Shown in pieces: positions 1-64,000 of a DNA stretch of 64,000 bases. Numbering within the stretch: the first letter of the stretch is position 1; each line of letters opens with the position of its first letter. Origin of the DNA: Oscillibacter sp. (GTDB lineage: Bacteria > Bacillota > Clostridia > Oscillospirales > Oscillospiraceae); NCBI GenBank assembly GCA_017526785.1, contig JAFXQV010000036.1, positions 1-64,000 of the forward strand, given 5' to 3'. The translations under genes and the position numbers were made by a program. The notes beneath the pieces are model-generated. The model worked only from the letters and a program-made list of their open reading frames with translations, was not told the origin of the DNA and searched no databases.

Positions 1-155
1 GCCTTGATTAAGACGGAAAGAAACTGTAGAGAATCGGCAAAATCACGCCGAAAATTGAACCCCGGAACAGGCTCTTATTCATGCCGTTTCCCCGTTTCCA
101 GCCCTTTTCAGAAAATCCCTACAACAAAGTGATACCGACCTGTCGTTATGATGTG

Positions 156-184
156 TTGACAATGTTTGCAAACTGTCCTATAAT
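156..184 (+). promoter_or_regulatory. Consensus promoter of the toxin-antitoxin pair
   Basis: TTGACA at 156-161 and TATAAT at 179-184 are separated by 17 bases, a perfect sigma-A-type match. The spacer contains the perfect 10-base palindrome GTTTGCAAAC at 164-173, a plausible operator for the ribbon-helix-helix antitoxin. Bases 1-155 show no gene or clear structure. Confidence 0.85.
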
Positions 185-211
185 GACGCTAAATGAAAGG
201 AGTGGATTGCA

Positions 212-496
212 ATGTCCGCAACTACTAATATTAATATCCGCGTGGACACTGACTTGAAACAAGACGCGGAGACGCTGTTTCATGACCTTGGCCTTACCAT
301 GTCGGGGGCTATGACGCTGTTTCTGCGCGCGGCCGTCAACTATAACGGCATTCCGTTTGAAGTCAAGCGCCCGGAACCGAACACTGTCACAAAAGCCGCG
401 CTCGCGGAGTATGAAGAAATGCGGCGGAATCCCGGCGCTTACAAGCGTTACCACTCCGTGGACGAACTTTTCGACGAGGTTTTGCAAGATGTTTGA
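212..496 (+). CDS. dinJ: RelB/DinJ-family antitoxin
   Basis: This 94-residue protein has a short N-terminal strand (NINIRVD) followed by two helices, the layout of RelB/DinJ ribbon-helix-helix antitoxins. The C-terminal half (EYEEMRRNPGAYKRYHSVDE) is the usual toxin-wrapping region. The start follows AAAGGAG at 196-202 with good spacing. Its last codons overlap the next gene by 8 bases, and that gene encodes a YafQ toxin, which settles the family. The known role is to neutralise YafQ and, by DNA binding, to repress the shared promoter. A palindrome in that promoter fits autoregulation. The exact subfamily (DinJ against another RelB-type) is inferred from the partner. Confidence 0.92.
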   Translation: MSATTNINIRVDTDLKQDAETLFHDLGLTMSGAMTLFLRAAVNYNGIPFEVKRPEPNTVTKAALAEYEEMRRNPGAYKRYHSVDELFDEVLQDV

Positions 497-764
497 TATT
501 GTCGCTTCCAATCAGTTCAAAAAAGACCTGAAACTTGCTAAAAAGCGGGGATATAACATCGAACATCTGCGTACCGTTGTTAGAAGGCTCGCCAACGGCG
601 AAACGTTGGAAGCAAAGTACCGCGACCACATCATGACTGGCGATTACATCGGCTTTCGGGAATGCCATGTTGAGCCGGACTGGTTGCTTGTGTACAGAAT
701 CAGGCGGGATGTTTTGGAATTGTACCTTTCCCGCACCGGGACACACTCTGACTTGCTTTCCTGA
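489..764 (+). CDS. yafQ: YafQ-family mRNA interferase toxin
   Basis: The 91-residue protein belongs to the RelE/YafQ fold, ribosome-dependent endoribonucleases that cut mRNA during translation. The residues known to matter in YafQ are all visible: His47 (YRDH), His60, Asp64 and Trp65 in the CHVEPDWLLVY block, and His86 in RTGTHSDLL, so the toxin should be active. I chose ATG 489 because it gives the family's usual N terminus and lies inside the antitoxin's end, giving coupled translation. A longer reading frame opens upstream at 357 but runs through the antitoxin and is not credible. Confidence 0.93.
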   Translation: MFDIVASNQFKKDLKLAKKRGYNIEHLRTVVRRLANGETLEAKYRDHIMTGDYIGFRECHVEPDWLLVYRIRRDVLELYLSRTGTHSDLLS

Positions 765-787
765 AAATAAAAATTTGTCATAGCGTC

Positions 788-817
788 TTGCAATCCGCGC
801 CGGGACTGTGCTATTAT
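788..817 (+). promoter_or_regulatory. Likely promoter of the trmH-dprA-topA run
   Basis: TTGCAA (788-793) and TATTAT (812-817) with an 18-base spacer lie between the toxin gene and the methyltransferase start at 854. The match is moderate. No clear terminator hairpin separates the toxin gene from this promoter. Confidence 0.5.
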
Positions 818-853
818 GGGCGCGTTGTATCATTTCGCGGGGGGAATGGCGTC

Positions 854-1624
854 ATGGAACTGCTTACAAGCCGGAAAAATCCGCTCATTGCCCATGTGCG
901 GAAACTTGTCTCGTCGGGCGCGTACCGTCAGGAGACAGGCGCGTTTGTCTGCGACGGACGGAAACTGTTTGGAGAGGCTTTGCAATACGGCATTCTCCGA
1001 ACCGTGATTTGTACGCCTGAAACGGAACTCCCGGCACTGCCCGACGGTGTGCGGGCGGTGTCGGTTCCGGCGGATATTTTGTGTTCGCTCTCCCCCTCGA
1101 AAACGCCGCAAGGCGTTCTGTGCGTCTGCGCGATACCCGAACGCCCTTTACCGCGTGTTCTCGACGGGCGGCGGTATCTGGTACTCGACGGCGTGCAGGA
1201 CCCCGGAAACGTGGGTACGATTCTCCGTACGGCGGACGCGTTCGGCGCGGACGGCGTGTTTCTTCTACCGGGCTGCGCGAGCCTGTGGAACCCGAAAACC
1301 GTACGCGCCACGATGGGCGCACTGTTCCGCGTGCCGACGTGGGACGCCGCGCCGGAGGAGGTGTCGGCGCTTCTGCGGGCTTCGGGGCTTCCGCTGTACG
1401 GGGCGGCACTGCGTCCCGACGCCGCCGATGTGCGGGAGGTGTCATTGTCGCGCTTCGCGGCCGCCATTGGCAGTGAGGGCGGCGGACTTTCGGAGGCGGT
1501 GCTGTCGCTGTGTGACGGCGTGTTCAAAATCCCCATGCGGGCGCGCTGTGAATCGCTCAACGCCGCGATTGCGGCGGCCGTGGCGCTGTGGGAATCGGCG
1601 CGGGGCGACGCTTCCATAATCTGA
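854..1624 (+). CDS. TrmH/SpoU-family RNA 2'-O-methyltransferase
   Basis: This is a 256-residue SPOUT methyltransferase. The N-terminal part (SRKNPLIAHVRKL) matches the substrate-binding domain of RlmB/TrmH proteins. The C-terminal SPOUT domain shows the three signature blocks: LDGVQDPGNVGTILRTADAFGADGVFLL, then IGSEGGGLSEAV, then IPMRARCESLNAAIAAAVALWE. These form the knotted SAM site and the dimer face. It should 2'-O-methylate a ribose in rRNA or tRNA, but the target base cannot be read from sequence. ATG 854 is preferred over the upstream opening at 788 because it follows a G-rich binding site and begins at the conserved domain. dprA follows 22 bases downstream. Confidence 0.88.
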   Translation: MELLTSRKNPLIAHVRKLVSSGAYRQETGAFVCDGRKLFGEALQYGILRTVICTPETELPALPDGVRAVSVPADILCSLSPSKTPQGVLCVCAIPERPLPRVLDGRRYLVLDGVQDPGNVGTILRTADAFGADGVFLLPGCASLWNPKTVRATMGALFRVPTWDAAPEEVSALLRASGLPLYGAALRPDAADVREVSLSRFAAAIGSEGGGLSEAVLSLCDGVFKIPMRARCESLNAAIAAAVALWESARGDASII

Positions 1625-1646
1625 CAGGCAGAAAGGATGACCGGGC

Positions 1647-2879
1647 ATGATGTCGGCGCTCAAATACTGGCTCTGGCTGACACATCTAACGGGACTGCGC
1701 AATCAGACGCGGTTACTGCTGCTGCGCCACTTCGGAACCCCGGAGAGCGTCTACTTCGCCGAGCCGCCGGAACTCGCACTCGTGGAAGGCCTCGACCGGC
1801 AACAGGCCGCGCTCCTGTCAAACCGTTCCCTCGACGCCGCCGAGCGTACGCTGGAACGCTGTCAAATGCTGAACCTCGACCTGCTGACGATTCAGGACGC
1901 GAACTACCCCGGCCGCCTGCGGAACATCTACGACCCGCCCTGCCTGCTCTATATTCGCGGACACCTGCCGCCACTCGATGAGGAGATTGTCATCAGCGCC
2001 GTGGGGACGCGGAAGTGTACGCCGTACGGCGTGGCCTGCGCGGAGCGAATCTGCTACGGTCTGGCCACGGGCGGCGCGATTGTCGCCAGCGGTCTGGCAC
2101 GCGGAATCGATTCCGCCGCGATTCGGGGCGCGTTGCTGGGCGGCGGCGTCACGCTGGGACTGCTGGGCAACGGCATTGATTTCGTGTACCCGCGCGAAAA
2201 TTACGGCCTCTACGAAGATGTCGCCATGACAGGCGCGTTAATTTCGGAGTACCCGCCCGGCACGGAACCGCTTCCCGGGAATTTCCCGCTTCGGAACCGC
2301 ATTTTGTCGGGCGTGTCGGTTGGCGCGCTCATCGTGGAGGCACCGCCCCGGAGCGGGGCGCTGATTACGGCGTCCCGGGCGCTCGAACAAGGCCGCGACG
2401 TGTTCGCGGTTCCCGGTCCGATTGACGCCCGCACAAGTCACGGTTGCAATCGGCTGATTCAGGACGGCGCGGCGCTGGTCATGGACGCCGCGGACATTCT
2501 GGAGGCATACGCGGCGCGCTTTCCGGACAAACTCAAACCGTCGCGGGAACTCCCCGTGATTGTGCCGCCGCCGGACGCCGTAAAAACCGCCTTGCGGAAC
2601 TCGGAACCCGCGCCGGACACGTCACGCGGCGCGGAACCTGCCCCGCCGCTTCCCGTGGTATCCGTCGCGGAGGGTACTGTCACCGCGGAACAGGCGCGGA
2701 TTCTGCGCCTCATGGACGCCCGCGAACCCGTACAAGTCGACGACCTCATAGACCTGAGCGGCCTTTCCACGCCGCAAGTTCTCGCCGAGCTGACGATGTT
2801 GCAGATTCAGGGCTATGTGAAGGAACACGACGGAAAACGTTATACGCGTTCCGTGGAAACGCGGGACGAATCAGAATAG
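1647..2879 (+). CDS. dprA: DNA processing protein DprA/Smf
   Basis: The 410-residue protein has an N-terminal SAM-like helical region, a Rossmann-like DprA core and a C-terminal winged helix. The core shows the family signatures GTRKCTPYGVACAERIC, ASGLARGIDSAAIRGAL, GNGIDFVYPREN, SEYPPGTEPLPGNFPLRNRILSG and the GALITASRALEQGRDVFAVPG stretch. A variable linker (about 295-340) leads to a winged helix ending in LTMLQIQGYVKE. DprA binds single-stranded DNA entering in transformation and loads RecA; in non-competent Clostridia its role is unclear. The start uses AGAAAGGATGA as binding site. A second ATG lies one codon later. topA follows directly, the common Firmicute order dprA-topA-trmFO. Confidence 0.96.
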   Translation: MMSALKYWLWLTHLTGLRNQTRLLLLRHFGTPESVYFAEPPELALVEGLDRQQAALLSNRSLDAAERTLERCQMLNLDLLTIQDANYPGRLRNIYDPPCLLYIRGHLPPLDEEIVISAVGTRKCTPYGVACAERICYGLATGGAIVASGLARGIDSAAIRGALLGGGVTLGLLGNGIDFVYPRENYGLYEDVAMTGALISEYPPGTEPLPGNFPLRNRILSGVSVGALIVEAPPRSGALITASRALEQGRDVFAVPGPIDARTSHGCNRLIQDGAALVMDAADILEAYAARFPDKLKPSRELPVIVPPPDAVKTALRNSEPAPDTSRGAEPAPPLPVVSVAEGTVTAEQARILRLMDAREPVQVDDLIDLSGLSTPQVLAELTMLQIQGYVKEHDGKRYTRSVETRDESE

Positions 2880-2913
2880 ATACGTAACAGGACATTGGAG
2901 GAATGATGTTAGC

Positions 2914-5436
2914 ATGCACAGTCTGGTCATTGTGGAATCCCCGGCCAAGGCGAAGACAATTGAGAAATACTTAGGAAAGGATTACGAAGTCCGCGCCAGC
3001 ATGGGGCATTTGCGCGACCTGCCCAAAAGCAAGCTGGGCGTGGACATAGAACACGATTTCGAGCCCGACTATGAACCCATCAAGGGAAAAGAGGAACTCA
3101 TCCGGGACTTGAAGAAGGCCGCCGCGAAGGCGGACACGGTTTATCTCGCCACCGACCCCGACCGCGAGGGGGAGGCCATTTCGTGGCACCTGAAGCAGTT
3201 ACTCAACCTGCCCGACGCGAAAGCCCGCCGCGTGACGTTCAACGAAATCACAAAGAACGTCGTCCGGAAGGCCGTGGAATCCCCCCGCGAGATTGATTCC
3301 GACCTCGTGGACGCCCAGCAGACACGGCGCATCTTAGACCGCCTTGTGGGCTACAAGCTCAGCCCGTTACTATGGCAGAAAGTCCGGCGCGGACTGTCCG
3401 CCGGGCGCGTGCAGTCCGTCGCCACGCGCATGGTCGACGACCGCGACAAAGAAATTGAAGACTTTCAGCCGGAGGAATACTGGAACCTTGACGCGGCACT
3501 CGCACAGCGTCCGTTACCCGACGGAATGCCCGTGCCGGTCAACATCCGCGCGGCGTCGCAAGAAAGCGAAGAAGCACCCGCCGCCGTGACGCCGCCCGAC
3601 CCGTCGCAGTTCTCCGCGCACTGGCACGGCGTCGACGGCAAAAAGGGCGAACTCAAAAACCGTGACGCCGTGGAAGCGGTTATCCGCGACACATTACACG
3701 GCGCGTTCACGGTGACGCAAGTCCGGCGCGCGGAGAAGCGCCGCAACCCCGCCCCGCCGTTCACCACGTCCACGCTCCAGCAGGACGCGTCCCGCAAGCT
3801 CAACATGACGCCGCGCCGTACCATGGCGGTCGCGCAACAGCTCTATGAGGGCGTCGAGATTCAAGGAGAGGGCGCGGTAGGTCTGATAACCTACATGCGT
3901 ACCGACTCTTTACGCCTGTCGGAGGAGGCGATAGCCGCCGCGCGCGATTTTGTCACGGTGCATTACGGGAAGCCGTACTGTCCCGAACAGCCGCGCCGCT
4001 ACCGCGCCAAGGGCAACGCGCAGGACGCTCACGAGGCAATCCGCCCGAGCGACGTACGCCGTACGCCGGAGGATGTCAAGGGCAGTCTGACCCGCGAGCA
4101 GTACCAGTTATACCGACTGATTTGGAGCCGCTTCGTGGCCTGCCAGATGTCCGCCGCCGTCTACGACAGTGTGTCCGTGGACATTACTTCGGACAGGCAC
4201 GTTTTCCGCGCCACGTCGTCGGCGCTGAAATTCAACGGCTTCACGGCGGTCTACGAGGAGGGGCGCGACGACGAAAAGGAAGAAGTCTATTCCCCGTTGC
4301 CGTCTCTGCAAGAGGGGCAGACCGTCTATTTGCGCGACTTCGAGGCCGCCCAGAAGTTCACACAGCCCCCCGCGCACTACACCGACGCCACGTTAATACG
4401 CGCCATGGAAGAGGAGGGTATCGGGCGGCCGTCGACGTACGCCCCCACCGTGTCCACGATTCTGGATAGACAGTACGTGATGAAAGAGGGAAAGTATCTG
4501 CACATCACGAGTTTAGGCCGTGTCGTGACACAGTTGATGAAGGAGCGCTTTTCGGATATCGCCGACGTGACGTTTACGGCGCGCATGGAACAGGAACTGG
4601 ACGCCGTGGAGGAGGGCAAAACGTCCGGCAAGGCGGTCTTGCACGGGTTCTACGGAAAATTTGAACAGGATTTAAAGGACGCCGAACACGCGTTGGAGGG
4701 CGTACGAATCAAGGTGCCGGAACAGGTCACGGAGGAAGTCTGCCCGATGTGCGGGCGGAATCTGGTTATCAAGTCGGGGCGTTTCGGGCCGTTCCTGTCG
4801 TGTCCGGGCTATCCGGAGTGTAGCTTTGCAATGCCGCTTGTGGAGGTCATGCCGGGGCGGTGTCCGAAGTGCGGCGGGCGTCTGATGAAGCGGACGGGCG
4901 TCAGCCAGAACACGCACAAGTCCTACACGTATTACTGCTGTGAGAATCAGGTCTCGAACAAGTACAAGACCGCGACCTGTGACTTTCGGACATGGGATAT
5001 CCCGCTTGCCGAGGACTGCCCGGAGTGCGGACAGACCATGTTTAAGTTGTCGGGGAAGGGCAGAAAAAAGGCGTTCTGTATTAATCCCAATTGCCCGAAC
5101 TTCCTGCCGGAAGACGAACGCGGATATTACAAGAGGCCGGACAAGAACGAAACGGAGCCGGAATCCGAACCCGCCCCGAAGAAGTCCACGACCCGCAGAA
5201 AGACCGCCGACGATAGCGAAGCCGCCCCGAAAAAGCGTATAACCCGCAAGAAAGCCACTGACGCCGACGAAGCCGCCCCGAAGAAGCGTACAACCCGTAA
5301 GAAAGCCGCTGACACCGAAGAACCCGCGCCGAAGAAGCGTACAACCCGCAAAAAAGCCGCTGACGCCGACGAAGCCGCCCCGAAGAAGCGTACGACCCGC
5401 AAAAAGGCCGCCGACACGGAGAAGGAGCCGACATGA
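2914..5436 (+). CDS. topA: DNA topoisomerase I (type IA)
   Basis: An 840-residue enzyme that relaxes negative supercoils by transient single-strand breakage. The TOPRIM domain is at 1-115 with the acidic DPDREGE motif near residue 80. The catalytic tyrosine is in GLITYMRTDS (about residue 327). Three Cys4 zinc ribbons follow: CPMCG...CPGYPEC, CPKCG...CCENQ...C, and CPECG...CINPNC. The last about 90 residues are a Lys/Arg/Ala-rich tail of five 17-residue repeats. A GGAGGA site about 11 bases upstream supports ATG 2914. The stop overlaps the trmFO start by four bases (ATGA), so the two are translationally coupled. Confidence 0.97.
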   Translation: MHSLVIVESPAKAKTIEKYLGKDYEVRASMGHLRDLPKSKLGVDIEHDFEPDYEPIKGKEELIRDLKKAAAKADTVYLATDPDREGEAISWHLKQLLNLPDAKARRVTFNEITKNVVRKAVESPREIDSDLVDAQQTRRILDRLVGYKLSPLLWQKVRRGLSAGRVQSVATRMVDDRDKEIEDFQPEEYWNLDAALAQRPLPDGMPVPVNIRAASQESEEAPAAVTPPDPSQFSAHWHGVDGKKGELKNRDAVEAVIRDTLHGAFTVTQVRRAEKRRNPAPPFTTSTLQQDASRKLNMTPRRTMAVAQQLYEGVEIQGEGAVGLITYMRTDSLRLSEEAIAAARDFVTVHYGKPYCPEQPRRYRAKGNAQDAHEAIRPSDVRRTPEDVKGSLTREQYQLYRLIWSRFVACQMSAAVYDSVSVDITSDRHVFRATSSALKFNGFTAVYEEGRDDEKEEVYSPLPSLQEGQTVYLRDFEAAQKFTQPPAHYTDATLIRAMEEEGIGRPSTYAPTVSTILDRQYVMKEGKYLHITSLGRVVTQLMKERFSDIADVTFTARMEQELDAVEEGKTSGKAVLHGFYGKFEQDLKDAEHALEGVRIKVPEQVTEEVCPMCGRNLVIKSGRFGPFLSCPGYPECSFAMPLVEVMPGRCPKCGGRLMKRTGVSQNTHKSYTYYCCENQVSNKYKTATCDFRTWDIPLAEDCPECGQTMFKLSGKGRKKAFCINPNCPNFLPEDERGYYKRPDKNETEPESEPAPKKSTTRRKTADDSEAAPKKRITRKKATDADEAAPKKRTTRKKAADTEEPAPKKRTTRKKAADADEAAPKKRTTRKKAADTEKEPT
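5173..5427 (+). repeat. Five 51-bp direct repeats encoding the TopA basic tail
   Basis: The codons for APKK begin at 5173, 5224, 5275, 5326 and 5377, exactly 51 bases apart. Each unit encodes a 17-residue block of the type APKKRTTRKKAADxDEA, a histone-H1-like basic sequence. The units are nearly identical in DNA, suggesting recent slippage or unequal recombination. Confidence 0.9.
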
Positions 5437-6737
5437 ATACTGTTACCGTTATTGGCGCGGGGCTTGCGGGGAGCGAATGCGCGTGGCAGTTGGCGGAACG
5501 CGGTATTTGTGTCGACCTGCGCGAGATGAAGCCCGAAAAGCGTACTCCCGCCCACGTCACGGACAATTTCGCGGAATTGTGCTGTTCCAACTCGCTGCGG
5601 AGTGACCAGTTAAGTAACGCCGTCGGGCTTTTAAAAGAGGAAATGCGGCGTCTTGGGTCGCTGATTCTGGCATGTGCCGACGCCACACGCGTGGAAGCGG
5701 GCGGCGCGTTGGCCGTCGACCGTCACGGATTCGCGGCGCTGGTCACGGAACGCCTCCGCGCCCACCCGAACGTCACGGTAACGCCCGGAGAGGTCACGGA
5801 GATTCCCCCCGGCGATGTCGTGGTAGCGTCGGGGCCGCTGACCTCCGACGCGCTCTCCGACGCCCTGCGCGTCCTGCTGGGCGACGCCTCCGCGCTGTCG
5901 TTCTACGACGCCTCCGCGCCGCTGGTCTCCGCCGCGAGCGTCGACATGAATCACGCGTGGCTGGGTTCCCGCTACGACTGCGGCACCGCCGACTATATCA
6001 ACTGTCCCATGACCGAGGCGGAGTACGACGCGTTCCGCGAGGCTCTGGCCGCCGCCCAAGAGGCCGACGTACACGGCTTCGAGGACAAGAAAGTATTCGA
6101 GGGCTGTATGCCCGTGGAGGTCATGGCGCGGCGCGGACGCGATACCCTTGCCTACGGCCCCCTGAAACCGCGCGGACTGCGCGACCCCCGTACCGGGCGC
6201 GAACCGTTCGCCGTGGTGCAGTTGCGCCGCGATAACGCCGACGGTTCCGTGTATAATTTGGTCGGCTTCCAGACACATCTAAAGTTTCCGGAGCAAAAGC
6301 GCGTATTCTCCATGATTCCGGCCTTGCGCGACGCCGAATTTCTGCGCTACGGCGTCATGCACCGGAACACGTTTCTGGACTCGCCGCGCCTGCTGGACAG
6401 GTATTACCGCCTGAAGCGTGACCCCCGCGTTTCGTTCGCCGGACAAATGACGGGCGTCGAGGGCTACGTGGAGTCGGCCGCCAGCGGGCTGTTGGTGGGT
6501 ATCGAGACGGCGCGGCGGCTGTCCGGACTGCCCCCGGTCGACTTCCCGCGGGAAACCGCCGTCGGCGCGCTGGCCTGCTACATTTCCAACCCGTCCGTGA
6601 CGGTCTTTCAGCCCATGAATATCAATTTCGGAATCATGCCGCCGCTGGAACGGCGCGTACGCGGCAAGCGGAATAAAAACGAGGCCATTTCGCGGCGTTC
6701 TCTGGAACTCATCGACGCCATACGGGCGAAACTGTGA
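5433..6737 (+). CDS. trmFO: Methylenetetrahydrofolate--tRNA (uracil-54-C5) methyltransferase
   Basis: A 434-residue FAD and folate enzyme that makes ribothymidine at position 54 of the tRNA T loop. The N-terminal FAD motif VIGAGLAGSECAWQLAERG is followed by the family block FAELCCSNSLRS, which holds one conserved cysteine. The second functional cysteine is in FEGCMPVEVMARRG. The C-terminal GQMTGVEGYVESAASGLLVG and NINFGIMPPL blocks are also diagnostic. Length is typical. The gene overlaps topA by four bases and precedes plsX by 21 bases, so it belongs to the same transcript. Confidence 0.97.
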   Translation: MNTVTVIGAGLAGSECAWQLAERGICVDLREMKPEKRTPAHVTDNFAELCCSNSLRSDQLSNAVGLLKEEMRRLGSLILACADATRVEAGGALAVDRHGFAALVTERLRAHPNVTVTPGEVTEIPPGDVVVASGPLTSDALSDALRVLLGDASALSFYDASAPLVSAASVDMNHAWLGSRYDCGTADYINCPMTEAEYDAFREALAAAQEADVHGFEDKKVFEGCMPVEVMARRGRDTLAYGPLKPRGLRDPRTGREPFAVVQLRRDNADGSVYNLVGFQTHLKFPEQKRVFSMIPALRDAEFLRYGVMHRNTFLDSPRLLDRYYRLKRDPRVSFAGQMTGVEGYVESAASGLLVGIETARRLSGLPPVDFPRETAVGALACYISNPSVTVFQPMNINFGIMPPLERRVRGKRNKNEAISRRSLELIDAIRAKL

Positions 6738-6758
6738 TAACGCTTGGAGGTTGCACAC

Positions 6759-7781
6759 ATGAAAATTATCGTAGACGCGATGGGCGGCGACAACGCCCCC
6801 GCCGCGCTTGTCCGGGGGGCGCTGGAGGCTCATAAAATCCACGGCGTCGACATCCTGCTTGTCGGCCGCACCGCCGACATTTTGCGCGTCGTGGAGGACT
6901 GCGGGGAAAAGACACTCCCGGCGGGCGTCGAAATCAAGGACGCGCCGGAAGTCGTGGAAATCTCCGACCCGCCCGCCACCGCGTTTAAAAAGAAAAAAAA
7001 TTCGTCGCTGACAATCGGCCTGACTCTCGTCCGCGACGGCGTGGGTGACGCGTTTGTGTCGGCGGGTTCCACGGGGGCGCTGTTGTCGGGCGCGACGCTC
7101 GTCGTCAAGCGTATCCGGGGCGTACGCCGCGCCGCCATGGGTCCCGTACTCCCCACGGCGACGGGCAAAATGATTCTCTGCGACTGCGGAGCTAACGCCG
7201 TTTGCAATCCGGAGGACTTGCTACAGTTCGCGTATCTGGGCAGTTACTACGCCAAGCGCGTACTCAAAATCGACAACCCCCGCGTGGGGCTTCTCAACAT
7301 CGGCGCGGAGGAGGAAAAGGGCGACCCCCTGCGTCACGACGCCTATGCCCTGTTGCGGAAGGCCGCCGAGGCGAACCGGATTCAGTTTATCGGCAACATT
7401 GAGGGGAGCGACGCCATGTTAGGCGGGGCGGATGTCGTGGTCACGGACGGCTTTACCGGGAATGTCATGCTGAAAAGCGTGGAGGGAACCGGAAAATTCT
7501 TCCTGCGGGAACTCAAAAGGCTGTTCCTGACGAACCCAAAAACGAAAATCGCCGCCGCCATGCTCAAAGGCGACCTGACCGACATGAAAAAGGCGCTTGA
7601 CCCGTCGGAAGTCGGCGGCACGCCGTTTTTGGGCGTCTCGAAGCCCGTTATCAAGGCGCATGGTTCCTCGAACGCCCGCGCCGTCTGCAACGCGATTCTC
7701 CGCGCCAAGGAGTACGCCGAAAGCGGATTCATTGACGACGTGGAAAAGAACGTCGGACTGATGAAAATCGGGCGTCCCTGA
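6759..7781 (+). CDS. plsX: Phosphate acyltransferase PlsX
   Basis: A 340-residue enzyme converting acyl-ACP to acyl-phosphate for phospholipid synthesis. It begins with the signature MKIIVDAMGGDNAP and carries the family blocks AFVSAGSTGALLSGA, LLNIGAEEEKGD, FIGNIEGSD and VVTDGFTGNVMLKS. The start at 6759 is fixed by GGAGG at 6746-6750; the reading frame opens earlier but without support. Its neighbour acpP supplies the acyl carrier. plsX-acpP-rnc is a widespread Firmicute order. Confidence 0.97.
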   Translation: MKIIVDAMGGDNAPAALVRGALEAHKIHGVDILLVGRTADILRVVEDCGEKTLPAGVEIKDAPEVVEISDPPATAFKKKKNSSLTIGLTLVRDGVGDAFVSAGSTGALLSGATLVVKRIRGVRRAAMGPVLPTATGKMILCDCGANAVCNPEDLLQFAYLGSYYAKRVLKIDNPRVGLLNIGAEEEKGDPLRHDAYALLRKAAEANRIQFIGNIEGSDAMLGGADVVVTDGFTGNVMLKSVEGTGKFFLRELKRLFLTNPKTKIAAAMLKGDLTDMKKALDPSEVGGTPFLGVSKPVIKAHGSSNARAVCNAILRAKEYAESGFIDDVEKNVGLMKIGRP

Positions 7782-7800
7782 AAAAAAACGCAATCGCCCC

Positions 7801-7829
7801 TTGACAGTTGCGGCGGACTACCGTATGAT
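7801..7829 (+). promoter_or_regulatory. Promoter of acpP
   Basis: TTGACA (7801-7806), a 17-base spacer and TATGAT (7824-7829) lie in the 99-base gap between plsX and acpP. This would give the abundant carrier protein its own strong transcription in addition to read-through. Confidence 0.8.
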
Positions 7830-7880
7830 GTGTAAGCGCGGCGGACGCCGCAATCTTTCCATTTCAAGGAGTGCTTGAAA

Positions 7881-8126
7881 ATGTCAGTTGAGGAAATTTT
7901 CGGAATCATGCGGGAACTGGTCGCCGAAGAATTCGTCATGGAGCCGGAGAGCGTCACGATGGAGACCTCTTTTGAGGACGATTTGGGCGCGAACTCGGTC
8001 GACCTTGTCGAACTGGTCATGGCCATGGAGGAGCGCTTCGAGATTGAGGAAGTACCCGAAACGGAACTCCCCGCGCTGAAAACCGTGGGCGACGCCGTGC
8101 GCTTCCTCGCCGAACGCATGAAATAA
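7881..8126 (+). CDS. acpP: Acyl carrier protein
   Basis: An 81-residue acidic, helical protein that carries growing fatty acyl chains on a phosphopantetheine arm. The attachment serine is Ser39 in GANSVDLVELVM. The residue before it is Asn rather than the more usual Asp, a variant I would still expect to be modified. AAGGAG at 7866-7871 fixes the start. It sits between plsX and rnc and has its own promoter. Confidence 0.96.
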   Translation: MSVEEIFGIMRELVAEEFVMEPESVTMETSFEDDLGANSVDLVELVMAMEERFEIEEVPETELPALKTVGDAVRFLAERMK

Positions 8127-8167
8127 ACCCGCCACGCAATCCGGGCGCACAAGGAGGCTGAGCAATT

Positions 8168-8869
8168 ATGAGCGCTGTCCAAGAACTGGAGCAGAAACTT
8201 CAGTATACATTTCGTGACCCGTCCCTGCTGGAACAGGCACTATGTCACAGTTCGTTCGCCAACGAGCACCGTTCCCGGCATATACAGAGCAATGAGCGTC
8301 TGGAATTTCTGGGCGACTCGATTTTAGGCGTTGTGACGGCGGAATTTCTCTACCGTCAGCGCCCGGACTGGCCGGAGGGCGAGTTGACGCGCAGCCGCGC
8401 CGCGCTGGTCTGCGAAAAGAGCCTGTACGGAATCGCGCTGGAAATCGGGCTGGGCGAGCATTTGCGCCTCGGGCGCGGAGAGGAGACGGGCGGCGGCAGA
8501 ACGCGCCCCTCGATTCTGGCCGACGCCGTGGAGGCGGTCTTGGCGGCGGTCTATCTGGACGGCGGCATGGAGGCCGCGTCCGCGCTGATTCACCGGTGCC
8601 TGCTGGGCGGCTTCCGGGAGGAAGTCCCGGAGACGCGCAATCAGGACTACAAGACCGTGTTGCAGGAACTCATCCAGCACAACCCCGAGCATGTCATGAC
8701 GTACGGACTGCTGGACGAGCAGGGACCCGACCACGCGAAAGTGTTCACAATGGAAGTCCGCGTCAACGGGAAACAGCTTGGGCGCGGAACCGGACGCAGT
8801 AAAAAGGAGGCCGAACAGGCCGCCGCCAAAGCCGCGCTGGAACTTCTCTCGCGGGATAACGCGTCATAA
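8168..8869 (+). CDS. rnc: Ribonuclease III
   Basis: A 233-residue double-stranded RNA endonuclease for rRNA maturation and mRNA turnover. The catalytic domain shows the signature NERLEFLGDSILG (Glu46, Asp50) and the second acidic cluster ILADAVEAVLAAVYLDGG. A canonical double-stranded RNA-binding domain fills the C terminus, ending GRGTGRSKKEAEQAAAKAALELL. The AAGGAGG site at 8152-8158 sets the start. It follows acpP by 41 bases. Confidence 0.97.
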   Translation: MSAVQELEQKLQYTFRDPSLLEQALCHSSFANEHRSRHIQSNERLEFLGDSILGVVTAEFLYRQRPDWPEGELTRSRAALVCEKSLYGIALEIGLGEHLRLGRGEETGGGRTRPSILADAVEAVLAAVYLDGGMEAASALIHRCLLGGFREEVPETRNQDYKTVLQELIQHNPEHVMTYGLLDEQGPDHAKVFTMEVRVNGKQLGRGTGRSKKEAEQAAAKAALELLSRDNAS

Positions 8870-8921
8870 TGTCATGGTACCTTATTTTTCAACAAATCGC
8901 CGCTTGCGGGGAGGCGGAGAC

Positions 8922-9866
8922 ATGAACTTTTTCCGGCGCGCGGGCGTCCTGTTGCTGGCGTTGCTGTTCACGCTGTCGTGGGTTCCGGTTCCGGCGCGCG
9001 CCGCCGACCCCGAAGCCGAATTCCGGTCAATCCTCATCCGGAATATTGAACAGTTCGCGGACGGCGGCGGCTACTATACCAAGAAGGAGTACAACCCGCT
9101 CTTTGTCCGCACTGCGTGGGACGGCATGGAGCAGGCTCTGTCGTTGCCGGACGGGTACCCGGTATGGGACTTGTCGGTATTGCGCCCGTCGTTCTGTTCG
9201 GAGGCGTGCTACATGGCGCTGTTGAAGGCGCTGTCGGACTGGGACACAAACCGCGTCATTTCCCCGGCGGCGTGGCGGAATCTGAAGCCGTACACCGTCG
9301 AGGGGACGGCGTGGCCTGTGCAGTCGGACGGCGAGGGCTGCTGGGGACGCGCCAACGCGAACGGCCCCGGATTCGCGGTGCTGGCGGCGCGTCTGGGAGC
9401 CGGGACAAACTTCTATATTGGCAGTCGTGACGAGTACCGGACGGCCGCCGCGTACTGGGAACGCTGGGAGAGCGTCCGCAAGGGCGACTTTCTGAAACTC
9501 TTCTGGAATCGCCACATCGGCGCGGACGAAACCGCCTCCGAGAGCGGCCATATGGTCATTTTCCTGAACCGCACGAAGTCGACGCTCAACGGAAAGCGGG
9601 ACGACATTATCACGTACTGGTCATCGAACGGTTCCGGGACGAATCCAAACGGCGGCTACGGAATCACGACCTGCCGGGCGTCGAAGATTTACCGGGCAGT
9701 CCGGACGCGGATTACAAACCCGGCGGCGTTCGACCGCGCCACGGAAATTCCGCCGCTGTCGCGGGACGCATGGTTATGCGCGCTGGAGAGTTCGCGGCGC
9801 GGCACGGTCACGGAATTGAAAACGGCGATATCCGGCGGCGTGGTCGAATGGGACTGGCCGTACTGA
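8922..9866 (+). CDS. Exported protein, possible papain/NlpC-like fold
   Basis: The 314-residue protein starts with a clear signal peptide (MNFFRRAG, hydrophobic core, then PVPARA-A cleavage near residue 27), so it acts outside the membrane. I do not recognise the family with certainty. Visible marks are PSFCSEACYMALLKAL, a tract GCWGRANANGPGFAVLAARLG, then GDFLKLFWNR and ESGHMVIFLN, and finally YWSSNG. A Cys at a helix start, followed by G-D and S-G-H-M/V-V-I, recalls the Cys-His arrangement of NlpC/P60 or related papain-fold amidases. That is inference only. The start ATG 8922 follows GGGGAGGCGGAGA. The gene is 52 bases after rnc and convergent with an NlpC/P60 gene. Confidence 0.7.
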   Translation: MNFFRRAGVLLLALLFTLSWVPVPARAADPEAEFRSILIRNIEQFADGGGYYTKKEYNPLFVRTAWDGMEQALSLPDGYPVWDLSVLRPSFCSEACYMALLKALSDWDTNRVISPAAWRNLKPYTVEGTAWPVQSDGEGCWGRANANGPGFAVLAARLGAGTNFYIGSRDEYRTAAAYWERWESVRKGDFLKLFWNRHIGADETASESGHMVIFLNRTKSTLNGKRDDIITYWSSNGSGTNPNGGYGITTCRASKIYRAVRTRITNPAAFDRATEIPPLSRDAWLCALESSRRGTVTELKTAISGGVVEWDWPY

Positions 9867-9883
9867 CGTATTTCCAACAAAAG

Positions 9884-9915
9884 CGCCGCCCCGATAAACA
9901 CGGGACGGCGTTGCA
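9884..9915. terminator. Shared terminator between convergent genes
   Basis: CGCCGCCCCG (9884-9893) pairs with CGGGACGGCG (9901-9910). The minus strand continues with TTTTG and the plus strand with TTGCATTT, so the hairpin can end both convergent transcripts, more convincingly the minus one. Confidence 0.7.
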
Positions 9916-9926
9916 TTTATGATTCA

Positions 9927-10850
9927 TTACACCAGACGCAGACCGCCGATGTAGTAACGGCTGTGATAGGAACTGTTCAGGGTTCCGTAAGTCACCTTGC
10001 GGCTGGAGGAGGAGGCGTGAATAAACTGATTGTTGCCGATGTAGATGGCGACATGGGAGGCGGCCTTGCCTCTGGCTACTTTCGGGTCACGGAAAAACAC
10101 GAGGTCTCCGGCGCGGAGCGCGGAACGACTGTAGATTTTGGTACCCTTGCCGCTTGTCCACTGGCCGGAGGCGCTGTGCGGGAGGCTGATACCGAACTGA
10201 CGCATAACAAGCATCGTGAAGCCGGAGCAGTCCACCGAGCGGGAGGACGCGCCGCCGTAGACGTAACGCACGCCCAGATAGCGCTTGGCGGCGGCGACAA
10301 CGGCATTGCTCCCGGACGCGGAGGAAACGCCCGTGATGGAAGAAACGCTGGTCAGGTTGAGGTAGTCACTGCGGATGTAGCCCTCCGTGCCGTACTGGCA
10401 ACGCACGAGATACCAGCCGTCGTAGCAGGCCAGCACCGTAACATAGGCCTTGTTTTCGATAGTGTTCAGAATGTCGGACTCGTCGGAGGGGGTGTAATAG
10501 ACGCACACGCCCTCGGTATTCACCTGCGCACGCGCCTCAAACTCTCCGTTTTCGAGTTCTTCGAGATAGTTCGCGGAAACATAACCGGTCTTTCCCTCAT
10601 AGGCTACCTTGAACCAGTCCTCTTCGGTACGCTCAATCAGCGCGAGCGTGTTGCCCTTGTCCAGATTCATCACGACGGCGGAATCCGTGGTGGGGTACTC
10701 GCGCATATTCAGGGCGTTCCCGGTGGTCTTGGCAAGGCCAACAGCCAGTTCGTCAGCGGCGGCGAATCCGGATAACATCGCGGCGGTGGCGGCGGAAATC
10801 ACGAACACGCGAGCCGCTTTGCAGGGAAAGTGTATCATAAGATATTTCAT
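9927..10850 (-). CDS. Secreted SH3-SH3-NlpC/P60 peptidoglycan hydrolase
   Basis: The 307-residue protein has an N-terminal hydrophobic export signal (about 1-32), two bacterial SH3 domains (about 35-97 and 107-167) and a C-terminal NlpC/P60 domain (about 180-307). The catalytic Cys208 is in RSVDCSGF, His266 in ASHVAIYIG, with a further polar His278 in QFIHAS. Such enzymes cut D-Glu/iso-Gln to diamino-acid bonds in the wall, with SH3 domains holding the wall. The AAAGG site abuts the first ATG, so the ATG 12 bases downstream (10838) may be the true start. It probably shares a transcript with the upstream small gene. Confidence 0.93.
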   Translation of the reverse strand: MKYLMIHFPCKAARVFVISAATAAMLSGFAAADELAVGLAKTTGNALNMREYPTTDSAVVMNLDKGNTLALIERTEEDWFKVAYEGKTGYVSANYLEELENGEFEARAQVNTEGVCVYYTPSDESDILNTIENKAYVTVLACYDGWYLVRCQYGTEGYIRSDYLNLTSVSSITGVSSASGSNAVVAAAKRYLGVRYVYGGASSRSVDCSGFTMLVMRQFGISLPHSASGQWTSGKGTKIYSRSALRAGDLVFFRDPKVARGKAASHVAIYIGNNQFIHASSSSRKVTYGTLNSSYHSRYYIGGLRLV

Positions 10851-10914
10851 CCTTTCATGTCTTGAAGCGTGGTAAATGGGTCTGGGGTCGAACCCCGGCC
10901 TCCGCCCGACGGGA

Positions 10915-11256
10915 TTACCTTCCCTTCAAAGCGCGGTCAAGCCATACATAGGCGAAATCCATTGCGGTGTAGAGGTTTTCCTTCTCGCCCTTCTTAATCA
11001 CGCGGTCGCGGGACTTGGCGTCCAGTTCCGTGGACTGGAGCTGGATGGAAATCTTGGTGGCGACGTTCAGGGACTGGTCGGCGTCGGGGGGCGCGGAAGC
11101 GTCCGGCTTCTTCGGTTCCATGCGGGTGGTTTCCATGACTTGCATCATGACAATATAGGGGTCGGCCATGGAGCCGTAATAAATCAGGTTGCCGGAGCGG
11201 CGGAGGGGATGTCCCCGGTAGACGAGGCCTTCTTTCTTCGGTTTGCCGCTTGCCAT
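10915..11256 (-). CDS. Conserved-looking small cytoplasmic protein, unknown function
   Basis: A 113-residue basic protein with no signal peptide or membrane segment. I do not recognise a named family. The N-terminal block GLVYRGHPLRRSGNLIYYGSMADPYIVMMQV is the most structured part and looks like a beta-rich fold. A charged linker and a C-terminal helix (YTAMDFAYVWLDRAL) follow. It has its own consensus promoter and lies between the sigE operon and an exported cell-wall hydrolase, so a sporulation or envelope role is possible but unproven. Confidence 0.8.
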   Translation of the reverse strand: MASGKPKKEGLVYRGHPLRRSGNLIYYGSMADPYIVMMQVMETTRMEPKKPDASAPPDADQSLNVATKISIQLQSTELDAKSRDRVIKKGEKENLYTAMDFAYVWLDRALKGR

Positions 11257-11291
11257 GTGATGAACAACTCCCTTGCAACTTTTGTAACCGG

Positions 11292-11320
11292 ATTGTAACA
11301 GTTTTGTTTTGATTTGTCAA
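11292..11320 (-). promoter_or_regulatory. Promoter of the 113-residue protein gene
   Basis: On the minus strand TTGACA (11320-11315), a 17-base spacer and TACAAT (11297-11292) precede the gene starting at 11256. The remaining gene-free stretch 11321-11517 is AT-rich with no clear feature beyond the hairpin at 11518-11551. Confidence 0.8.
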
Positions 11321-11517
11321 TCTCTGTTTTGCCCACAAAATGACAGAAATATTCTGGCGATTCTTGTGTCAATTGTGCAAAATATCCAAAAGTGGCGGAA
11401 ATCCGCGTAAAATGGAAGTTTTTCACAGAGCAAAATGCCGGAAATTTTGTCACTGTTTGTCATCTTTTGTAATTTCTGCCAGAAACAAATTGTTACCATT
11501 TCGAGAGGTAGGAAATT

Positions 11518-11551
11518 GCCGATTCCCGTTTAACAGGTAACAGGAATCGGC
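11518..11551 (-). terminator. Hairpin after sigE
   Basis: GCCGATTCC (11518-11526) and GGAATCGGC (11543-11551) form a 9-bp stem just beyond the sigE stop. There is only AATTT, not a real T tract, on the minus strand, so this is a weak terminator candidate. Confidence 0.5.
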
Positions 11552-11564
11552 GTGGCGGAAATAT

Positions 11565-12266
11565 TCAGGAAAGGCGCAGAATTTCCTTTTTCAGGCGCGA
11601 AATAATGCGCTTTTCCAGTCTGGAAATGTAGGATTGCGAAATGCCCAGCACGTCGGCCACTTCCTTTTGTGTGCGTTCCCGCCCGCCGCCGAGGCCGAAA
11701 CGCATGGTGATAATCTGCCGTTCCCGGGGCGGTAACAGTCCGATGGCGTGAAACAGCAATTCCCTGTCCACGTCCTCTTCAATCGGCCGCATGACGATAT
11801 CGGCTTCCGTGCCGAGTACGTCCGAAAGTAGCAGCTCGTTACCGTCCCAATCGGTATTGAGCGGCTCGTCGAAGGAAATTTCCCCCTTGCGGCAGGCGTT
11901 CTTTCGCAGGTACATGAGAATCTCGTTTTCGATACAGCGGGAGGCGTACGTCGCCAGCTTGATATTTTTTTCGGCGCGGTAGGTGCCGACCGCCTTAATA
12001 AGCCCGATTGTCCCGATGGAGATTAAATCCTCGATGTTGATTCCGGTATTCTCGAAGCGCCGGGCGATGTAGACCACCAGCCGGAGATTGTGTTCAATCA
12101 GTTCCTGTCGCGCTTCCTCTTCCGTGGCACGTTCCAACAGTTCCGCCTCCCTTTCCCGGCTCAAAGGCAGTGGCAGGGTGTCACTGCCGCCGATATAGTG
12201 AATGTCCGCGTCCGTCTGTCCCAGCAGACGCCGCGCCATGTCCCGCATTGCCTCGAACATCCTCAT
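11565..12266 (-). CDS. sigE: Sporulation sigma factor SigE (pro-sigma-E)
   Basis: The 233-residue protein is the mother-cell sigma factor of early sporulation, made as an inactive precursor. The N-terminal about 25 residues are the amphipathic pro-peptide, ending near [12 protein letters not shown]. Region 2 contains [34 protein letters not shown] and the [19 protein letters not shown] helix. Region 4 ends with [20 protein letters not shown] place the start at ATG 12266 because GGAAAGG lies 9 bases upstream of it; the ATG at 12275 touches that site. The gene overlaps spoIIGA, whose product cleaves the pro-peptide. Confidence 0.95.
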
Positions 12267-13092
12267 AACGCGCATCCTTTCCGATGATTTCCCCGCCCCA
12301 AAGCGCCGTGTAGCCGCGCCCCAAGTCCGTGGGCGACAGCGCCAGACGGAGGCCGTCGTAACGCGTCCCGGCGATTTCCGCCCAGTCGCTCTCGACGCTC
12401 AGGAGCAGTCCGGCGGGGACGCCGACGGCGTGGTAGGGCAACAGGCGGGGGCGCAGGGACGGCAGACACTTCATGCACGGTTCCAGCAAGTCCGGCGGAT
12501 TCCGCAGGGCGTCGCGTGTCAGGAACGCCGGAAAGAGCTGTCCCAGAATTTCCGGCGAAAGTACCAAAACCGGCTGGCCGCCGTCGGTCAATGTGTTGCC
12601 GCTGTCGTGGAGTGCGGTCAACTCCGCGACGCGTCCGCCGACGCGGACGCGTACCGGGAACAGCTTCCCGGAGGCGTGGCCGCGCGCGGCAGTCCGGAAG
12701 AACACCGCCAGCAGGAGCCACGCCCCCAGCGCCGCGAATAGAAACGTTGCCGCGTCGGTACCCGTCGCGCCCGTGAACAGGTTCAGAGCCAGTACCGCCC
12801 CGGCAAGTACGCAGGATACCGTGAAAAACAACAGCGTCAGCCGCCCCAGTTTATCTTCCCGCCCAAAGGCAATCAGGCACAGCCCGACGCCGACGGCACA
12901 TTTCACGGGTGCGGCCGTCAGGAAGTCCCAGCCGGGGAGCCACACCGCCGCCGCGTACAGCCCGCCCGCGCAGGACGCTACCAGACACGGCACCGCGCGG
13001 GGCGAAAGTCCGGCAAGCCGCGCCGTGATGAGCAACAGCAGACAGTCCGTGACCGCGTTCAGGAGAAACACACTGTCTATGTAAACAACCGT
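12181..13092 (-). CDS. spoIIGA: Sigma-E processing peptidase SpoIIGA
   Basis: SpoIIGA is the membrane aspartic protease that removes the SigE pro-peptide. The first about 150 residues form several hydrophobic helices starting [20 protein letters not shown]. The soluble half carries the catalytic motif in [12 protein letters not shown] and the conserved LLPYHAVG block. Homologues begin M-x-x-Y-x-D; the codon here at that place is ACG (13092-13090), preceded by AAGGGGG at normal spacing. No ATG, GTG or TTG lies in frame between the promoter and this point. The 3' end overlaps sigE by 86 bases. The function is secure, the start codon is not. Confidence 0.88.
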
Positions 13093-13114
13093 GACAACCG
13101 CCCCCTTGACTGCT

Positions 13115-13148
13115 ATTATAGCCCGCGGCGCGCGGAAAAGCGGTCGAA
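13115..13148 (-). promoter_or_regulatory. spoIIG promoter with a probable Spo0A box
   Basis: TATAAT lies at 13120-13115 on the minus strand. TTCGACC (13148-13142), a 6/7 match to the Spo0A box TTCGACA, lies 21 bases upstream of it. In Bacillus subtilis the spoIIG promoter likewise pairs a Spo0A box with an over-long spacer. The predicted transcript would begin just upstream of the AAGGGGG binding site. Confidence 0.65.
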
Positions 13149-13158
13149 AAGTGGCGGC

Positions 13159-13199
13159 AAAAAGAATCCCCCGTTTCCGCGCGGAGAACGGGGAGATTC
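13159..13199 (-). terminator. Strong rho-independent terminator
   Basis: On the minus strand GAATC-t-CCCCGTT pairs with AACGGGG-g-GATTC and is followed by TTTTT (13163-13159). It starts three bases after the stop of the small gene at 13202-13357 and separates it from the spoIIG promoter. Confidence 0.88.
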
Positions 13200-13201
13200 C
13201 T

Positions 13202-13357
13202 TTACTGGATGTGTTCCTCACAGAAGTTGTCCAGCACCCGGAAGCCCATTTCCCCGGGTTCGGCCACAGGGAAACGCGCTATCGTCGCCGGGTCGTAGAG
13301 CGGGCAGAGCCGTTTTTCGGGTTCCAGCCGCAGGACAGGCGTCTTGTCATTCGGCAA
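13202..13357 (-). CDS. Small protein of 51 residues, unknown
   Basis: A short open frame begins with TTG at 13357 behind GGAGG (13370-13366) at 8 bases spacing and ends with TAA at 13204-13202. A strong terminator follows three bases later, which is the best evidence that this is a real gene. The product begins MPNDKTPVLRLEPEKRLC and ends VLDNFCEEHIQ. It is charged and soluble with two cysteines, and I recognise no family. It is upstream of spoIIGA on the same strand but separated from it by the terminator. An in-frame GTG lies three codons earlier. Confidence 0.65.
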   Translation of the reverse strand: MPNDKTPVLRLEPEKRLCPLYDPATIARFPVAEPGEMGFRVLDNFCEEHIQ

Positions 13358-13436
13358 CGCGACCACCTCCGCCGATAGTCTGTGCCAGTCCGGCGGATAT
13401 ATGAACGGGAACGCCGCATTTTTTGATTTTTGAGGC

Positions 13437-13465
13437 TTTACAGCACTGGTAAAAAGTGATATACT
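13437..13465 (+). promoter_or_regulatory. Promoter of the minD-mgsA-hisS-aspS-larC run
   Basis: TTTACA (13437-13442), a 17-base spacer and TATACT (13460-13465) lie 48 bases before the minD-like start. The surrounding sequence is AT-rich, in contrast to flanking genes. Bases 13358-13436 hold nothing else I can identify. Confidence 0.75.
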
Positions 13466-13513
13466 ATGATTTGATTTTGTTCCGCGATTTTAGTAAATAA
13501 ATGGGGGTTCGGG

Positions 13514-14251
13514 ATGCCACATCAAGGTATCTGTATCGGCTTTGTGTCGGGCAAGGGCGGCACGGGAAAAACGTCCCTTGTCGCGGGAATCGGTGCCGCG
13601 CTGGCCGAAGCCGGAAAACGTACGTTGTGCGTGGACTGTGACACCGAATTCCGGAACTTAGACCTTGTCATGGGGCTGACGGAACAATCTCTGATGGACT
13701 TCACGGACGTTGCCGCCGGACGCTGTACGCTGGAGGAAGCCGCCACGGAACATCCGGCGCGGCCGGGACTGTTTCTGTTAAACGCGCCTGTCCCGGGCGG
13801 CGAATCCGTCACAGAACTTGAGATGAATGCCCTTGCCGCACACATCCGGGAATACTTTGATTTCTGCCTCATGGACGCCCCGTCCGGCATGGGGGACGGT
13901 TTCCGGCTCGTCACCGGAGCCGCGAACCGTGTTCTGCTGGTCGCGGAGATGAGTCCGTTATCCGTGCGGAACGCCCAGCGGGTCGTGACGGAGTTGGACG
14001 CGTTCGACGCGCGGCTGATAGTCAACCGCGTGCGGCTTTCGCCGTTCCGCCGCCCCGAACTCACAATTGACGATATCATGGACAATATCGGCCTGCCGCT
14101 GGCCGGACTGGTGCCGGAGGACGACGCCGTGTCCAAAGCGCTCTGTCGCGGGGCGCTCGTCAAGCCGGACAGCGCGGCGGGGCGCGCCTGCCGCAATATC
14201 GCCCGGCGTATCGGCGGGGAGTATGTCCCGCTGCCCCGGATATACCGCTAA
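13514..14251 (+). CDS. minD: MinD/ParA-family P-loop ATPase
   Basis: The 245-residue protein has the deviant Walker A motif SGKGGTGKTSL with the signature lysine, the switch I-type DCDTEFRNLDLVMGL and the Walker B-like FCLMDAPSGMG. These identify a MinD-type ATPase that positions the division septum. The neighbouring mgsA is also found after min genes in Clostridia. It lacks the amphipathic C-terminal helix by which MinD binds the membrane, ending instead in EYVPLPRIYR, and no minC or minE is in the window. It could therefore be a MinD relative with another role. The binding site upstream is weak (GGGGG). Confidence 0.85.
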   Translation: MPHQGICIGFVSGKGGTGKTSLVAGIGAALAEAGKRTLCVDCDTEFRNLDLVMGLTEQSLMDFTDVAAGRCTLEEAATEHPARPGLFLLNAPVPGGESVTELEMNALAAHIREYFDFCLMDAPSGMGDGFRLVTGAANRVLLVAEMSPLSVRNAQRVVTELDAFDARLIVNRVRLSPFRRPELTIDDIMDNIGLPLAGLVPEDDAVSKALCRGALVKPDSAAGRACRNIARRIGGEYVPLPRIYR

Positions 14252-14297
14252 CATTATCAAGAAGAATCACAACGCCACGTTGAGGAGGGACGTTTGA

Positions 14298-14711
14298 ATG
14301 AATATTGCGCTAATGGCACATGACAACAGAAAAGAACTGATGGTGCAATTCTGCACCGCCTACGCGGGGATTCTGTCCCAGCATAACCTCTACGCCACGA
14401 ACACCACCGGACACCAGATTTCCGACGCCACCGGACTGCACGTCCATTGCTTCCTGACCTACGCCCACGGCGGAAATCAGCAGATTGGGGCGCGGATTGC
14501 CTATAACGAGTTCGACATGGTGCTTTTCTTCAACGACCCCACACAAACCAACATGGCGGGCGAAGTCAGCTACATTTCCCGCCTGTGCGACGCGAGTAAT
14601 ATTCCGTTTGCCAGCAACATCGCCACGGCGGAAATGCTGGTGTTAGGTCTGGCGCGGGGCGACTTGGACTGGCGGAGCATTGTAAACCCGTCCACGCGTC
14701 CGATTGCCTGA
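14298..14711 (+). CDS. Methylglyoxal synthase homologue with altered active site
   Basis: The 137-residue protein aligns with MgsA, which converts dihydroxyacetone phosphate to methylglyoxal. Conserved parts are ALMAHDNRKELM, the TTGH phosphate loop, QQIGARIAYNE, IPFASNIATAEMLVLGL and the end DLDWRSIV. Three key positions differ from active MgsA. The catalytic acid of GGDQQ (Asp71 in E. coli) is Asn here (GGNQQ). The PHxPD segment with His98 and Asp101 is replaced by TNMAGEV. The SGPxGG stretch is TYAHGG. It may be inactive, or act on another phosphate ligand or as a sensor. A GGAGGGA site sets the start, and hisS follows 19 bases later. Confidence 0.85.
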   Translation: MNIALMAHDNRKELMVQFCTAYAGILSQHNLYATNTTGHQISDATGLHVHCFLTYAHGGNQQIGARIAYNEFDMVLFFNDPTQTNMAGEVSYISRLCDASNIPFASNIATAEMLVLGLARGDLDWRSIVNPSTRPIA

Positions 14712-14730
14712 CCGCCCGAAAGGAGTTATT

Positions 14731-16095
14731 ATGCCCACTGTAAAGCCCCGGACGCTGTCCGGCTTCATGGAACTGCTTCCCGCCCCGCAACGGCAGATGG
14801 AGCGCATATTAGACAGCCTCCGCCGTACGTACGCCCTCTACGGCTTCACGCCGCTGGACACGCCGTTAATGGAAGCGGCGGAAGTCCTGCTTGCCAAGGG
14901 CGGCGGCGAGACCGAAAAGCAAATCTACCGCTTCCAGAAGGGCGACGCCGATTTAGCGTTACGGTTTGATTTAACCGTCCCGCTGGCGAAATATGTCGCC
15001 CTGCACAGCCACGAGTTGTCGTTCCCGTTCCGGCGCTACCAAATCGGGAAAGTCTACCGCGGCGAACGCGCACAGCGCGGGCGTTTCCGCGAATTTTATC
15101 AGGCCGACATCGACATTATCGGAGACGGTACGCTGTCCGTCGTCAACGAGGCGGAGATTCCCGCCATTATCTACCGGACTTTCTCCGCGTTAGGCCTGCA
15201 ACGCTTCCACATCCGCGTCAACAACCGCAAGATTCTGAACGGCTTCTACGCCCTGCTGGGTCTCACGGAGAAATCCGGCGACATCATGCGCACCGTCGAC
15301 AAGCTGGACAAAATCGGCGCGGAAAAAGTCCGGGCGATTCTCACGGACGATTTCGCGGTAGAGCCGGAAAAGGTCGACAAAATTTTAACGTTCCTGTCCC
15401 TGTCGGACGGGGACGCGGACAGCGCCGCCGTACTCGACGCGCTGGAAGCCTGCCGGGGACAAAATCCGCTCTTCGACACGGGTCTTGACGAACTGCGGAC
15501 GGTCGTCCGGTATCTGGACAGTTTCGGCGTCCCCGCCGGACACTTCAAGGTTGATTTGACCATTGCCCGGGGTCTCGACTACTATACCGGAACCGTTTAC
15601 GAAACCACGCTGGACGAGTTCCCCGAAATCGGCTCCGTATGTTCCGGCGGACGCTACGACAATTTGGCCGAATACTACACCGACCGCAAACTCCCCGGCG
15701 TGGGCATTTCCATTGGCCTGACGCGCCTGTTTTTCATTCTACAGGAAAAGGGACTGCTCAACGACGAACTCCCCACCGCCCCCGCCGATGTGCTGATACT
15801 GCCCATGACGGAGGATTTGTCCCCGGCTATCGCGCTGGCGACCATGTTCCGGGAAAACGGCGTCCGGGCGCAACTCTATTGCGAGGGCGGCAAGTTCAAA
15901 AAGAAAGTCGGCTACGCCGACAAACTCCGCATTCCGTACGCGGTGTTCATGGGGGAGGATGAAATTCGCGACGGCGTCGTGACGTGCAAGGACATGTCGA
16001 CGGGCGGACAGACGACGCTCCCCGCCGCCGACACGCTGGAACGTATCAAGGCGGGTCTCGTGCAACGCGAATCCGGGCGGATTATTCTGGGATAA
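14731..16095 (+). CDS. hisS: Histidyl-tRNA synthetase
   Basis: A 454-residue class II synthetase that charges tRNA-His. Motif 2 lies around FRRYQIGKVYRGERAQRGRFREFYQADIDIIG. The histidine-specific signatures are RGLDYYTGTVYE and GGRYDNL, with motif 3 at GVGISIGLTRLF. The anticodon-binding domain fills the last about 100 residues. The adenylate region reads LRFDLTVPLAKYVA rather than LRPEGT, a form also seen in other bacteria and eukaryotes. AAAGGAG at 14719-14725 fixes ATG 14731. I see no T-box leader; the gene appears co-transcribed with mgsA and aspS. Confidence 0.96.
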   Translation: MPTVKPRTLSGFMELLPAPQRQMERILDSLRRTYALYGFTPLDTPLMEAAEVLLAKGGGETEKQIYRFQKGDADLALRFDLTVPLAKYVALHSHELSFPFRRYQIGKVYRGERAQRGRFREFYQADIDIIGDGTLSVVNEAEIPAIIYRTFSALGLQRFHIRVNNRKILNGFYALLGLTEKSGDIMRTVDKLDKIGAEKVRAILTDDFAVEPEKVDKILTFLSLSDGDADSAAVLDALEACRGQNPLFDTGLDELRTVVRYLDSFGVPAGHFKVDLTIARGLDYYTGTVYETTLDEFPEIGSVCSGGRYDNLAEYYTDRKLPGVGISIGLTRLFFILQEKGLLNDELPTAPADVLILPMTEDLSPAIALATMFRENGVRAQLYCEGGKFKKKVGYADKLRIPYAVFMGEDEIRDGVVTCKDMSTGGQTTLPAADTLERIKAGLVQRESGRIILG

Positions 16096-16124
16096 GTTAC
16101 CGAAAAGGGAAAGGATATGTTTGC

Positions 16125-17894
16125 ATGACGCAATCAAGAACGCACACTTGTGGGGAGTTGCGCATTTCCGACGCCGGGAAGCGCGTCAAACTCTGCGGGT
16201 GGATGGAGAATGTACGGGTAGTTTCGGCAAGTCTGGCGTTTGTGGTGTTGCGAGACTTCTACGGCACCACGCAGGCCGTCGCCGAGACGGAGGAACTCGT
16301 GAACACCTTCAAGGCCATTACCAAGGAATCCACGATTTCCGTTGAGGGAACCGTCCGCGAGCGCGGCAACAAGAATCCGAAGCAGTCCACTGGCGACATT
16401 GAGGTAGTGCCGGAACGCGTGGAGGTATTAGGGCGCTGTCGCTACAACGAACTGCCGTTTCAGATTAACCGCAGCCGTGAAGCGGACGAGGCACAGCGTT
16501 TAAAATACCGCTATCTCGACTTGCGCAACCCGGAAGTGAAAAACAATATCGTGTTGCGCTGTCAGGTCACGGCGGCGCTCCGTCAGTCCATGATGGAACA
16601 CGGTTTCTTGGAAATCACGACGCCGATTTTAACGGCGTCGTCCCCGGAGGGTGCGCGTGACTATTTGGTGCCGGCGCGGAACCACCCCGGCAAGTTCTAC
16701 GCGCTCCCGCAAGCCCCGCAACAGTTCAAGCAACTGCTCATGACTTCGGGCTTCGACCGCTATTTCCAGATGGCACCCTGTTTCCGCGACGAGGACGCCC
16801 GCGCCGACCGTTCCCCCGGCGAATTTTATCAGCTTGACATGGAAATGGCCTTTGCCACACAAGATGACGTGTTTGCCGTCATAGAGGACGTACTGCCGCC
16901 CGTGTTCGCAAAGTACGGCCTCTATGACCGGGCTTCGGCCGCGCCGTTCGTGCGCATTCCCTACAAGGAAGCTATGGAGACCTACGGCACCGACAAGCCC
17001 GATTTGCGCATTGACCTGAAAGTAACGGATGTCACGGCGTTACTGTCTGACTGCGGCTTCGCGCCGTTCGCGGAAAGCCCCGTCAAGGCGGTTGTGGTGT
17101 CGGACTTCCACGAGGCGCGGAAATGGATTGACCGCACTTTGTCTTCTGTGGAGGTCGTGTCGGGCGGGAAAGCGTACTGGTTCCGCGTCGACGAAAAGGG
17201 TCAGATTGTCGGCGGAATCTCCAAGTTTGTCGCGCCGATTCAGGAAAAAGTCGTCTCCGCGCTGGGCTTGAAGCCTAATACGTTTGTCGCGCTGTCGTCG
17301 GGCAAGACGGCGCTCAAAACCGCCGGGGTACTCGTCAAGACGCTTGGCGCGGCGGTTCCCGGCCACATGGACAAAGAGCAATATTCATTCTGCTGGATAG
17401 TCGATTTCCCCATGTACGAAATCGGGGAGGAGTCCGGGGAACTGGAATTTTGTCACAATCCGTTCTCCATGCCGTCGGGCGGGCTGGACGTGCTGGAACG
17501 CGCACACCGCGGCGAACTCGACCCGCTGACGATTACCGCCGACCAGTACGACCTTGTCTGCAACGGCGTGGAACTGTCGTCGGGGGCGGTGCGGAACCAC
17601 GACCCGGAAATTATGGTACGCGCTTTCGAGTTGGTACGCCTCGGGGAGGCCGATGTCAAGGCGAAATTCCCGGCGATGTACAACGCCTTTTGCTACGGCG
17701 CGCCGCCTCACGCCGGAATCGCGCCCGGTCTGGACAGAATGGTGATGTTGCTGTCTGGGGAAGAATCGATACGCGAAATTATCCCGTTCCCGATGAACAA
17801 GAACGCGGCGGACGTGATGATGGACGCCCCCGGAACCGTCACGGACAAGCAGTTACAGGAACTGCATATTTCCATTGTGGAGGACAATAATTGA
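16125..17894 (+). CDS. aspS: Aspartyl-tRNA synthetase
   Basis: A 589-residue bacterial-type class II synthetase. The N-terminal OB-fold anticodon domain includes CGWMENVRVVSASLAFVVLRD. The catalytic core shows LKYRYLDLRNP, FLEITTPILTASSPEGARDYLVP, the motif 2 block CFRDEDARADRSPGEFYQLDMEM and motif 3 IAPGLDRMVML. The inserted GAD domain between motifs 2 and 3 is present (about 290-420). The start at 16125 follows GGGAAAGGAT. An upstream ATG (16117) reads only three codons before a stop. The stop TGA shares its A with the larC start. Confidence 0.97.
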   Translation: MTQSRTHTCGELRISDAGKRVKLCGWMENVRVVSASLAFVVLRDFYGTTQAVAETEELVNTFKAITKESTISVEGTVRERGNKNPKQSTGDIEVVPERVEVLGRCRYNELPFQINRSREADEAQRLKYRYLDLRNPEVKNNIVLRCQVTAALRQSMMEHGFLEITTPILTASSPEGARDYLVPARNHPGKFYALPQAPQQFKQLLMTSGFDRYFQMAPCFRDEDARADRSPGEFYQLDMEMAFATQDDVFAVIEDVLPPVFAKYGLYDRASAAPFVRIPYKEAMETYGTDKPDLRIDLKVTDVTALLSDCGFAPFAESPVKAVVVSDFHEARKWIDRTLSSVEVVSGGKAYWFRVDEKGQIVGGISKFVAPIQEKVVSALGLKPNTFVALSSGKTALKTAGVLVKTLGAAVPGHMDKEQYSFCWIVDFPMYEIGEESGELEFCHNPFSMPSGGLDVLERAHRGELDPLTITADQYDLVCNGVELSSGAVRNHDPEIMVRAFELVRLGEADVKAKFPAMYNAFCYGAPPHAGIAPGLDRMVMLLSGEESIREIIPFPMNKNAADVMMDAPGTVTDKQLQELHISIVEDNN

Positions 17895-19204
17895 TGAAGC
17901 AGGCGTTATATTTTGACTGCGGCACGGGAATCAGCGGGGACATGACAGTAGCCGCATTGTTAGACCTCGGCGCGGACAAGGACGCTTTGCAACGCATGTT
18001 AGACAGTCTGCCGCTGGAAGGCGTCCGGACGCAAATCCGGCGCGTGAACAAGGCGGGGCTGGATGTCTGCGACTTCTCCGTGATACTCCCGGAGGAGAAC
18101 CACGACCACGACATGGAATATCTCTACGGACACGAACACGGTCACAGTCACGAACATCATCACGACCATGACCATGACCACGAACACGGTCACAGCCATG
18201 ACCACGAACACAGTCACGACCACGGACACGAACACCACCACCACGGACACCGCGGACTGCCCGAAATTCTGGACATTCTCGGAAAGGCCGACATGACCCC
18301 GGCGGCGCGTGCAATGGCCGAAACGATTTTCCGCATTCTTGCCGAAGCGGAGGCCAAAGCCCACGGCGTGTCGCTGGAAGAGGTGCATTTCCACGAAGTC
18401 GGCGCGGCGGATTCTATCGTAGATATCGCGGCGGCGGCGGTGTGTTTCGACAGTCTCGGCGTACGGGAATGTATCATTCCGGCGCTCTGCGAGGGTACGG
18501 GGAGTGTGCGCTGTCAGCACGGCGTTCTGTCCGTCCCGGTTCCGGCGGTACTGAATATCGTGCAGGCGCACGGACTGCCGTTGACGATAACCGCACAGCG
18601 CGGGGAACTTGTCACGCCCACGGGGGCGGCTATCGCGGCGGCGTTCCGCACGTCGGGACAGTTGCCGGAACGCTTCCGGGTACTCAAAACGGGTACCGGA
18701 GCCGGAAAACGTGCCTACGAACGCCCCAGCCTGTTGCGCGTCATGCTGATTGAGGCCGACGACGGCGCGGACGACAGTTTAACCTTGCTGGAAACCAATG
18801 TCGACGACTGCACCGGGGAAGCGTTGGGGTTTGTCATGGAACAGTTATTGAACGCCGGGGCGCGGGACGTGTTCTATACGCCGATTTATATGAAAAAGAA
18901 CCGTCCGGCGTATCTGTTGAGCGTACTTTGTACGGAAGACAGCCGGACGGCGATGGAACGTCTGATTTTCGCGAACACAACCACAATCGGCATACGCCGA
19001 ATGTCGGTGGCGCGTACGACGCTTTCCCGGCGTTCCGGGAAAGTTGAAACCAGTTTCGGGGAAATCGACGTGAAATACTATGACGCCCCGGACGGTGCAC
19101 GGGTTACGCCGGAATATGAGAGCGTGGCGGCGATTTGCCGCGCTACGGGGCGGTCGTGGCAGAGCGTCACGGAGCAACTGCGGACGGAACTGCACAAGCC
19201 GTAA
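17894..19204 (+). CDS. larC: Nickel-pincer cofactor synthase LarC
   Basis: The 436-residue protein matches LarC, the CTP-dependent nickel insertase that completes the nickel-pincer nucleotide cofactor of lactate racemase-type enzymes. Family blocks are YFDCGTGISGDM, EEVHFHEVGAADSIVDI, CEGTGSVRCQHGVLSVPVPA and the C-terminal NVDDCTGEALGFVMEQLL with YMKKNRPAYLLSVLC. Residues about 68-120 are a His/Asp/Glu-rich stretch, a probable nickel store. The two halves, split by a programmed frameshift in Lactobacillus plantarum, are here one continuous frame. ATG 17894 overlaps the aspS stop by one base. No larB, larE or larA is in the window. Confidence 0.93.
   Translation: MKQALYFDCGTGISGDMTVAALLDLGADKDALQRMLDSLPLEGVRTQIRRVNKAGLDVCDFSVILPEENHDHDMEYLYGHEHGHSHEHHHDHDHDHEHGHSHDHEHSHDHGHEHHHHGHRGLPEILDILGKADMTPAARAMAETIFRILAEAEAKAHGVSLEEVHFHEVGAADSIVDIAAAAVCFDSLGVRECIIPALCEGTGSVRCQHGVLSVPVPAVLNIVQAHGLPLTITAQRGELVTPTGAAIAAAFRTSGQLPERFRVLKTGTGAGKRAYERPSLLRVMLIEADDGADDSLTLLETNVDDCTGEALGFVMEQLLNAGARDVFYTPIYMKKNRPAYLLSVLCTEDSRTAMERLIFANTTTIGIRRMSVARTTLSRRSGKVETSFGEIDVKYYDAPDGARVTPEYESVAAICRATGRSWQSVTEQLRTELHKP
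18097..18252 (+). repeat. His-rich codon repeat inside larC
   Basis: The stretch alternates CAC/CAT with GAA, GAC, GGT and AGT codons and encodes tandem variants of HEHGHSH and HDHDHDH. It is low-complexity coding sequence suited to binding nickel or zinc, and its length is likely to vary between strains. Confidence 0.85.
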
Positions 19205-19212
19205 CGCGCAAA

Positions 19213-19243
19213 GCCTCCCCCGCGTCGCGGGAGAGGCCTTTTT
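19213..19243 (+). terminator. Terminator of the larC transcript
   Basis: GCCTCCCCCGCG pairs with GCGGGAGAGGC across 19213-19237 and is followed by CTTTTT on the plus strand. It lies 9 bases after the larC stop, between convergent genes. Confidence 0.85.
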
Positions 19244-19246
19244 GTG

Positions 19247-22030
19247 TCACACGGCATGGGGAATCAGCACGGCGAGGAACGCCACACAGCCGTTGGTCTC
19301 GTTCCGCGACACCCGCCGGAGCCGGACTGTGACATTTCGCGTCCACGCTTCCACGCCCTGCACCGTCACCCATTCTCCGGTCATGCCACTGCGCCCCGCC
19401 GCCTGAATCAGCCCCAGCGGCGGCGGCTCTATCAGGGTCTGCCGGTCGGTACCCATGCGGGAGGCCGGGAGGAGTTCCATTTCCTGAAGGAGCCGCAAAA
19501 ACGTGTCACTGCCCCGGATACACACGAACCTCCCGCCGAGATATTCCAGAATGCCGGACGGGAAGCCCTCCCCGCCGGGGCGGCCGGATTCCGTCGCGGC
19601 GCTAAGGTCAATGCCGCCGATTGCCTCATAGTACGCCGTTTCGGCGGTGTCCTCGTAGTGGATGCCCTCGCCGGAAAGCGTCCACTCCAGCGCGTTTTCC
19701 AGACTGCGCGGCCTGCCGAACAGATACCCTTGCAGTTTCTGACAGCCCAGTTTCCGCAACAGCCGGAAATGCTCCTCGGTCTCGATACCCTCCACAAGGG
19801 TGCTAATCCCCATGCGCCGCGCCATCTCGATGATGTTGGACACGATAATCATATTCTTTCCGGACGCAGAGAAGTTCCGCATAAACTCCATGTCAATCTT
19901 GATGAGGTCGAAGTTGAGGTCTTGCAGCATGTTGAGGGTGGAGTATTCGCTTCCAAAATCGTCCATCCAGACCTCGAAGCCGTTTTCCCGGAAGCGGTCG
20001 ACTTCCCGCTTTAAGAGTTCCTCGTTCTCCATGAACGCGCTTTCGGTAATCTCAATGCGAATCAGGTCGCGGGAGTATCCGGCCTTGTCCATCATGTCCG
20101 TGACGGCCTGAACCATGTCGCACTGCTCGAAGTCGTAGCGGGAGAGGTTCACGGACACGGGAACGGGTTTCAGGCCGCGCGCCTCCTTTTTGCGGAAGTC
20201 CTCCAGTATCTGCGCGACGACGTGCAGGGAGACTTTGTAGATGAGGTGGGCGTCCTCCAGCGTCGGAACGAACTGCACGGGCGACAGGAAGCCATATACG
20301 GGGTCGTCCCAGCGCGACAGCGCCTCCTCGTTGCAGATTTCGCCCGTGACCGTCCGGACAATCGGCTGGTAAAAGACTTTGAGCCAGCCCTTTTCGATTG
20401 CCTCGTCCACATGGCTGATGATGTACTGCCGGAAATGGTTGTCGGCGTCCATTTGCTTGTCGTAGAAACTGCAGGACACGCCCGGCTGGTCGTAAATGGT
20501 GTCATGCGCCGCCTTGGCCTTGTCCAGCATGGAGACCATGCTTTCCCCCTGCCGGAACTCCACGAATCCGGTCTTGGTGACAATGGGGAAATCCGGCTTG
20601 TACTCCGCTAAACCCTCGTTGACAATCCGAAGTCCCGGCTCCGCCTCGTCCCGGTAGCAGAGAATGCCGAACTGTGACCCGGTAATGTGGCAAATGATTC
20701 TGTTCCGGAAGGCCTGCCGCAGTAATTTCGCGGTGTGGTTGATGAGCGCGTCCCCGTTGGCGTAGCCGAACTCGTCGTTGAAGTCGCGCAGACGGATGAT
20801 GTGGAAGAAGCCGACGACGGGGTGAAGCGCGGCCTCGCCGTCGCCCTCCGGGAAACTCCACGGGCGGGAGGTGAACACGGACAGCGACGGCAGTTCGGTC
20901 AGAATATCCGCCTCCCGTCTGCGTGCGTGGGCGGAAATTTTGCTTTCCGCGATAGCCGCCCGAAGATTCAGGACATCGAACGGGCCGCCGACGGTCTTTC
21001 CCTGCCCCTGACGGACGGCGTTGTGCGTGTAGAGGTTGGCAAGGTGAATCATTTCCTGAAACTCTTTCGCGCCGGACGGCGTTCCGGTGACGTAGCCGAA
21101 AGAGCAGGTCAGAGACAGCGTGTGATTATTGAAAGCGCGGTGCCGGAGTTCCCCCCGGCAGAGCGCGATACGGGACAGAACCTCTTCCTCGGAAGCCCCG
21201 GACGCGATGCCCAAAATTTCATTCCCGCCGTAACGGAATGTATGCGCTTCCCCGAACGCCTCCCGCATTTTCTGCGTGAAGAGAACCAGCATTTGGTCTC
21301 CGGTCTTCTGCCCGTAGAAGTCGTTGTAGAGCGACAACTGGTCGAGTGTGCCAAAGACAACCACGGTGGGCTTTCCGATGTAGGATTCCTCGCAGTTCGA
21401 CAGCGCGTGGCGGTTCGGAAGCCCGGTCATGAGGTCGTGTTCCAAATGATACCGGGTGTTCTGGAAGTTCCGCAGGGATTCCAGACGCACCCGCAGAACC
21501 ACCAGCGTGACGGCCATTGAGGCAAATTGAAATTCTACAACGTGGAAGAAGTCGCCGCGCCAGACGCTGAACTCCTTCACCGCGAACGACAGCGACAGAA
21601 ACAGCACAGACCAGCCCGCGGAGATTGACAGGAGACGGAGGGGGCGGTCAAAGATGAAAACGGGCATGGCCATGAGGAACAGCAAAAACGTAAGCGCTTG
21701 GTGCGCCGGGTCCCAGACGGTTCCCAGCAGAATCGACACGACCAGAGGCGGCGCTTCCAGAACGTAGATGAGCCTTGTACTTTTGCGGAAGTTCTTGGGT
21801 ATGACGAAGCGCTCAAAGAGGAACAGCGCCAGAAAGTAGGCAAGAAGCCAGACTGTCCGCATGCTGAACAGCTCCCGGCGGCTGAAAAACGTCTGTGCGA
21901 AGATATTGGCGACGCTCAGGGGCAGTCCGGCGGTGGCCAGCATGTGGATTGCCAGACGGTTTTCCTGACTGATTTCGTCCCGCCAGAGGGAAAATTCATT
22001 AGCTGTCAAAAAGTTCCAAAATTCGCGCAT
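19247..22030 (-). CDS. Membrane GGDEF-EAL protein, probable c-di-GMP phosphodiesterase
   Basis: The 927-residue protein starts with about six hydrophobic helices (about residues 25-180). A GGDEF-like domain follows in which the motif reads YGGNEIL near residue 265. A second GGDEF-like domain (about 390-500) reads TGSQFGI. The EAL domain (about 550-790) keeps the catalytic set: NEEALSRW, VNLSRYDF, IEITESAFMENEE, MDDFGSEYSTL, LIKIDMEF and VEGIETEEHF. It should degrade c-di-GMP rather than make it. A last region of about 120 residues looks like a small alpha/beta sensor domain. GAGGGGAG before ATG 22030 sets the start; the longer frame to 22165 lacks support. Confidence 0.92.
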   Translation of the reverse strand: MREFWNFLTANEFSLWRDEISQENRLAIHMLATAGLPLSVANIFAQTFFSRRELFSMRTVWLLAYFLALFLFERFVIPKNFRKSTRLIYVLEAPPLVVSILLGTVWDPAHQALTFLLFLMAMPVFIFDRPLRLLSISAGWSVLFLSLSFAVKEFSVWRGDFFHVVEFQFASMAVTLVVLRVRLESLRNFQNTRYHLEHDLMTGLPNRHALSNCEESYIGKPTVVVFGTLDQLSLYNDFYGQKTGDQMLVLFTQKMREAFGEAHTFRYGGNEILGIASGASEEEVLSRIALCRGELRHRAFNNHTLSLTCSFGYVTGTPSGAKEFQEMIHLANLYTHNAVRQGQGKTVGGPFDVLNLRAAIAESKISAHARRREADILTELPSLSVFTSRPWSFPEGDGEAALHPVVGFFHIIRLRDFNDEFGYANGDALINHTAKLLRQAFRNRIICHITGSQFGILCYRDEAEPGLRIVNEGLAEYKPDFPIVTKTGFVEFRQGESMVSMLDKAKAAHDTIYDQPGVSCSFYDKQMDADNHFRQYIISHVDEAIEKGWLKVFYQPIVRTVTGEICNEEALSRWDDPVYGFLSPVQFVPTLEDAHLIYKVSLHVVAQILEDFRKKEARGLKPVPVSVNLSRYDFEQCDMVQAVTDMMDKAGYSRDLIRIEITESAFMENEELLKREVDRFRENGFEVWMDDFGSEYSTLNMLQDLNFDLIKIDMEFMRNFSASGKNMIIVSNIIEMARRMGISTLVEGIETEEHFRLLRKLGCQKLQGYLFGRPRSLENALEWTLSGEGIHYEDTAETAYYEAIGGIDLSAATESGRPGGEGFPSGILEYLGGRFVCIRGSDTFLRLLQEMELLPASRMGTDRQTLIEPPPLGLIQAAGRSGMTGEWVTVQGVEAWTRNVTVRLRRVSRNETNGCVAFLAVLIPHAV

Positions 22031-22094
22031 TTTCGGTTTGCTCCCCTCATGCCGTCGGAGTTTTCCGGCGTTAATTCTCCCATTTGACGCCGCA

Positions 22095-22123
22095 ATTTTA
22101 TCATAAAATTTTCCGCTCCGCAA
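22095..22123 (-). promoter_or_regulatory. Promoter of the GGDEF-EAL gene
   Basis: On the minus strand TTGCGG (22123-22118), a 17-base spacer and TAAAAT (22100-22095) precede the start at 22030. Confidence 0.6.
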
Positions 22124-22144
22124 GGGTTTATAGGGCGCGATTTT

Positions 22145-22174
22145 CCCCCTCCGCCGCACAAGCACCGGAGGGGG
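22145..22174 (-). terminator. Strong hairpin after the alanyl-tRNA editing gene
   Basis: CCCCCTCCG (22145-22153) and CGGAGGGGG (22166-22174) form a perfect 9-bp stem 10 bases beyond the stop at 22184. No T tract follows on the minus strand, so termination is likely but not textbook. Confidence 0.5.
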
Positions 22175-22183
22175 AAGCGTCTT

Positions 22184-23344
22184 TCAGGACAGGCCGGGAT
22201 GTTGCCGGAAGAACGCCGCGATATCGGTGCGGGAGGCCTGTACACTGCCCTGCGCGAAGCCGTTGCGGCCGCCGCCGCGACCGTGCAGGGCGGCGTTCAT
22301 GTCCTTGACTGCGAACGGCCGCCCGTCGGCGCGGACAAGCGCGTAGACGTAGCCGGACGCGTCGTCCCCGGCGAAGGCGGCCGCCAGCCCGCCGCACTGC
22401 CGCGCCACGGTGTCGGCCAGCCGCCGCACACTGTCCGGGCGTGTCGGGGCGCGGAATAGCAGAACGTCCCCGGCTCCGGCGTGTTCCCGCGCGATTGCCT
22501 CAAATACTTCCTGTTCCAGCGCGGCGGCGTGTTCCCGGGCGGCGGACAGTTCGGTTTCCAGCCGCTCCACGGCCGGAAGCGTCTCCGTGGGCTTGACGGA
22601 CAGGCGCTGCCCGACGGCTCTGCCCTGCTCGAACACGGCCGAGAGGTAGTCGACGGCGCGTTTCCCGCACAAAATCTCAATCCGGACGCCCTCCCGGAAC
22701 TTCTGGCACGACAGGACTTTCACGAGCCCGACCTGTCCGGCGCGCCGGACGTGCGTACCGCAACAGGCACAGCGGTCGGCGTCGGGAAATGTCACAATGC
22801 GTACGGAACCCGTCAGCGCCTTTTTGCTCCGGTAGGACATGGTTTCTAATTCCTCCGGCGCGGGGTACGTGATTTCCGCCTCGCGGTCGTCCCAGATAAC
22901 CGCGTTCGCGCGGGCTTCGGCCTCCAAGGCCGCCTCCCACGGAATCACGGCGTTGTAGTCAATGGTGACGGTGTCCGCGCCCAGATGAAAGCCCACGTTG
23001 TCGCAGTCGAACATCTCGCAGAGAATGCCCGAAATGATGTGTTCGCCGGAATGCTGCTGCATGTGGTCGAAGCGGCGCGGCCAGTCGATTTGCCCGGCGA
23101 CCGCCGCGCCGACTTCCAAGGGCGCGTCGCAGGTATGCACAATCACGCCGCCGCGCTCGTGTACGTCGACGACCGCCGCGCCGCCGAGTGTCCCGAAATC
23201 GGCGGGTTGTCCGCCGCCCTCCGGGTAAAACGCGGTTCTGTCCAGCGTGACAAGGTATTTCCCTTTATGTTCCTCACAGCCCAAAACCCGCGCGGAGAAG
23301 TCCGTCAGAAACGCGTCCGCGTAGTAAAGTTTTTCCGTCTCCAT
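22184..23344 (-). CDS. AlaX-type alanyl-tRNA editing protein with DHHA1 domain
   Basis: The 386-residue protein resembles the editing half of alanyl-tRNA synthetase without its aminoacylation domain. The zinc site is formed by HSGEH (QQHSGEHIIS) and CxxxH (ADRCACCGTHV). The N-terminal AFYPEGGGQPADFGTL block is also diagnostic. A coiled helix (about 255-290) leads to a DHHA1 domain with LRRLADTVA-like and RGGGRNGFAQGS blocks. Proteins of this long AlaX type hydrolyse Ser- or Gly-tRNA-Ala. The start follows GAAAGGA. It lies 12 bases after radC on the same strand and probably shares its promoter. Confidence 0.93.
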   Translation of the reverse strand: METEKLYYADAFLTDFSARVLGCEEHKGKYLVTLDRTAFYPEGGGQPADFGTLGGAAVVDVHERGGVIVHTCDAPLEVGAAVAGQIDWPRRFDHMQQHSGEHIISGILCEMFDCDNVGFHLGADTVTIDYNAVIPWEAALEAEARANAVIWDDREAEITYPAPEELETMSYRSKKALTGSVRIVTFPDADRCACCGTHVRRAGQVGLVKVLSCQKFREGVRIEILCGKRAVDYLSAVFEQGRAVGQRLSVKPTETLPAVERLETELSAAREHAAALEQEVFEAIAREHAGAGDVLLFRAPTRPDSVRRLADTVARQCGGLAAAFAGDDASGYVYALVRADGRPFAVKDMNAALHGRGGGRNGFAQGSVQASRTDIAAFFRQHPGLS

Positions 23345-23356
23345 GAAAAGTTCCTT

Positions 23357-24052
23357 TCATTTCAGATAGCCCATTTCGCGCATGGAAACAATCTCGTTTT
23401 CGCCCACCACGATATGGTCGCGCAGGCGGATATTTACCCTGTCCAGCGCGTCCTCAATATGACGCGTGGCGTCGCGGTCTTCCGGGGACGGCATGGCGTC
23501 GCCGCCCGGGTGATTGTGTGTCAGCAAAATGGAATCGGCGTGACTGAGAACGGCGTTCTTTATCAGCGTGCGAATGTCCATGGACACAGACCGGATGTTT
23601 CCGTTAGCCATGCAGTTGCACGTAAGCAGGTTGCCGCGCTGATTCAGGCACAGCTCGTAAGCCGCCTCGTTATGCTGTCCGCAGAAGAGTTCCTTGCAAT
23701 ACTGCTGGGCGGATTCCTGACAAAGAAAATTGACGCCCGCGCCGTTCATCTGTTCCAGACGAATCCAGCGCCCGACTTGAAAAATCAGCGAGAGCAGAAC
23801 CGCCGTGCGTTCGCCCACGCCGTCAATGGTCATCAAGTCCTCCACGGGAGCCGACAGGACGCCGAACAGACTGCCGTATGTCTCCATGAGTTTGTGGGCG
23901 AGCGGGTTCGTGTCCCTCTGCGGAATCGAGTAAAAGAGGAGAAGTTCGAGAATCTCATGCGGCGCGAAAGCCTCCAAGCCGCTTGTCACAAAGCGATGGC
24001 GCACATGTTCCCGGTGTCCCTTGTGGCAGTTTTCGGCCTCTTTCTGCTTCAT
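23357..24052 (-). CDS. radC: RadC-family JAB-domain protein
   Basis: The 231-residue protein has an N-terminal helix-hairpin-helix region (FAPHEILELLLFY, IDGVGERTAVLL) and a C-terminal MPN/JAB domain. The metal-binding motif is LLTHNHPGGDAMPSPED. RadC was once linked to DNA repair, but its true function is unknown. The start at 24052 follows GGGAGGGG. Residues between the two domains are less conserved. It heads a transcript that continues into the alanyl-tRNA editing gene. Confidence 0.93.
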   Translation of the reverse strand: MKQKEAENCHKGHREHVRHRFVTSGLEAFAPHEILELLLFYSIPQRDTNPLAHKLMETYGSLFGVLSAPVEDLMTIDGVGERTAVLLSLIFQVGRWIRLEQMNGAGVNFLCQESAQQYCKELFCGQHNEAAYELCLNQRGNLLTCNCMANGNIRSVSMDIRTLIKNAVLSHADSILLTHNHPGGDAMPSPEDRDATRHIEDALDRVNIRLRDHIVVGENEIVSMREMGYLK

Positions 24053-24101
24053 GGAAATTCCCCTCCCAAAAGTTCGCCCGCGCCGGGTGTCAACGGAAGT
24101 C

Positions 24102-24130
24102 ATTATAGAGGATATATTGCGCGATTGCAA
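24102..24130 (-). promoter_or_regulatory. Promoter of radC
   Basis: On the minus strand TTGCAA (24130-24125), a 17-base spacer and TATAAT (24107-24102) precede the radC start by about 50 bases. Confidence 0.75.
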
Positions 24131-24141
24131 GGGGCAAATGG

Positions 24142-24178
24142 AAAAAAACGGCGTACAGAATCCCTCGTCCGTACGCCG
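24142..24178 (-). terminator. Terminator of the hom-lysC-membrane protein run
   Basis: On the minus strand CGGCGTAC (24178-24171) pairs with GTACGCCG (24156-24149), followed by seven Ts (24148-24142). It lies just after the stop of the small membrane protein gene. Confidence 0.9.
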
Positions 24179-24187
24179 CGACATGCC

Positions 24188-24604
24188 CTATGGCTGCCAG
24201 CCCAGATGAAACAGAAGCGGGTAGAGCAGATTCCCCGCCAGCCCCAGAACGAACGCGCCGGCAGTCCGCGCCGGAACCCCGAACAGGTCGGACAGCGACT
24301 GTCCGGGGGCGGTCAGCGGCCGCAAGGCCTCCCAGAGCCACGACAGCAGGAACAGTCCCGCCATGACCGCGAACAGAATCAGCGGCACCTTTTGCGGGAG
24401 CGTCCCGGCGGCGTCCCGCCAGCGCCCCGCGAACAGCCGCCCGAACAGGCACGCCGCCGCCAGCGGAAGCGCCGTCCACATCAGGCGGAAGCCCGCCGGA
24501 ACCGTGCCGACAGGCCAGCGGAACAGAGAAACCGTACCCAGTGCCGCGAACAGCAACAGCGCCGCCACGTACGACAGCCCGAACGCCACAAAATACTTTG
24601 CCAT
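24188..24604 (-). CDS. Small integral membrane protein, unknown
   Basis: The 138-residue protein has four hydrophobic helices (about 5-30, 40-60, 72-92 and 108-132) with short loops. I recognise no family. It follows lysC by 13 bases and is the last gene before a strong terminator, so it is co-transcribed with threonine/lysine-pathway genes. The Shine-Dalgarno site is weak, which suggests coupling to lysC translation. A transport or accessory role is possible but unsupported. Confidence 0.75.
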   Translation of the reverse strand: MAKYFVAFGLSYVAALLLFAALGTVSLFRWPVGTVPAGFRLMWTALPLAAACLFGRLFAGRWRDAAGTLPQKVPLILFAVMAGLFLLSWLWEALRPLTAPGQSLSDLFGVPARTAGAFVLGLAGNLLYPLLFHLGWQP

Positions 24605-24617
24605 GCCGTTTCACCGA

Positions 24618-25823
24618 TTAGTCAAAGAACTTGGCGTGAATGGCCTTGACAGCCCGGTTCACATCTTCCTCGTTAAGTAACACGGAAATCCGGATTTCGG
24701 ACGTGTTAATCATCTGGATGTTGATTCCGGCCTCGTAGAGCGCCTCGAACATCCGCGACGCAATGCCGCAGTTGCTCATAAAGCCCGCGCCCACAATCGA
24801 CACCTTCCCGATGTGGTCGTCAGACTCGACATGGTCAAAGTGCAACGTCTCCTTGTTGTCGTTCAGCAGGTCGAGCGTCTCGTCAAGGTCTTTCCGGTGA
24901 ATGGTAAAGGTAATGTCCTTGCTGTCCTCGCGCCCGATGGACTGCAAAATCACGTCGACATTGATATTGTGTCTGCTGAGCAGGTCGAAAATCTGAAAGG
25001 CGATGCCGGGCGTATGCCGCAGTCCCACAAGCGCCACGCGGGCGATACTGGTGTCTTTGGCGACACCGGCGATGTTGGTTTTTTCCACTTTCGTGACCTC
25101 CTTGACTTTGGTACCCGGTTTCCGTTCCAGACTGGACAGCACCTCCAGATTGACCCGGAACTTCTTTGCAAGTTCCACACTGCGGTTGTGCAGGACTTGC
25201 GCGCCCTGCGAGGCAAGTTCCAGCATTTCGTCATAGGTGATTTCTTCCAGCTTCCGGGCGTTGGGGACGATACGCGGGTCAGTCGTGTAGACGCCGTCCA
25301 CGTCCGTGAAAATCTGGCAGAGGTCGGCGCGGAACGCCGCCGCCAGCGCCACGGCACTGGTATCGGAACCGCCCCGGCCTAACGTCGTGATGTCGCCGCG
25401 GTTGTCGACGCCCTGAAAGCCCGTGACAATCACAATGCGGTGGGAGTCCAGCTCCATGCGGATACGGTCGGGGTCAATCTGCTGAATGCGGGCGTCGGAG
25501 TGTTGCGGCGTCGAGTGAATGCCCACCTGCCAAGCCGTCAGCGACACGCACGGAAGCCCCATACTCTCCAGCGCCATGGCGCACAGAGCGACCGAAATCT
25601 GTTCGCCCGTGGCTAAAAGCATATCCATTTCCCGCTTGGACGGGTGGCGGTTGATTTCCTCGGCCTTGGCGATTAAGTCGTCCGTGGTGTCGCCCTGCGC
25701 GGAGAGGACTACAATCACGTCATTTCCCTTGAGGTACGTTTCCGCGATAATCCGGGCGACATTCTTGACCCGTTCGGCGTCCCGTACGGAACTTCCGCCG
25801 AATTTCTGAACAATTAAACCCAT
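24618..25823 (-). CDS. lysC: Aspartate kinase
   Basis: The 401-residue enzyme phosphorylates aspartate, the first step to lysine, threonine and methionine. The kinase domain begins VQKFGGSSVRDAERVKNVA and includes TLGRGGSDTSAVALAAAF and FTDVDGVYTTDPR. Two ACT domains (about 265-401) carry the allosteric site, including HNINVDVILQSIG and EAGINIQMINTSEI. The start follows AGAAGG at good spacing. hom lies 55 bases upstream in the same direction. A small GCCC/GGGC hairpin (25853-25868) sits between them. Confidence 0.96.
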   Translation of the reverse strand: MGLIVQKFGGSSVRDAERVKNVARIIAETYLKGNDVIVVLSAQGDTTDDLIAKAEEINRHPSKREMDMLLATGEQISVALCAMALESMGLPCVSLTAWQVGIHSTPQHSDARIQQIDPDRIRMELDSHRIVIVTGFQGVDNRGDITTLGRGGSDTSAVALAAAFRADLCQIFTDVDGVYTTDPRIVPNARKLEEITYDEMLELASQGAQVLHNRSVELAKKFRVNLEVLSSLERKPGTKVKEVTKVEKTNIAGVAKDTSIARVALVGLRHTPGIAFQIFDLLSRHNINVDVILQSIGREDSKDITFTIHRKDLDETLDLLNDNKETLHFDHVESDDHIGKVSIVGAGFMSNCGIASRMFEALYEAGINIQMINTSEIRISVLLNEEDVNRAVKAIHAKFFD

Positions 25824-25878
25824 ATGTGTAACCTTCTTCGTTATCAGTCTTGCCCGTCGGGGCAATCTATCTTACGCG

Positions 25879-27063
25879 TCACGACAGGGCGCGGATACAG
25901 GCCAGCACGTTCAAGCCCTTGGCGCGTTCCGCCGCCTCCGCCCCGCTGACACACTCCGTGAGGAAGGACGTTTCGTTGTCCTCGCGCAAGGCCTCCACTT
26001 CCCCGAACGCCCGTAGGGCGTCGTTAAGGCTTCCGTCAATGCGGAAATAGTGGCGTGTCGCCAGTTCGGCGGGGTCACGGAATCCGGTTGTGTCCGGCGA
26101 CCACTGCACCGTCCACTGTTGCGAAGTCAGACACTCCATCACGTCCGCGACGCAGGCCGACGCCGTGGGGAGTTCGCCCGCGCCGCGCCCGTAAAACATC
26201 ACTTCCCCGGTCGCGTTCCCGCGCACAATAATGGCGTTGAACACGTCCTCGACGTTCGCCACGGGCAAAGTCTCCGGTATCAGATGTGGCGCGACGTAGG
26301 CCGTGTGGCCGTTGGGCAGGCGGACAGCCCGGCCTAAAAGTTTGATACGGTAGCCGCCGCGCCGCGCTATCCGCACATCGCGCAGCGTGATTCCGCGTAT
26401 GCCCTCCATCGGCACGGCCGCCGGGTTCACCTGATGTCCGAAGGCCAAGTCCGCCAGAATGCAGATTTTCCGCCCGGCGTCGAGACCGTCCACGTCGGCG
26501 GTCGGGTCGGCCTCGGCGTAGCCGTGGCGTTGCGCCTCCGCTAACGCGCCGTCGAACGACGCGCCATTCCGTACCATGCGCGTCAGAATGTAGTTGCTTG
26601 TCCCGTTGAGAATGCCGTAAATCTCCTCGATGTGGTTCGCGGACATGCACTCGGTCAGCGGGTGCAGAATCGGAATGCCGCCGCCGACGCTCGCCTCAAA
26701 CAGATAGTGTACGCGGCGTTCCCGGGCAAGCTCCAACAGTTCGCAGCCCTTTTCGGCGACAAGCTGTTTATTCGCCGTGACGACGTGCTTTCCGGCCAGC
26801 AAGGCGCGTTTCGTGTACTCGTAGGCCGCGCCGACGCCGCCGATTGTCTCGACGACCACCTGAATTTCGGGGTCACTCTCGATGTCCCGGAAATCGTTGG
26901 TCATGCGGGAGCGGTACGGGCAGTCGCGGAAACGCCGCACAAGCACCTTTTTGACGTTCAGGACTTCGCCCAGTTTTTTGCGGATTTCCCCGGCGTTGTT
27001 CTCAATGACTTTGGCCACGCCGCTTCCGACCGTGCCATAGCCCATAATCGCTGTGTGTATCAT
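25879..27063 (-). CDS. hom: Homoserine dehydrogenase
   Basis: The 394-residue enzyme reduces aspartate semialdehyde to homoserine. The NAD(P) motif is IMGYGTVGSGVAKVI. Catalytic and substrate blocks include EASVGGGIPILHPL, GILNGTSNYILTRM and the EADPTADVDGLDAGRKICILADLAFG stretch. The C-terminal part after TRHYFRIDG is shorter than the usual ACT domain and lacks its typical glycine-rich turn, so feedback control may be reduced. AAAAGGAG upstream of ATG 27063 fixes the start. The longer frame upstream would overlap the promoter. Confidence 0.95.
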   Translation of the reverse strand: MIHTAIMGYGTVGSGVAKVIENNAGEIRKKLGEVLNVKKVLVRRFRDCPYRSRMTNDFRDIESDPEIQVVVETIGGVGAAYEYTKRALLAGKHVVTANKQLVAEKGCELLELARERRVHYLFEASVGGGIPILHPLTECMSANHIEEIYGILNGTSNYILTRMVRNGASFDGALAEAQRHGYAEADPTADVDGLDAGRKICILADLAFGHQVNPAAVPMEGIRGITLRDVRIARRGGYRIKLLGRAVRLPNGHTAYVAPHLIPETLPVANVEDVFNAIIVRGNATGEVMFYGRGAGELPTASACVADVMECLTSQQWTVQWSPDTTGFRDPAELATRHYFRIDGSLNDALRAFGEVEALREDNETSFLTECVSGAEAAERAKGLNVLACIRALS

Positions 27064-27106
27064 GATTTCGCGCTCCTTTTCCCGTCGCTTCCATAGCGCG
27101 TCCTTC

Positions 27107-27135
27107 ATCCTACCACATTTTCCGCCCCGATACAA
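27107..27135 (-). promoter_or_regulatory. Promoter of hom-lysC
   Basis: On the minus strand TTGTAT (27135-27130), a 17-base spacer and TAGGAT (27112-27107) precede hom by about 45 bases. I see no lysine riboswitch or T-box structure here. Confidence 0.6.
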
Positions 27136-27222
27136 CAGGACGGACGCATTTTTTTTTGTGGGAAACGGGGAAAGAATGCGCCCCGCGTTTCCGTCCGGAC
27201 GGCATTTTGACGAAAGCCCCGA

Positions 27223-27257
27223 AAAAGCGGGGACAGCGCTTTTGTACTGTCCCCGTT
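27223..27257 (-). terminator. Terminator of the polysaccharide/tmk run
   Basis: On the minus strand GGGGACAG pairs with CTGTCCCC across 27256-27228, followed by a run of Ts (TTTTT). It lies a few bases past the stop of the DUF3783 gene. Confidence 0.88.
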
Positions 27258-27263
27258 GACCCG

Positions 27264-27659
27264 TCACGGGCGCATGGCCGCCCGTTCGCGGGAAAGTTCC
27301 ATGTATAACTTTGTGGCGCTCCAAGCGCGGTTGTGGCGCGTCAGCACCGCTTTTAGGCACGTTTCCCCCGCGCCGGCTCCCGACAGCGCCGGAAGCAGGG
27401 CGTCCAAATCCTCGTCCAGCCCGCACAATACCGCCATGCGTCCGGGAATCACGCCGCCGACGGCTTGCGCGTCGTCGTCCAACGGCGGTTGCTCCTCCAG
27501 TCCCGCCAGCACCGACAACGTTTTCCCGCAGTCGGTTTTGGCGACGGGAATCAGTTCCGCGTGGAACGGTTCCAGCGCGGCCTGCACCGCTAAAATGCTT
27601 CGCAAGTCCTCAAATCCGAACAGTAACACCTTTTTTCCGGCGCTTTCCGCTTTTTCCAT
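27264..27659 (-). CDS. DUF3783-type small protein
   Basis: A 131-residue soluble protein. The C-terminal block CLKAVLTRHNRAWSATKLYMEL resembles the DUF3783 signature (LKAxLTxxNxxW). The N-terminal half (KKVLLFGFEDLRSILAVQAAL) looks like an alpha/beta domain. The function is unknown. It is the last gene of the run and follows the NUDIX gene by 10 bases. Confidence 0.75.
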   Translation of the reverse strand: MEKAESAGKKVLLFGFEDLRSILAVQAALEPFHAELIPVAKTDCGKTLSVLAGLEEQPPLDDDAQAVGGVIPGRMAVLCGLDEDLDALLPALSGAGAGETCLKAVLTRHNRAWSATKLYMELSRERAAMRP

Positions 27660-27669
27660 ACAGGTTTCC

Positions 27670-28179
27670 TCAATTCTTTCCGATTTCTGTTTCCACGTCC
27701 AGCGGCGCGCTGTCCAGCGGCGCGCCGTTCAGCGCGGCGTAGGCCAGCCGTTCGCCCTCGTAGCGCAGTTTCAGGGAGAAAAACGGCGCGTCCTCCTCCA
27801 AGAGCCGCAGAAACAGCGCGTCCCCCGCCCACATCGGCAGGGATAACAGGTCTTGTTTCCGAATCCACTGCAGTTCGCCCTCGTCGCAGGGATGGGGCGT
27901 GCCAGTCCAGCCCGACGCCGTGAAGAGGTGCATTAACTCCGGCGGCCAGCGGTCGGACACAAAGGTGACAATGCCGCGATAACGGTACTCCGTCAACGTC
28001 AGCCCGGTTTCCTCGAACGTTTCCCGCAAGAGGCACTCTTCGGGGCTTTCGCCGTCCTCGAACTTGCCGCCGACGCCCACCCACTTGTCACGGTTCACGT
28101 CGTGTTCCTTCTTGACGCGGTGGAGCATTAAGTAAGCGTCCCCGCGTTCGAGATAACAAAGCGTCGTGTTCAACATCAT
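27670..28179 (-). CDS. NUDIX hydrolase (MutT-like)
   Basis: A 169-residue pyrophosphohydrolase. The NUDIX box is complete: GGKFEDGESPEECLLRETFEETGL, matching G-x5-E-x7-REUxEExGU. The family includes 8-oxo-dGTP sanitising enzymes (LERGDAYLMLHR at the N terminus is typical of these), though the substrate cannot be fixed from sequence. ATG 28179 follows GGAGG by seven bases. It overlaps the stop of the preceding kinase gene, giving coupled translation. Confidence 0.9.
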   Translation of the reverse strand: MMLNTTLCYLERGDAYLMLHRVKKEHDVNRDKWVGVGGKFEDGESPEECLLRETFEETGLTLTEYRYRGIVTFVSDRWPPELMHLFTASGWTGTPHPCDEGELQWIRKQDLLSLPMWAGDALFLRLLEEDAPFFSLKLRYEGERLAYAALNGAPLDSAPLDVETEIGKN

Positions 28180-28802
28180 AGCGCGGCCTCCGTGATTTCG
28201 GCGTGGATATCCTCCACGGGGCGCAGTTCCCCGCCGCGTGTACACTCGACGACGTGCCAGCGGAAGCGCGCCGCGCAGTAGTCGGCGGCCTCGCGTGACC
28301 GCGCCTGATAGTCCCTGTCGCGCTCGTGGATGTCGGACGCGCCGCCGCGCCCGCGCAACAGCCGGAGGCTTACGGCGGGGTCAACGCGCAAGTAGAAAAC
28401 TGTGTCCGGCGCGGGCAGTCCAAGTAAGTCGTACTCGTACGCAAAGAGCCAGTCAAGGAACGTGTCCCACTGCTTGCGGGGCAGTTTGGAACACTGGTGG
28501 ACGGCGTTGGACGTGGTGTAGCGGTCGGCGACGACGGTGCCGCCGCCGGAGAGGAACGCGCCCCAGTCGCGCTTGTAGCTCGCGTAGCGGTCGACGGCGT
28601 AGAAGCTCGACGCGGCGTAGGCGTTCACGTCGCCGGGGCGCGTCCCGAACGCCCCCGAAAGGTACATCCGCACCAGCGCCGACGAGTCGCTTTCGTAATC
28701 CGGGAACGATATCCGCCGGGCGTTCAAGGCTTGCGCCAGTAAATTGGATTGCGTGGCCTTGCCGCTCCCGTCGAGGCCTTCCAGCACGAACAGTTTCCCC
28801 AT
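28176..28802 (-). CDS. tmk: Thymidylate kinase-like protein
   Basis: A 208-residue P-loop kinase phosphorylating dTMP. The P-loop is EGLDGSGKATQSNLL, with Ala replacing the usual Ser after Lys. The DRY motif appears in VADRYTTSNAVHQ, and a LID-type region reads RLLRGRGGASDIHERD. It resembles the clostridial Tmk paralogue group, so another kinase may exist elsewhere. ATG 28802 is embedded in the stop of the upstream gene (TAATG) and follows GGAGG. Confidence 0.88.
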   Translation of the reverse strand: MGKLFVLEGLDGSGKATQSNLLAQALNARRISFPDYESDSSALVRMYLSGAFGTRPGDVNAYAASSFYAVDRYASYKRDWGAFLSGGGTVVADRYTTSNAVHQCSKLPRKQWDTFLDWLFAYEYDLLGLPAPDTVFYLRVDPAVSLRLLRGRGGASDIHERDRDYQARSREAADYCAARFRWHVVECTRGGELRPVEDIHAEITEAAL

Positions 28803-30319
28803 TATTCGGCCTCCGCGCGGCAGACTTTCGCCCCCGCCAGCGTCATGGCGAACAGAAACCAGTACACAACCTGAATGCGCGGGTAATGCCACGGGTAGTC
28901 GGCCATGCCACAGAGCGTAATTCCGCAAAGTCCGGACGCCGCCGCGCAGGTAATGACTTTCGCCGCGCCGCCGTCGGCGTCGCGAACCGCACGGAAGCCG
29001 CGCTTGACTGTGGCGAAAATCGACGCCAGAAACGCGATTACGCCCAACAGCCCGGTTTCAATGGCCACTTGCAGATACAAATTGTGTGCGTGTACGAACG
29101 GCGCGGAACCGTGGTAGAGGCGGAAATCTTTGATATACTGCCGCACCACGTCGGAACCCAGTCCGGCACCGCGCAGGGGGTCGCGCCGTATCAGGTTCAG
29201 GGCGGCCTCGTAGAGCGGGAAGCGGCTGGAAGTCGTGGTGTCGTTGAAGTTGGTGATAGTCAGGATACGCGTCCAGACGGCGGACGGCAGAAACGGAATC
29301 GCCAGCACACAAAGCGCAATCAGCGCGGGAATGAGCGTCGGGCGGAGAAGCAGAACCATCAGCCCCACCGACAGCGCGAAGCCCACCCATCCGGCGCGGG
29401 AGTAGGTCATCAGGAGCGCCGCCACACCCACGACGAACACTCCGGCGGCGACAGCCTTTCCGCGTTTCCTCTCCGAACAGACGGCGAGCGCCAGCGTCAG
29501 TGGCAGGAGCATAACGAGAAATTCGCCGAACGTGTTGGGGTTGTCGAAGTAGGACTGCACGCGCCCGGGCATGTCGGGGTTGAGTTTCGCGTCGACGTAG
29601 GCGATATTGACCTTGACGCCCTGCACGCGCTGTATGACGCCGTAGACCGATGAGACCGCCACGCAGAACGTAGCCCCGGCGCAAAGGCGTTTCAGGTCTG
29701 CGGCGTTGCGGGTCGCGCTGACGGTCACGAGCAGGCACACGGCCGCCGCCATGTGGTAGCCCAGAAACCGCCACGACAGTTCCGGCCTGTACGACAGCGG
29801 CGCGGCAAGCACCATCAGGAAGAAGAACACGGCCGGGTAAAAGCCGATGTCCGGCACATCTAACCGGAAAGTCTGCCGCCGCATTGCCCCGGCGTGGAAC
29901 AGCACGAGCAGGAACGCGAACGCAAGCAGGCTCCACGCGTTGTCCCAGTAGGCGAAGGGAATCACCCACAGAAGCATGATAAACCAGCTTTCGGCGATTG
30001 CGGTACCCTCTCCGAGTTCAAAGACCAGCCGGGCAAAGAAACTATCCTCGAACGTCGCCGCCCATGCCTCATACCAGCGGTGAAGCAGGTTTCCGGGGAA
30101 CGTGGCGACCGCCGTCAGAAACTGACAAAAACGGCTTGTCTCCCAGTTGGCGGACAGGTTCCCCTCCCGGGACAGCGCCGACACAACCCGGCTTCCGGAC
30201 GCCTGTCCGGCGCACCACCCGCCGAACGCGTACAGAATCCGCCGCGCCGTACTCTGTTCGTACGCCTCCCGCAACGCAAGCCAGAGACTGTACAACAGGC
30301 TTTCTCTCCAAAGTGTCAT
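28802..30319 (-). CDS. O-antigen ligase/polymerase-like membrane protein
   Basis: The 505-residue protein has about 10-12 hydrophobic helices and a large periplasm-type loop, the layout of Wzy/WaaL O-antigen ligase family proteins. The loop block LNPDMPGRVQSYFDNPNTFGEFLVMLLP, the helix with MTYSRAGWVGFALSVG and the loop FVHAHNLYLQVAIETGLLGVIAFL are typical. In a Gram-positive organism such proteins polymerise or ligate wall or capsular polysaccharide. A soluble N-terminal extension of about 100 residues precedes the membrane part. It follows the GT2 gene closely. Confidence 0.88.
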   Translation of the reverse strand: MTLWRESLLYSLWLALREAYEQSTARRILYAFGGWCAGQASGSRVVSALSREGNLSANWETSRFCQFLTAVATFPGNLLHRWYEAWAATFEDSFFARLVFELGEGTAIAESWFIMLLWVIPFAYWDNAWSLLAFAFLLVLFHAGAMRRQTFRLDVPDIGFYPAVFFFLMVLAAPLSYRPELSWRFLGYHMAAAVCLLVTVSATRNAADLKRLCAGATFCVAVSSVYGVIQRVQGVKVNIAYVDAKLNPDMPGRVQSYFDNPNTFGEFLVMLLPLTLALAVCSERKRGKAVAAGVFVVGVAALLMTYSRAGWVGFALSVGLMVLLLRPTLIPALIALCVLAIPFLPSAVWTRILTITNFNDTTTSSRFPLYEAALNLIRRDPLRGAGLGSDVVRQYIKDFRLYHGSAPFVHAHNLYLQVAIETGLLGVIAFLASIFATVKRGFRAVRDADGGAAKVITCAAASGLCGITLCGMADYPWHYPRIQVVYWFLFAMTLAGAKVCRAEAE

Positions 30320-30333
30320 GAAAAATGTTCTCC

Positions 30334-31359
30334 TTACATCCGATTTTTGAGCCGATACAACAGCGTCAGAAGCCCGAACAGATTATGACGCACCAGAAAC
30401 GCGACCATTGCCTTGTTGCGCCCCATGCCTGCGGGTTTATAGTGCCGTATCGCCTCCCGCATGTCCGGACGCCGACAGAGCGCCTCCACGGTCTCCCGGC
30501 GCTCCCAGAACGGTTTCTCAACCCCCGGCGCGTACTCGTTGCCAATGGCAATCAACAGGTTCGCCCAGCGGGTATTGTCTCGCCAGCGCGGACACTCCTT
30601 GTGAAACTCGTATGTCCTGTCCAGTTCCTCCTTGGCCTCCATGTAGCGGTCAAGGACTTGCACGAGGTTTTTCATATAGCGCCGCGTCGCCGACGCCGGA
30701 TTCTGCCAGTAGCGGTAAAGCGGCGTCTCCGTGACGGCGAGGCGTCTGTTTGGTTTCTCGGCGCAGAAATATTCCAGCAGGAATAATTCGTCTTCCAAAT
30801 AGGGGCCGTCGAAATGCGCCCCGCTCCGCTGAATCTGTTCGTTCTGGAACAGGAACCGCCAGATAAAGCCGTTTGTCAGCGGTACCCGCAGGCGTTCCCC
30901 GAACAGCGGCACCACGAACCGCTCCCGGATTTCGTCGTAGCCGTACACGCCCGACGGCAAGAGCGTCTCGACGCGCTCGGGGCCGTCCGGCGTGACGTTC
31001 CAGTGGGCGCACCCGGCGCTGTCCGCGCCGCTCTCCGCGCACAGGTTCCAGAGCGTTTCCAGCGTCTCGGGAATGTAGCGGTCGTCGGCGTCCAGAAAGG
31101 CGACGTAACGCCCCCGCGCCTCTTTGAGACCCCGGTTCCGGGCGGCGCTGACGCCCATGTTCCGGGGCTGCGCGATAACCCGGATACGCGTGTCTTCGGC
31201 GGCGTACCGTTCGCACAGGGCGCGGGAATTGTCCGTGGAGCCATCGTCAATCAACAGCAGTTCCCAGTCGGGCATGGTCTGCCCCCGCACACTCTCCACG
31301 CACTCCGGAAGCAGGGCTTCCCCCTGATACACCGGAACGATGACAGAAATCACGGGCAT
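30334..31359 (-). CDS. Family 2 glycosyltransferase
   Basis: A 341-residue GT-A fold enzyme. The N terminus ISVIVPVYQGEALLPECVESVRGQT, the LLIDDGSTDNS block and the metal-binding AFLDADDRYIPE (DxD) motif are diagnostic. The acceptor-side region includes LEDELFLLEYF. It probably transfers a sugar onto a lipid-linked glycan intermediate for the neighbouring polymerase. The sugar cannot be predicted. It starts behind AAAGAGGGA and lies 14 bases upstream of the ligase-like gene. Confidence 0.92.
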   Translation of the reverse strand: MPVISVIVPVYQGEALLPECVESVRGQTMPDWELLLIDDGSTDNSRALCERYAAEDTRIRVIAQPRNMGVSAARNRGLKEARGRYVAFLDADDRYIPETLETLWNLCAESGADSAGCAHWNVTPDGPERVETLLPSGVYGYDEIRERFVVPLFGERLRVPLTNGFIWRFLFQNEQIQRSGAHFDGPYLEDELFLLEYFCAEKPNRRLAVTETPLYRYWQNPASATRRYMKNLVQVLDRYMEAKEELDRTYEFHKECPRWRDNTRWANLLIAIGNEYAPGVEKPFWERRETVEALCRRPDMREAIRHYKPAGMGRNKAMVAFLVRHNLFGLLTLLYRLKNRM

Positions 31360-31390
31360 ATATCATCCCTCTTTCGTGTTGGTTTCAGTC

Positions 31391-31420
31391 AAAAAGCGGC
31401 GACCCGCGTTACGGGTCGCC
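31391..31420 (-). terminator. Terminator after the capD-like gene
   Basis: On the minus strand GGCGACCC pairs with GGGTCGCC, followed by GC and TTTTT (31395-31391). It lies between the dehydratase and GT2 genes, so the downstream genes depend on partial read-through or another promoter. Confidence 0.85.
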
Positions 31421-31428
31421 GGACGAAC

Positions 31429-33480
31429 TCATGACGGCCTGTCCGCTTCCTGCGCGGGGTGGTACGTCGATACCATTTCCATCAGCAGACGGCGGATTTC
31501 CACGCCGTCCACGTTCTCATAGGCCGCGTCCATGAGCGTCCGCAACTGTCCGAAAAAGCTGTCCATCTCGAACTGAATGGGGCGGCTGATGAAAATAAGG
31601 TTGTTCTGCGTCTTGCGCAAGCCCTCCTCGGCCATCAGCATTTCCTCATAGAGCTTTTCGCCGGGGCGGAGGCCGGTATACTCAATCTTGATATCGACAT
31701 CCGGGCGGTAGCCGGACAGCCGAATCAGATTGCGAGCCAGCGTGTCGATTTTGACGGGGCTTCCCAAGTCCAGCACAAAGATTTCCCCGCCCTCGGCGTA
31801 CGTACCCGCCAGCAGTACCAGACTGACCGCCTCCGGAATCGTCATGAAATACCGGATAATGTCCGGGTGCGTGACCTTGACGGGGCCGCCCTTTTCGATT
31901 TGTTCCTTGAAAATCGGAACCACAGAGCCGTTACTGCCCAGAACGTTCCCGAAGCGCACCGCCACATATTCCGTCTGCGCGTGGCGTAACGCCTCCGTCA
32001 CATCGGGCAGGCCATGCCCGGCCGTCTCGGCGTGGGTAAAGAGGCAGGGCAGGTCTCCGGCGCGTCCGGCTTTTATTTTCGCGTCGAAGCTCTGGATAAT
32101 CATCTCGCAGAGGCGCTTACTGGCTCCCATGACGTTGGTCGGGTTCACGGCCTTGTCCGTAGAAATCAGCACGAAGCGCTTGCACCCGTACAACATCGCC
32201 GCATAGGCGGTCTTGTACGTGCCAATCGTGTTGTTTTTGACGGCCTCACAGGGGCTGTCCTCCATGAGCGGGACGTGTTTGTGCGCGGCCGCGTGGTAGA
32301 CGACTTCCGGGCGGTACTCCTCGAACAGTGCGCAGAGTTTCCGGCTGTCCCGCACGGAACCAATCAACACTTCCAAGTCGAGGTCGGGATACTTTTCCAG
32401 TAGTTCCAACTGCAAGGCGTAGGCGTTGTTCTCGTAGATGTCGAAGATAATCAGCTTGCCGGGCTGGTGTCCGGCAATCTGGCGGCAAAGTTCGCTTCCA
32501 ATGGAGCCGCCGCCGCCCGTGACCAGAATCGTTTTGCCCTTCAGGAAGTGGAAAACGTTGTCGAGGTCAACCCGGATGGGCGGACGCCCTAACAGGTCCT
32601 CCGTGGAGACATCCCGCATGGCGCTGACGGTCACATCTCCCTGCACAATTTGATAAATGCCCGGCAATTGCTTGACCTTGCACCCGGTTTCCATGCAAAT
32701 GTCCAGCAGTTCATTTCTCTGCGAGACGGTAGCGCTCGGAATCGTGATGAAAATTTTCCGGATTCCGTACTTGACCGCGTTTGCCGAAATCGTGTCGCGG
32801 CCTCCGGCTATCGGCACACCCTCAATGAAGCGCCCCCATTTGTCGGGGTCGTCGTCGATGATACACACCACCCGGTTGACGGGTTCCACGTCGTCCCAGT
32901 CGTCCTCGGCGGCTCCATTCTGGTTGATGTCCCGGAGTATCATCTGTCCAGCCTCGCCCGCGCCCACTAACATAATCGGCTCATAGCGCGCTACGTTTGT
33001 TTTCAGCCGCCGCCGCTCCATTATCAGGAAGCGGTAACTGAACCGGATACTCAGCGTAAAGACAAGGTGCAGCAACGCCCCCCAGACATAGTAAGACAGC
33101 GGCATTTTGACGCTGAAAATCAACACTGTCCAGCAGAGTTGAATCAAAATCATAATTCCGGCGGCGAGCAATATTCTCATTAGTTCCACGTAGCTGGCGA
33201 AGCGCCAAACGCTGTTGTAGAGCTTCAAAGCCCAGAATACCGTGACACAGCACAGGGCGTACGGACCGATAGAGTATATCCAAGTGTCCAGATACAGCGC
33301 CGGAACCGCAGATAAGTTCATATCAAACCGCAAAAGCAAGGCCAGAAAATAGGCCAGACAGACCGCGAGAACGTCATAACACATCAGCAGGGCGGCGAGT
33401 CCCTGCCAGCGCTTAAAATGTTTGGAAAGGTTCCATGACCAACGCTTTTGCTCCCTATCGGCCTCTGGATGTTTCATCAT
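31429..33480 (-). CDS. Membrane NDP-sugar 4,6-dehydratase (CapD/WbpM/PglF type)
   Basis: The 683-residue protein has four N-terminal membrane helices (about 25-150), a first Rossmann domain with LVGAGEAGQMILRDIN, and a second dehydratase domain starting KTILVTGGGGSIGSELCRQI. The catalytic block STDKAVNPTNVMGASKRLCE with MxxxK in place of YxxxK is characteristic of this family. FGNVLGSNGSVVPIFKEQI and LRPGEKLYEE follow. It should convert UDP-GlcNAc to the 4-keto-6-deoxy intermediate for rare amino sugars. A consensus promoter and a long leader precede it. Confidence 0.93.
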   Translation of the reverse strand: MMKHPEADREQKRWSWNLSKHFKRWQGLAALLMCYDVLAVCLAYFLALLLRFDMNLSAVPALYLDTWIYSIGPYALCCVTVFWALKLYNSVWRFASYVELMRILLAAGIMILIQLCWTVLIFSVKMPLSYYVWGALLHLVFTLSIRFSYRFLIMERRRLKTNVARYEPIMLVGAGEAGQMILRDINQNGAAEDDWDDVEPVNRVVCIIDDDPDKWGRFIEGVPIAGGRDTISANAVKYGIRKIFITIPSATVSQRNELLDICMETGCKVKQLPGIYQIVQGDVTVSAMRDVSTEDLLGRPPIRVDLDNVFHFLKGKTILVTGGGGSIGSELCRQIAGHQPGKLIIFDIYENNAYALQLELLEKYPDLDLEVLIGSVRDSRKLCALFEEYRPEVVYHAAAHKHVPLMEDSPCEAVKNNTIGTYKTAYAAMLYGCKRFVLISTDKAVNPTNVMGASKRLCEMIIQSFDAKIKAGRAGDLPCLFTHAETAGHGLPDVTEALRHAQTEYVAVRFGNVLGSNGSVVPIFKEQIEKGGPVKVTHPDIIRYFMTIPEAVSLVLLAGTYAEGGEIFVLDLGSPVKIDTLARNLIRLSGYRPDVDIKIEYTGLRPGEKLYEEMLMAEEGLRKTQNNLIFISRPIQFEMDSFFGQLRTLMDAAYENVDGVEIRRLLMEMVSTYHPAQEADRPS

Positions 33481-33522
33481 ATGTTCATCCCTTTGTAGTC
33501 GTCAGAATGGGCGGACAAATTT

Positions 33523-33549
33523 CCGTCCACGCATGACGGGCGGAAAGTT
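33523..33549 (-). other. Leader hairpin of the dehydratase gene
   Basis: In the leader (minus strand) TTTCCG pairs with CGGAAA around a 15-base loop, between the promoter and the start at 33480. The pairing is modest and its function is unknown. Confidence 0.35.
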
Positions 33550-33575
33550 CGATTCTTTTTCAGAAAGACACCTTG

Positions 33576-33604
33576 ATTATATCACCAATTGCCCATGAAT
33601 GCAA
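33576..33604 (-). promoter_or_regulatory. Promoter of the polysaccharide dehydratase gene
   Basis: On the minus strand TTGCAT (33604-33599), a 17-base spacer and TATAAT (33581-33576) give a leader of about 90 bases. Apart from this promoter, the leader hairpin and the hairpin at 33681-33711, the 324-base gap between genes shows no convincing coding sequence. Confidence 0.75.
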
Positions 33605-33680
33605 GCACGAATATCAGGCGGAATTTTACAGTTATGTTTCAAAAGCCGCTCAGCCGCCCGGCGCGGACAACAAAGAAACA

Positions 33681-33711
33681 GCCGGGAGAGGAAAAGGTAT
33701 CCTCTCCCGGC
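33681..33711 (-). terminator. Terminator of the rubrerythrin transcript
   Basis: GCCGGGAGAGG (33681-33691) and CCTCTCCCGGC (33701-33711) form a perfect 11-bp stem. The minus strand continues T-rich (TGTTTCTTTG). It lies about 94 bases after the rubrerythrin stop. Confidence 0.7.
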
Positions 33712-33804
33712 TGGCTCACTGCCAGTATACGGTGTCGGTCTGTCCGGCTGGCTGTCCAGACGCATTTTCAACCCACCCGCCCACATAGGGCGGAACATGC
33801 GGCA

Positions 33805-34347
33805 TTAGCCGAAATAGCGTTTCAGCAAACCCGCAAACGCCTGACCGTGGCGCGCCTCGTCACGCGCCATTTCGTGTACGGTGTCGTGAATGGCGTCGAG
33901 GTTCAGCGCCTTAGCCTTCTTGGCAAGGGCGGTCTTTCCGGCACAAGCGCCGTTTTCGGCTTCCACGCGCATTTGCAGATTTTTCTTGGTGCTGTCCGTG
34001 ACGACCTCGCCGAGCAGTTCGGCGTACTTGGCGGCGTGTTCGGCCTCCTCGAACGCGGCGCGGCGCCAGTATTCGCCGATTTCGGGGTAGCCCTCCCGAT
34101 AGGCGACGCGGCTCATGGCCAGATACATGCCGACTTCGGAACATTCGCCCCGGAAGTCCGCCCGCAGACCTTCCAGAATATCCTCCGGCGCACCCTGCGC
34201 GACGCCGACAACGTGCTCAGACGCCCACGCCATGTCGCCGGACTGCTCCTTGAACTTGGACGCCGGAACGCCGCACTGGGGGCATTTCTCCGGCGGGTTC
34301 TCGCCCTCGTACACGTAGCCGCACACAGAACATACCCATTTTTTCAT
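33805..34347 (-). CDS. Reverse rubrerythrin (rubredoxin domain first)
   Basis: The 180-residue protein has a rubredoxin domain at its N terminus ([10 protein letters not shown] and [11 protein letters not shown], a Cys4 iron site), followed by a ferritin-like four-helix diiron domain. Iron ligands appear in [30 protein letters not shown] and DEARHGQAF. The domain order is the reverse of classical rubrerythrin, as in the clostridial NADH/rubredoxin peroxidases that detoxify hydrogen peroxide and oxygen. AGGAGG sets the start. It has its own promoter and a structured leader. Confidence 0.94.
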
Positions 34348-34398
34348 GTTCGTTTCCTCCTGTTGTAGAATCCCCTCATGTAATGCTGTTATGATACA

Positions 34399-34435
34399 GT
34401 CCCCGCGCAACCTGTGTGGAAGCGCGGGACACCGT
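34399..34435 (-). other. Leader hairpin of the rubrerythrin mRNA
   Basis: In the leader, about 15 bases past the -10 region, GTCCCGCGC pairs with GCGCGGGGAC across a loop of about 13 bases. A hairpin of this strength could stabilise or attenuate the transcript. I see no PerR box. Confidence 0.45.
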
Positions 34436-34445
34436 AGCATGCTGT

Positions 34446-34474
34446 AAGATAGCAGAAAAGCGGAAAAATGTCAA
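34446..34474 (-). promoter_or_regulatory. Promoter of rubrerythrin
   Basis: On the minus strand TTGACA (34474-34469), a 17-base spacer and TATCTT (34451-34446) give a leader of roughly 95 bases before the start at 34347. Confidence 0.75.
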
Positions 34475-34485
34475 GGGAAAGTCTT

Positions 34486-36468
34486 TTACTGCTGTTCGGC
34501 AAGCGCCTTGGCCTCTGCAATGGCCTTTTCCTGCGCGGCGGGGGGGCAGTCCTCGTAACGGACAAAGTGGAACGTGAAACTGCCCCGGCTTTGCGTCATG
34601 GAGCGCAAGTCGATAGCGTAGGAACCCATTTCGGCCATAGGCACCTCGGCGGAGATGACCTGACTGCCGTCTCCGGTCGGGTCCATGCCCATGACGCGGC
34701 CGCGACGCTTGTTCAGGTCGCCGATAACGTCGCCCATATAGTTGTCGGGTACCGTCACTTTGAGTTCGCCCACGGGTTCGAGCAGTACGGGGTTCGCCTC
34801 CGGCATGCCAGCCTTGTAGGCCAGTTGCGCGGCGGTCTTGAACGCGATTTCGGACGAGTCGACGGGGTGATAGGAGCCGTCGTACAGCACCGCTTTCAGG
34901 TTCACGACGGGGTATCCGGCTAAGGGGCCGTGCAGGCAGGCCTCCCGCAGACCCTTTTCCACGGCCGGGAAAAAGTTCTTCGGCACGGAGCCGCCGAACA
35001 CTTCCTCGGCAAATACCATTTCCTCTTCTTCGGGGTTGGGTTCAAAGCGAATCCACACATCGCCGAATTGACCGCTTCCGCCCGTCTGCTTCTTGTGGCG
35101 TCCCTGCTTCTGAACGGTCTTGCGGATTTTCTCGCGGTAGGGTACGCGCGTCGGCTTGAGTTCCGCTTCGACGTTGAAACGGCTTTTCAGCTTGCTGACA
35201 AGTACATCAATCTGCATGTCGCCGGAGCCGGACAATACCATCTGGTGTGTCTCGACATTGCTGCCCACGGTAAAGGTCGGGTCTTCCTCGTTGAGGCGGG
35301 AGAGGCCTTGCGAAATTTTATCCTCCTGCCCTCTGGTCTTCGGCACAATTGCCACGGAATAGCACGGTTCCGCGAACGGAATCGGGGCTATCGTGACGGG
35401 AGCTTTCGCGTCGGAGAGGGTGTCCCCGGTCTTGACCTTGTCCATCTTGCCGATAGCGCCGATGTCGCCGCAGACAAGTTCCTTGATTTCGCTGGACTTC
35501 TTGCCGCGCATGGAGTACAGGCGGCCTAACTTCTCCGTGGAACCCGTGCGGGAGTTGTAGAGCGGCATATCGGGCGTAATCGTGCCGGACAGCACTTTCA
35601 CGAACGAATACTTGCCGTACTGGTCGGAGAGCGTCTTAAAGACGAACGCCACGGGCGCGCCGTCGGGCTTGACCTCGAACGCGTCGCCGGATTCGGTTTT
35701 CGGCGCGGTGCCTTCCGTCGGGTTGGGTGCCAAGTGCGCGATAGTGTCCAGCAGTGTCATAGTGCCGGTGCCGTTGACGGCGGAGCCGAACAGAGCCGGA
35801 TACAGCGCGTGTTCGCATACGGCCTGCCGTAAGCCCTGCTTCATCTCGTCGGGGGACAGGTCGCCGGTGTCGAAAAACTTCTCCATGAGTTCTTCACTGG
35901 TTCCGGCGGCGGCCTCTTTCAGCTCGTCCTCGGACGCCGCCACCAAATCCGCAACAGACGCCGGGACGTTCTTCCCGTCGGGCGCGGCGTACGGAATAAT
36001 ACTGTTCCCGAAACGCTCGCGGAGCGCTTCCAGCGTCGCGGCGGGGTCGCTGTTGTCCTCGTCAATGCGGGAGACATAGACGAAACGCGGAATCTGCCGC
36101 TCTTCACAGTATTTCCACGCCTTCTCCACGCCCACGGACACGCCGTCTTTCGCCGCACACACAATAATGGCGGCGTCGGCGGCGCTGAGCGCTTCCATGA
36201 CCTCTCCCGCGAAGTCAAACGCGCCGGGGGTGTCCAGTACGTTAATCCGGCAACCCTGATAGTCAATCGGGGCGACGGCCGTGGACAGCGAAATCTGCCG
36301 CTTGACCTCCTCCGGGTCGGAGTCGCAGACGGTGTTACCGTCGGCGGCGCGTCCCATACGGTCAATTGCCTTTGTCATGTAGAGCATGCTTTCGGCGAGG
36401 GCGGTTTTGCCGCTCCCGCTATGCCCCAGCAGGCAGACATTCCGGATGTCCTTGACAGAATAGCTCAT
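34486..36468 (-). CDS. EF-G-like translational GTPase homologue with altered motifs
   Basis: The 660-residue protein has all EF-G domains: G (1-270), II, III, IV (about 470-580) and V. The P-loop GHSGSGKTALAE is intact. Switch II reads DTPGAFDF, with Ala in place of the catalytic His of DTPGH. The nucleotide-base motif NKxD is VSRID here. The domain IV RHKKQTGGSGQFGDVWIRFEP block and the C-terminal MAEMGSYAIDLRSMTQSRGSFTFHF are well kept. It belongs to the EF-G-like paralogue group found beside true EF-G in Firmicutes, of unclear role. It has its own promoter and AAGGAG site. Confidence 0.93.
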   Translation of the reverse strand: MSYSVKDIRNVCLLGHSGSGKTALAESMLYMTKAIDRMGRAADGNTVCDSDPEEVKRQISLSTAVAPIDYQGCRINVLDTPGAFDFAGEVMEALSAADAAIIVCAAKDGVSVGVEKAWKYCEERQIPRFVYVSRIDEDNSDPAATLEALRERFGNSIIPYAAPDGKNVPASVADLVAASEDELKEAAAGTSEELMEKFFDTGDLSPDEMKQGLRQAVCEHALYPALFGSAVNGTGTMTLLDTIAHLAPNPTEGTAPKTESGDAFEVKPDGAPVAFVFKTLSDQYGKYSFVKVLSGTITPDMPLYNSRTGSTEKLGRLYSMRGKKSSEIKELVCGDIGAIGKMDKVKTGDTLSDAKAPVTIAPIPFAEPCYSVAIVPKTRGQEDKISQGLSRLNEEDPTFTVGSNVETHQMVLSGSGDMQIDVLVSKLKSRFNVEAELKPTRVPYREKIRKTVQKQGRHKKQTGGSGQFGDVWIRFEPNPEEEEMVFAEEVFGGSVPKNFFPAVEKGLREACLHGPLAGYPVVNLKAVLYDGSYHPVDSSEIAFKTAAQLAYKAGMPEANPVLLEPVGELKVTVPDNYMGDVIGDLNKRRGRVMGMDPTGDGSQVISAEVPMAEMGSYAIDLRSMTQSRGSFTFHFVRYEDCPPAAQEKAIAEAKALAEQQ

Positions 36469-36522
36469 GATTTCTACTCTCCTTGTGCTTGTGTTGAATC
36501 TGCGGGAAACTCCATGGAGACC

Positions 36523-36551
36523 ATTATACCGCATTCGCGGCCGGATTACAA
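36523..36551 (-). promoter_or_regulatory. Promoter of the EF-G-like gene
   Basis: On the minus strand TTGTAA (36551-36546), a 17-base spacer and TATAAT (36528-36523) precede the start at 36468. Confidence 0.75.
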
Positions 36552-36570
36552 CCAGAATTTCAGGGGAAAA

Positions 36571-37083
36571 TCACGCCTCCCCCACAATCGGCAGGTACCG
36601 CACCTCGACGCCGCGTTTCAGGGCGTACTCAATCGTATAGCGCGTGCCGCCGGGTGTGCCGTCGTAGGCCGCCAGCAACAGCGACGCGTGGTCAATCAAG
36701 TATCGGTCGCGTTGCAGCATGCAGTGAGGCGTGTACGACGGCGACACGGCCACGGCGTCGTCACAGCCCCGCAACAGTTCCGCGTACTGGATACGCTTGT
36801 CTGTCCGCCAGCGGTCGGCGTGTCCGGCGTACGGCAACGCCGCTTCGAGCGTCACGCCGTCGCGGACACGCTTCAAGCTCTGGACTTCTTCGCAGAAGTA
36901 AAGGTCACAGCCTTGCGCCATGCCGCACAGAAAGTGCCGGAAGCCCTCGTCGTACGCCGCTTGCAGGGCGTCGGCGATTCTCCGCCGCAACGCAAGACAG
37001 CGCAAGTCGCGCTCGTCGTCGCCCCACGGCAGTTTTCCGGGGCGGTGTCCCGTGAAAGCACACGTTTCCTGTCTCGCCGCCAC
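36571..37083 (-). CDS. SLOG-family protein (YpsA/DUF1273 type)
   Basis: A 170-residue Rossmann-like protein. TCAFTGHRPGKLPWG at the N terminus and the FLCGMAQGCDLYFCEEV block are the YpsA/DUF1273 signatures, a SLOG subgroup thought to bind nucleotides or related ligands. DRYLIDHASLLLAAYDGTPGGTRYTIEYA matches the C-terminal strand-helix unit. I chose GTG 37083, which follows GGAGTGACAGC and lies four bases after the upstream stop. It is the last gene of the barnase-to-SLOG operon. Confidence 0.88.
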   Translation of the reverse strand: MAARQETCAFTGHRPGKLPWGDDERDLRCLALRRRIADALQAAYDEGFRHFLCGMAQGCDLYFCEEVQSLKRVRDGVTLEAALPYAGHADRWRTDKRIQYAELLRGCDDAVAVSPSYTPHCMLQRDRYLIDHASLLLAAYDGTPGGTRYTIEYALKRGVEVRYLPIVGEA

Positions 37084-37087
37084 GCTG

Positions 37088-37984
37088 TCACTCCTTCCCG
37101 GGGTCGCGCCGTACAACGGCGGTATGTCCGCCGAACGCGCCCATACCGATTTCGGCACGCGCCGGGACGCTGGCGCGTTGCAGGTTCGTACAGTTCATAA
37201 AAGCCCAGTCCCCGACGCGCCCCACGCCGTCGGGTATCCGGACATGCGGCAGGCGCTCGCAGAACTGAAACGCGAAGTCCCCGATTTCCGCCACGCTTCC
37301 CGGAAGCCGTACCTCTGACAGATTCCTGCAGAACTGAAACGCGAAATCTCCAATTCGCGTCACGCCGTCGGGAATCGTGACGCTTTCCAGATTTTCGCAG
37401 AACGCGAACGCCGAATTTCCGATTTGCCGTACGCCGCCGGGGATACGGATTTCCGACAGGCTCTTGCAGAAGGCAAACGTAAAATCTCCGATTTCGGTTA
37501 CGCCGCCGGGGATGTCGATACTTGACAGCGCGTGGCAGTCGCGGAACGCCCAGCCGCCAATTCCGGTTACGCTGTCCGGAATCCGCACCTGTTCCAGCGC
37601 CGCACAGCCCTGAAACGCCGCCCCGCCAACGAACGTCAGACCGTCCGGGAGTTCGACACGTTCCAGCGCCGCGCAGTCCTGAAACGCACAGCCCCCGATT
37701 TGCGTCACGCTCGCCGGAATCCGTACGCTTTTCAGATGTTTGTGACCGTAGAACGCCAACAGCCCCACGCCCGTCACGCCGTCCTTGATGACAAGGGAGG
37801 TGACGTTATCGGGGTTCCACGGTGTGCCAATCATGCTGTCAACAGCCCCGGCACCCGAAAGCGTCAGCGTTCCGGCGCTGTCGAGTGTCCACGACAAGCC
37901 CTCCGCCGTCCCCGACGCCGTGACGGGCTTTTGTCTGCGCATACGCTGGAAAAGTTTCAGTTGCGGCACGTCGTCACGGCTCAT
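37088..37984 (-). CDS. BspA-type leucine-rich repeat protein (LRR_5)
   Basis: The 298-residue protein has no signal peptide. After a short basic N terminus, a lead module (about 23-70: SWTLDSAGTLTLSGAGAV...PW) precedes about nine LRR_5 units of 23 residues with the pattern IPxxVTxIGxxAFxxCxxLxxVxI. BspA-type repeats form a solenoid for protein binding. Most relatives are secreted, so a cytoplasmic form is unusual. The start follows AAAGGAG. The downstream SLOG gene begins four bases later. Confidence 0.88.
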   Translation of the reverse strand: MSRDDVPQLKLFQRMRRQKPVTASGTAEGLSWTLDSAGTLTLSGAGAVDSMIGTPWNPDNVTSLVIKDGVTGVGLLAFYGHKHLKSVRIPASVTQIGGCAFQDCAALERVELPDGLTFVGGAAFQGCAALEQVRIPDSVTGIGGWAFRDCHALSSIDIPGGVTEIGDFTFAFCKSLSEIRIPGGVRQIGNSAFAFCENLESVTIPDGVTRIGDFAFQFCRNLSEVRLPGSVAEIGDFAFQFCERLPHVRIPDGVGRVGDWAFMNCTNLQRASVPARAEIGMGAFGGHTAVVRRDPGKE

Positions 37985-38009
37985 GGGACACACTCCTTTC
38001 CGGTCAATG

Positions 38010-39206
38010 TCAGCGGCGTATGATTTGCGTGTGACGGTCAAACGCATCGACAATTTTCGTCCTTCTGGATACACTTACTTGTGTTAGACCTTCGCAATTA
38101 TGGAAAGCCCAGTATTCGATAGTTTTTACGCTGTTGGGAATTGTTACGCTTGTTAGAGTGGAGAAACTGAGAAAAGCGGCACTTCCGATAACAGTCACGC
38201 CGTGCTCAATAATTATAATCCTAATGCGTTCTCTGTACCTATTCCACGGAGTAACACTCAGGTAATAATGTCCCATTTCCCCTTGTCCAGAAATCGTGAG
38301 AACATCATTGTACAGCGTCCATTTACAGTCTCCTGTTTGGCCTGAATCAATGATTGTGAGTTTTGGGGGCGGCGGCGGTGTTGGTATCGGTTGTGGCGGC
38401 GGCGTGGGCTTTGGCGGTTTCGCTTCCATGCCATAGACTGCTTGCAACGCCGTTATAAAATAGTCCGCTTTCTTATGCGAAAGCATTAAATAAGTAGAGA
38501 GCCAGTCGCGGCTTTTGGCGGCAATCCGCGTGCATTCCGTATTGTCCCGGCTTTCGGACGCCTTGCGAAATTCCCGCAGAAGCCCCGCGTCCGACATTTG
38601 CCGCAAAACGTTTGCTTCCCCTTTCAAGTCCGGCGCGAAGTCCATCAAAATGGAGAATATGCGTGACGCTTGTTCAAATGCGCCGATATCAAATTTTTGG
38701 CGTACGTACAAAAGCACACTCCGCAGGTCTTTCGGGTCATATTTTGTCTGGAACGAATCCGGCAGGCCTTTTTGACTTAACGCGGCGTTGGTGTAGGCGG
38801 GGTCGTACGTGACTTCCCGCCCGAACCAGTCCGGCGCGGCGAACGCTTGCGCGGCGGCCTCCGTCGGAAACTCCACCTCCGCGAGCATGAGCGGCGCGAG
38901 CGCTTCCCGGAAAATGTCCAGTTCGACGGTGTACGCCCCCAGCGGGACGCGGTAGCGGTCTTTGACAATCGACGCCCCGTCGGCTTTCGCCAGCAGACGG
39001 GCGTACGATTCCGGGGTCAGGTCGAGTTCAAATTCTTCTCTTGCCAGCAGTCCGCGCCTCTTACAGGTTAAAATGTACCGTTCCCCGGCGTGGCGTACCC
39101 GTATGACGGGTTCCGTGGAAATATACGCCTGTTCCATGCGGGTACAGGGGTAGCGTTCCAGCGCGTCGGGGAGACGCGACACTAAAAATTTGCGTTCAAT
39201 CTCCAT
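38010..39206 (-). CDS. CYTH triphosphatase domain fused to a BspA-type LRR module
   Basis: The 398-residue protein begins with a CYTH domain (about 1-150): MEIERKFLV carries the ExExK motif, and basic/acidic strands such as VIRVRHAGERYILTCKRRG line the tunnel that binds triphosphates. A helical region (about 160-280) and a proline-rich linker (PPKPTPPPQPIPTPPPPP) follow. The end is a lead module plus two LRR_5 units, related to the neighbouring LRR protein. The DNA from about 38040 to 38500 is visibly more AT-rich than the CYTH part. I know of no characterised CYTH-LRR fusion. The Shine-Dalgarno site is weak; it starts 8 bases after the PrsW stop. Confidence 0.88.
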   Translation of the reverse strand: MEIERKFLVSRLPDALERYPCTRMEQAYISTEPVIRVRHAGERYILTCKRRGLLAREEFELDLTPESYARLLAKADGASIVKDRYRVPLGAYTVELDIFREALAPLMLAEVEFPTEAAAQAFAAPDWFGREVTYDPAYTNAALSQKGLPDSFQTKYDPKDLRSVLLYVRQKFDIGAFEQASRIFSILMDFAPDLKGEANVLRQMSDAGLLREFRKASESRDNTECTRIAAKSRDWLSTYLMLSHKKADYFITALQAVYGMEAKPPKPTPPPQPIPTPPPPPKLTIIDSGQTGDCKWTLYNDVLTISGQGEMGHYYLSVTPWNRYRERIRIIIIEHGVTVIGSAAFLSFSTLTSVTIPNSVKTIEYWAFHNCEGLTQVSVSRRTKIVDAFDRHTQIIRR

Positions 39207-39214
39207 GTAAGGCC

Positions 39215-39958
39215 TCACAATCCGCGTACAATGGGGCGGTCGGTCTCGGATTCGCGCCGAATTGTGCGCCACGCCGCCACGAACATCAGCAGGACGAACA
39301 CCACGAACAGTCCGGTAGCGAAGGCCGTGCCGGACATGGCGCAGGCGTCGTAAAAGCCGTGCAGAATGACGGCTATCAGGTACCCCGCCCAGAGGCTGAA
39401 CAGGGCGCTGACATGGTGTCCGCGATTTTCGCGGAGCCGCGCCCGCCCGTAGTACATGCCCATAAAGACCGAAAAGGACAGGTGTCCGGGAATGGCCAGT
39501 AATGCCCGGGGGAGTGCCACGGACAGCCCGTAGCCGAAAATATAGTAGACGTTCTCGAACGCCGCGAACCCCAGCGACACAAAAGCCGAATACACAACGC
39601 CGTCGAAGCGGTAATTAAACGCGGGATGGTTCCAAGTGCGGCGCTTCAGGAAGAAGAACTTGACGCCTTCCTCCACGACGGCGACGACCAAGAACGCAAG
39701 CAGGATAGTGTAAAGGGGGTCGCCTTGATAGAGAAACCGTTTCAGTATCCACTCTCCGAGGCCTTCCAAGAAGCTGGCAATCAGCGCCGCCACGACGCCG
39801 GAGAGTACCAGCAGGAACAGCAGGCCGGGGGGGTCGGGTTCCACCACGTCGTGACAGTAGATGTAGTGGAGCAGGAACGCGGCGGGGAGAATGGCGGCCA
39901 AGATGTAAATCAGCGCCACCGGGAGAATCGGCGATAGCGGGGGCAGTGTGAAAAACAA
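39215..39958 (-). CDS. PrsW-family intramembrane protease homologue
   Basis: The 247-residue protein has about seven hydrophobic helices and the PrsW motifs: EEGVKFFFLKR (paired Glu), FENVYYIFG, a GHLSFSVFMGMYYG helix and HGFYDA. PrsW proteins cleave anti-sigma factors within the membrane. The start is TTG 39958, set by AAAGGAG six bases upstream. It lies between barstar and the CYTH-LRR gene. The natural substrate is unknown; no anti-sigma factor is in the operon. Confidence 0.88.
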   Translation of the reverse strand: MFFTLPPLSPILPVALIYILAAILPAAFLLHYIYCHDVVEPDPPGLLFLLVLSGVVAALIASFLEGLGEWILKRFLYQGDPLYTILLAFLVVAVVEEGVKFFFLKRRTWNHPAFNYRFDGVVYSAFVSLGFAAFENVYYIFGYGLSVALPRALLAIPGHLSFSVFMGMYYGRARLRENRGHHVSALFSLWAGYLIAVILHGFYDACAMSGTAFATGLFVVFVLLMFVAAWRTIRRESETDRPIVRGL

Positions 39959-39977
39959 AAGTGTCTCCTTTCGGCGC

Positions 39978-40268
39978 TCAGACTTTGTCCGAGCGGGATT
40001 CCAGCGTGACGCGGAAATGTGGATTTTCGGCGGCGGCGTCGCGCAGGACGGAAATCAGCGTCCGGGCGTAGCCGCCCAAGGCCTCCTCCAGCCGTCCGGG
40101 GTGCAGTAACCGGAGTTCCGTGTCCATTTTGGATTCCGTGAGGCAGTCGTAGAGCGCGTCGAGGTTGCGCCCGTACCATGTGGGCAGGTTCAGGGCGCGG
40201 ATTAAGGCGTCGTGCAGTTCGTCGCGGGTGTGGATGTTGCCGCCCTCCATGACAGTAATCATCATCAT
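39978..40268 (-). CDS. Barstar-family ribonuclease inhibitor
   Basis: The 96-residue protein aligns with barstar along its length: ELHDALIRALNLPTWYGRNLDALYDCLTE is the binding helix, with both Asp residues (NLDALYD, equal to Asp35 and Asp39 of barstar) that plug the barnase active site. The C terminus FRVTLES is the last strand. It has no signal peptide, so it protects the cytoplasm. It starts at ATG 40268 behind AGGAGG and follows the barnase gene by 24 bases. Position and partner make the function very likely. Confidence 0.94.
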   Translation of the reverse strand: MMMITVMEGGNIHTRDELHDALIRALNLPTWYGRNLDALYDCLTESKMDTELRLLHPGRLEEALGGYARTLISVLRDAAAENPHFRVTLESRSDKV

Positions 40269-40292
40269 TGTAAGTCCTCCTGTTTCCGGCGC

Positions 40293-40949
40293 TCACGGCG
40301 TCCCGTAAAGGAGCGTGAACGTGTTGTAATGGTCTCCGGTGTAGTAAATCAGGCCGTCGTCGGAAAATACAAGGCGTTCCGCGCCACGGCTTTTCGCGCC
40401 TAACGTGTTGATGTCGCACTCGTGATAAGAGCGGTCGGCGGGGAGAAGCCCTTCATAGTTGCCGAACCTGTCGCCGCCGATACACTTTCCGGGCGCGTAG
40501 TCCTCCACGGAACCGCCGCCCCAGCCAAGCGATTTGGCCTCTTTTTTGGTGATGAAGTTGTCCGGGAGATGTCCGTAGAGGTGCAGGTAGAGCGCCACGT
40601 CGTTTTTCGTGGTATAGGTGCCGTCCTCCGTGATTTCGGACGCGTCCGGGGCGTCGTCAACGCCCGATGTCTCCGAAACGTCGTCGACTGTCCATGTCTC
40701 CGGCGGCGGAGTGAGCGGCTCGTCGGAAACCGGGGGTTGCTGTTCGGTGTAGGTGTCGTCGCCGGGGAACGCTTCCGGCTCCCAAGGGTCGTCGGATTCC
40801 ACGATGTCGGTTTCTTCGGACGCGGCGGCGCGTACCATGTCCAGCAGGTTTGGGGATTCGGTCTGTTGCGCGTCGGGCGTACTCCCGCAGGCCGTCAGCG
40901 CGTACAGTGACACCAAAAGCAGTAACCATATGCAAAGCCGTTTTTTCAT
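40293..40949 (-). CDS. Barnase-family ribonuclease exported as a lipoprotein
   Basis: The 218-residue protein has a lipoprotein signal with the lipobox LTAC at about residues 18-21. A flexible Asp/Glu/Pro/Thr-rich linker (about 22-105) precedes a C-terminal barnase domain. All barnase catalytic residues are present: Glu in HECDINT (Glu73), Arg in SRGAERL (Arg83 and Arg87) and His in GDHYNTF (His102). The structural LGWGGGSVEDYAPGKCIGGD block also matches. It should be an active, surface-tethered guanyl-type RNase. A GGAGG site precedes ATG 40949. It heads the operon with barstar next. Confidence 0.94.
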   Translation of the reverse strand: MKKRLCIWLLLLVSLYALTACGSTPDAQQTESPNLLDMVRAAASEETDIVESDDPWEPEAFPGDDTYTEQQPPVSDEPLTPPPETWTVDDVSETSGVDDAPDASEITEDGTYTTKNDVALYLHLYGHLPDNFITKKEAKSLGWGGGSVEDYAPGKCIGGDRFGNYEGLLPADRSYHECDINTLGAKSRGAERLVFSDDGLIYYTGDHYNTFTLLYGTP

Positions 40950-41029
40950 AGGCACACCTCCAATAACGCATGTCGCGCCTATCATAGCACACTTTCCCGG
41001 AAAAGAAAAGTCCTATTTTCCCCAGCCAC

Positions 41030-41064
41030 AAAAAAGCGTCCCGCCCGCTGACGGGACAGGACGC
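41030..41064 (-). terminator. Terminator of the BlaI-M56 pair
   Basis: On the minus strand GCGTCC and GGACGC (with CCCG/CGGG inside) form a long imperfect stem across 41064-41036, followed by six Ts (41035-41030). Confidence 0.85.
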
Positions 41065-41071
41065 CGCCCGA

Positions 41072-43567
41072 TTACTCGAACAACGCATAGAAGGCACCGT
41101 TGCCGGAGGCGTACTTGTAATACAGTCCGCCGCAACGGTAGACGGCGCAACTGTCCGCCGCCATCATGAGTTGTAATGTCTCGCCGTTTTCGCCCGTGAG
41201 GGTCAGCGGGTCGTCGAAGGGACATTTTGTTATGGGCGTGGGTTCTGCGTCCCGCAACAGTGCCGACAGTTCCGACAACTTCTCCGGGTCTGATAGCGTG
41301 TACGTCCCCGGCTGTGTCGGCTCTCCGTGGTTCTCGACATGCGTCAGCGTCGCGTGGGACAGTTTCCCCAGTTCGGACACGCTCGACGCGTTCCCGCGCA
41401 GACGCTGTGAGACCAGTTGCATGAGCGCTTGGCGTAGGCCTTGCGCGGTGCCGATATTCGCGTCAATGTACGCGCTGGTATAGGCGTCGTAATAGAGCAG
41501 TTCGCGCAGTGCCAGCGGGTGGGCGTTGAGGTAGTCGCCGGGATTCGACGACGGCGACGGCTCCGACATGATTTCGTCAAACAGCGCGTCTATAATCGGC
41601 GTCGTGTCGATGTGCCAATGCTCGACGGCTTGTCGGTAAAGTTCCTGATTTTCCCAGAGAATGTAAGTTTGTGTGTCAAGCTCCCTGTCAGACAGGCTCG
41701 ACGGGAACTTGTCGCGAACGTCCGGCCAGTAGTCCGCGCCGTCGCGGGGTTCCCAGTAGTCGGAAAGCACGGGCGTTCCGTCCTCCATGCGGAATGTCAG
41801 CACGACGTGTCCGCTCCGCCCGCTGACGCTCTCAAAGCGTCCGTCGTGATAATCGAAGCTCTCCCATAGCGATATCAAGCCCAGTCTCACAGTCGACACG
41901 GCCGGCGTCCATTCCCCGCCCATGTCTGCGGCGTCCGGGAAAACGCTAAGTAACACATGACTTTCGGCGTCGAACGCGCCGGAGACGTGCCGGGGGCGGT
42001 TGTGTTCGATAATCGCGGCGCGTACGGCGGCTTCCAGCTCATCGGACAGCGCCTCGCCCTTGCGCGGCGCGGCGGCTATCGCGTCTGGGTTCGACGGAAC
42101 AAGCAACAGTCCCCCGGCGTCGGTCATGCGGAGTGTGCCAGTGACCAGCGGCGCGGGGTACGGGAGAATTGACCAGTTACTTTTCCACTGCCGCGCCACA
42201 AGGGCGTTGTCCTCCAAGGACAGGGTATAGTTGTAGTGCGTTCTGTCCTGCAACTCGCTGAGCCGCCCGGCCTTGTAGTCGTAGACAAGGATTCTTTCGT
42301 CAATGATTCCGGAACCGAAGCTGACCATAGAACAGAGTTCGGAGTAACCGTCGCCGTTCAAGTCGGAAAAGTACACGCTCCAGACGGGCATTCCCGAAAA
42401 GAGAACCGTTTCCACGCCGTCGGCGTCCGTGGCGCTGACCTGTTCCGGCGTCCAGCGGAACGTCACGCCCGGAAATTCAACGGATGTTCGTGTCTCCTCC
42501 AAGTTCGGCCAATTCGCGTCGGCGTCGTTGCAGACCCACAGTAACGGCTCTTTTCCGTCGCTGACAGCGGTATCCGGTTCCGTGGTTTGTGTGTCGGCAC
42601 CAAGTTCGACTGTTTCCGCGTCCGCGTCCGCGTCGACGGGGCGCGTCAGGAAGCACGCCGCCGCCGCGACGCATACGCACACCGCCGCGCAAGTCGCCCA
42701 AAACGCAGGCTTCCGGTAGCGCAACACGGCCTTGACGCGCTCTTTCACGGACAGTTCCCCGAACGCCAGCGGACACGCAACTTGTAATTTTTTCCAGTGC
42801 AGGCCGCATTGTAAAAGTGTTTCGGAGTAGGCCGCACGGCGCGGGGCGTCCATGTCGCGGATTGCGGCTTCGTCGCAGGCGAGTTCCATGTCACGGCAGA
42901 ACAGCGCGTACGACAGCCATACCAGCGGGTGGAACCAGTACAGGCAGGTCAACAGCCACGCGCAGAGCTTCCAGACATGGTCTCCGCGCCGGATGTGGGC
43001 GCGTTCGTGGGCGAGTACGCACGAGAGTTCGGCACCGGACAGCCCCGACGGGACGTAGACGCACGGCCGCACGATTCCGAGTACGAACGGAGAGGCGATA
43101 TCGTCACAAATTCGCACACCGTCCCGCAGTGTCAGCGAGGCCGCGACCACGCGCCGGAGTTTGCGGTAGCTGTACAGGCTCCAAGCCAACAGCGCGCAAA
43201 GTCCGGCACACCAGACCGCCGACAGAATTTGTGTCGGCGTCGGCGCGGACGCGGAAACGGGCGTCAGTGGTTCATGCGCGGGGACGGGATACGGCACAGT
43301 TTCCGGGAGAAACGCCGTGGCGGGTTCGGCGTCCGGCGGCGCGACATTTCGCGGCGCGGCGGCGGAAATCGTGGGCGTGTCGGGCATGAGGCTCAGCGGG
43401 CTTTCCGGCGCGTACGGACACAGTAACCGCACCGCCACAAGCGCCCACAGCACCAGTCGAAACGTTTTCGGCGCGCCGCGCAACAGGACGCGCAACAGCA
43501 CCACCACGCCAATCAGTACCGCCGCCCCCGTGGAACGTTCCAGCAGGTACAAAAATACACGTTCCAT
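41072..43567 (-). CDS. M56-family (BlaR1/MecR1-like) sensor metallopeptidase
   Basis: The 831-residue protein has four membrane helices in its first about 300 residues and the zinc motif HERAH (VLAHERAHIRRGD) near residue 185, as in BlaR1 and MecR1, which signal by cleaving a BlaI repressor. The C-terminal about 500 residues face outside. They contain no penicillin-binding SxxK/SxN/KTG set. One part (YFSDLNGDGYSELCSM) looks like an FG-GAP/VCBS unit. The ligand is therefore unlikely to be a beta-lactam. It overlaps the BlaI stop (TGATG). Confidence 0.92.
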   Translation of the reverse strand: MERVFLYLLERSTGAAVLIGVVVLLRVLLRGAPKTFRLVLWALVAVRLLCPYAPESPLSLMPDTPTISAAAPRNVAPPDAEPATAFLPETVPYPVPAHEPLTPVSASAPTPTQILSAVWCAGLCALLAWSLYSYRKLRRVVAASLTLRDGVRICDDIASPFVLGIVRPCVYVPSGLSGAELSCVLAHERAHIRRGDHVWKLCAWLLTCLYWFHPLVWLSYALFCRDMELACDEAAIRDMDAPRRAAYSETLLQCGLHWKKLQVACPLAFGELSVKERVKAVLRYRKPAFWATCAAVCVCVAAAACFLTRPVDADADAETVELGADTQTTEPDTAVSDGKEPLLWVCNDADANWPNLEETRTSVEFPGVTFRWTPEQVSATDADGVETVLFSGMPVWSVYFSDLNGDGYSELCSMVSFGSGIIDERILVYDYKAGRLSELQDRTHYNYTLSLEDNALVARQWKSNWSILPYPAPLVTGTLRMTDAGGLLLVPSNPDAIAAAPRKGEALSDELEAAVRAAIIEHNRPRHVSGAFDAESHVLLSVFPDAADMGGEWTPAVSTVRLGLISLWESFDYHDGRFESVSGRSGHVVLTFRMEDGTPVLSDYWEPRDGADYWPDVRDKFPSSLSDRELDTQTYILWENQELYRQAVEHWHIDTTPIIDALFDEIMSEPSPSSNPGDYLNAHPLALRELLYYDAYTSAYIDANIGTAQGLRQALMQLVSQRLRGNASSVSELGKLSHATLTHVENHGEPTQPGTYTLSDPEKLSELSALLRDAEPTPITKCPFDDPLTLTGENGETLQLMMAADSCAVYRCGGLYYKYASGNGAFYALFE

Positions 43568-43935
43568 CACAAAGCCCCCTTCCGGGCTTCGTCAATCATG
43601 CGGCGGATTTCGGCGGCCTCGGCGTCCGACAGCGGCTTCCGCGACAGGAACGCCGCCACAAACGCGGGCAACGACCCATTGTAGGTGTCGGTCACGAACT
43701 GTTCGCTCTGCGCGGCGTGGAACTCCTCGCGGGACAGTACCGCCGTCACCGTGCAGTGGTCATTACGGAACAGTCCCTTGTTGCACAGTTTGCGCAATAC
43801 CGTGTACGTCGTGGGCTTTTTCCATTGTAGTTCCCGCTCACAGATGCGCACCAGTTCCCCGGACGCTATCGGCGCGTTGTCCCACACGATGTCCGCGAAA
43901 CGCGATTCCACCGCGCCTAATGTGAATTTGTTCAT
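43567..43935 (-). CDS. BlaI/MecI-family repressor
   Basis: The 122-residue protein is a winged-helix repressor: LGAVESRFADIVWDNAPIASGELV and the recognition segment KKPTTYTVLRKLCNKGLF match BlaI. A C-terminal dimer helix includes LPAFVAAFLSRKPLSDAEAAEIRRMI. Its M56 partner presumably removes it by proteolysis. No beta-lactamase or PBP gene is adjacent. The start follows AAGGGGG. It is coupled to the M56 gene by overlap and sits behind a promoter that carries repeat elements. Confidence 0.93.
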   Translation of the reverse strand: MNKFTLGAVESRFADIVWDNAPIASGELVRICERELQWKKPTTYTVLRKLCNKGLFRNDHCTVTAVLSREEFHAAQSEQFVTDTYNGSLPAFVAAFLSRKPLSDAEAAEIRRMIDEARKGAL

Positions 43936-43969
43936 ACAAAGTCCCCCTTGCAAGTTTGATTGATTCCCG

Positions 43970-44011
43970 ATAAATCAACGTCAGTCTATCACAAATAAAT
44001 CAACCTGTCAA
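43970..44011 (-). promoter_or_regulatory. BlaI-type promoter with two candidate operator repeats
   Basis: On the minus strand TTGACA (44011-44006), a 17-base spacer and TAGACT (43988-43983). The decamer GTTGATTTAT occurs twice, 26 bases apart: inside the spacer (44005-43996) and just past the -10 (43979-43970). The second copy is half of a dyad, TTGATT-N7-AATCAA. This is a good candidate for autoregulation by the BlaI-type product. Confidence 0.65.
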
Positions 44012-44055
44012 GGGGAAATCGGGAAAATTCCCTCCGTCAAAATGTCCCGATTGCG

Positions 44056-46260
44056 TCACACCGTCAGAAACTTTTCCCGCGCCTGTTCGGGCGACGCCCC
44101 GAAAGCCCGGATAAAGTCCAGCATTTCCGGCGCTTCCTGATTCACCAGTGACATGTACTGCTCCCGGATGTCGTCCAGAAACGCGGCGGTTTCGGGGTGT
44201 CCGTCACGGTACACGGCTTCCCGCTTCTTCCGCAACAGCAGGAACTCCCACAACAGCGACTGATTCCCGCTCCGCAACAACTGCCGTTCGAGTAACATTC
44301 TGTGTTCCGCCATGCCCAGCGACAGCGCCAGAAACGCCGCTTTCCGCTCCCGCCGCTCTTCCGGCGTCGCCGACAGGTACATGTTTAAGAGGCCGTCCCA
44401 CTCCTTTTCGTCCTCGCTGTTCCAGTATTCGCCGACAAGCTCAAGTTCCGCCGGGTTAAGTTTGTCGAACTCGATTTCTTGCCCGTTCAGGACGTTTTCG
44501 GCGACCTGCTTTGTCAGTTGATTCAAACGCGGCTCGGCCTCCCGGCCGTACGCCCACAGAAACGCCTCCACGGCGGCATTGCCGCGCCGTTTCGACACCC
44601 GTCCGGCGCTCCATTCCAGCGGATAGGGCGGCGTAAGGCCTCCGGCGTTCAGGGCTTGCGTCAGCCTCTGCCGCACTACTCCCTCGTCAATCAGCGCCTC
44701 CGCGCCGTACGCGGTCAGCTCCTCATTGACGGCGGCGGCGTGTCCGGCGAGAAAGAACGCGATACCCTTTTTGTGTAGATTCCGGTAGAAGTGCAACAGT
44801 CTTTCCGCCGCGAACGAGTCCACGGACAGAACCCCCGTCACGACGACTACCGTTGTGTCGGGGCGGATTGCCGACAACAGCTCATTTTCAAAGCCGTCAA
44901 TCGTGGCGAAGAACAGCGGGCCGTTGAACTGGTACAGCACGGTATTCTGTATGGGGCGGGCGTGGGGCGTCTTTTTCAGGTCAAAGAAGCCCTCGTGTCC
45001 CTCCATGCACCCCAGAAAATAACTCGGCTGCGCGGACGCCTCCATGGTGAACGACGCGAACGACAGCACCACGCCCACAAGGACGCCCTCCGCGAGACCT
45101 AACATTTCGGCCGCGAACGCCGCCGCGAAAATCATAAAGTTGGCGCGGTCGATTTTCCAGAAACGCGCCGCAAGGTCGAACTCAAGGATTGTCCCCAGAG
45201 AGCCGATGACAATGCCCGTCAGCACCGGAACGGGCAGATAGGAGAGAATCGGCGTGCCGCAGAGCAGAAAGAGCGCCATAGTGGCACAGGCCGAAACGCT
45301 CATCCACTGGCTCCCGACGCCTAATTTGTTGGCGCGGTTGCTCCGCGACAGGCTCCCGATAACCGGACTGCTTCCGAACAGCGCCGCCGCCAGATTCCCC
45401 GCGCCGTACGCTAACATTTCGCGTTGTTTGTCGACGCGTTCCCCGTGACGCCGGGCGAACTCGCCCGTAGACACGAGCGTTTCCGCCGCGATAACCAGCG
45501 CCACGGCAAGGGAATCAATTATCAGCGCTTCCGTGTGGCGCGACAGGCACGACCATTCCGGCACAATCAGCGGGGGCAGTCCGGCGGGGATACCCCCGAC
45601 AAGCGCCACGCCGTAGCGGTCAAAGCGGAAAACCGCGTTTGCCGCGATTCCCAGTATCATCATGACCACGGACATACTGACTTTCGCCTGACGCCGCCCC
45701 GCTAAAATGGCAAGTATCGTCACGGCACCCAGCGCGAACGACAGCGCGTGAAAACGCGCCGTCTCCCGGAACAAATGCGCCAGCAGAACCGGGGCGCGTC
45801 CGCGTGTCACCGTGCCGCCGAAGAGCCGCGGGAACTGCGTCAGAATGACCACCGTTGCAATACCGGTCACGCACCCGCCCAGCACCGCTTCCGACACGAA
45901 CTTTGAGAAGCGTCCGCCGCCCAACAGCCAGAACAGCGTCAGCCACAGCCCCACAAGGCACGTAATCACCGCCATGACGGCGGGGGCGCGGGAACCTCCG
46001 GGCGCTGCGCCTAATTCGGGCAGAAGCGTCGCCACGAGCGCGGCGGGCGCGGCGTCGACCCCGAACACGATACGCGGCGAACTCGTCAGCAGACTGTACG
46101 CCAGCAACGGCAACAGCGAACCGTAGAGGCCGTACTGCGGGGGCAGTCCGGCGACCTGCGCGTAGCCCATGGAAAGCGGTATCGAGAGCAGCGCAATCAC
46201 GACGCCGATACCGAGGTCACGCAAGAGGGCGCGGCGGTCTCGCGTGTGAAACTGTTCCAT
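44056..46260 (-). CDS. SulP-family anion transporter with STAS domain
   Basis: The 734-residue protein has the SulP membrane core: IPLSMGYAQVAGLPPQYGLYGSLLPLLAY is the typical first block, with about 12 helices to residue 400. A STAS domain (about 440-560) includes FATIDGFENELLSAI and VVVTGVLSVDSFAAERLL. A further helical C-terminal region of about 160 residues, rich in Glu and Arg, is unusual for SulP. The substrate could be sulfate, bicarbonate or another anion. AGGAGG sets the start. It is the last gene of the run beginning with the GH3 genes. Confidence 0.9.
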   Translation of the reverse strand: MEQFHTRDRRALLRDLGIGVVIALLSIPLSMGYAQVAGLPPQYGLYGSLLPLLAYSLLTSSPRIVFGVDAAPAALVATLLPELGAAPGGSRAPAVMAVITCLVGLWLTLFWLLGGGRFSKFVSEAVLGGCVTGIATVVILTQFPRLFGGTVTRGRAPVLLAHLFRETARFHALSFALGAVTILAILAGRRQAKVSMSVVMMILGIAANAVFRFDRYGVALVGGIPAGLPPLIVPEWSCLSRHTEALIIDSLAVALVIAAETLVSTGEFARRHGERVDKQREMLAYGAGNLAAALFGSSPVIGSLSRSNRANKLGVGSQWMSVSACATMALFLLCGTPILSYLPVPVLTGIVIGSLGTILEFDLAARFWKIDRANFMIFAAAFAAEMLGLAEGVLVGVVLSFASFTMEASAQPSYFLGCMEGHEGFFDLKKTPHARPIQNTVLYQFNGPLFFATIDGFENELLSAIRPDTTVVVVTGVLSVDSFAAERLLHFYRNLHKKGIAFFLAGHAAAVNEELTAYGAEALIDEGVVRQRLTQALNAGGLTPPYPLEWSAGRVSKRRGNAAVEAFLWAYGREAEPRLNQLTKQVAENVLNGQEIEFDKLNPAELELVGEYWNSEDEKEWDGLLNMYLSATPEERRERKAAFLALSLGMAEHRMLLERQLLRSGNQSLLWEFLLLRKKREAVYRDGHPETAAFLDDIREQYMSLVNQEAPEMLDFIRAFGASPEQAREKFLTV

Positions 46261-46296
46261 GTAAAAGCCTCCTCTCAAATTTGCGCTTACGGAAAG

Positions 46297-46321
46297 CCCT
46301 CCCCCGACACCGGGAGAGGGA
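46297..46321 (-). terminator. Hairpin after sstT
   Basis: CCCTCCCCCG and CGGGAGAGGG pair on either side of ACAC, just beyond the sstT stop. The minus strand continues CTTTCC, a poor T tract, so this is a weak terminator. Confidence 0.5.
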
Positions 46322-46338
46322 CATTTTCTCCTATCTGT

Positions 46339-47604
46339 TCAGATATCCAGTTTCCGCGTACCGCCGAGGAAATACGGCAGTTCCTTTCCCTCTTTTTCCC
46401 AGTGCGTGTACTCCGAAATCGCCGCAAAGAGTACGTCGCCGGACGAATTGAGCATGGTTTCCACGCTGTCCTGAATGACGCCGATAATGAAGCCCACGCC
46501 CACGACCTGCATTGCAACGTCGTTGGAAATCTCGAACAGAGAACAGGCCATAGGAATTAGCAGTAACGAGCCGCCCGCGACGCCCGACGCCCCGCACGCC
46601 GCCATAGTCGCCAGCAGGCTGAGTATCAGCGCTGACGGAAAGTCGACGGCGATTCCGACCGTGTTTGCCGCCGCCAGCGTCATGACGGAGATGGTCACGG
46701 CGGCACCGTCCATGTTGATAGTCGCGCCGAGCGGGATGGACACGGAATACGTCTCGCGGTCAAGCCCGAGGCGTTCGCACAGCGCCATATTCACGGGGAT
46801 GTTGGCGGCGGAACTGCGCGTGAAAAACGCCGTGATTCCGCTTTCGCGCAGGCACCGGAACACGAGCGGGTAGGGGTTCCGGCGCAGACAGATAAACGCA
46901 ATCAGCGGGTCGACGACCAGCGCCACGAACGCCATACAGCCCACGAGCAACACCAACAGTTTGCCGTACGTGGTGAAAATGCCGAGGCCGTTTGTGGAGA
47001 CCGTGTTAAAGACAAGCCCCATAATGCCGAACGGCGCAAGGTTGATAATCCAGCGCACAACTTGCGACACGGCGTCGGAGAGGTTCGACAAGACCGCCTT
47101 TGTGGCTTCCGTCGCCACGGTTTTGAGTGCCAGTCCGACGACGACCGCCCAGAGCAGAATTCCAATATAGTTCGCGTTGACAAGCGACGCCACCGGGTTG
47201 GCGACGATGTTCATGAGCAGATTGTGTACGACTTCGCCGATACCGGACGGCGCGGAGGTCACGTCGGGGATTTCGGCTAACGCGAGTGTCTGCGGGAAGA
47301 GGTAGCTCCCGACGACGCCAGTCAGCGCGGCTAAGAACGTACTCACGACGTACAGCGCCAGCACGAGGCCAAAACGGCGGTTCATGCCTTGCGAACTCTG
47401 GACTAAGGCGCTCATAATCAGCACAAAGACCAGAATGGGGGCAATGGCCTTCAACGCGCCCACGAACAAGTCCCCGAAAATCGACAGCCACGACGCCTCC
47501 GGCACCGCTAAGCCCAGTACAGCGCCGATAACCAGTCCCGCCGCGATACGAAATATCAGGCTGAACTCGTTGTAAAGTTTCACCAGTTGTCTGATTGTTT
47601 TCAT
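46339..47604 (-). CDS. sstT: Serine/threonine:sodium symporter SstT
   Basis: A 421-residue member of the dicarboxylate/amino-acid:cation symporter family. The first block ALKAIAPILVFVLIMSALVQS, the loop AFFTRSSAANIPVNMALCERLG, the sodium-site stretch SIPLGATINMDGAAVTISVM and GVAGGSLLLIPMACSLF match SstT. It imports serine and threonine with sodium. The start at 47604 follows AGGAGA. It lies 83 bases after the GtrA-like gene on the same strand. Confidence 0.94.
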   Translation of the reverse strand: MKTIRQLVKLYNEFSLIFRIAAGLVIGAVLGLAVPEASWLSIFGDLFVGALKAIAPILVFVLIMSALVQSSQGMNRRFGLVLALYVVSTFLAALTGVVGSYLFPQTLALAEIPDVTSAPSGIGEVVHNLLMNIVANPVASLVNANYIGILLWAVVVGLALKTVATEATKAVLSNLSDAVSQVVRWIINLAPFGIMGLVFNTVSTNGLGIFTTYGKLLVLLVGCMAFVALVVDPLIAFICLRRNPYPLVFRCLRESGITAFFTRSSAANIPVNMALCERLGLDRETYSVSIPLGATINMDGAAVTISVMTLAAANTVGIAVDFPSALILSLLATMAACGASGVAGGSLLLIPMACSLFEISNDVAMQVVGVGFIIGVIQDSVETMLNSSGDVLFAAISEYTHWEKEGKELPYFLGGTRKLDI

Positions 47605-47687
47605 TTTGGGGGTCTCCTCTCTTTCTGAATGGGGCTTGCACGGCACTTTCCGCGCAAGCCCGTTGTGTCACTGTGCGGAAAAGGATT

Positions 47688-48275
47688 TTATTTCGCGGGT
47701 TCAGGCGTTTTTTCGCCCCAGCCGGGGGAAAAGATAGTCTTGTCCACGGCGAAAATAATCACCATAGCCACGCCGCCCGTGACAACCGTCGTGACAATGC
47801 TTTGCACGGTGTTCCGGAGCGCGGCGTTAGAAATCAGGGCAATGGCCACGGGGTTCCACACGCACGTGAACAGGTTCATGACCAGAAACACAACGACAGT
47901 CGCCGCCAGATGTGCCAGAATCTGCGGCGGGAGCGGCCCGTGACTGCGGAAGGTCACATTCCGCTGCAGGGGGAAATTGATACACTCCCCGAAGAAAATA
48001 GCGGTCAAGTTGGCAAGCGTAAAGGCCAGTCCGCCGGCGGCGAGGTCGTTGCCCACGATGGCAAGGCTGAAATCCACCCCGAACAGGGACACGGGAATCC
48101 CCGGCCAGAGCCATTCCGTGTCGCCCACCATCCCCCGGTACATGCCCGGCAGGAAAATCAGCAACAGCGCCTTGATACCCGTGACGACGTAACTGAAAAT
48201 CAGAAACAGTCCGCCCTCCCGAATCCACTTGGCGGCGGCGGGGTGCTTTTCAACAAAGTTATTCCAGAATTTCAA
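47688..48275 (-). CDS. GtrA-like membrane protein
   Basis: The 195-residue protein has four hydrophobic helices: about 20-42, 70-98, 122-145 and 155-178. The motif ECINFPLQRNVTFRSHG between helices resembles the short conserved N(F/Y)xxxxxWxF segment of GtrA proteins, which help move lipid-linked sugars across the membrane. I take TTG 48275 as start because AAGGAGG lies nine bases upstream. No ATG lies at the right place. It follows the cytoplasmic GH3 gene. Confidence 0.75.
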   Translation of the reverse strand: MKFWNNFVEKHPAAAKWIREGGLFLIFSYVVTGIKALLLIFLPGMYRGMVGDTEWLWPGIPVSLFGVDFSLAIVGNDLAAGGLAFTLANLTAIFFGECINFPLQRNVTFRSHGPLPPQILAHLAATVVVFLVMNLFTCVWNPVAIALISNAALRNTVQSIVTTVVTGGVAMVIIFAVDKTIFSPGWGEKTPEPAK

Positions 48276-48304
48276 TGTTAAGAGCCTCCTTATTATCAGG
48301 CGTC

Positions 48305-48331
48305 CCCACCCGGCGAACGCCGCCGGATGGG
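48305..48331 (-). other. Hairpin between the GH3 and GtrA-like genes
   Basis: CCCACCCGGCG and CGCCGGATGGG form an 11-position stem with one mismatch in the 67-base gap. No T tract follows, so it may be a processing or stability element rather than a terminator. Confidence 0.4.
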
Positions 48332-48342
48332 AATATGTGTGG

Positions 48343-50769
48343 TTACTCCATGGACTTGGCCTTCTTGGACACTTTCCGCTGTTTGAAGTAGCCGGAAATA
48401 ATCTTGCCCAGCCCCTGAAAGAACGCGATTGCGTGTCCGTTGACAATCGTCAGAATGCCCTCGCACATCTCCTGCGACACCATGCCGCCCGTCATTTTCC
48501 CGATTCCACGGAAAGGCATGTTGTAGACAAAGATAATGTTCAAGTCGGGCTTGCCCTTCTTCATGCTCCGGTTGAGAAGCGCGGTCATAATCTTGTAGGC
48601 GATACGCGCCTTGATACTCCGGGCGTAGTACAACTGGCAGATGGCGTCGTTCATGCCGATGGTGCCGCTCCAGTGTCCGTCGGGAATCGGGCGGCCTAAC
48701 AGGGTCTCAAACTCGCGGTCGGGAACGTCCTCGATTTCGCCGGAGAAGTACGCCGGAATCTGACTGCGTTCGCACGGTTCGGGGGCGTGGGTGCCGTCTA
48801 CTGCGATTTCGCCCCTTAGTTTGATATCCGCCACGGACGAGCCAATCAGCACGCCGTATTCCCCGCCGTCAATCTCAAACTGGTTTGTCTTGACGTTGAA
48901 GTAGCGGAAAGCCTTGTCGTCAAAAGGAATCGTCACGGACTTGCTCTCCCCGGCTTTGAGAAAGACTTTCTGGAAACCCTTCAATTCCTTGGTGGGGCGG
49001 TACACGGACGGCGTTTTGGCGCTGATATAAAGCTGTGCGACTTCCGCGCCGTCGCGGTCTCCGGTATTTTTGAGGGTGAATGTCGCGCCGTCTGCGGTCA
49101 CGGACAAGTCCGAATACTCGAACGTGGTATAGCTCAGTCCGAAGCCGAACGGGAACAGAACGGGCTTTTTGACGGTCTCGAAGTAGCGGTAGCCGACGTA
49201 AAGCCCCTCGCGGTATTCGACGGTTCTTTCCTGCGCGGGGAAGTAGGGCGCGGAGGGAACGTCGTGGTATTTCAGGGCGTAGGTCTCGGAGAGCTTGCCG
49301 GACGGGTTGACCTCGCCCATGACGGCGCGCAGAATCGCCGCCGCCCCGGCCTGCCCGTGCAGACAGCCGTGAATCATGGCCTTACAGCGCGACAGCCACG
49401 GCATTTCGACCGCCGAACCCGCCGCCATTATCGCGACAATGTTCCCGTTGACGTTGGCAAGCGCATTGATTAAGTCTGTCTGGCTGCGCGGGAGCTTCAT
49501 GTTCGGGCGGTCAAGGCCTTCCGACTCGCTGATTTCGTCCAGCCCGATGTACAGCAGCACGACATCGGCCTTTTTGGCCAGTTCGACCGCCTCATTTAAC
49601 ATGTCGCGGTCTCCGGGACCCGTGCGGGGGTAGCCCTGCGCGTAGCCGACGACATCCAGCCCGGTTCCGGCGATAATGTCCATGGCGTTGTCAAGCCGGG
49701 TACAGTTCACGACCGACGACCCCGCGCCCTGATAGCGGGCGTTCTTGGCGAACTCCCCGATAACCGCCGTTTTCGTTCCGGGTTTCAGGGGCAGAATGTT
49801 CTCATCATTCTTTAAAAGTACCAGCGATTCCTCGGCGGCCTTCCGCGCCATAAGGTGGTGTGCCTCCTTGTCGAACGGCTTGCCCTTCAACTTGTCGACG
49901 GCCTCGCGGGTGGACAGTATCACGTCGAGCAGTTCGTCAAGACGCTGGTCAATGACTTCCTCGGAGATTTTCCCGGCCTTGACGGCGGCTATGAGTTCCT
50001 CGTCGCTGTCACCGCCTGTGGTGGGCATTTCCAGATGTGCGCCCGCCCGGACGCCCTCGACATGGTTGTTAGACCCGCCCCAGTCGGAGACCACGAAGCC
50101 GTCAAAGCCCCAACTGTCGCGGAGGATTTCCTGCAGCAAATGCGGGTTCTCGTTGGCGTACGTCCCGTTAATCATGTTGTAGGCCGCCATGATAGATTTT
50201 GGGCGCGCCTCCCGGACGGCGATTTCAAACGCGGTCAGGTAGATTTCGCGCAGTGTGCGCTCGTCCACAATGGAATCCGACGCCATGCGGCGGAGTTCCG
50301 TATTATTGGCGGCAAAGTGTTTCGGGCAGGCGGAAACGCCGTTGGCCTGAATGCCGCGGATATACCCGGCGGCCATTTTGCCCGCAAGGTACGGGTCCTC
50401 GGAAAAATACTCGAAGTTCCGCCCGCAGAGCGGGTTACGCTTGATATTCATGCCGGGGCCTAACAGCACGCAGACATCCTGCGACGCGGCCTCCTCGCCC
50501 AGACAGCGCCCGATTTCCTCGCCTAAAGACGGGTCCCATGAATTGGCAATCGTGGCGGCTGTCGGGAAACACGTTGCCGGGAGAGAGCCGTTAAGCCCTA
50601 ACTGGTCTCCGGCTCCCTCCTGTTTGCGCACACCGTGGGGGCCGTCGGCCATGGTCATGCCGCCGATATTCAGGCGCTTCAGACTTCTGCTCTCCCAGAA
50701 GTCTTTCCCGGAGAAAAAGTAACACTTCTCCTCAAGGCTCATCTGCGAAATCAAATCCTGATGTTTCAA
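48343..50769 (-). CDS. Family 3 glycoside hydrolase (beta-glucosidase type), cytoplasmic
   Basis: The 808-residue enzyme has the standard order: TIM barrel (about 1-330), alpha/beta sandwich (about 340-560) and fibronectin III-like domain (about 590-660). The nucleophile Asp is in FVVSDWGGSNNH (about residue 229). KHFAANNTELRRM and the ADGPHGVRKQ entry block are typical of beta-glucosidases. A last helical segment (about 700-808), with no catalytic motif, is a feature of some gut Firmicute enzymes. It has no signal peptide. The start is TTG 50769, eight bases after GAAAGGAG. Confidence 0.93.
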   Translation of the reverse strand: MKHQDLISQMSLEEKCYFFSGKDFWESRSLKRLNIGGMTMADGPHGVRKQEGAGDQLGLNGSLPATCFPTAATIANSWDPSLGEEIGRCLGEEAASQDVCVLLGPGMNIKRNPLCGRNFEYFSEDPYLAGKMAAGYIRGIQANGVSACPKHFAANNTELRRMASDSIVDERTLREIYLTAFEIAVREARPKSIMAAYNMINGTYANENPHLLQEILRDSWGFDGFVVSDWGGSNNHVEGVRAGAHLEMPTTGGDSDEELIAAVKAGKISEEVIDQRLDELLDVILSTREAVDKLKGKPFDKEAHHLMARKAAEESLVLLKNDENILPLKPGTKTAVIGEFAKNARYQGAGSSVVNCTRLDNAMDIIAGTGLDVVGYAQGYPRTGPGDRDMLNEAVELAKKADVVLLYIGLDEISESEGLDRPNMKLPRSQTDLINALANVNGNIVAIMAAGSAVEMPWLSRCKAMIHGCLHGQAGAAAILRAVMGEVNPSGKLSETYALKYHDVPSAPYFPAQERTVEYREGLYVGYRYFETVKKPVLFPFGFGLSYTTFEYSDLSVTADGATFTLKNTGDRDGAEVAQLYISAKTPSVYRPTKELKGFQKVFLKAGESKSVTIPFDDKAFRYFNVKTNQFEIDGGEYGVLIGSSVADIKLRGEIAVDGTHAPEPCERSQIPAYFSGEIEDVPDREFETLLGRPIPDGHWSGTIGMNDAICQLYYARSIKARIAYKIMTALLNRSMKKGKPDLNIIFVYNMPFRGIGKMTGGMVSQEMCEGILTIVNGHAIAFFQGLGKIISGYFKQRKVSKKAKSME

Positions 50770-50805
50770 GTTCTCCGCTCCTTTCAAATCCGCTGATTTA
50801 CCGCG

Positions 50806-50837
50806 CAACGGAGACGACTGTCAAGCCGCCTCCGTTG
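50806..50837 (-). terminator. Hairpin between the two GH3 genes
   Basis: CAACGGAG (50806-50813) and CTCCGTTG (50830-50837) form an 8-bp stem in the 105-base gap. A TTGACA hexamer lies in its loop on the minus strand, but with no good -10, so I call it a weak terminator. Confidence 0.4.
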
Positions 50838-50874
50838 CTCCGCTCGGGACGTTCTCTGGGAACGCCCACGCCGA

Positions 50875-53799
50875 TTACTTGCCGGAAGTCTCCGGCTGTT
50901 CGACTTTCTTCTTATAGCTCCGGTAGAGCAGGAACCACGCGACGGCCGCGCACGCCACGAGTGCCGCGTCAATCACGTACATGGTGACTTTCCACTGGGG
51001 CATACCGGTATTCAGGTTGCCCTCGGCGTACTGGCGGCTGTTGGCGACAACGTAGAGAATGTTTTTCGCGGAGTTGCGCATAGCCTGTTTTGCGCCGTTG
51101 GTGTCGCGGAAGCGTACGTCGTTGGTCGCGGTGGCGTAGTTGACAAGCATGAGGTCGGAACCGTTGCGGATGCCTTGGTCAGCGCTCATGTAGCCGTAGA
51201 CGCCGAAGTAGTCGGTCTCGACAAAGCCCTTGAAGCCCCATTCACCGCGCAGAACGTCCGTCTGTAACTCCTTGCAGCCGCCCGACCAGCGGTTTCCAAC
51301 GTAGTTGAACGACGACATAACCGCGAGACAATCGGCGTCTTTGACGCACTTCTCGAACGGGCGGAGGTAGATTTCCCGTATGGCCTGTTCGTTGCTCCAA
51401 GTGCAGAGCATGTCACAGCGGTTGCCCTCTTGGTCGTTCATGGCAAAGTGTTTCATGTAGGCGTAGACGCCGTTCTTCTGGGCACCGGCCACGGCGGCGG
51501 CGGCGATATAGCCGGACAGAATCGGGTCTTCGGAGTAATACTCAAAGTTACGTCCGGCGAACGCGGTGCGGTGGATGTTCATGGCGGGGGCGTACCAGCC
51601 GGACACGTCCATTTCGTTGGCCATTTTGCCGATACTGTCGCCGAACTCCTCGGCCAGTTCCTTGTTGAACGTGGCGGCAATCACGACGCCCACGGGGAAG
51701 CCCACGGAACCGACGCCCGTAAAGTTGTTGTTGATGGAGGAGGGGCCGTCACAGTCGTTTGTGCGAACCTTGCCGACGGAGGCGACGGCCGCCGTCTGGT
51801 AGCCGCCCAGAGAAATGACCGCGTTCATGTCGTCAAGGGTCATCTCGTCCATGAGCAGGTCCCACTTGGGGTCGTCCTTGTCCAGCCCGCGCACATCGGA
51901 GAGCGTGAGGCCGTTTTTGGCTCCGGTCGTGACGGGGGCGGCGTCGGGGTCCTCGTCCATGGCGGTGGCCTCCGCCGTCAGATAGTTACTGATGTTATAG
52001 AAGGTGTCTTTTTTCTCGGGGGCAAGTTCAAAGTTCGTGGGGGCGGCGGTGGCGGTGTCGTAGTTCGCGAACCCTCCGGCGCGGGACAGGTACGTGACGT
52101 TCCCCGCCGCGAAGTCGAACAGATTGGAAGCCGTGGTCTTGTCGCTGGCGCGCTTGTTGCCGTTGTTGTAGACAATCATTTCCGGCACGTTCCAGACCTG
52201 CGACGAAATCGGGGTATGGGAATCGCTGTTGATGGAAATGGTATAGTCCCCGGCTTCCAAAACGTAGCTTCTGGAGCGCTGATAGTCGTAGGACATCAAA
52301 TCGTCCTTGTTAATGACCATATGCACGGTCTCGGTCGCGCCGGGTTCGAGCAGTCCCGTTTTCTCGAACTGCACCAGATTCGCGGACGCCTTCTCAATGC
52401 CGCTATCCGTGTAGGGCGGGTTGCAATAGGCCTGCACGACTTCCTTGCCCGCGACATCGCCCGTATTCGTGACGATAACATCAAATTCCACGGTCGTCTC
52501 GGTCTCGGTCAGACTGCCCATGGTCTGGCTGAACGTCGTGTAGGAGAGGCCGTACCCAAACGGATACTGCACATAGTCGTCATAGTTAATCCTGCCCACG
52601 GCGGCGGCGGTCTCATAGAAGCGGTAGCCGACGTAAATGCCCTCGACGTAGTTGACGAAAGAGGGAATCACGTCCCCGCCGCCGAAACTCGTGGTGGACT
52701 TAAACTCATCCATGTTGGTGTAGTTGAAGTCGCCAAAGTTGTTCCACCACGGCGTGGCCTTGAAGTCGCGGACGTAGGTATCGACCAGACGCCCGGACGG
52801 GTTCGTGACGCCCGCGACAATCTCGCCCAGCGCCGTGAAGCCGACATGTCCCTGAGACGGAGCCCAAAGCACGCTCTTAATCTGCTCGTAGTTCTCGACG
52901 AACGTCAGATTGAAGCTGTTGGAGCAGTTCACGACCACAATCACGTTGTCGAAGTTCGCGCAGACAAGGTCGAGTAACTCGCGTTCCCGGTTGGACAGGT
53001 CAAGGTAGGTGTCGCCCTCGTTCCAGTCGTTCCCGGCGTTGAGTTTGTCATCGTAGGTGGCGGCGGTGTAGGTGGTGCCGTCCTGATAGGTGCCGTTGAC
53101 GATTCCGGTCATGTCGTAGGGGATATCCGCGCCCTCGCCGCCGGAACGGGCGATAAAGAACATGGCCGTATCGGAGAATTTCCGGGCGTTGGCAATCATG
53201 TCATCGGTGTACAGGGATACGGCGGGTTCGGGGAGCGTCCAGTCCTGCGCCCACATGCCCACGTCGGGGCGGCCGTCCTTGTACTTGACATAGAAATTGG
53301 TCAACTCGGTGTTGGTCTCGATTCCGGCGTCTTTGAGGGACTGCAACGGCGTGACCTTCTCGTAGGCGTCATTGAGGCCGCCGGAACCCGCGCCGCCGTA
53401 GCAGGCCGCAGTGGACGCCCAGCCAAAGACGTTGAGCTTGTCGCCGGAGGCCATGGGCAGGAACCCGCCCCGGTTCTCGACGAGTACGATACCCTCCCGG
53501 GCAATCTGTACGGCGAGTTCCTGCGCCTCCGCGGCGGTGGCCTCCTCGATAGTTCCCTTGCCGGTCACAAGGTCGAGCATGGTACTCATGGGGCCGGAGC
53601 AGATGAGGTTGACGCACAGCGTCACGGCCAGAAGCATGGCCAGTAAGGCCGAACCTCTGACCAGTCCCTTTTTCCTGCCCATGCGCCCGGCGGCAATCGC
53701 CACCACCACGCCCACGACCAGAATTGCCACGATAGCAATCAGGTAAGGCTTGATGGAGTTGATTACATTGATAACGTCATCCATGTTGATGCTGAGCAT
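50875..53799 (-). CDS. Membrane-anchored GH3 glycoside hydrolase with B-A domain order
   Basis: The 974-residue protein has two N-terminal hydrophobic helices (about 17-37 and 50-70) and one at the C terminus (about 938-958). Between them the usual GH3 order is reversed. The alpha/beta sandwich comes first (about 85-430, including RREGIVL-type IAREGIVLVENRGGFLPM and the GYGLSYTTF block). The FnIII-like domain follows, then the TIM barrel (about 640-930) with the nucleophile in FVETDYFGVYGYM near residue 864. Such B-A enzymes are known from Ruminococcus albus and Butyrivibrio. It should cleave beta-glucosides at the cell surface. The start follows AAGGAGAG. Confidence 0.93.
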   Translation of the reverse strand: MLSINMDDVINVINSIKPYLIAIVAILVVGVVVAIAAGRMGRKKGLVRGSALLAMLLAVTLCVNLICSGPMSTMLDLVTGKGTIEEATAAEAQELAVQIAREGIVLVENRGGFLPMASGDKLNVFGWASTAACYGGAGSGGLNDAYEKVTPLQSLKDAGIETNTELTNFYVKYKDGRPDVGMWAQDWTLPEPAVSLYTDDMIANARKFSDTAMFFIARSGGEGADIPYDMTGIVNGTYQDGTTYTAATYDDKLNAGNDWNEGDTYLDLSNRERELLDLVCANFDNVIVVVNCSNSFNLTFVENYEQIKSVLWAPSQGHVGFTALGEIVAGVTNPSGRLVDTYVRDFKATPWWNNFGDFNYTNMDEFKSTTSFGGGDVIPSFVNYVEGIYVGYRFYETAAAVGRINYDDYVQYPFGYGLSYTTFSQTMGSLTETETTVEFDVIVTNTGDVAGKEVVQAYCNPPYTDSGIEKASANLVQFEKTGLLEPGATETVHMVINKDDLMSYDYQRSRSYVLEAGDYTISINSDSHTPISSQVWNVPEMIVYNNGNKRASDKTTASNLFDFAAGNVTYLSRAGGFANYDTATAAPTNFELAPEKKDTFYNISNYLTAEATAMDEDPDAAPVTTGAKNGLTLSDVRGLDKDDPKWDLLMDEMTLDDMNAVISLGGYQTAAVASVGKVRTNDCDGPSSINNNFTGVGSVGFPVGVVIAATFNKELAEEFGDSIGKMANEMDVSGWYAPAMNIHRTAFAGRNFEYYSEDPILSGYIAAAAVAGAQKNGVYAYMKHFAMNDQEGNRCDMLCTWSNEQAIREIYLRPFEKCVKDADCLAVMSSFNYVGNRWSGGCKELQTDVLRGEWGFKGFVETDYFGVYGYMSADQGIRNGSDLMLVNYATATNDVRFRDTNGAKQAMRNSAKNILYVVANSRQYAEGNLNTGMPQWKVTMYVIDAALVACAAVAWFLLYRSYKKKVEQPETSGK

Positions 53800-53854
53800 G
53801 TAAAAATCTCTCCTTCCTTGCTTCCAAAATCGATTGGGGAATTGCGCAACTGAA

Positions 53855-53883
53855 ATTATAATGCTTTGACAAGAAATGTGCAA
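53855..53883 (-). promoter_or_regulatory. Promoter of the membrane GH3 run
   Basis: On the minus strand TTGCAC (53883-53878), a 17-base spacer and TATAAT (53860-53855) lie about 55 bases upstream of the GH3 start. Confidence 0.7.
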
Positions 53884-53962
53884 GCGGTTCCCGGTATTTT
53901 CATGAGAATCAACAAAAATGAGGCTTGTTTCCGTACAAAAGAGACAAGTTCCCGGTTTCCGC

Positions 53963-53991
53963 TTGACAGATTCGCCGGAAAGCGGTACTCT
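53963..53991 (+). promoter_or_regulatory. Promoter of the NrdG-like gene
   Basis: TTGACA (53963-53968), a 17-base spacer and TACTCT (53986-53991), divergent from the GH3 promoter. Confidence 0.7.
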
Positions 53992-54018
53992 TTGCGTGAA
54001 CGAAAGGAGACGTGACAT

Positions 54019-54558
54019 GTGTATTACGGAGCGATTAAAAACTGTGACATTGCCAACGGGGAGGGCGTACGCGTGAGCCTGTTCGTGTCGGGCTGTACGA
54101 ACCACTGCCGGCACTGTTTCCAGCCGGAGACTTGGGATTTCGAGTACGGGCGGCCGTTCACGGCGGAGACGGAAGCGGAACTTTTGCGGATGTTGTCGCC
54201 GTCGTACATCGCGGGCTTGTCCGTACTCGGCGGGGAACCGTTTGAGCCGGACAACCAAAACGCGTTGCTCCCGTTTCTGCGGCGCGTGCGGGAGGCGTAC
54301 CCCGGGAAAAACGTCTGGTGTTACTCCGGCTTCACGCTCGACGAACTGCGTACGGACGGCAGTTACCCGCGCCGCGAGACAACCGACGACATGTTATCGT
54401 TGATAGACGTGCTGGTAGACGGGCGGTTTATGGAGGAGTACAAGGACATTTCCTTACGGTTTCGCGGGAGCCGGAATCAACGCCTGATTGACCTGAACGC
54501 CACCCGTCGGACGGGAGAAATTGTGTGTCTGCCCGACCGACGGACAATCCAAGAGTGA
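54019..54558 (+). CDS. nrdG: Anaerobic ribonucleotide reductase activating protein (NrdG-like)
   Basis: The 179-residue radical SAM protein has the cluster motif CTNHCRHC (CX3CX2C) after GVRVSLFVSG, plus YIAGLSVLGGEPFEP. These match NrdG, which generates the glycyl radical on NrdD. ATG 54017 reads a short other frame, so the real start is GTG 54019, behind AAAGGAGA. No nrdD is nearby; a related glycyl-radical activase role cannot be excluded. The GNAT gene follows after 13 bases. Confidence 0.88.
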   Translation: MYYGAIKNCDIANGEGVRVSLFVSGCTNHCRHCFQPETWDFEYGRPFTAETEAELLRMLSPSYIAGLSVLGGEPFEPDNQNALLPFLRRVREAYPGKNVWCYSGFTLDELRTDGSYPRRETTDDMLSLIDVLVDGRFMEEYKDISLRFRGSRNQRLIDLNATRRTGEIVCLPDRRTIQE

Positions 54559-54571
54559 GGGAGAGTGTGAC

Positions 54572-55051
54572 ATGAATCGTGTTAGAAACGCGGAAGCGCG
54601 GGACATTCCGGCGGTGTTGCGCCTGCTCGAACAGGTGAACATGGTTCACCACAACGGGCGGCCGGATATCTTCAAGGGTCCCGCGACAAAGTACACGGCC
54701 GGACAGTTGCGCGGCATGTTCCGGAATCCGGAAACCCCCGTCTTTGTCTGCGTCGACGAGGCCGACGCGGTACAGGGCTACATTATGTGTATGCGCAGAC
54801 AGGCGCTCAATGACAACATTCTGACCGACGTGAAAACGCTGTACATCGACGATTTGTGCGTGGACGAGACGCTTCGCGGCGGCGGCGTCGGGAAAGCGCT
54901 CTACGAACACGCGGTGACATTCGCGGCGGAATCGGGGTGCTACAACGTGACTTTAAATGTGTGGTCGCTGAACCCGTCCGCGCTGCGCTTCTACGAAAAG
55001 CGCGGCATGGTGCCGCGTAAAATCGAAATGGAGTACGTCCTGCCGCAATAA
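54572..55051 (+). CDS. GNAT-family N-acetyltransferase
   Basis: A 159-residue GNAT protein. The acetyl-CoA motif A reads LRGGGVGKALYEHAVTFAAESGC (RxxGxG/A), preceded by the strand LYIDDLCVDE and followed by NVWSLNPSALRFYEKRGM. The substrate is unknown. It starts behind GAGGGAGAG 13 bases after nrdG and ends at a strong hairpin. Confidence 0.9.
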   Translation: MNRVRNAEARDIPAVLRLLEQVNMVHHNGRPDIFKGPATKYTAGQLRGMFRNPETPVFVCVDEADAVQGYIMCMRRQALNDNILTDVKTLYIDDLCVDETLRGGGVGKALYEHAVTFAAESGCYNVTLNVWSLNPSALRFYEKRGMVPRKIEMEYVLPQ

Positions 55052-55055
55052 AAAC

Positions 55056-55085
55056 GGAATCGGTCATTTGACCGATTCCTGTTTT
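55056..55085. terminator. Bidirectional terminator between convergent genes
   Basis: GGAATCGGTCA (55056-55066) and TGACCGATTCC (55069-55079) form a perfect 11-bp stem. TGTTTTG follows on the plus strand, and on the minus strand GTTTTTATT follows. Confidence 0.9.
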
Positions 55086-55086
55086 G

Positions 55087-56682
55087 TCAGCCCACGTATT
55101 TCATGCCAAAGTCCTGCTTCTGGATGTCGGCGTTTTCGTGGAGACCCTCCGACCACTCCGTGTAGGCGTCGGATTTGAGCTTGTCGTAGACCTGCGCCTG
55201 CCAGCGGACAAGCGCGTTATCGCCGACATAGTACATAATGTGGTAGCCCGTGGAAGTCTCGACAATGTCGGTGTCTCCGGGCTTGCGCGCCGCGTCGAAG
55301 CACCACGCGTCGAACTCCGCCAGCATTTGCCCCTCGTACACGCGCTCATACAGGCCGCCCTCGTCCTCACTGCCGGGGTCGTCGGTGTTGTCCTTGACCA
55401 GCGCGGCGAAAGATTCCTCCGTGGCCTCGCCGTCTTTCCACTGCTGATAAGTTTCCTCGGCCTTGGCCTTGGCCTCCGCCCAGAGTTTGTCGTGTTCCTC
55501 CTGATAGCCCTCGTCGCCGTCGGACAGCTCGCCCTCCTCCGGCTGAATCAGAATGTGGCGTACGTCGACAGTCTTGGTCTCGTCGCGGAAACGCTTCTCG
55601 AACTTGACCACGTAGAACGTTTCCGAACTCTCGATAACGGTCACATCCCCGGCCTTGCGGGCGGGGTCAAAGAGCCAGTCGGCGAACTCCTCGCTTGTGT
55701 AGGAACAGGTTTCGTAACTGTCCTTGCTTCCGGAGAACGCCGACGCCTTCTCCATGCCGTCGCTCAGCGCCGACAGCGTGCCGCCGTCGCGTACGCCCGC
55801 CGCTAAGGCGTCGGCCGCGTTTTTGGCGGCATTGTGCGCCGCCTCGGCCTCGGCGTCGGTCGCCGGAATGTCGTTGCCGTCCTCGTCCTGCTTCGTCTCG
55901 GGGTTGCCGTCCACGGACACCGCCTCGTAGGCCACGAAGTCGAACGCCTGCTTGTCGTCATTGTAGGCCGTCTCGATTTCCTCCGGCGTGTAGGTCAAGG
56001 AATCCTGATAGGCGGCCGTGTAGGCGTCGTACTTCATCATCCGGAGCAGTTCCGCCTTGTAGACGCCCTCGGAGACCATGTTGCCGAATGTGGCCTGCAG
56101 ATAGCGCCGGACGCTCGTACCCGCCGAACGGGCGGATTTCGCCAGCGTCTCCAAGGCCTCGTTGTACTGTTCCTGTACACTCTCCGGGAAGATGAACCCC
56201 TCCTCCGACGCCTGCTTCAAGCCGTTCTGTACGCTGGCAATCTGTTCGAGAGCCTCCGACAGAAAGTAGTCCTTCCACGTCATGCCCTCGTTTTCCGACA
56301 GGTCAATGTCAAGGAAAGAGGCCGCCGTGTCGTTGAGTTCCTGCGTGTCCAGCGGCAGGGAACTCGAAAGCCCCAAGTAGCTCATGGCGTACGACCATTG
56401 ATTCATGAACATCAGATAGGCGTTCCGGTAGTAGAAATTCACCTGCGCGACGTTGTACTTTTGTCCGTCGACGGTGACGGCCGCCGCCGAGCGCGTGATG
56501 ATGTTCGAGTTCCAAATAACGGACGCCACGACCACCAGCGCGAACGCCGCCGCAATCAGGCCGTAGACAAAGTTACTGCGGCGTTCCTCTTTGCGCTGCT
56601 GCGCCTCGCGGGCGGTTTTCGGCGCGACCTGCCCGGACGCGGTTCTGTCCCTGCGGTTCTGCTTCTCTCGTGATGCGCTCAT
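55087..56682 (-). CDS. Membrane-anchored parvulin-type foldase (PrsA/SurA-like)
   Basis: The 531-residue protein has a charged cytoplasmic N terminus (1-37), one membrane helix (about 38-58) and a large outer part. A SurA-like N domain (VDGQKYNVAQVNFYYRN) is followed by a helical chaperone region and a parvulin domain (about 370-500). Parvulin marks are VDVRHILIQPEEG, FAALVKDNTDDPGSEDEGGLYERVYEGQM and TGYHIMYYVG. It probably helps secreted proteins fold, fitting the adjacent secreted subtilases. It is anchored by a helix rather than by a lipid. AGGAGG precedes the start by 13 bases. Confidence 0.9.
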   Translation of the reverse strand: MSASREKQNRRDRTASGQVAPKTAREAQQRKEERRSNFVYGLIAAAFALVVVASVIWNSNIITRSAAAVTVDGQKYNVAQVNFYYRNAYLMFMNQWSYAMSYLGLSSSLPLDTQELNDTAASFLDIDLSENEGMTWKDYFLSEALEQIASVQNGLKQASEEGFIFPESVQEQYNEALETLAKSARSAGTSVRRYLQATFGNMVSEGVYKAELLRMMKYDAYTAAYQDSLTYTPEEIETAYNDDKQAFDFVAYEAVSVDGNPETKQDEDGNDIPATDAEAEAAHNAAKNAADALAAGVRDGGTLSALSDGMEKASAFSGSKDSYETCSYTSEEFADWLFDPARKAGDVTVIESSETFYVVKFEKRFRDETKTVDVRHILIQPEEGELSDGDEGYQEEHDKLWAEAKAKAEETYQQWKDGEATEESFAALVKDNTDDPGSEDEGGLYERVYEGQMLAEFDAWCFDAARKPGDTDIVETSTGYHIMYYVGDNALVRWQAQVYDKLKSDAYTEWSEGLHENADIQKQDFGMKYVG

Positions 56683-56738
56683 ATCGCTATTGTGTCCTCC
56701 TCAGATGTGTATTAGCGTGACTTTTTGCGCGTCTCTGT

Positions 56739-56767
56739 ATTATAGCGAATCCCGCGCCGCCGCGCAA
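56739..56767 (-). promoter_or_regulatory. Promoter of the parvulin gene
   Basis: On the minus strand TTGCGC (56767-56762), a 17-base spacer and TATAAT (56744-56739) precede the start at 56682, so the foldase is transcribed apart from the subtilases. Confidence 0.7.
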
Positions 56768-56833
56768 GTCCTTTTTTCAGGTTTTGGGGCGGAAAGGCGT
56801 CAAGGAATTGTTGGCAACGTCCGCCGCCGCGTG

Positions 56834-59800
56834 TCATTTGCGGGTGAAGTAGCCCGGCGCGGACGCGCCGCCGTCAATCCGGGCGTACGCTTTATCAACG
56901 TAGCCGCTGTCGTACTTTGTCCCCGCGCCGCCCACAAGAGACCAGCAATCCTTGAACATGAAGGAACCGTAAATCACGGAGGCAATTGTGAACTTTTCAG
57001 AAGCGTAAATCGTTTTCAGTCCGCTACAGCCGTCAAACATACTGGACATATACGTGACGTTGGCGGTATCGAAGTGAGATACGTCCAGCGCCGTCAGTCC
57101 GCTACAGCCCCAAAACATACTGGACATAGACATGACGTTGGCGGTATCGAAGTGGGACACGTCCAGCGCCGTCAGTCCGTTACAGCCACCAAACATACTG
57201 GTCATATACGTGACGTTGGCGGTATCGAAGTGAGATACGTCCAGCGCCGTCAGTCCGCTACAGCCGTCAAACATACCGAACATATACGTGACGTTGGCGG
57301 TATCGAAGTGAGATACGTCCAGCGCCGTCAGTCCGCTACAGCCGGAAAACAGAGAAGCCATATCCGTGACGTTAGCGGTATCGAAGTGGGACACGTCCAG
57401 CGCCGTCAGTCCGTTACAGCCACCAAACATATCGCGCATATTTGTGACACTGGCGGTGTCCAGATTCCGAATATTGTCTACATGTTGCAGATTTCTACAA
57501 TCAAAAAACCAATACGCCGTAGCTTTTGGACTGATTTTGTCAGCGAATTTCACCACGCGCACAGATTCCCGCTCATTGTACCACGGCGCGTAAGAACCGT
57601 TTTCCGAATAGACCGCGTCCAAATCAACCTTGTATGTCTTTGTGACGCTCTTGCCGGATTCTGGCGTGTCGCCGTGCTGGAAAGTCAGTGTGCCGTCACT
57701 GTAGAGTAGCGCGTAAACGTCCGTAGCGGGTTCGGGTTTGGGCGCGTTCTTGTCGGTGAAGTAGCCCGGCGCGGACGCGCCGCGGTCTATACGGGCGTAG
57801 GCTTTGTCCGTATGGTCGTTGTTGTATCTCGTCCCGTACCCGCCGACCAGCGCATAACAACCCGTGAACATGTCCTTGCTGTCCATCACTTTAGAGACAT
57901 CGAACGTATAATAATCAGTGTCAATTTCCCGCAGGGAAGCGCAACCGGAAAACATCTGCCGCATATTGGTGACATTTTCGGCGCTCCACGTTCTCAAATC
58001 CAGCGTTTCCAGCGAACTGCAACGGGCGAACATAGAACTCATGTTCGTGACCGCGCCGACATCCAGATTTTCAAAGCCCCGGATTTCCGTCAGGTTTTCG
58101 CAACCGTAGAACCACAGCGCCGTGGACAAAGGCCGGACAGGTTCGGCAAATGTCACGGTTTTAATATCGGCGCGGCGTTCGTACCATTTCGCGTATTCGC
58201 TGAGCGCGTCAACCGCATACGCCTGAACAAGCGTTTTTTCCGGATTCGGCCTGTTTTCGTTCTGAAATACCATTTCCCCGTCCGCGTAGAGAAGCGCGTA
58301 CAGCCTGCTTTCCTGTTCCCACTGGGCGTATAGGGAGAGATTCTGACTGACAGTCAGTGTCGCGCCGTCTGTGTAGGCGGTGCCGGAGCCGTCCGCGTTC
58401 GTGTTCCATCCCGTAAACTGGTAGCCGTCACGCGCAAACGTGTTGGCTTTCAGCGCGACTATCGAGCCGGACGCGGCGCTTTGCGGCGTCATGGTACCCG
58501 TGCCGCCGTTTGCGTAAAAGACAATTGTCCGTTGCGGTTGGATGATAAAGGGCGTCAGATTCAGGAATCCCGCGCCCAAACGGACGGCTTCCCCGGCGGC
58601 GTTCGCGCCGGACGTGTCCAGACTGGCGGCGGAATCCCGCAGAGCGCCGGAAATCTGCGCGGGTGTCTGTGCGGTGCCGCGTTCCTCCATGAGAAGCGCG
58701 GCGGCGGCGGAGACATGCGGTGCCGCCATGGAAGTGCCGCTGTCTTCTTTGTAACCGCCGCCGGGAATACTGCTGTTGACCGCCACGCCCGGCGCGGCGA
58801 TGTCCACGGCGTCGCCGTAGTTCGAGAGTTCAAAGCGTTTCCAGTTGCTGTCGACCGCCGCGACGGTGACGCATTCCGCCATATGCGCCGGACAGTGGCT
58901 TTTTACGTCCGAGTTCTGGTTTCCGGCGGCGACAACGACCGTGATATTTTTGGAAATGGCGTAGGAAATCGCTTCTTCCACATAAGAGCTATGTCTGGCG
59001 AGACCGAGACTAAGGTTGATGACATTCGCGCCGTTTTTGGCGGCGTGGTAAATGCCCAAGCCGATATTGGACGCGTTGCCGCCGCCGTAGGCGTCCAGCA
59101 CGCGCAAGGGCATAATTTTCACGTTCATGTCCGGGGTACAGCTTGCGATAATCCCCGAAACATGGGTGCCGTGTCCGTGTTCGTCCTGCGGGTTATTGTC
59201 GTTGTCGACAAAATCGTAGCCGGAAACAAGGCGGCCTTTTAACAGAGAGTGCGTCATGTCCGCGCCGGAATCGACCACGGCCACGACAATGGTACCGTTC
59301 ATGCCCCGTTGCCGGAGGTTTTCGGCGTACGCCGTAATTCCGGTGGCTTCCGCCCCCCATGAAGGAGGGGCGGAGGCGTCCAGAAGTTCCGCGCCGTCGG
59401 CCTGCATAACGCTGTCCGGCTCCGCGTAGCGCACGGTCGGACACGTCCGCAGGTATTCGGCGCATGTCTCCGCTTCCCCGGCGCTGAGGAACTGCAACAC
59501 ATAGAGGTTGTCGGGGCCTTTAATCGTGGCGGCGACATTGTAGGCGCTCAAATCGGGAAGTTCCGTACAGGACACGAGCAGTCGCGCCAAAATGTACGGG
59601 TCGTCGTCGCCGGAAGCGGCTCCGCCGCCGATGTCGCCGTATTCGTCCTGCAGTTTCATCAATTCTTCGGAGAACTGCGCATAAGCCGCCGCGCCGTTGC
59701 CGCTCATGCGGAGTACGGCGGGACTGGCCAGCGGGGTTTGGTTCGCGTCCGCCCACACGATTTTGACACAGTCCGTGTTGGCGACATTCTGTAACGTGAC

Positions 59801-60052
59801 CTGCACGGTCTCCGCGGCCGGGTATCCGGACAGGCTCTTCATCTGGCCGGATTCGGCGAACACGACGGCAAAGACATTGCCCCGTATCTGGCCGCCGGAG
59901 AGCTTCACGTCGCATGAGAAAACGGTGTCGGCGTGACTGCGGTTCTCAATTTGCACAGTCCCGGCGCTTGTGTCCGCCGCCGCCGCGTGTCCGATAAACA
60001 GCAGGGCGAACGGCAACAGGAAAAGCGGCAGGACGAAACATGTTTTTTTCAT
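56834..60052 (-). CDS. Secreted subtilase with Listeria-Bacteroides and BspA-type modules
   Basis: The 1,072-residue protein has a signal peptide (1-26), a pro-region-like beta domain and an S8 protease domain. The catalytic residues are Asp near 260 (VVDSGAD), His near 296 (GHGTHVSG) and Ser near 440 (SGTSMAAPH). A Listeria-Bacteroides beta repeat (about 515-590, ending LYAQWEQ) follows. Two BspA-type modules come next, each built as YALLY-DG-FQ, WFFDC/FYGC, repeat units, then YARIDxGASAPGYF. The second module contains five 26-residue units LTALDVSHFDTANV-like. The C terminus has no anchor. AAAGGAG sets the start. Confidence 0.93.
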   Translation of the reverse strand: MKKTCFVLPLFLLPFALLFIGHAAAADTSAGTVQIENRSHADTVFSCDVKLSGGQIRGNVFAVVFAESGQMKSLSGYPAAETVQVTLQNVANTDCVKIVWADANQTPLASPAVLRMSGNGAAAYAQFSEELMKLQDEYGDIGGGAASGDDDPYILARLLVSCTELPDLSAYNVAATIKGPDNLYVLQFLSAGEAETCAEYLRTCPTVRYAEPDSVMQADGAELLDASAPPSWGAEATGITAYAENLRQRGMNGTIVVAVVDSGADMTHSLLKGRLVSGYDFVDNDNNPQDEHGHGTHVSGIIASCTPDMNVKIMPLRVLDAYGGGNASNIGLGIYHAAKNGANVINLSLGLARHSSYVEEAISYAISKNITVVVAAGNQNSDVKSHCPAHMAECVTVAAVDSNWKRFELSNYGDAVDIAAPGVAVNSSIPGGGYKEDSGTSMAAPHVSAAAALLMEERGTAQTPAQISGALRDSAASLDTSGANAAGEAVRLGAGFLNLTPFIIQPQRTIVFYANGGTGTMTPQSAASGSIVALKANTFARDGYQFTGWNTNADGSGTAYTDGATLTVSQNLSLYAQWEQESRLYALLYADGEMVFQNENRPNPEKTLVQAYAVDALSEYAKWYERRADIKTVTFAEPVRPLSTALWFYGCENLTEIRGFENLDVGAVTNMSSMFARCSSLETLDLRTWSAENVTNMRQMFSGCASLREIDTDYYTFDVSKVMDSKDMFTGCYALVGGYGTRYNNDHTDKAYARIDRGASAPGYFTDKNAPKPEPATDVYALLYSDGTLTFQHGDTPESGKSVTKTYKVDLDAVYSENGSYAPWYNERESVRVVKFADKISPKATAYWFFDCRNLQHVDNIRNLDTASVTNMRDMFGGCNGLTALDVSHFDTANVTDMASLFSGCSGLTALDVSHFDTANVTYMFGMFDGCSGLTALDVSHFDTANVTYMTSMFGGCNGLTALDVSHFDTANVMSMSSMFWGCSGLTALDVSHFDTANVTYMSSMFDGCSGLKTIYASEKFTIASVIYGSFMFKDCWSLVGGAGTKYDSGYVDKAYARIDGGASAPGYFTRK
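57020..57409 (-). repeat. Five exact-length 78-bp direct repeats in the subtilase gene
   Basis: The shared sequence cgtccagcgccgtcagtcc starts at 57082, 57160, 57238, 57316 and 57394, always 78 bases apart. Each unit encodes 26 residues of the form LTALDVSHFDTANV-x-M-x-x-M-F-x-G-C-x-G. Variation is concentrated at a few codons around VTxM and MFxGC. Confidence 0.93.
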
Positions 60053-60085
60053 ATATCCGCTCCTTTAACGGTTCGCATTTTCAGG

Positions 60086-60115
60086 AAAGGTTCGCGGCGG
60101 ATGCCGCGAACCTTT
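60086..60115 (-). terminator. Hairpin between the two subtilase genes
   Basis: AAAGGTTCGCGGC (60086-60098) and GCCGCGAACCTTT (60103-60115) form a perfect 13-bp stem. A T tract on the minus strand is poor (CCTTTCC), so it may be a terminator or an mRNA-stabilising element. Confidence 0.55.
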
Positions 60116-60121
60116 GGCGCG

Positions 60122-63100
60122 TTACTTTGCGGTGAAGTATCCCGGTGCCGAGGCGGAATTAATGCGGGCGTACTCCTTGTCCGTATGGTCGCCGGAATAG
60201 CCCGGCAGGGCGGCACATCCTTCAAACATGCCGAAACTGTCCGTAACCTGAGACGTTGTGAACAGGCCGGAAGCGTAAATTGTTTTCAGCTTGCCACAGT
60301 CATAGAACATCATGGAAGTGTTCTCCGTCTTTGCGGTGCGGAATCCGCTCAAATCCAGAGAGGTCAGCCCGGAACAGTACGCGAACATATTACTCATATC
60401 CGTTACGTAATCCGTATGGAGATTGCCGGGATTTGTGACGGAGGCGAGATTTCCGCAGTCATAGAACCACAGAGCGGTCGACTCGGGGTAAACAGCGACA
60501 CCGAAATTGACGGATTTAATCTGTTCCCGTTCTTCGTACCACGCGACATAGCCCTCAACGTTCTTGTCGTATCCGCCGGAATCGGTCGTGTAGGATTTGA
60601 CAGCCGTTCTTCCAGATTCGGGGGTCGTATCCTTTTGGAATTTCAACTCTCCGTTGTTGTAGAGGACGGCGTAAATGGGATTGGTAGGCGGCGGAGGCGG
60701 CGGCGGGGGCGTGTTGCCGCTGAAGTATCCGGGACTTGCCGAACCCTTGTCTACCCGGGCGTAGGTCTTGTCGGTATGGTTACTGTCGTACACTGAACCC
60801 TGTTCGCCCACCACGGCGGAGCAACCCGTGAACATGTCGACGCTGTCCGTCACATTGGAGACGTTGAACGTGTCAGAAACCAGAATCGTTTTCAGAATAC
60901 CGCACCCAAAGAACATCTGGCGCATATTGGTTACGTTTCCGGTATCGAAGCCCCGTAAATCCAGCGTTTCCAGTCCGACGCAACGGGAGAACATCTGGCT
61001 CATGTTCGTTACGCTTTCGGTTTTGAGATTCTCCGGATTCCGGATGGTTTTTAGGTTCTTGCAGTCATAGAACCAAAGCGCCGTGGACAGCGGGTGAACC
61101 TCCTCCGCGAATGTCACGGTTTTAATTGTGTCGCGCAGAGTATACCACAAGGCGTAGGCCGGTTCCACTGCGGCGTTTATCTGGTAGGGAGCAGCGGCGG
61201 TTTTTCGGCCGGAAGCGGGTGTGGCGCTGTTCTGGAACACCAGTTCCCCGTCGGTGTAGAGAATCGCATAGAAAAATTGTTCCTGTTCTCCCATGAAGTA
61301 TCCGGGGAAAGACGGGGGATTGTCTATCCGGGCGTAAGTTTTATCGGCGGGGGCGTTGGGGTAGCGTTGCCGCAACGCGCACCCGGTAAACATGTCGACG
61401 CTTTCCGTCACTTTTGCGACGCTGAATTTGTCGGAAGCGAAAACCGTTTTCAAGTTGCCGCACTGGAAGAACATCTGCCGCATATTGGTCGCGTTTCCTG
61501 TGTCAAGGCTTGTCAAGTCCAGCGCTTGCAGATTGGCGCAAAACGCAAACATCTGGCTCATGTTCGACACGTTTTTCGTGTTCAGATTTTTAATGTTCTG
61601 TATGGATTCCAGATTTTTGCAGCCGTAAAACCACAGCGCCGTGGAAGCCGGACTCACTTCCTCCGCGAACGTGACCCGCTTGATATATTCGCGCTGGTCA
61701 TACCACGGGGCGTATTCGGCGCTCCCGTCGGCGGACGCGCTGACGGGGTAAGGGGTGCTTCGTAACGTTTTCCCGGACGCCGGAGTGGAACTGCGCTGGA
61801 ATACCATTTCTCCGTCTGTGTACAGAAGCGCGTAAAATCCCACGGGTTCGGGAAGGCGCATATTCACAACGCCCGCCCCGTAGTTTTTGTCCCATCCGGA
61901 CGGAATCTGAACGGTTTCGACCAGTTTCTTTTCCACCTGCGCGGGGGTCAGAGAGGCGGATTCCTCCAGCAGCATGGCGGCGCAGGCGGCCACATGCGGA
62001 CTGGCCATCGAAGTTCCGCTCAATTCCTTATAGCCGCCGCCCGGAACACAAGCCTTAACATTCACGCCCGGAGCGCCTAAATCCACCGCGTCGCCGTAGT
62101 TTGAAAAGTCGGCGGGTTTCAGATTCTTATCAATTGCCGAGACCGTGATACAGTTTTTGATATGCGCGGGGCAATGGCTTTCCGCGTCACAGCCGCTGTT
62201 CCCCGCCGCAACCACAACGACGACATTTTTTGACATCGCGTAGGCTATCGACTCTTCTTTATAGGAGTTGTGTACCCCGCCGAGGCTCAAATTAATGACA
62301 TTCGCGCCGTTGTCGGCCGCGTATCGGATGCCCAGCCCGACATTCAGCGTGGTGCCGCCTCCCGACGCGCCCAGCACGCGTACGGGCATGATTTTAAGAT
62401 TTGTCAGTCCCGGCGTACAGTCCACGACAATCCCCGCGACGTGGGTTCCGTGGTAATGCTCGTCCATCGGGTCTTTGTCGTTGCCCACGAAGTCATAGCC
62501 GGGGACGGTTCGGCCTTTCAGGAACGGGTGGGTAGTGTCCACGCCCGTGTCCACGACGGCGACCGTGATTTGACGGTTAAGGCCGCGTTTTAACAGATTC
62601 GCCGCGTAAGCGTCCGCGTGTATGACGGGTACGCCCCACGAAAGGCTGGCGGCGTCCGCGCCGTTGCCGCCGGGTTCTTCCGAAATGCTTTCCCATGTGT
62701 CCGGGGTCACGTAGCCGTCCGGGGAAACACGGCCTTCCAGATAATTCGCGCAGGCTCTCGCCTCGTCCGGCGTGCTGAACTGAAGCACGGTGTGTCCTTC
62801 CGTATCCGATATCCGTTGGACGACGCCGCGCTCCTCCAAGTCCTCCGGCAGCGTGTCGCCGGAACGCACAATCAGCCGCCCAAGCGCGTATTCGTCATCG
62901 TTGAATGCAATGAGTTCCGGGTCATAACCTTGCATTACGCCGAGAACCGCGCTGGCGAACTCGTCATGATTTTTCGCGTCAAGTTCCGAAAGTCTGGGAA
63001 CCTCCGACTGGGCGAGGGGCATATAACTTTCGTCCAGCCACATCGCCTTTACCGTGTCCTTATCCAGAACATTGTGAATCTCCACGGACATCTCAGACGC

Positions 63101-63331
63101 CGCCGGGTACTCCACAATAGATTTCATCTGGGCGTTTTCCGCGTAGACGGCGACAAACACCGCGCCCCGGATTTCCTCCGCCGTCAAACTGGCCTGAAAT
63201 TCACATGTCTGGTTCGTCTTGATGAAGCGCTGTCCCGTAATCCGGATTTCCGCGTCCGCCGCGAAAGCCGTCGAAACGAACAGAATTGCCGCGCATATCA
63301 CCAGAGAAAGACATAGAAGCTGTTTTTTCAT
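60122..63331 (-). CDS. Secreted subtilase with three BspA-type modules
   Basis: The 1,069-residue protein parallels the gene just downstream. A signal peptide (1-25) precedes a pro-region-like domain and an S8 domain with Asp (VVDTGVD) near 260, His (HYHGTHVAG) near 295 and Ser (SGTSMASPH) near 439. No Listeria-Bacteroides repeat is present. Three modules follow, each with YAxLYxDGExVFQ, TALWFYxCxNL, BspA units and a YARxxxxxxxPGYF end. A PPPPPPPP linker separates modules two and three. The module sequences are more diverged than those of the downstream copy. GGGAGGG sets the start; it begins 31 bases after the upstream subtilase. Confidence 0.93.
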   Translation of the reverse strand: MKKQLLCLSLVICAAILFVSTAFAADAEIRITGQRFIKTNQTCEFQASLTAEEIRGAVFVAVYAENAQMKSIVEYPAASEMSVEIHNVLDKDTVKAMWLDESYMPLAQSEVPRLSELDAKNHDEFASAVLGVMQGYDPELIAFNDDEYALGRLIVRSGDTLPEDLEERGVVQRISDTEGHTVLQFSTPDEARACANYLEGRVSPDGYVTPDTWESISEEPGGNGADAASLSWGVPVIHADAYAANLLKRGLNRQITVAVVDTGVDTTHPFLKGRTVPGYDFVGNDKDPMDEHYHGTHVAGIVVDCTPGLTNLKIMPVRVLGASGGGTTLNVGLGIRYAADNGANVINLSLGGVHNSYKEESIAYAMSKNVVVVVAAGNSGCDAESHCPAHIKNCITVSAIDKNLKPADFSNYGDAVDLGAPGVNVKACVPGGGYKELSGTSMASPHVAACAAMLLEESASLTPAQVEKKLVETVQIPSGWDKNYGAGVVNMRLPEPVGFYALLYTDGEMVFQRSSTPASGKTLRSTPYPVSASADGSAEYAPWYDQREYIKRVTFAEEVSPASTALWFYGCKNLESIQNIKNLNTKNVSNMSQMFAFCANLQALDLTSLDTGNATNMRQMFFQCGNLKTVFASDKFSVAKVTESVDMFTGCALRQRYPNAPADKTYARIDNPPSFPGYFMGEQEQFFYAILYTDGELVFQNSATPASGRKTAAAPYQINAAVEPAYALWYTLRDTIKTVTFAEEVHPLSTALWFYDCKNLKTIRNPENLKTESVTNMSQMFSRCVGLETLDLRGFDTGNVTNMRQMFFGCGILKTILVSDTFNVSNVTDSVDMFTGCSAVVGEQGSVYDSNHTDKTYARVDKGSASPGYFSGNTPPPPPPPPTNPIYAVLYNNGELKFQKDTTPESGRTAVKSYTTDSGGYDKNVEGYVAWYEEREQIKSVNFGVAVYPESTALWFYDCGNLASVTNPGNLHTDYVTDMSNMFAYCSGLTSLDLSGFRTAKTENTSMMFYDCGKLKTIYASGLFTTSQVTDSFGMFEGCAALPGYSGDHTDKEYARINSASAPGYFTAK

Positions 63332-63362
63332 TTGCTCGCCCTCCCTAACAAATACCGTGCGG

Positions 63363-64000
63363 TCACGAGTTGACGGCCTTCACATAGTACCGATACAGGA
63401 ACGTCATAATCTGCGCCCGCGTGCAGGGGTTTTCCGGAGAGAACGTCGTCGCGGTGGTTCCGTTGGTAATGCCCTGCTTGACCGCCCAGCAAACGGCTTG
63501 CGCGTAATAGGTGTTATTTTCCACGTCGTCAAACGGATTGTTTCCGACGGTGGGTCTGCTGGCGTGCGACCACATATAGGTCATCGCGGCGGAGCGGGTA
63601 CAGGCCTCCTCATTGGCGGCGGCGACGGACGTTGAAATCTCCGTGTCGCTTGCCCACGCCAGCGCCTTGCCGAAATCATTCGACGACGCGGCGATAGACT
63701 GCGGTTGTGGCGAGCCGTCAGCCCTCCACATAAATGTAAGGATTTGCTTGGTCGTGCAGGTGTCATGCGGGGCAAATTTCGTGTCGGTCTTGCCTTTGGT
63801 AATGCCCTGTTCCACAGCCCACATGACCGCGTCATAGTAATAGGCGTCAGGGTCGATATCATCAAATGGTGGTTTGGGTTCCGTGGTCATAAAGTCCGAC
63901 ATATTCAGGAACCCGGCACCGTAATATCTGTCCCAGCCGCTGTTTCCCAAGTCCTCGGCGGCGTCGCGCAGTTTCTTTTCGATTTGAGAGGGGGTCTGAC
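63363..64000 (-). CDS. Third subtilase paralogue with SLH repeats, 5' end outside the window
   Basis: Only the C-terminal about 212 residues are visible. The first visible residues QTPSQIEKKLRDAAED and GWDRYYGAGFLNMSDF match the end of the S8 domain in the two downstream copies (TPAQVEKKL, GWDKNYGAGVVNM). Three SLH repeats follow: FDDIDPDAYYYDAVMWAVEQG with TKFAPHDTCTTKQILTFMW, then a diverged middle repeat ending ACTRSAAMTYMW, then FDDVENNTYYAQAVCWAVKQG with FSPENPCTRAQIMTFLYRY. SLH repeats bind wall polysaccharide, so this copy should be cell-bound. A methionine at 63950 is internal, not a start. Confidence 0.88.
   Translation of the reverse strand, partial: QTPSQIEKKLRDAAEDLGNSGWDRYYGAGFLNMSDFMTTEPKPPFDDIDPDAYYYDAVMWAVEQGITKGKTDTKFAPHDTCTTKQILTFMWRADGSPQPQSIAASSNDFGKALAWASDTEISTSVAAANEEACTRSAAMTYMWSHASRPTVGNNPFDDVENNTYYAQAVCWAVKQGITNGTTATTFSPENPCTRAQIMTFLYRYYVKAVNS

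Follow-up and report, generated by a model that had tools for sequence, protein, structure and literature searches.

Barnase and barstar are a textbook pair carried by many gut bacteria, and the PrsW family of intramembrane proteases is known mostly from the cleavage of anti-sigma factors. On a contig of Oscillibacter sp., genes for all three stand side by side at the head of a row of six, which raises the question of how much of this row is one functional unit. The row occupies positions 36571-40949, minus strand, of the window, by which we mean the whole stretch of 64,000 nucleotides that was analysed. We put the chances at about even that the functional unit is the core formed by three of these genes (barnase lipoprotein, barstar and PrsW), in which PrsW acting in trans may shed or clear the RNase. 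On our best reading a CYTH gene often extends this core, and the LRR, SLOG and EF-G-like genes that prolong the run are unrelated neighbours.

Six genes in a tight row

The six genes are intact and lie head to tail in the order barnase, barstar, PrsW, CYTH-LRR, LRR and SLOG, separated from barnase to SLOG by 24, 19, 8, 25 and 4 bases. The first-pass annotation had described just such a row, with gaps of 4 to 25 bases, and the ORF coordinates and Pfam matches bear it out; all named domains in the six proteins exceed their Pfam cut-offs. On its flanks, 102 bases separate the row from an EF-G-like gene (ATG taken at 36468) and 122 bases from an M56 gene. The features are as follows.

41035..41065, minus strand: terminator-like hairpin between M56 and barnase (12 pairs, 8 GC, T-run; consensus match only)
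40293..40949, minus strand: barnase-type RNase lipoprotein, 218 aa (PF00545, 1.6e-19; lipobox LTA-C21; catalytic domain 114-213)
39978..40268, minus strand: barstar, 96 aa (PF01337, 4.6e-20; no signal peptide seen; predicted cytosolic)
39215..39958, minus strand: PrsW-family intramembrane protease, 247 aa, TTG start (PF13367, 1.6e-34)
38010-39206, minus strand: CYTH-LRR gene (Pfam LRR_5, 8.4e-10, plus CYTH, 3.4e-06)
38757..39206, minus strand: its CYTH / triphosphate-tunnel domain, residues 1-150 (PF01928, 3.4e-6)
38010..38756, minus strand: C-terminal part fused to CYTH (stretch with no Pfam match, Pro-rich stretch, short LRR_5 of 8.4e-10)
37088..37984, minus strand: BspA-type LRR protein, 298 aa (PF13306, LRR_5, 1.3e-84; no visible signal peptide)
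36571..37083, minus strand: YpsA-type SLOG protein, GTG start (PF06908, 2.9e-19; PDB YpsA 2NX2, 7.7e-8)
36523..36551, minus strand: promoter-like site of the downstream EF-G-like gene (TTGTAA-17-TATAAT, 10/12; consensus match only)

Judged by its consensus match, the hairpin (41065-41035) may be the terminator-like end of the M56 transcript. Because it lies upstream of barnase, and a promoter-like site precedes the EF-G-like gene, the six genes could form one predicted transcript.

A predicted lipoprotein barnase, its inhibitor and a PrsW-family protease

The barnase scores 70.6 bits against PF00545 (Ribonuclease; cut-off 24), and solved barnases in the PDB align to its residues 114-213 (1.6e-25). 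Its K135, E177, R188, R192 and H207 align to K27, E73, R83, R87 and H102, which we take to be the active-site numbering of barnase; the domain score and the intact active site together place the protein in the barnase family. An acidic, Pro-rich linker of about 92 residues lies between the lipobox and the catalytic domain. With the lipobox present and all five active-site residues aligned, the earlier description of an exported, catalytically complete enzyme holds as a prediction. The same residues recur among 135 distinct barnases: K27 in 134, E73 and H102 in all 135, and R83/R87 likewise in all, 128 of them by pattern and 7 by eye.

A lipobox is readable in 16 PrsW-linked loci and in the window, and three linked loci (L056, L061 and L137) give no clear reading, being unclear, cut or masked. 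Whether PrsW accompanies them or not, barnases of the family are as a rule lipoproteins (95 of 111 ORFs on a rough pattern, a count that takes in one duplicate and truncated rows), so PrsW is not needed for anchoring. Neither the lipobox nor the linker length marks the PrsW-linked barnases, since linked and unlinked proteins do not differ by eye. We also rejected a plasmid or phage origin of the barnase: tblastn hits comprised five plasmid-collection records, each with <60% identity and covering no more than 58% of the query, and included no phage.

Barstar is identified by its domain match (PF01337, 71.8 bits; cut-off 23.4) and by its place directly behind barnase; it also matches a PDB barstar (1.4e-8, with the segment WYGRNLDALYDCLT aligned). 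The next protein scores 119.6 bits against PF13367 (PrsW-protease; cut-off 23.5). Its residues E96, E97, K100, E135, H159, H200 and D204, presumably the catalytic motifs, are invariant among 15 PrsW sequences including the window's, and together with the domain match they make it a PrsW-protease. It stays below the NCBIfam equivalog of the sigma-W pathway PrsW, NF033739 (119.8 bits against a cut-off of 225). By eye, no sigma-factor gene was noticed adjoining the second PrsW paralogue. At L369-L371, a response-regulator-like gene adjoins this paralogue (by eye).

The trio recurs in two genera

We compared 86 genomes of the genus, 41 of which carry a barnase, and 400 of the family, 141 with a barnase match (a count that includes two genus genomes). 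From the 141 matching genomes, 68 non-genus loci were read, five of them in a second genus, g81; at the level of the order, 27 loci, one of them (G165) already counted, were read out of 80 matching genomes. Family and order loci carry at most 1.5 kb per side, so that a PrsW farther away would escape notice; genes in relatives were called as longest ORFs, uncurated, and gaps shift with the start codon.

Within the genus, 19 genomes have barnase as well as PrsW, and in 16 of them barnase/barstar and PrsW sit together in a single tight run. CYTH sits between barstar and PrsW in two of these 16, and in another member of the set, G044, only barnase and PrsW are readable. The six-gene run occurs, all on the same strand, in six further genus genomes, which with the window form a clade of seven, and its LRR part is variable; the first-pass annotation had tied its reading to a gene order kept beyond this strain, and here it is kept. 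In g81 the trio is linked in four of five barnase loci, with barstar-PrsW gaps of 2-17 bases and with flanks different from those of the window, namely an EamA transporter (Pfam) and an XdhC-like gene (by eye). The other 63 family loci outside the genus showed no such link, though two (L169 and L190) end <100 bases from barnase and are uninformative, and neither did 26 further order loci. The recurrence in six other genus genomes and in g81 indicates that a tethered RNase beside PrsW is a real, recurrent arrangement, in which the barnase is probably held at the membrane.

This recurrence could also be a matter of neighbourhood only: a barnase-barstar pair may have landed beside PrsW in an ancestor and then been inherited, passed on or lost, with a shared transcript, separate pathways and a general envelope job for PrsW. 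We regard this as a serious possibility, if short of probable. Barnase without an adjoining PrsW is common in the family (64 of the 68 non-genus loci read). Weighing against the three-gene core as the unit, 12 of the 31 genus genomes with PrsW lack barnase and three have it elsewhere; barnase-PrsW co-occurrence in the genus is weak (Fisher p 0.047, uncorrected for kinship). Among the best 80 PrsW loci kept from named genomes, a set that overlaps the genus set, barnase and/or barstar lies just upstream in 24 (a 25th flagged locus, L305 at 21 bits, was discounted), and the 56 without an adjoining barnase occur in many different settings (by eye, seryl-tRNA-synthetase-like and SbcC-like genes among others). 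Linked rows also cluster on both the PrsW and the barnase trees. Against a mere neighbourhood, however, the single run in 16 of 19 co-occurring genomes is found with several flanks, in two gene orders and in two genera, and in a list of 107 barnase loci the next ORF is PrsW in 12 and CYTH in 2; next in frequency by eye comes, in five loci, a protein of roughly 300 aa, most ORFs in the list being unclassified. On the PrsW tree the linked rows require 8 gains or losses, of which 3 or more are forced, and on the barnase tree 7, of which 5 or more are forced; these counts therefore point to a coupling kept, made or lost several times. Rows for both trees were trimmed by motif, and the barnase tree, which has few columns, leaves out L137 (masked residues), L180 (same gene as L192), the repeat loci L232-L261, rows <150 bits and the motif-less L064, L069 and L230.

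A possible division of labour within the three-gene core

Barnase, barstar and PrsW are thus associated as genes, and we infer from this a possible action of PrsW on barnase. If the three-gene core is the unit, Sec would export the barnase, and a lipid on Cys21 would keep it, on its long linker, at the outer face of the membrane, as the lipobox suggests. Barstar would stay in the cytosol and block enzyme that fails to leave, as barstar is known to do with barnase remaining inside the cell. PrsW, translated from the same likely transcript as the other two, might then cut anchored barnase or its precursor near the membrane, shedding RNase or clearing stuck precursors. We consider this last step, taken by itself, less likely than not; an intramembrane protease would find no evident transmembrane helix to cleave in the mature lipoprotein. 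A fuller version, somewhat unlikely in our view, would be a split, trans-acting PrsW toxin pathway of the Oscillospiraceae, with lipid-anchored barnase on the surface, barstar inside, a dedicated co-transcribed PrsW that sheds the RNase on demand or destroys stalled precursors, and a tripolyphosphatase as accessory.

CYTH as a frequent companion of PrsW

A CYTH profile of 11 sequences matches 3TYP (8.3e-37) and 2FBL (9.8e-37), and E2, E4, K6, R36, R38, K49, R56, E58, K82, R84, E95, D97, E110 and E112 are invariant among the 11. The ExExK motif and the charged residues of the tunnel place the domain among the triphosphate tunnel enzymes, and the gene product is a probable tripolyphosphatase. 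In the nearest relative, G018, a stop codon and a new ATG at the fusion point make CYTH and the LRR part two genes, so the fusion is local.

CYTH occurs in 20 of the 31 genus genomes with PrsW and in 5 of the 55 without (Fisher p 1e-7), a stronger co-occurrence than that of PrsW with barnase, both values being uncorrected for kinship, and it lies within 2.5 kb of PrsW with no adjacent barnase in six genomes (G016, G024, G041, G060, G062 and G083), of which G083 carries a barnase elsewhere. In the set of named genomes, which overlaps the genus set, Oscillibacter valericigenes An860 and An890 show PrsW and CYTH no more than a few kb apart, again with no barnase adjoining PrsW. The real unit might on this evidence be a PrsW-CYTH signalling or envelope-stress pair, of which a surface RNase would be one output in some lineages. 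We consider this improbable: no anti-sigma or sigma gene was noticed nearby or at the second paralogue (ORF starts, by eye), the g81 trio has no CYTH within the loci read, and elsewhere in the genus CYTH is either found beside decarboxylase and radical-SAM genes or carries a fused DUF1653 domain. CYTH as a ligand sensor of the RNase was rejected, because it is found near PrsW also where barnase is missing.

LRR and SLOG genes as neighbours

The genes beyond the three-gene core and its CYTH extension are distributed differently. SLOG belongs to the SLOG / YpsA family (PF06908, 70.1 bits; cut-off 27.7) and falls short of the NCBIfam equivalog (46 of 165). It is near-universal in the genus (76 of 86 genomes, and 42 of the 42 of good quality), and we take it as a hitch-hiking neighbour. 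In G040 (L140) it is found some 2.6 kb away from PrsW, with no barnase. Outside the clade it has no barnase linkage among the loci read, on which ground we rejected it as a ligand sensor of the RNase; no evidence was found of a link between the RNase and ligand sensing by CYTH or SLOG.

Among the loci read, the LRR pair occupies this position in no genomes but the seven of the window's clade, and outside the clade a strong LRR match near barnase occurs only at L219. Even within the clade, G019 and G023 lack the middle LRR gene and the two LRR-type genes are swapped in G063; contig ends cut the runs of G063 (in barnase) and G064 (in LRR). We read the LRR gene (37088..37984) as a clade-specific neighbour. 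The LRR proteins are probably cytosolic because no signal peptide is visible by eye, and surface modules were rejected on the same ground. A comparison with the PADLOC defence models at E 0.01 gave no match for any of the six proteins.

A six-part surface RNase weapon, governed by PrsW and CYTH/SLOG ligand sensing and equipped with LRR recognition modules, is thus very improbable, for although its run is kept in seven genomes of one clade (save for the LRR variation and two contig ends), with short gaps in the window and with SLOG near PrsW in G040, the distribution of genes across the 86 genus genomes and the loci read rejects a six-gene unit, with SLOG in 76 genomes, barnase in 41 and the LRR pair clade-only and variable; in addition, the CYTH-LRR gene is a local fusion, the LRR proteins show no visible export signal, and PADLOC matches are not seen. 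The conserved order and the RNase-PrsW link thus survive from the earlier proposal of a surface RNase governed by PrsW and ligand sensing, and the six-part system and the CYTH/SLOG sensing do not.

Comparison with known systems

With the barnase-barstar of Bacillus (PF00545/PF01337) the locus shares the RNase domain, the catalytic residues, the downstream inhibitor gene and an exported enzyme. Bacillus barnase is freely secreted, whereas the window's has a predicted lipid anchor on a long linker; it also has Y at the position of barnase R59, and unlike in the Bacillus pair prsW comes next in the operon. The PrsW of the sigma-W pathway, the RsiW site-1 protease, has the same PrsW-protease domain with conserved acidic and histidine residues, but the window's protein is below the equivalog cut-off and no RsiW-like partner was noticed nearby by eye. 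The CYTH domain shares its ExExK start and invariant charged residues with small bacterial triphosphate tunnel enzymes (3TYP and 2FBL, the latter NE1496), but it has an LRR tail where relatives stand alone or with a DUF1653 domain. In the open PMC literature we found no paper joining three of barnase, CYTH, LRR and SLOG, and nothing on a barnase ribonuclease in Oscillibacter. Most barnases read from one large family resemble surface lipoproteins, and an intramembrane protease accompanies them in two genera.

Of the known kinds, going by the part of the source available to us, the PrsW-fused polymorphic toxins described by Zhang et al. 2012 (PMC3482391) come closest; there PrsW was proposed as a releasing peptidase for toxins. 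That paper alone in the open PMC literature turned up for the combination of barnase, barstar and PrsW, and again for PrsW with polymorphic toxins, and no other title among the matches listed concerned such an operon. Those toxins likewise bring PrsW together with a nuclease toxin domain, and here the immunity gene adjoins. As described in that part of the paper, however, PrsW is fused N-terminally to the toxin, whereas the window has a separate PrsW gene and an RNase with its own lipoprotein signal; no fused PrsW-toxin ORF was noticed in the linked loci read. A variable C-terminal toxin on a constant N-terminus, as in PrsW toxin systems, is not seen here, where the RNase domain is constant and linker lengths differ. 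The Tox-Barnase row in the paper's table, within the same part, lists T2SS, T6SS, T7SS, TcdB/TcaC, MuF and PVC and does not list PrsW. If PrsW does act on barnase, the lipoprotein would be a new class of PrsW substrate and would lend direct support to the 2012 proposal that PrsW releases toxins.

Six intact genes and a smaller core

The barnase-barstar-PrsW association is true and moderately interesting, and it is smaller than the six-gene system proposed in the first-pass annotation: three core genes (barnase lipoprotein, barstar, PrsW) and a frequent fourth (CYTH) stand together in two genera, and the remainder of the run consists of neighbours of this core. The features are as follows:

36571-40949 (-), run of barnase, barstar, PrsW, CYTH-LRR, LRR and SLOG genes
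40293-40949 (-), barnase lipoprotein
38010-39206 (-), CYTH and middle-LRR genes fused in frame
41072-43953, BlaI-like repressor and M56 (BlaR1-like) pair between SulP and barnase

All six genes are intact and on the minus strand, every domain named earlier has a Pfam match exceeding the cut-off, and the spacing is indeed tight (24, 19, 8, 25 and 4 bases); wider gaps flank the run, 102 bases on the EF-G-like side and 122 on the M56 side. Consensus matches place a terminator-like hairpin just before barnase, at the end of the M56 transcript, and a promoter-like site before the EF-G-like gene; visual inspection also picks out an extended -10-like TGCTATGAT and a GGAGG close upstream of the barnase start. 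Judged from sequence, it is plausible that all six genes share one transcript. The CYTH/middle-LRR fusion was recognized by comparison with locus L060; the two genes are separate in genome G018, where a TGA stop and then a new ATG lie between them, and they are fused in the window because that stop is absent. In two loci (L058, L060) barnase directly follows SulP with no BlaI/M56 pair between, at a distance of 36 bases (longest ORF) or roughly 70 to the start used for the window barnase.

Residues 114-213 of the window RNase align with solved barnases (1.6e-25), and the alignment shows an intact active site: K135, E177, R188, R192 and H207 occupy the places of K27, E73, R83, R87 and H102 in barnase numbering. 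Of 135 distinct barnases in the loci covered, 134 have K27 and all have E73 and H102; for H102, 132 fit the pattern and the other three were read by eye, two as NHY and one truncated behind the His. R83/R87 follow the pattern in 128 and were identified by eye in the remaining 7. Barstar retains the barnase-binding helix segment. The barnase N-terminus is a lipoprotein-type signal ending LTA-C21, and the stretch of about 92 residues behind it is mostly acidic and rich in Pro and Thr. This predicted surface tether is the norm among family barnases and no special mark of the window, since of 111 barnase ORFs, with truncated rows and one duplicate counted, 95 match a rough lipobox pattern. At the R59 position, the 135 distinct barnases (the window's and its relatives) carry Tyr in 111 and Arg in 22; R59 of Bacillus barnase touches barstar, and the barstar partner may have changed along with it.

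Distribution of the core within and beyond the genus

Gene order is kept beyond this strain. The long run, barnase-barstar-PrsW-CYTH-(LRR)-LRR-SLOG-EF-G, occurs in six further genomes of the window's clade (G018, G019, G020, G023, G063, G064); contig ends cut it in an LRR gene (G064), inside EF-G (G020) and inside barnase (G063), the two LRR-type genes are reversed in G063, and the middle LRR gene is absent from G019 and G023. A shorter barnase-barstar-PrsW set, with or without CYTH, is found in nine others (G021, G022, G025, G027, G038, G044, G058, G061, G074). CYTH sits between barstar and PrsW in G022 and G027; G044 has a partly masked barnase and no recognised barstar, and G021 has one copy cut inside PrsW and another contig that starts inside barstar. 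Barnase/barstar and PrsW thus share one run in 16 of the 19 genus genomes having both, the exceptions being G013, G060 and G083.

Across the 86 genus genomes sampled, 42 of good quality, barnase is present in 41, PrsW in 32 (31 with the tight subfamily) and the CYTH domain in 26 (one match weak). SLOG is present in 76, with none of the 42 good-quality genomes lacking it, and is therefore untied to barnase, so its proposed membership of a barnase unit was not borne out. In the loci covered, LRR domains that match strongly lie close to barnase or PrsW only in the clade and in L219, and SLOG lies near PrsW only in the clade and in G040, there without barnase (locus L140: about 2.6 kb away in the same orientation, separated by DUF4317 and a glycosyltransferase-like gene).

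Five genus loci (L034, L037, L039, L044, L045) share a protein of roughly 300 aa downstream of barstar whose start is similar; the one copy scanned, from L037, matches nothing in Pfam. In several loci (L036, L048, L052, L056, L061, L066, L137, L139) the MAG contig breaks off inside barnase-barstar or just short of it, perhaps reflecting strain variation or repeats.

Barnase is present in 141 of 400 family genomes. PrsW directly follows barstar in 4 of 68 distinct non-genus family loci read, all in a second genus, g81, which shows this arrangement in 4 of its 5 barnase loci, the gaps measuring 2-17 bases and the flanks being quite different; the other 64 loci read show no PrsW after barstar, two of them (L169, L190) being uninformative because they end <100 bases from barnase. 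At the order level, 80 of 394 genomes have a barnase match, and PrsW is absent within 1.5 kb of barnase in all 26 new loci read. When named genomes were scanned with a PrsW profile, barnase and/or barstar lay just upstream of PrsW in 24 of the best 80 loci, with the records of 10 of these 24 naming a ruminant or deer host; the remaining 56 show varied contexts. Of these 80, the locus closest to the window's comes from a goat-reticulum Oscillospiraceae MAG, with PrsW 96% identical. A putative 25th linked locus, L305, was discounted as a weak match (21 bits) to a lipoprotein.

In a PrsW tree with 48 rows, 20 of them linked to barnase, the linkage label takes 8 changes, of which well-supported branches force at least 3; in a barnase tree with 105 rows, 19 of them linked to PrsW, it takes 7, of which at least 5 are forced. 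Labels are clustered on both (0/500 shuffles as low), a pattern that near-copies alone can produce. PrsW-linked barnases are spread over several separate groups of the barnase tree, so the link goes back to several gains or several losses and not to a single recent event.

PrsW and CYTH

Uncorrected for kinship, the association of PrsW with CYTH is strong (20/31 genomes with PrsW vs 5/55 without, p 1e-7) and that with barnase weak (19/31 vs 22/55, p 0.047). PrsW lies near CYTH in four genomes without barnase (G016, G024, G041, G062) and in two with barnase elsewhere (G060, G083). In the CYTH domain the invariant charged residues typical of small bacterial triphosphate tunnel enzymes are present, and the domain hits 3TYP and 2FBL (NE1496), the latter being the Nitrosomonas europaea triphosphatase. 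A CYTH protein of that species is reported to be a specific inorganic triphosphatase (PMC3440374).

Several genus CYTH proteins carry a C-terminal DUF1653-like domain (L033, L055, L036, L146, L156, L151; Pfam-confirmed in L055). The window's clade also has a second PrsW paralogue, 37-40% identical where the copies are full-length (L369-L372, G000:C11 and relatives), adjoining a response-regulator-like gene in L369-L371. In genus g37 (L375, 5944-6681), a PrsW paralogue lies close to a protein that by eye looks VTC-type, a CYTH-superfamily relative.

A possible mechanism

The sequences show the gene order, its recurrence and intact active sites. Barnase would be exported and then lipidated, barstar would remain inside the cell, and PrsW would act on barnase. 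Against this last step, anchored barnase often occurs where there is no PrsW, and no mark of a PrsW site could be made out in the sequences. We give some functional coupling of the trio an even chance; direct cleavage of barnase by PrsW is less likely than not. Fusions of PrsW domains to toxin domains led Zhang et al. 2012 to propose that PrsW is a releasing peptidase; PrsW is not named in the Tox-Barnase entry of that paper (PMC3482391). The idea here is the same as for those fusions, but the protease would be supplied in trans.
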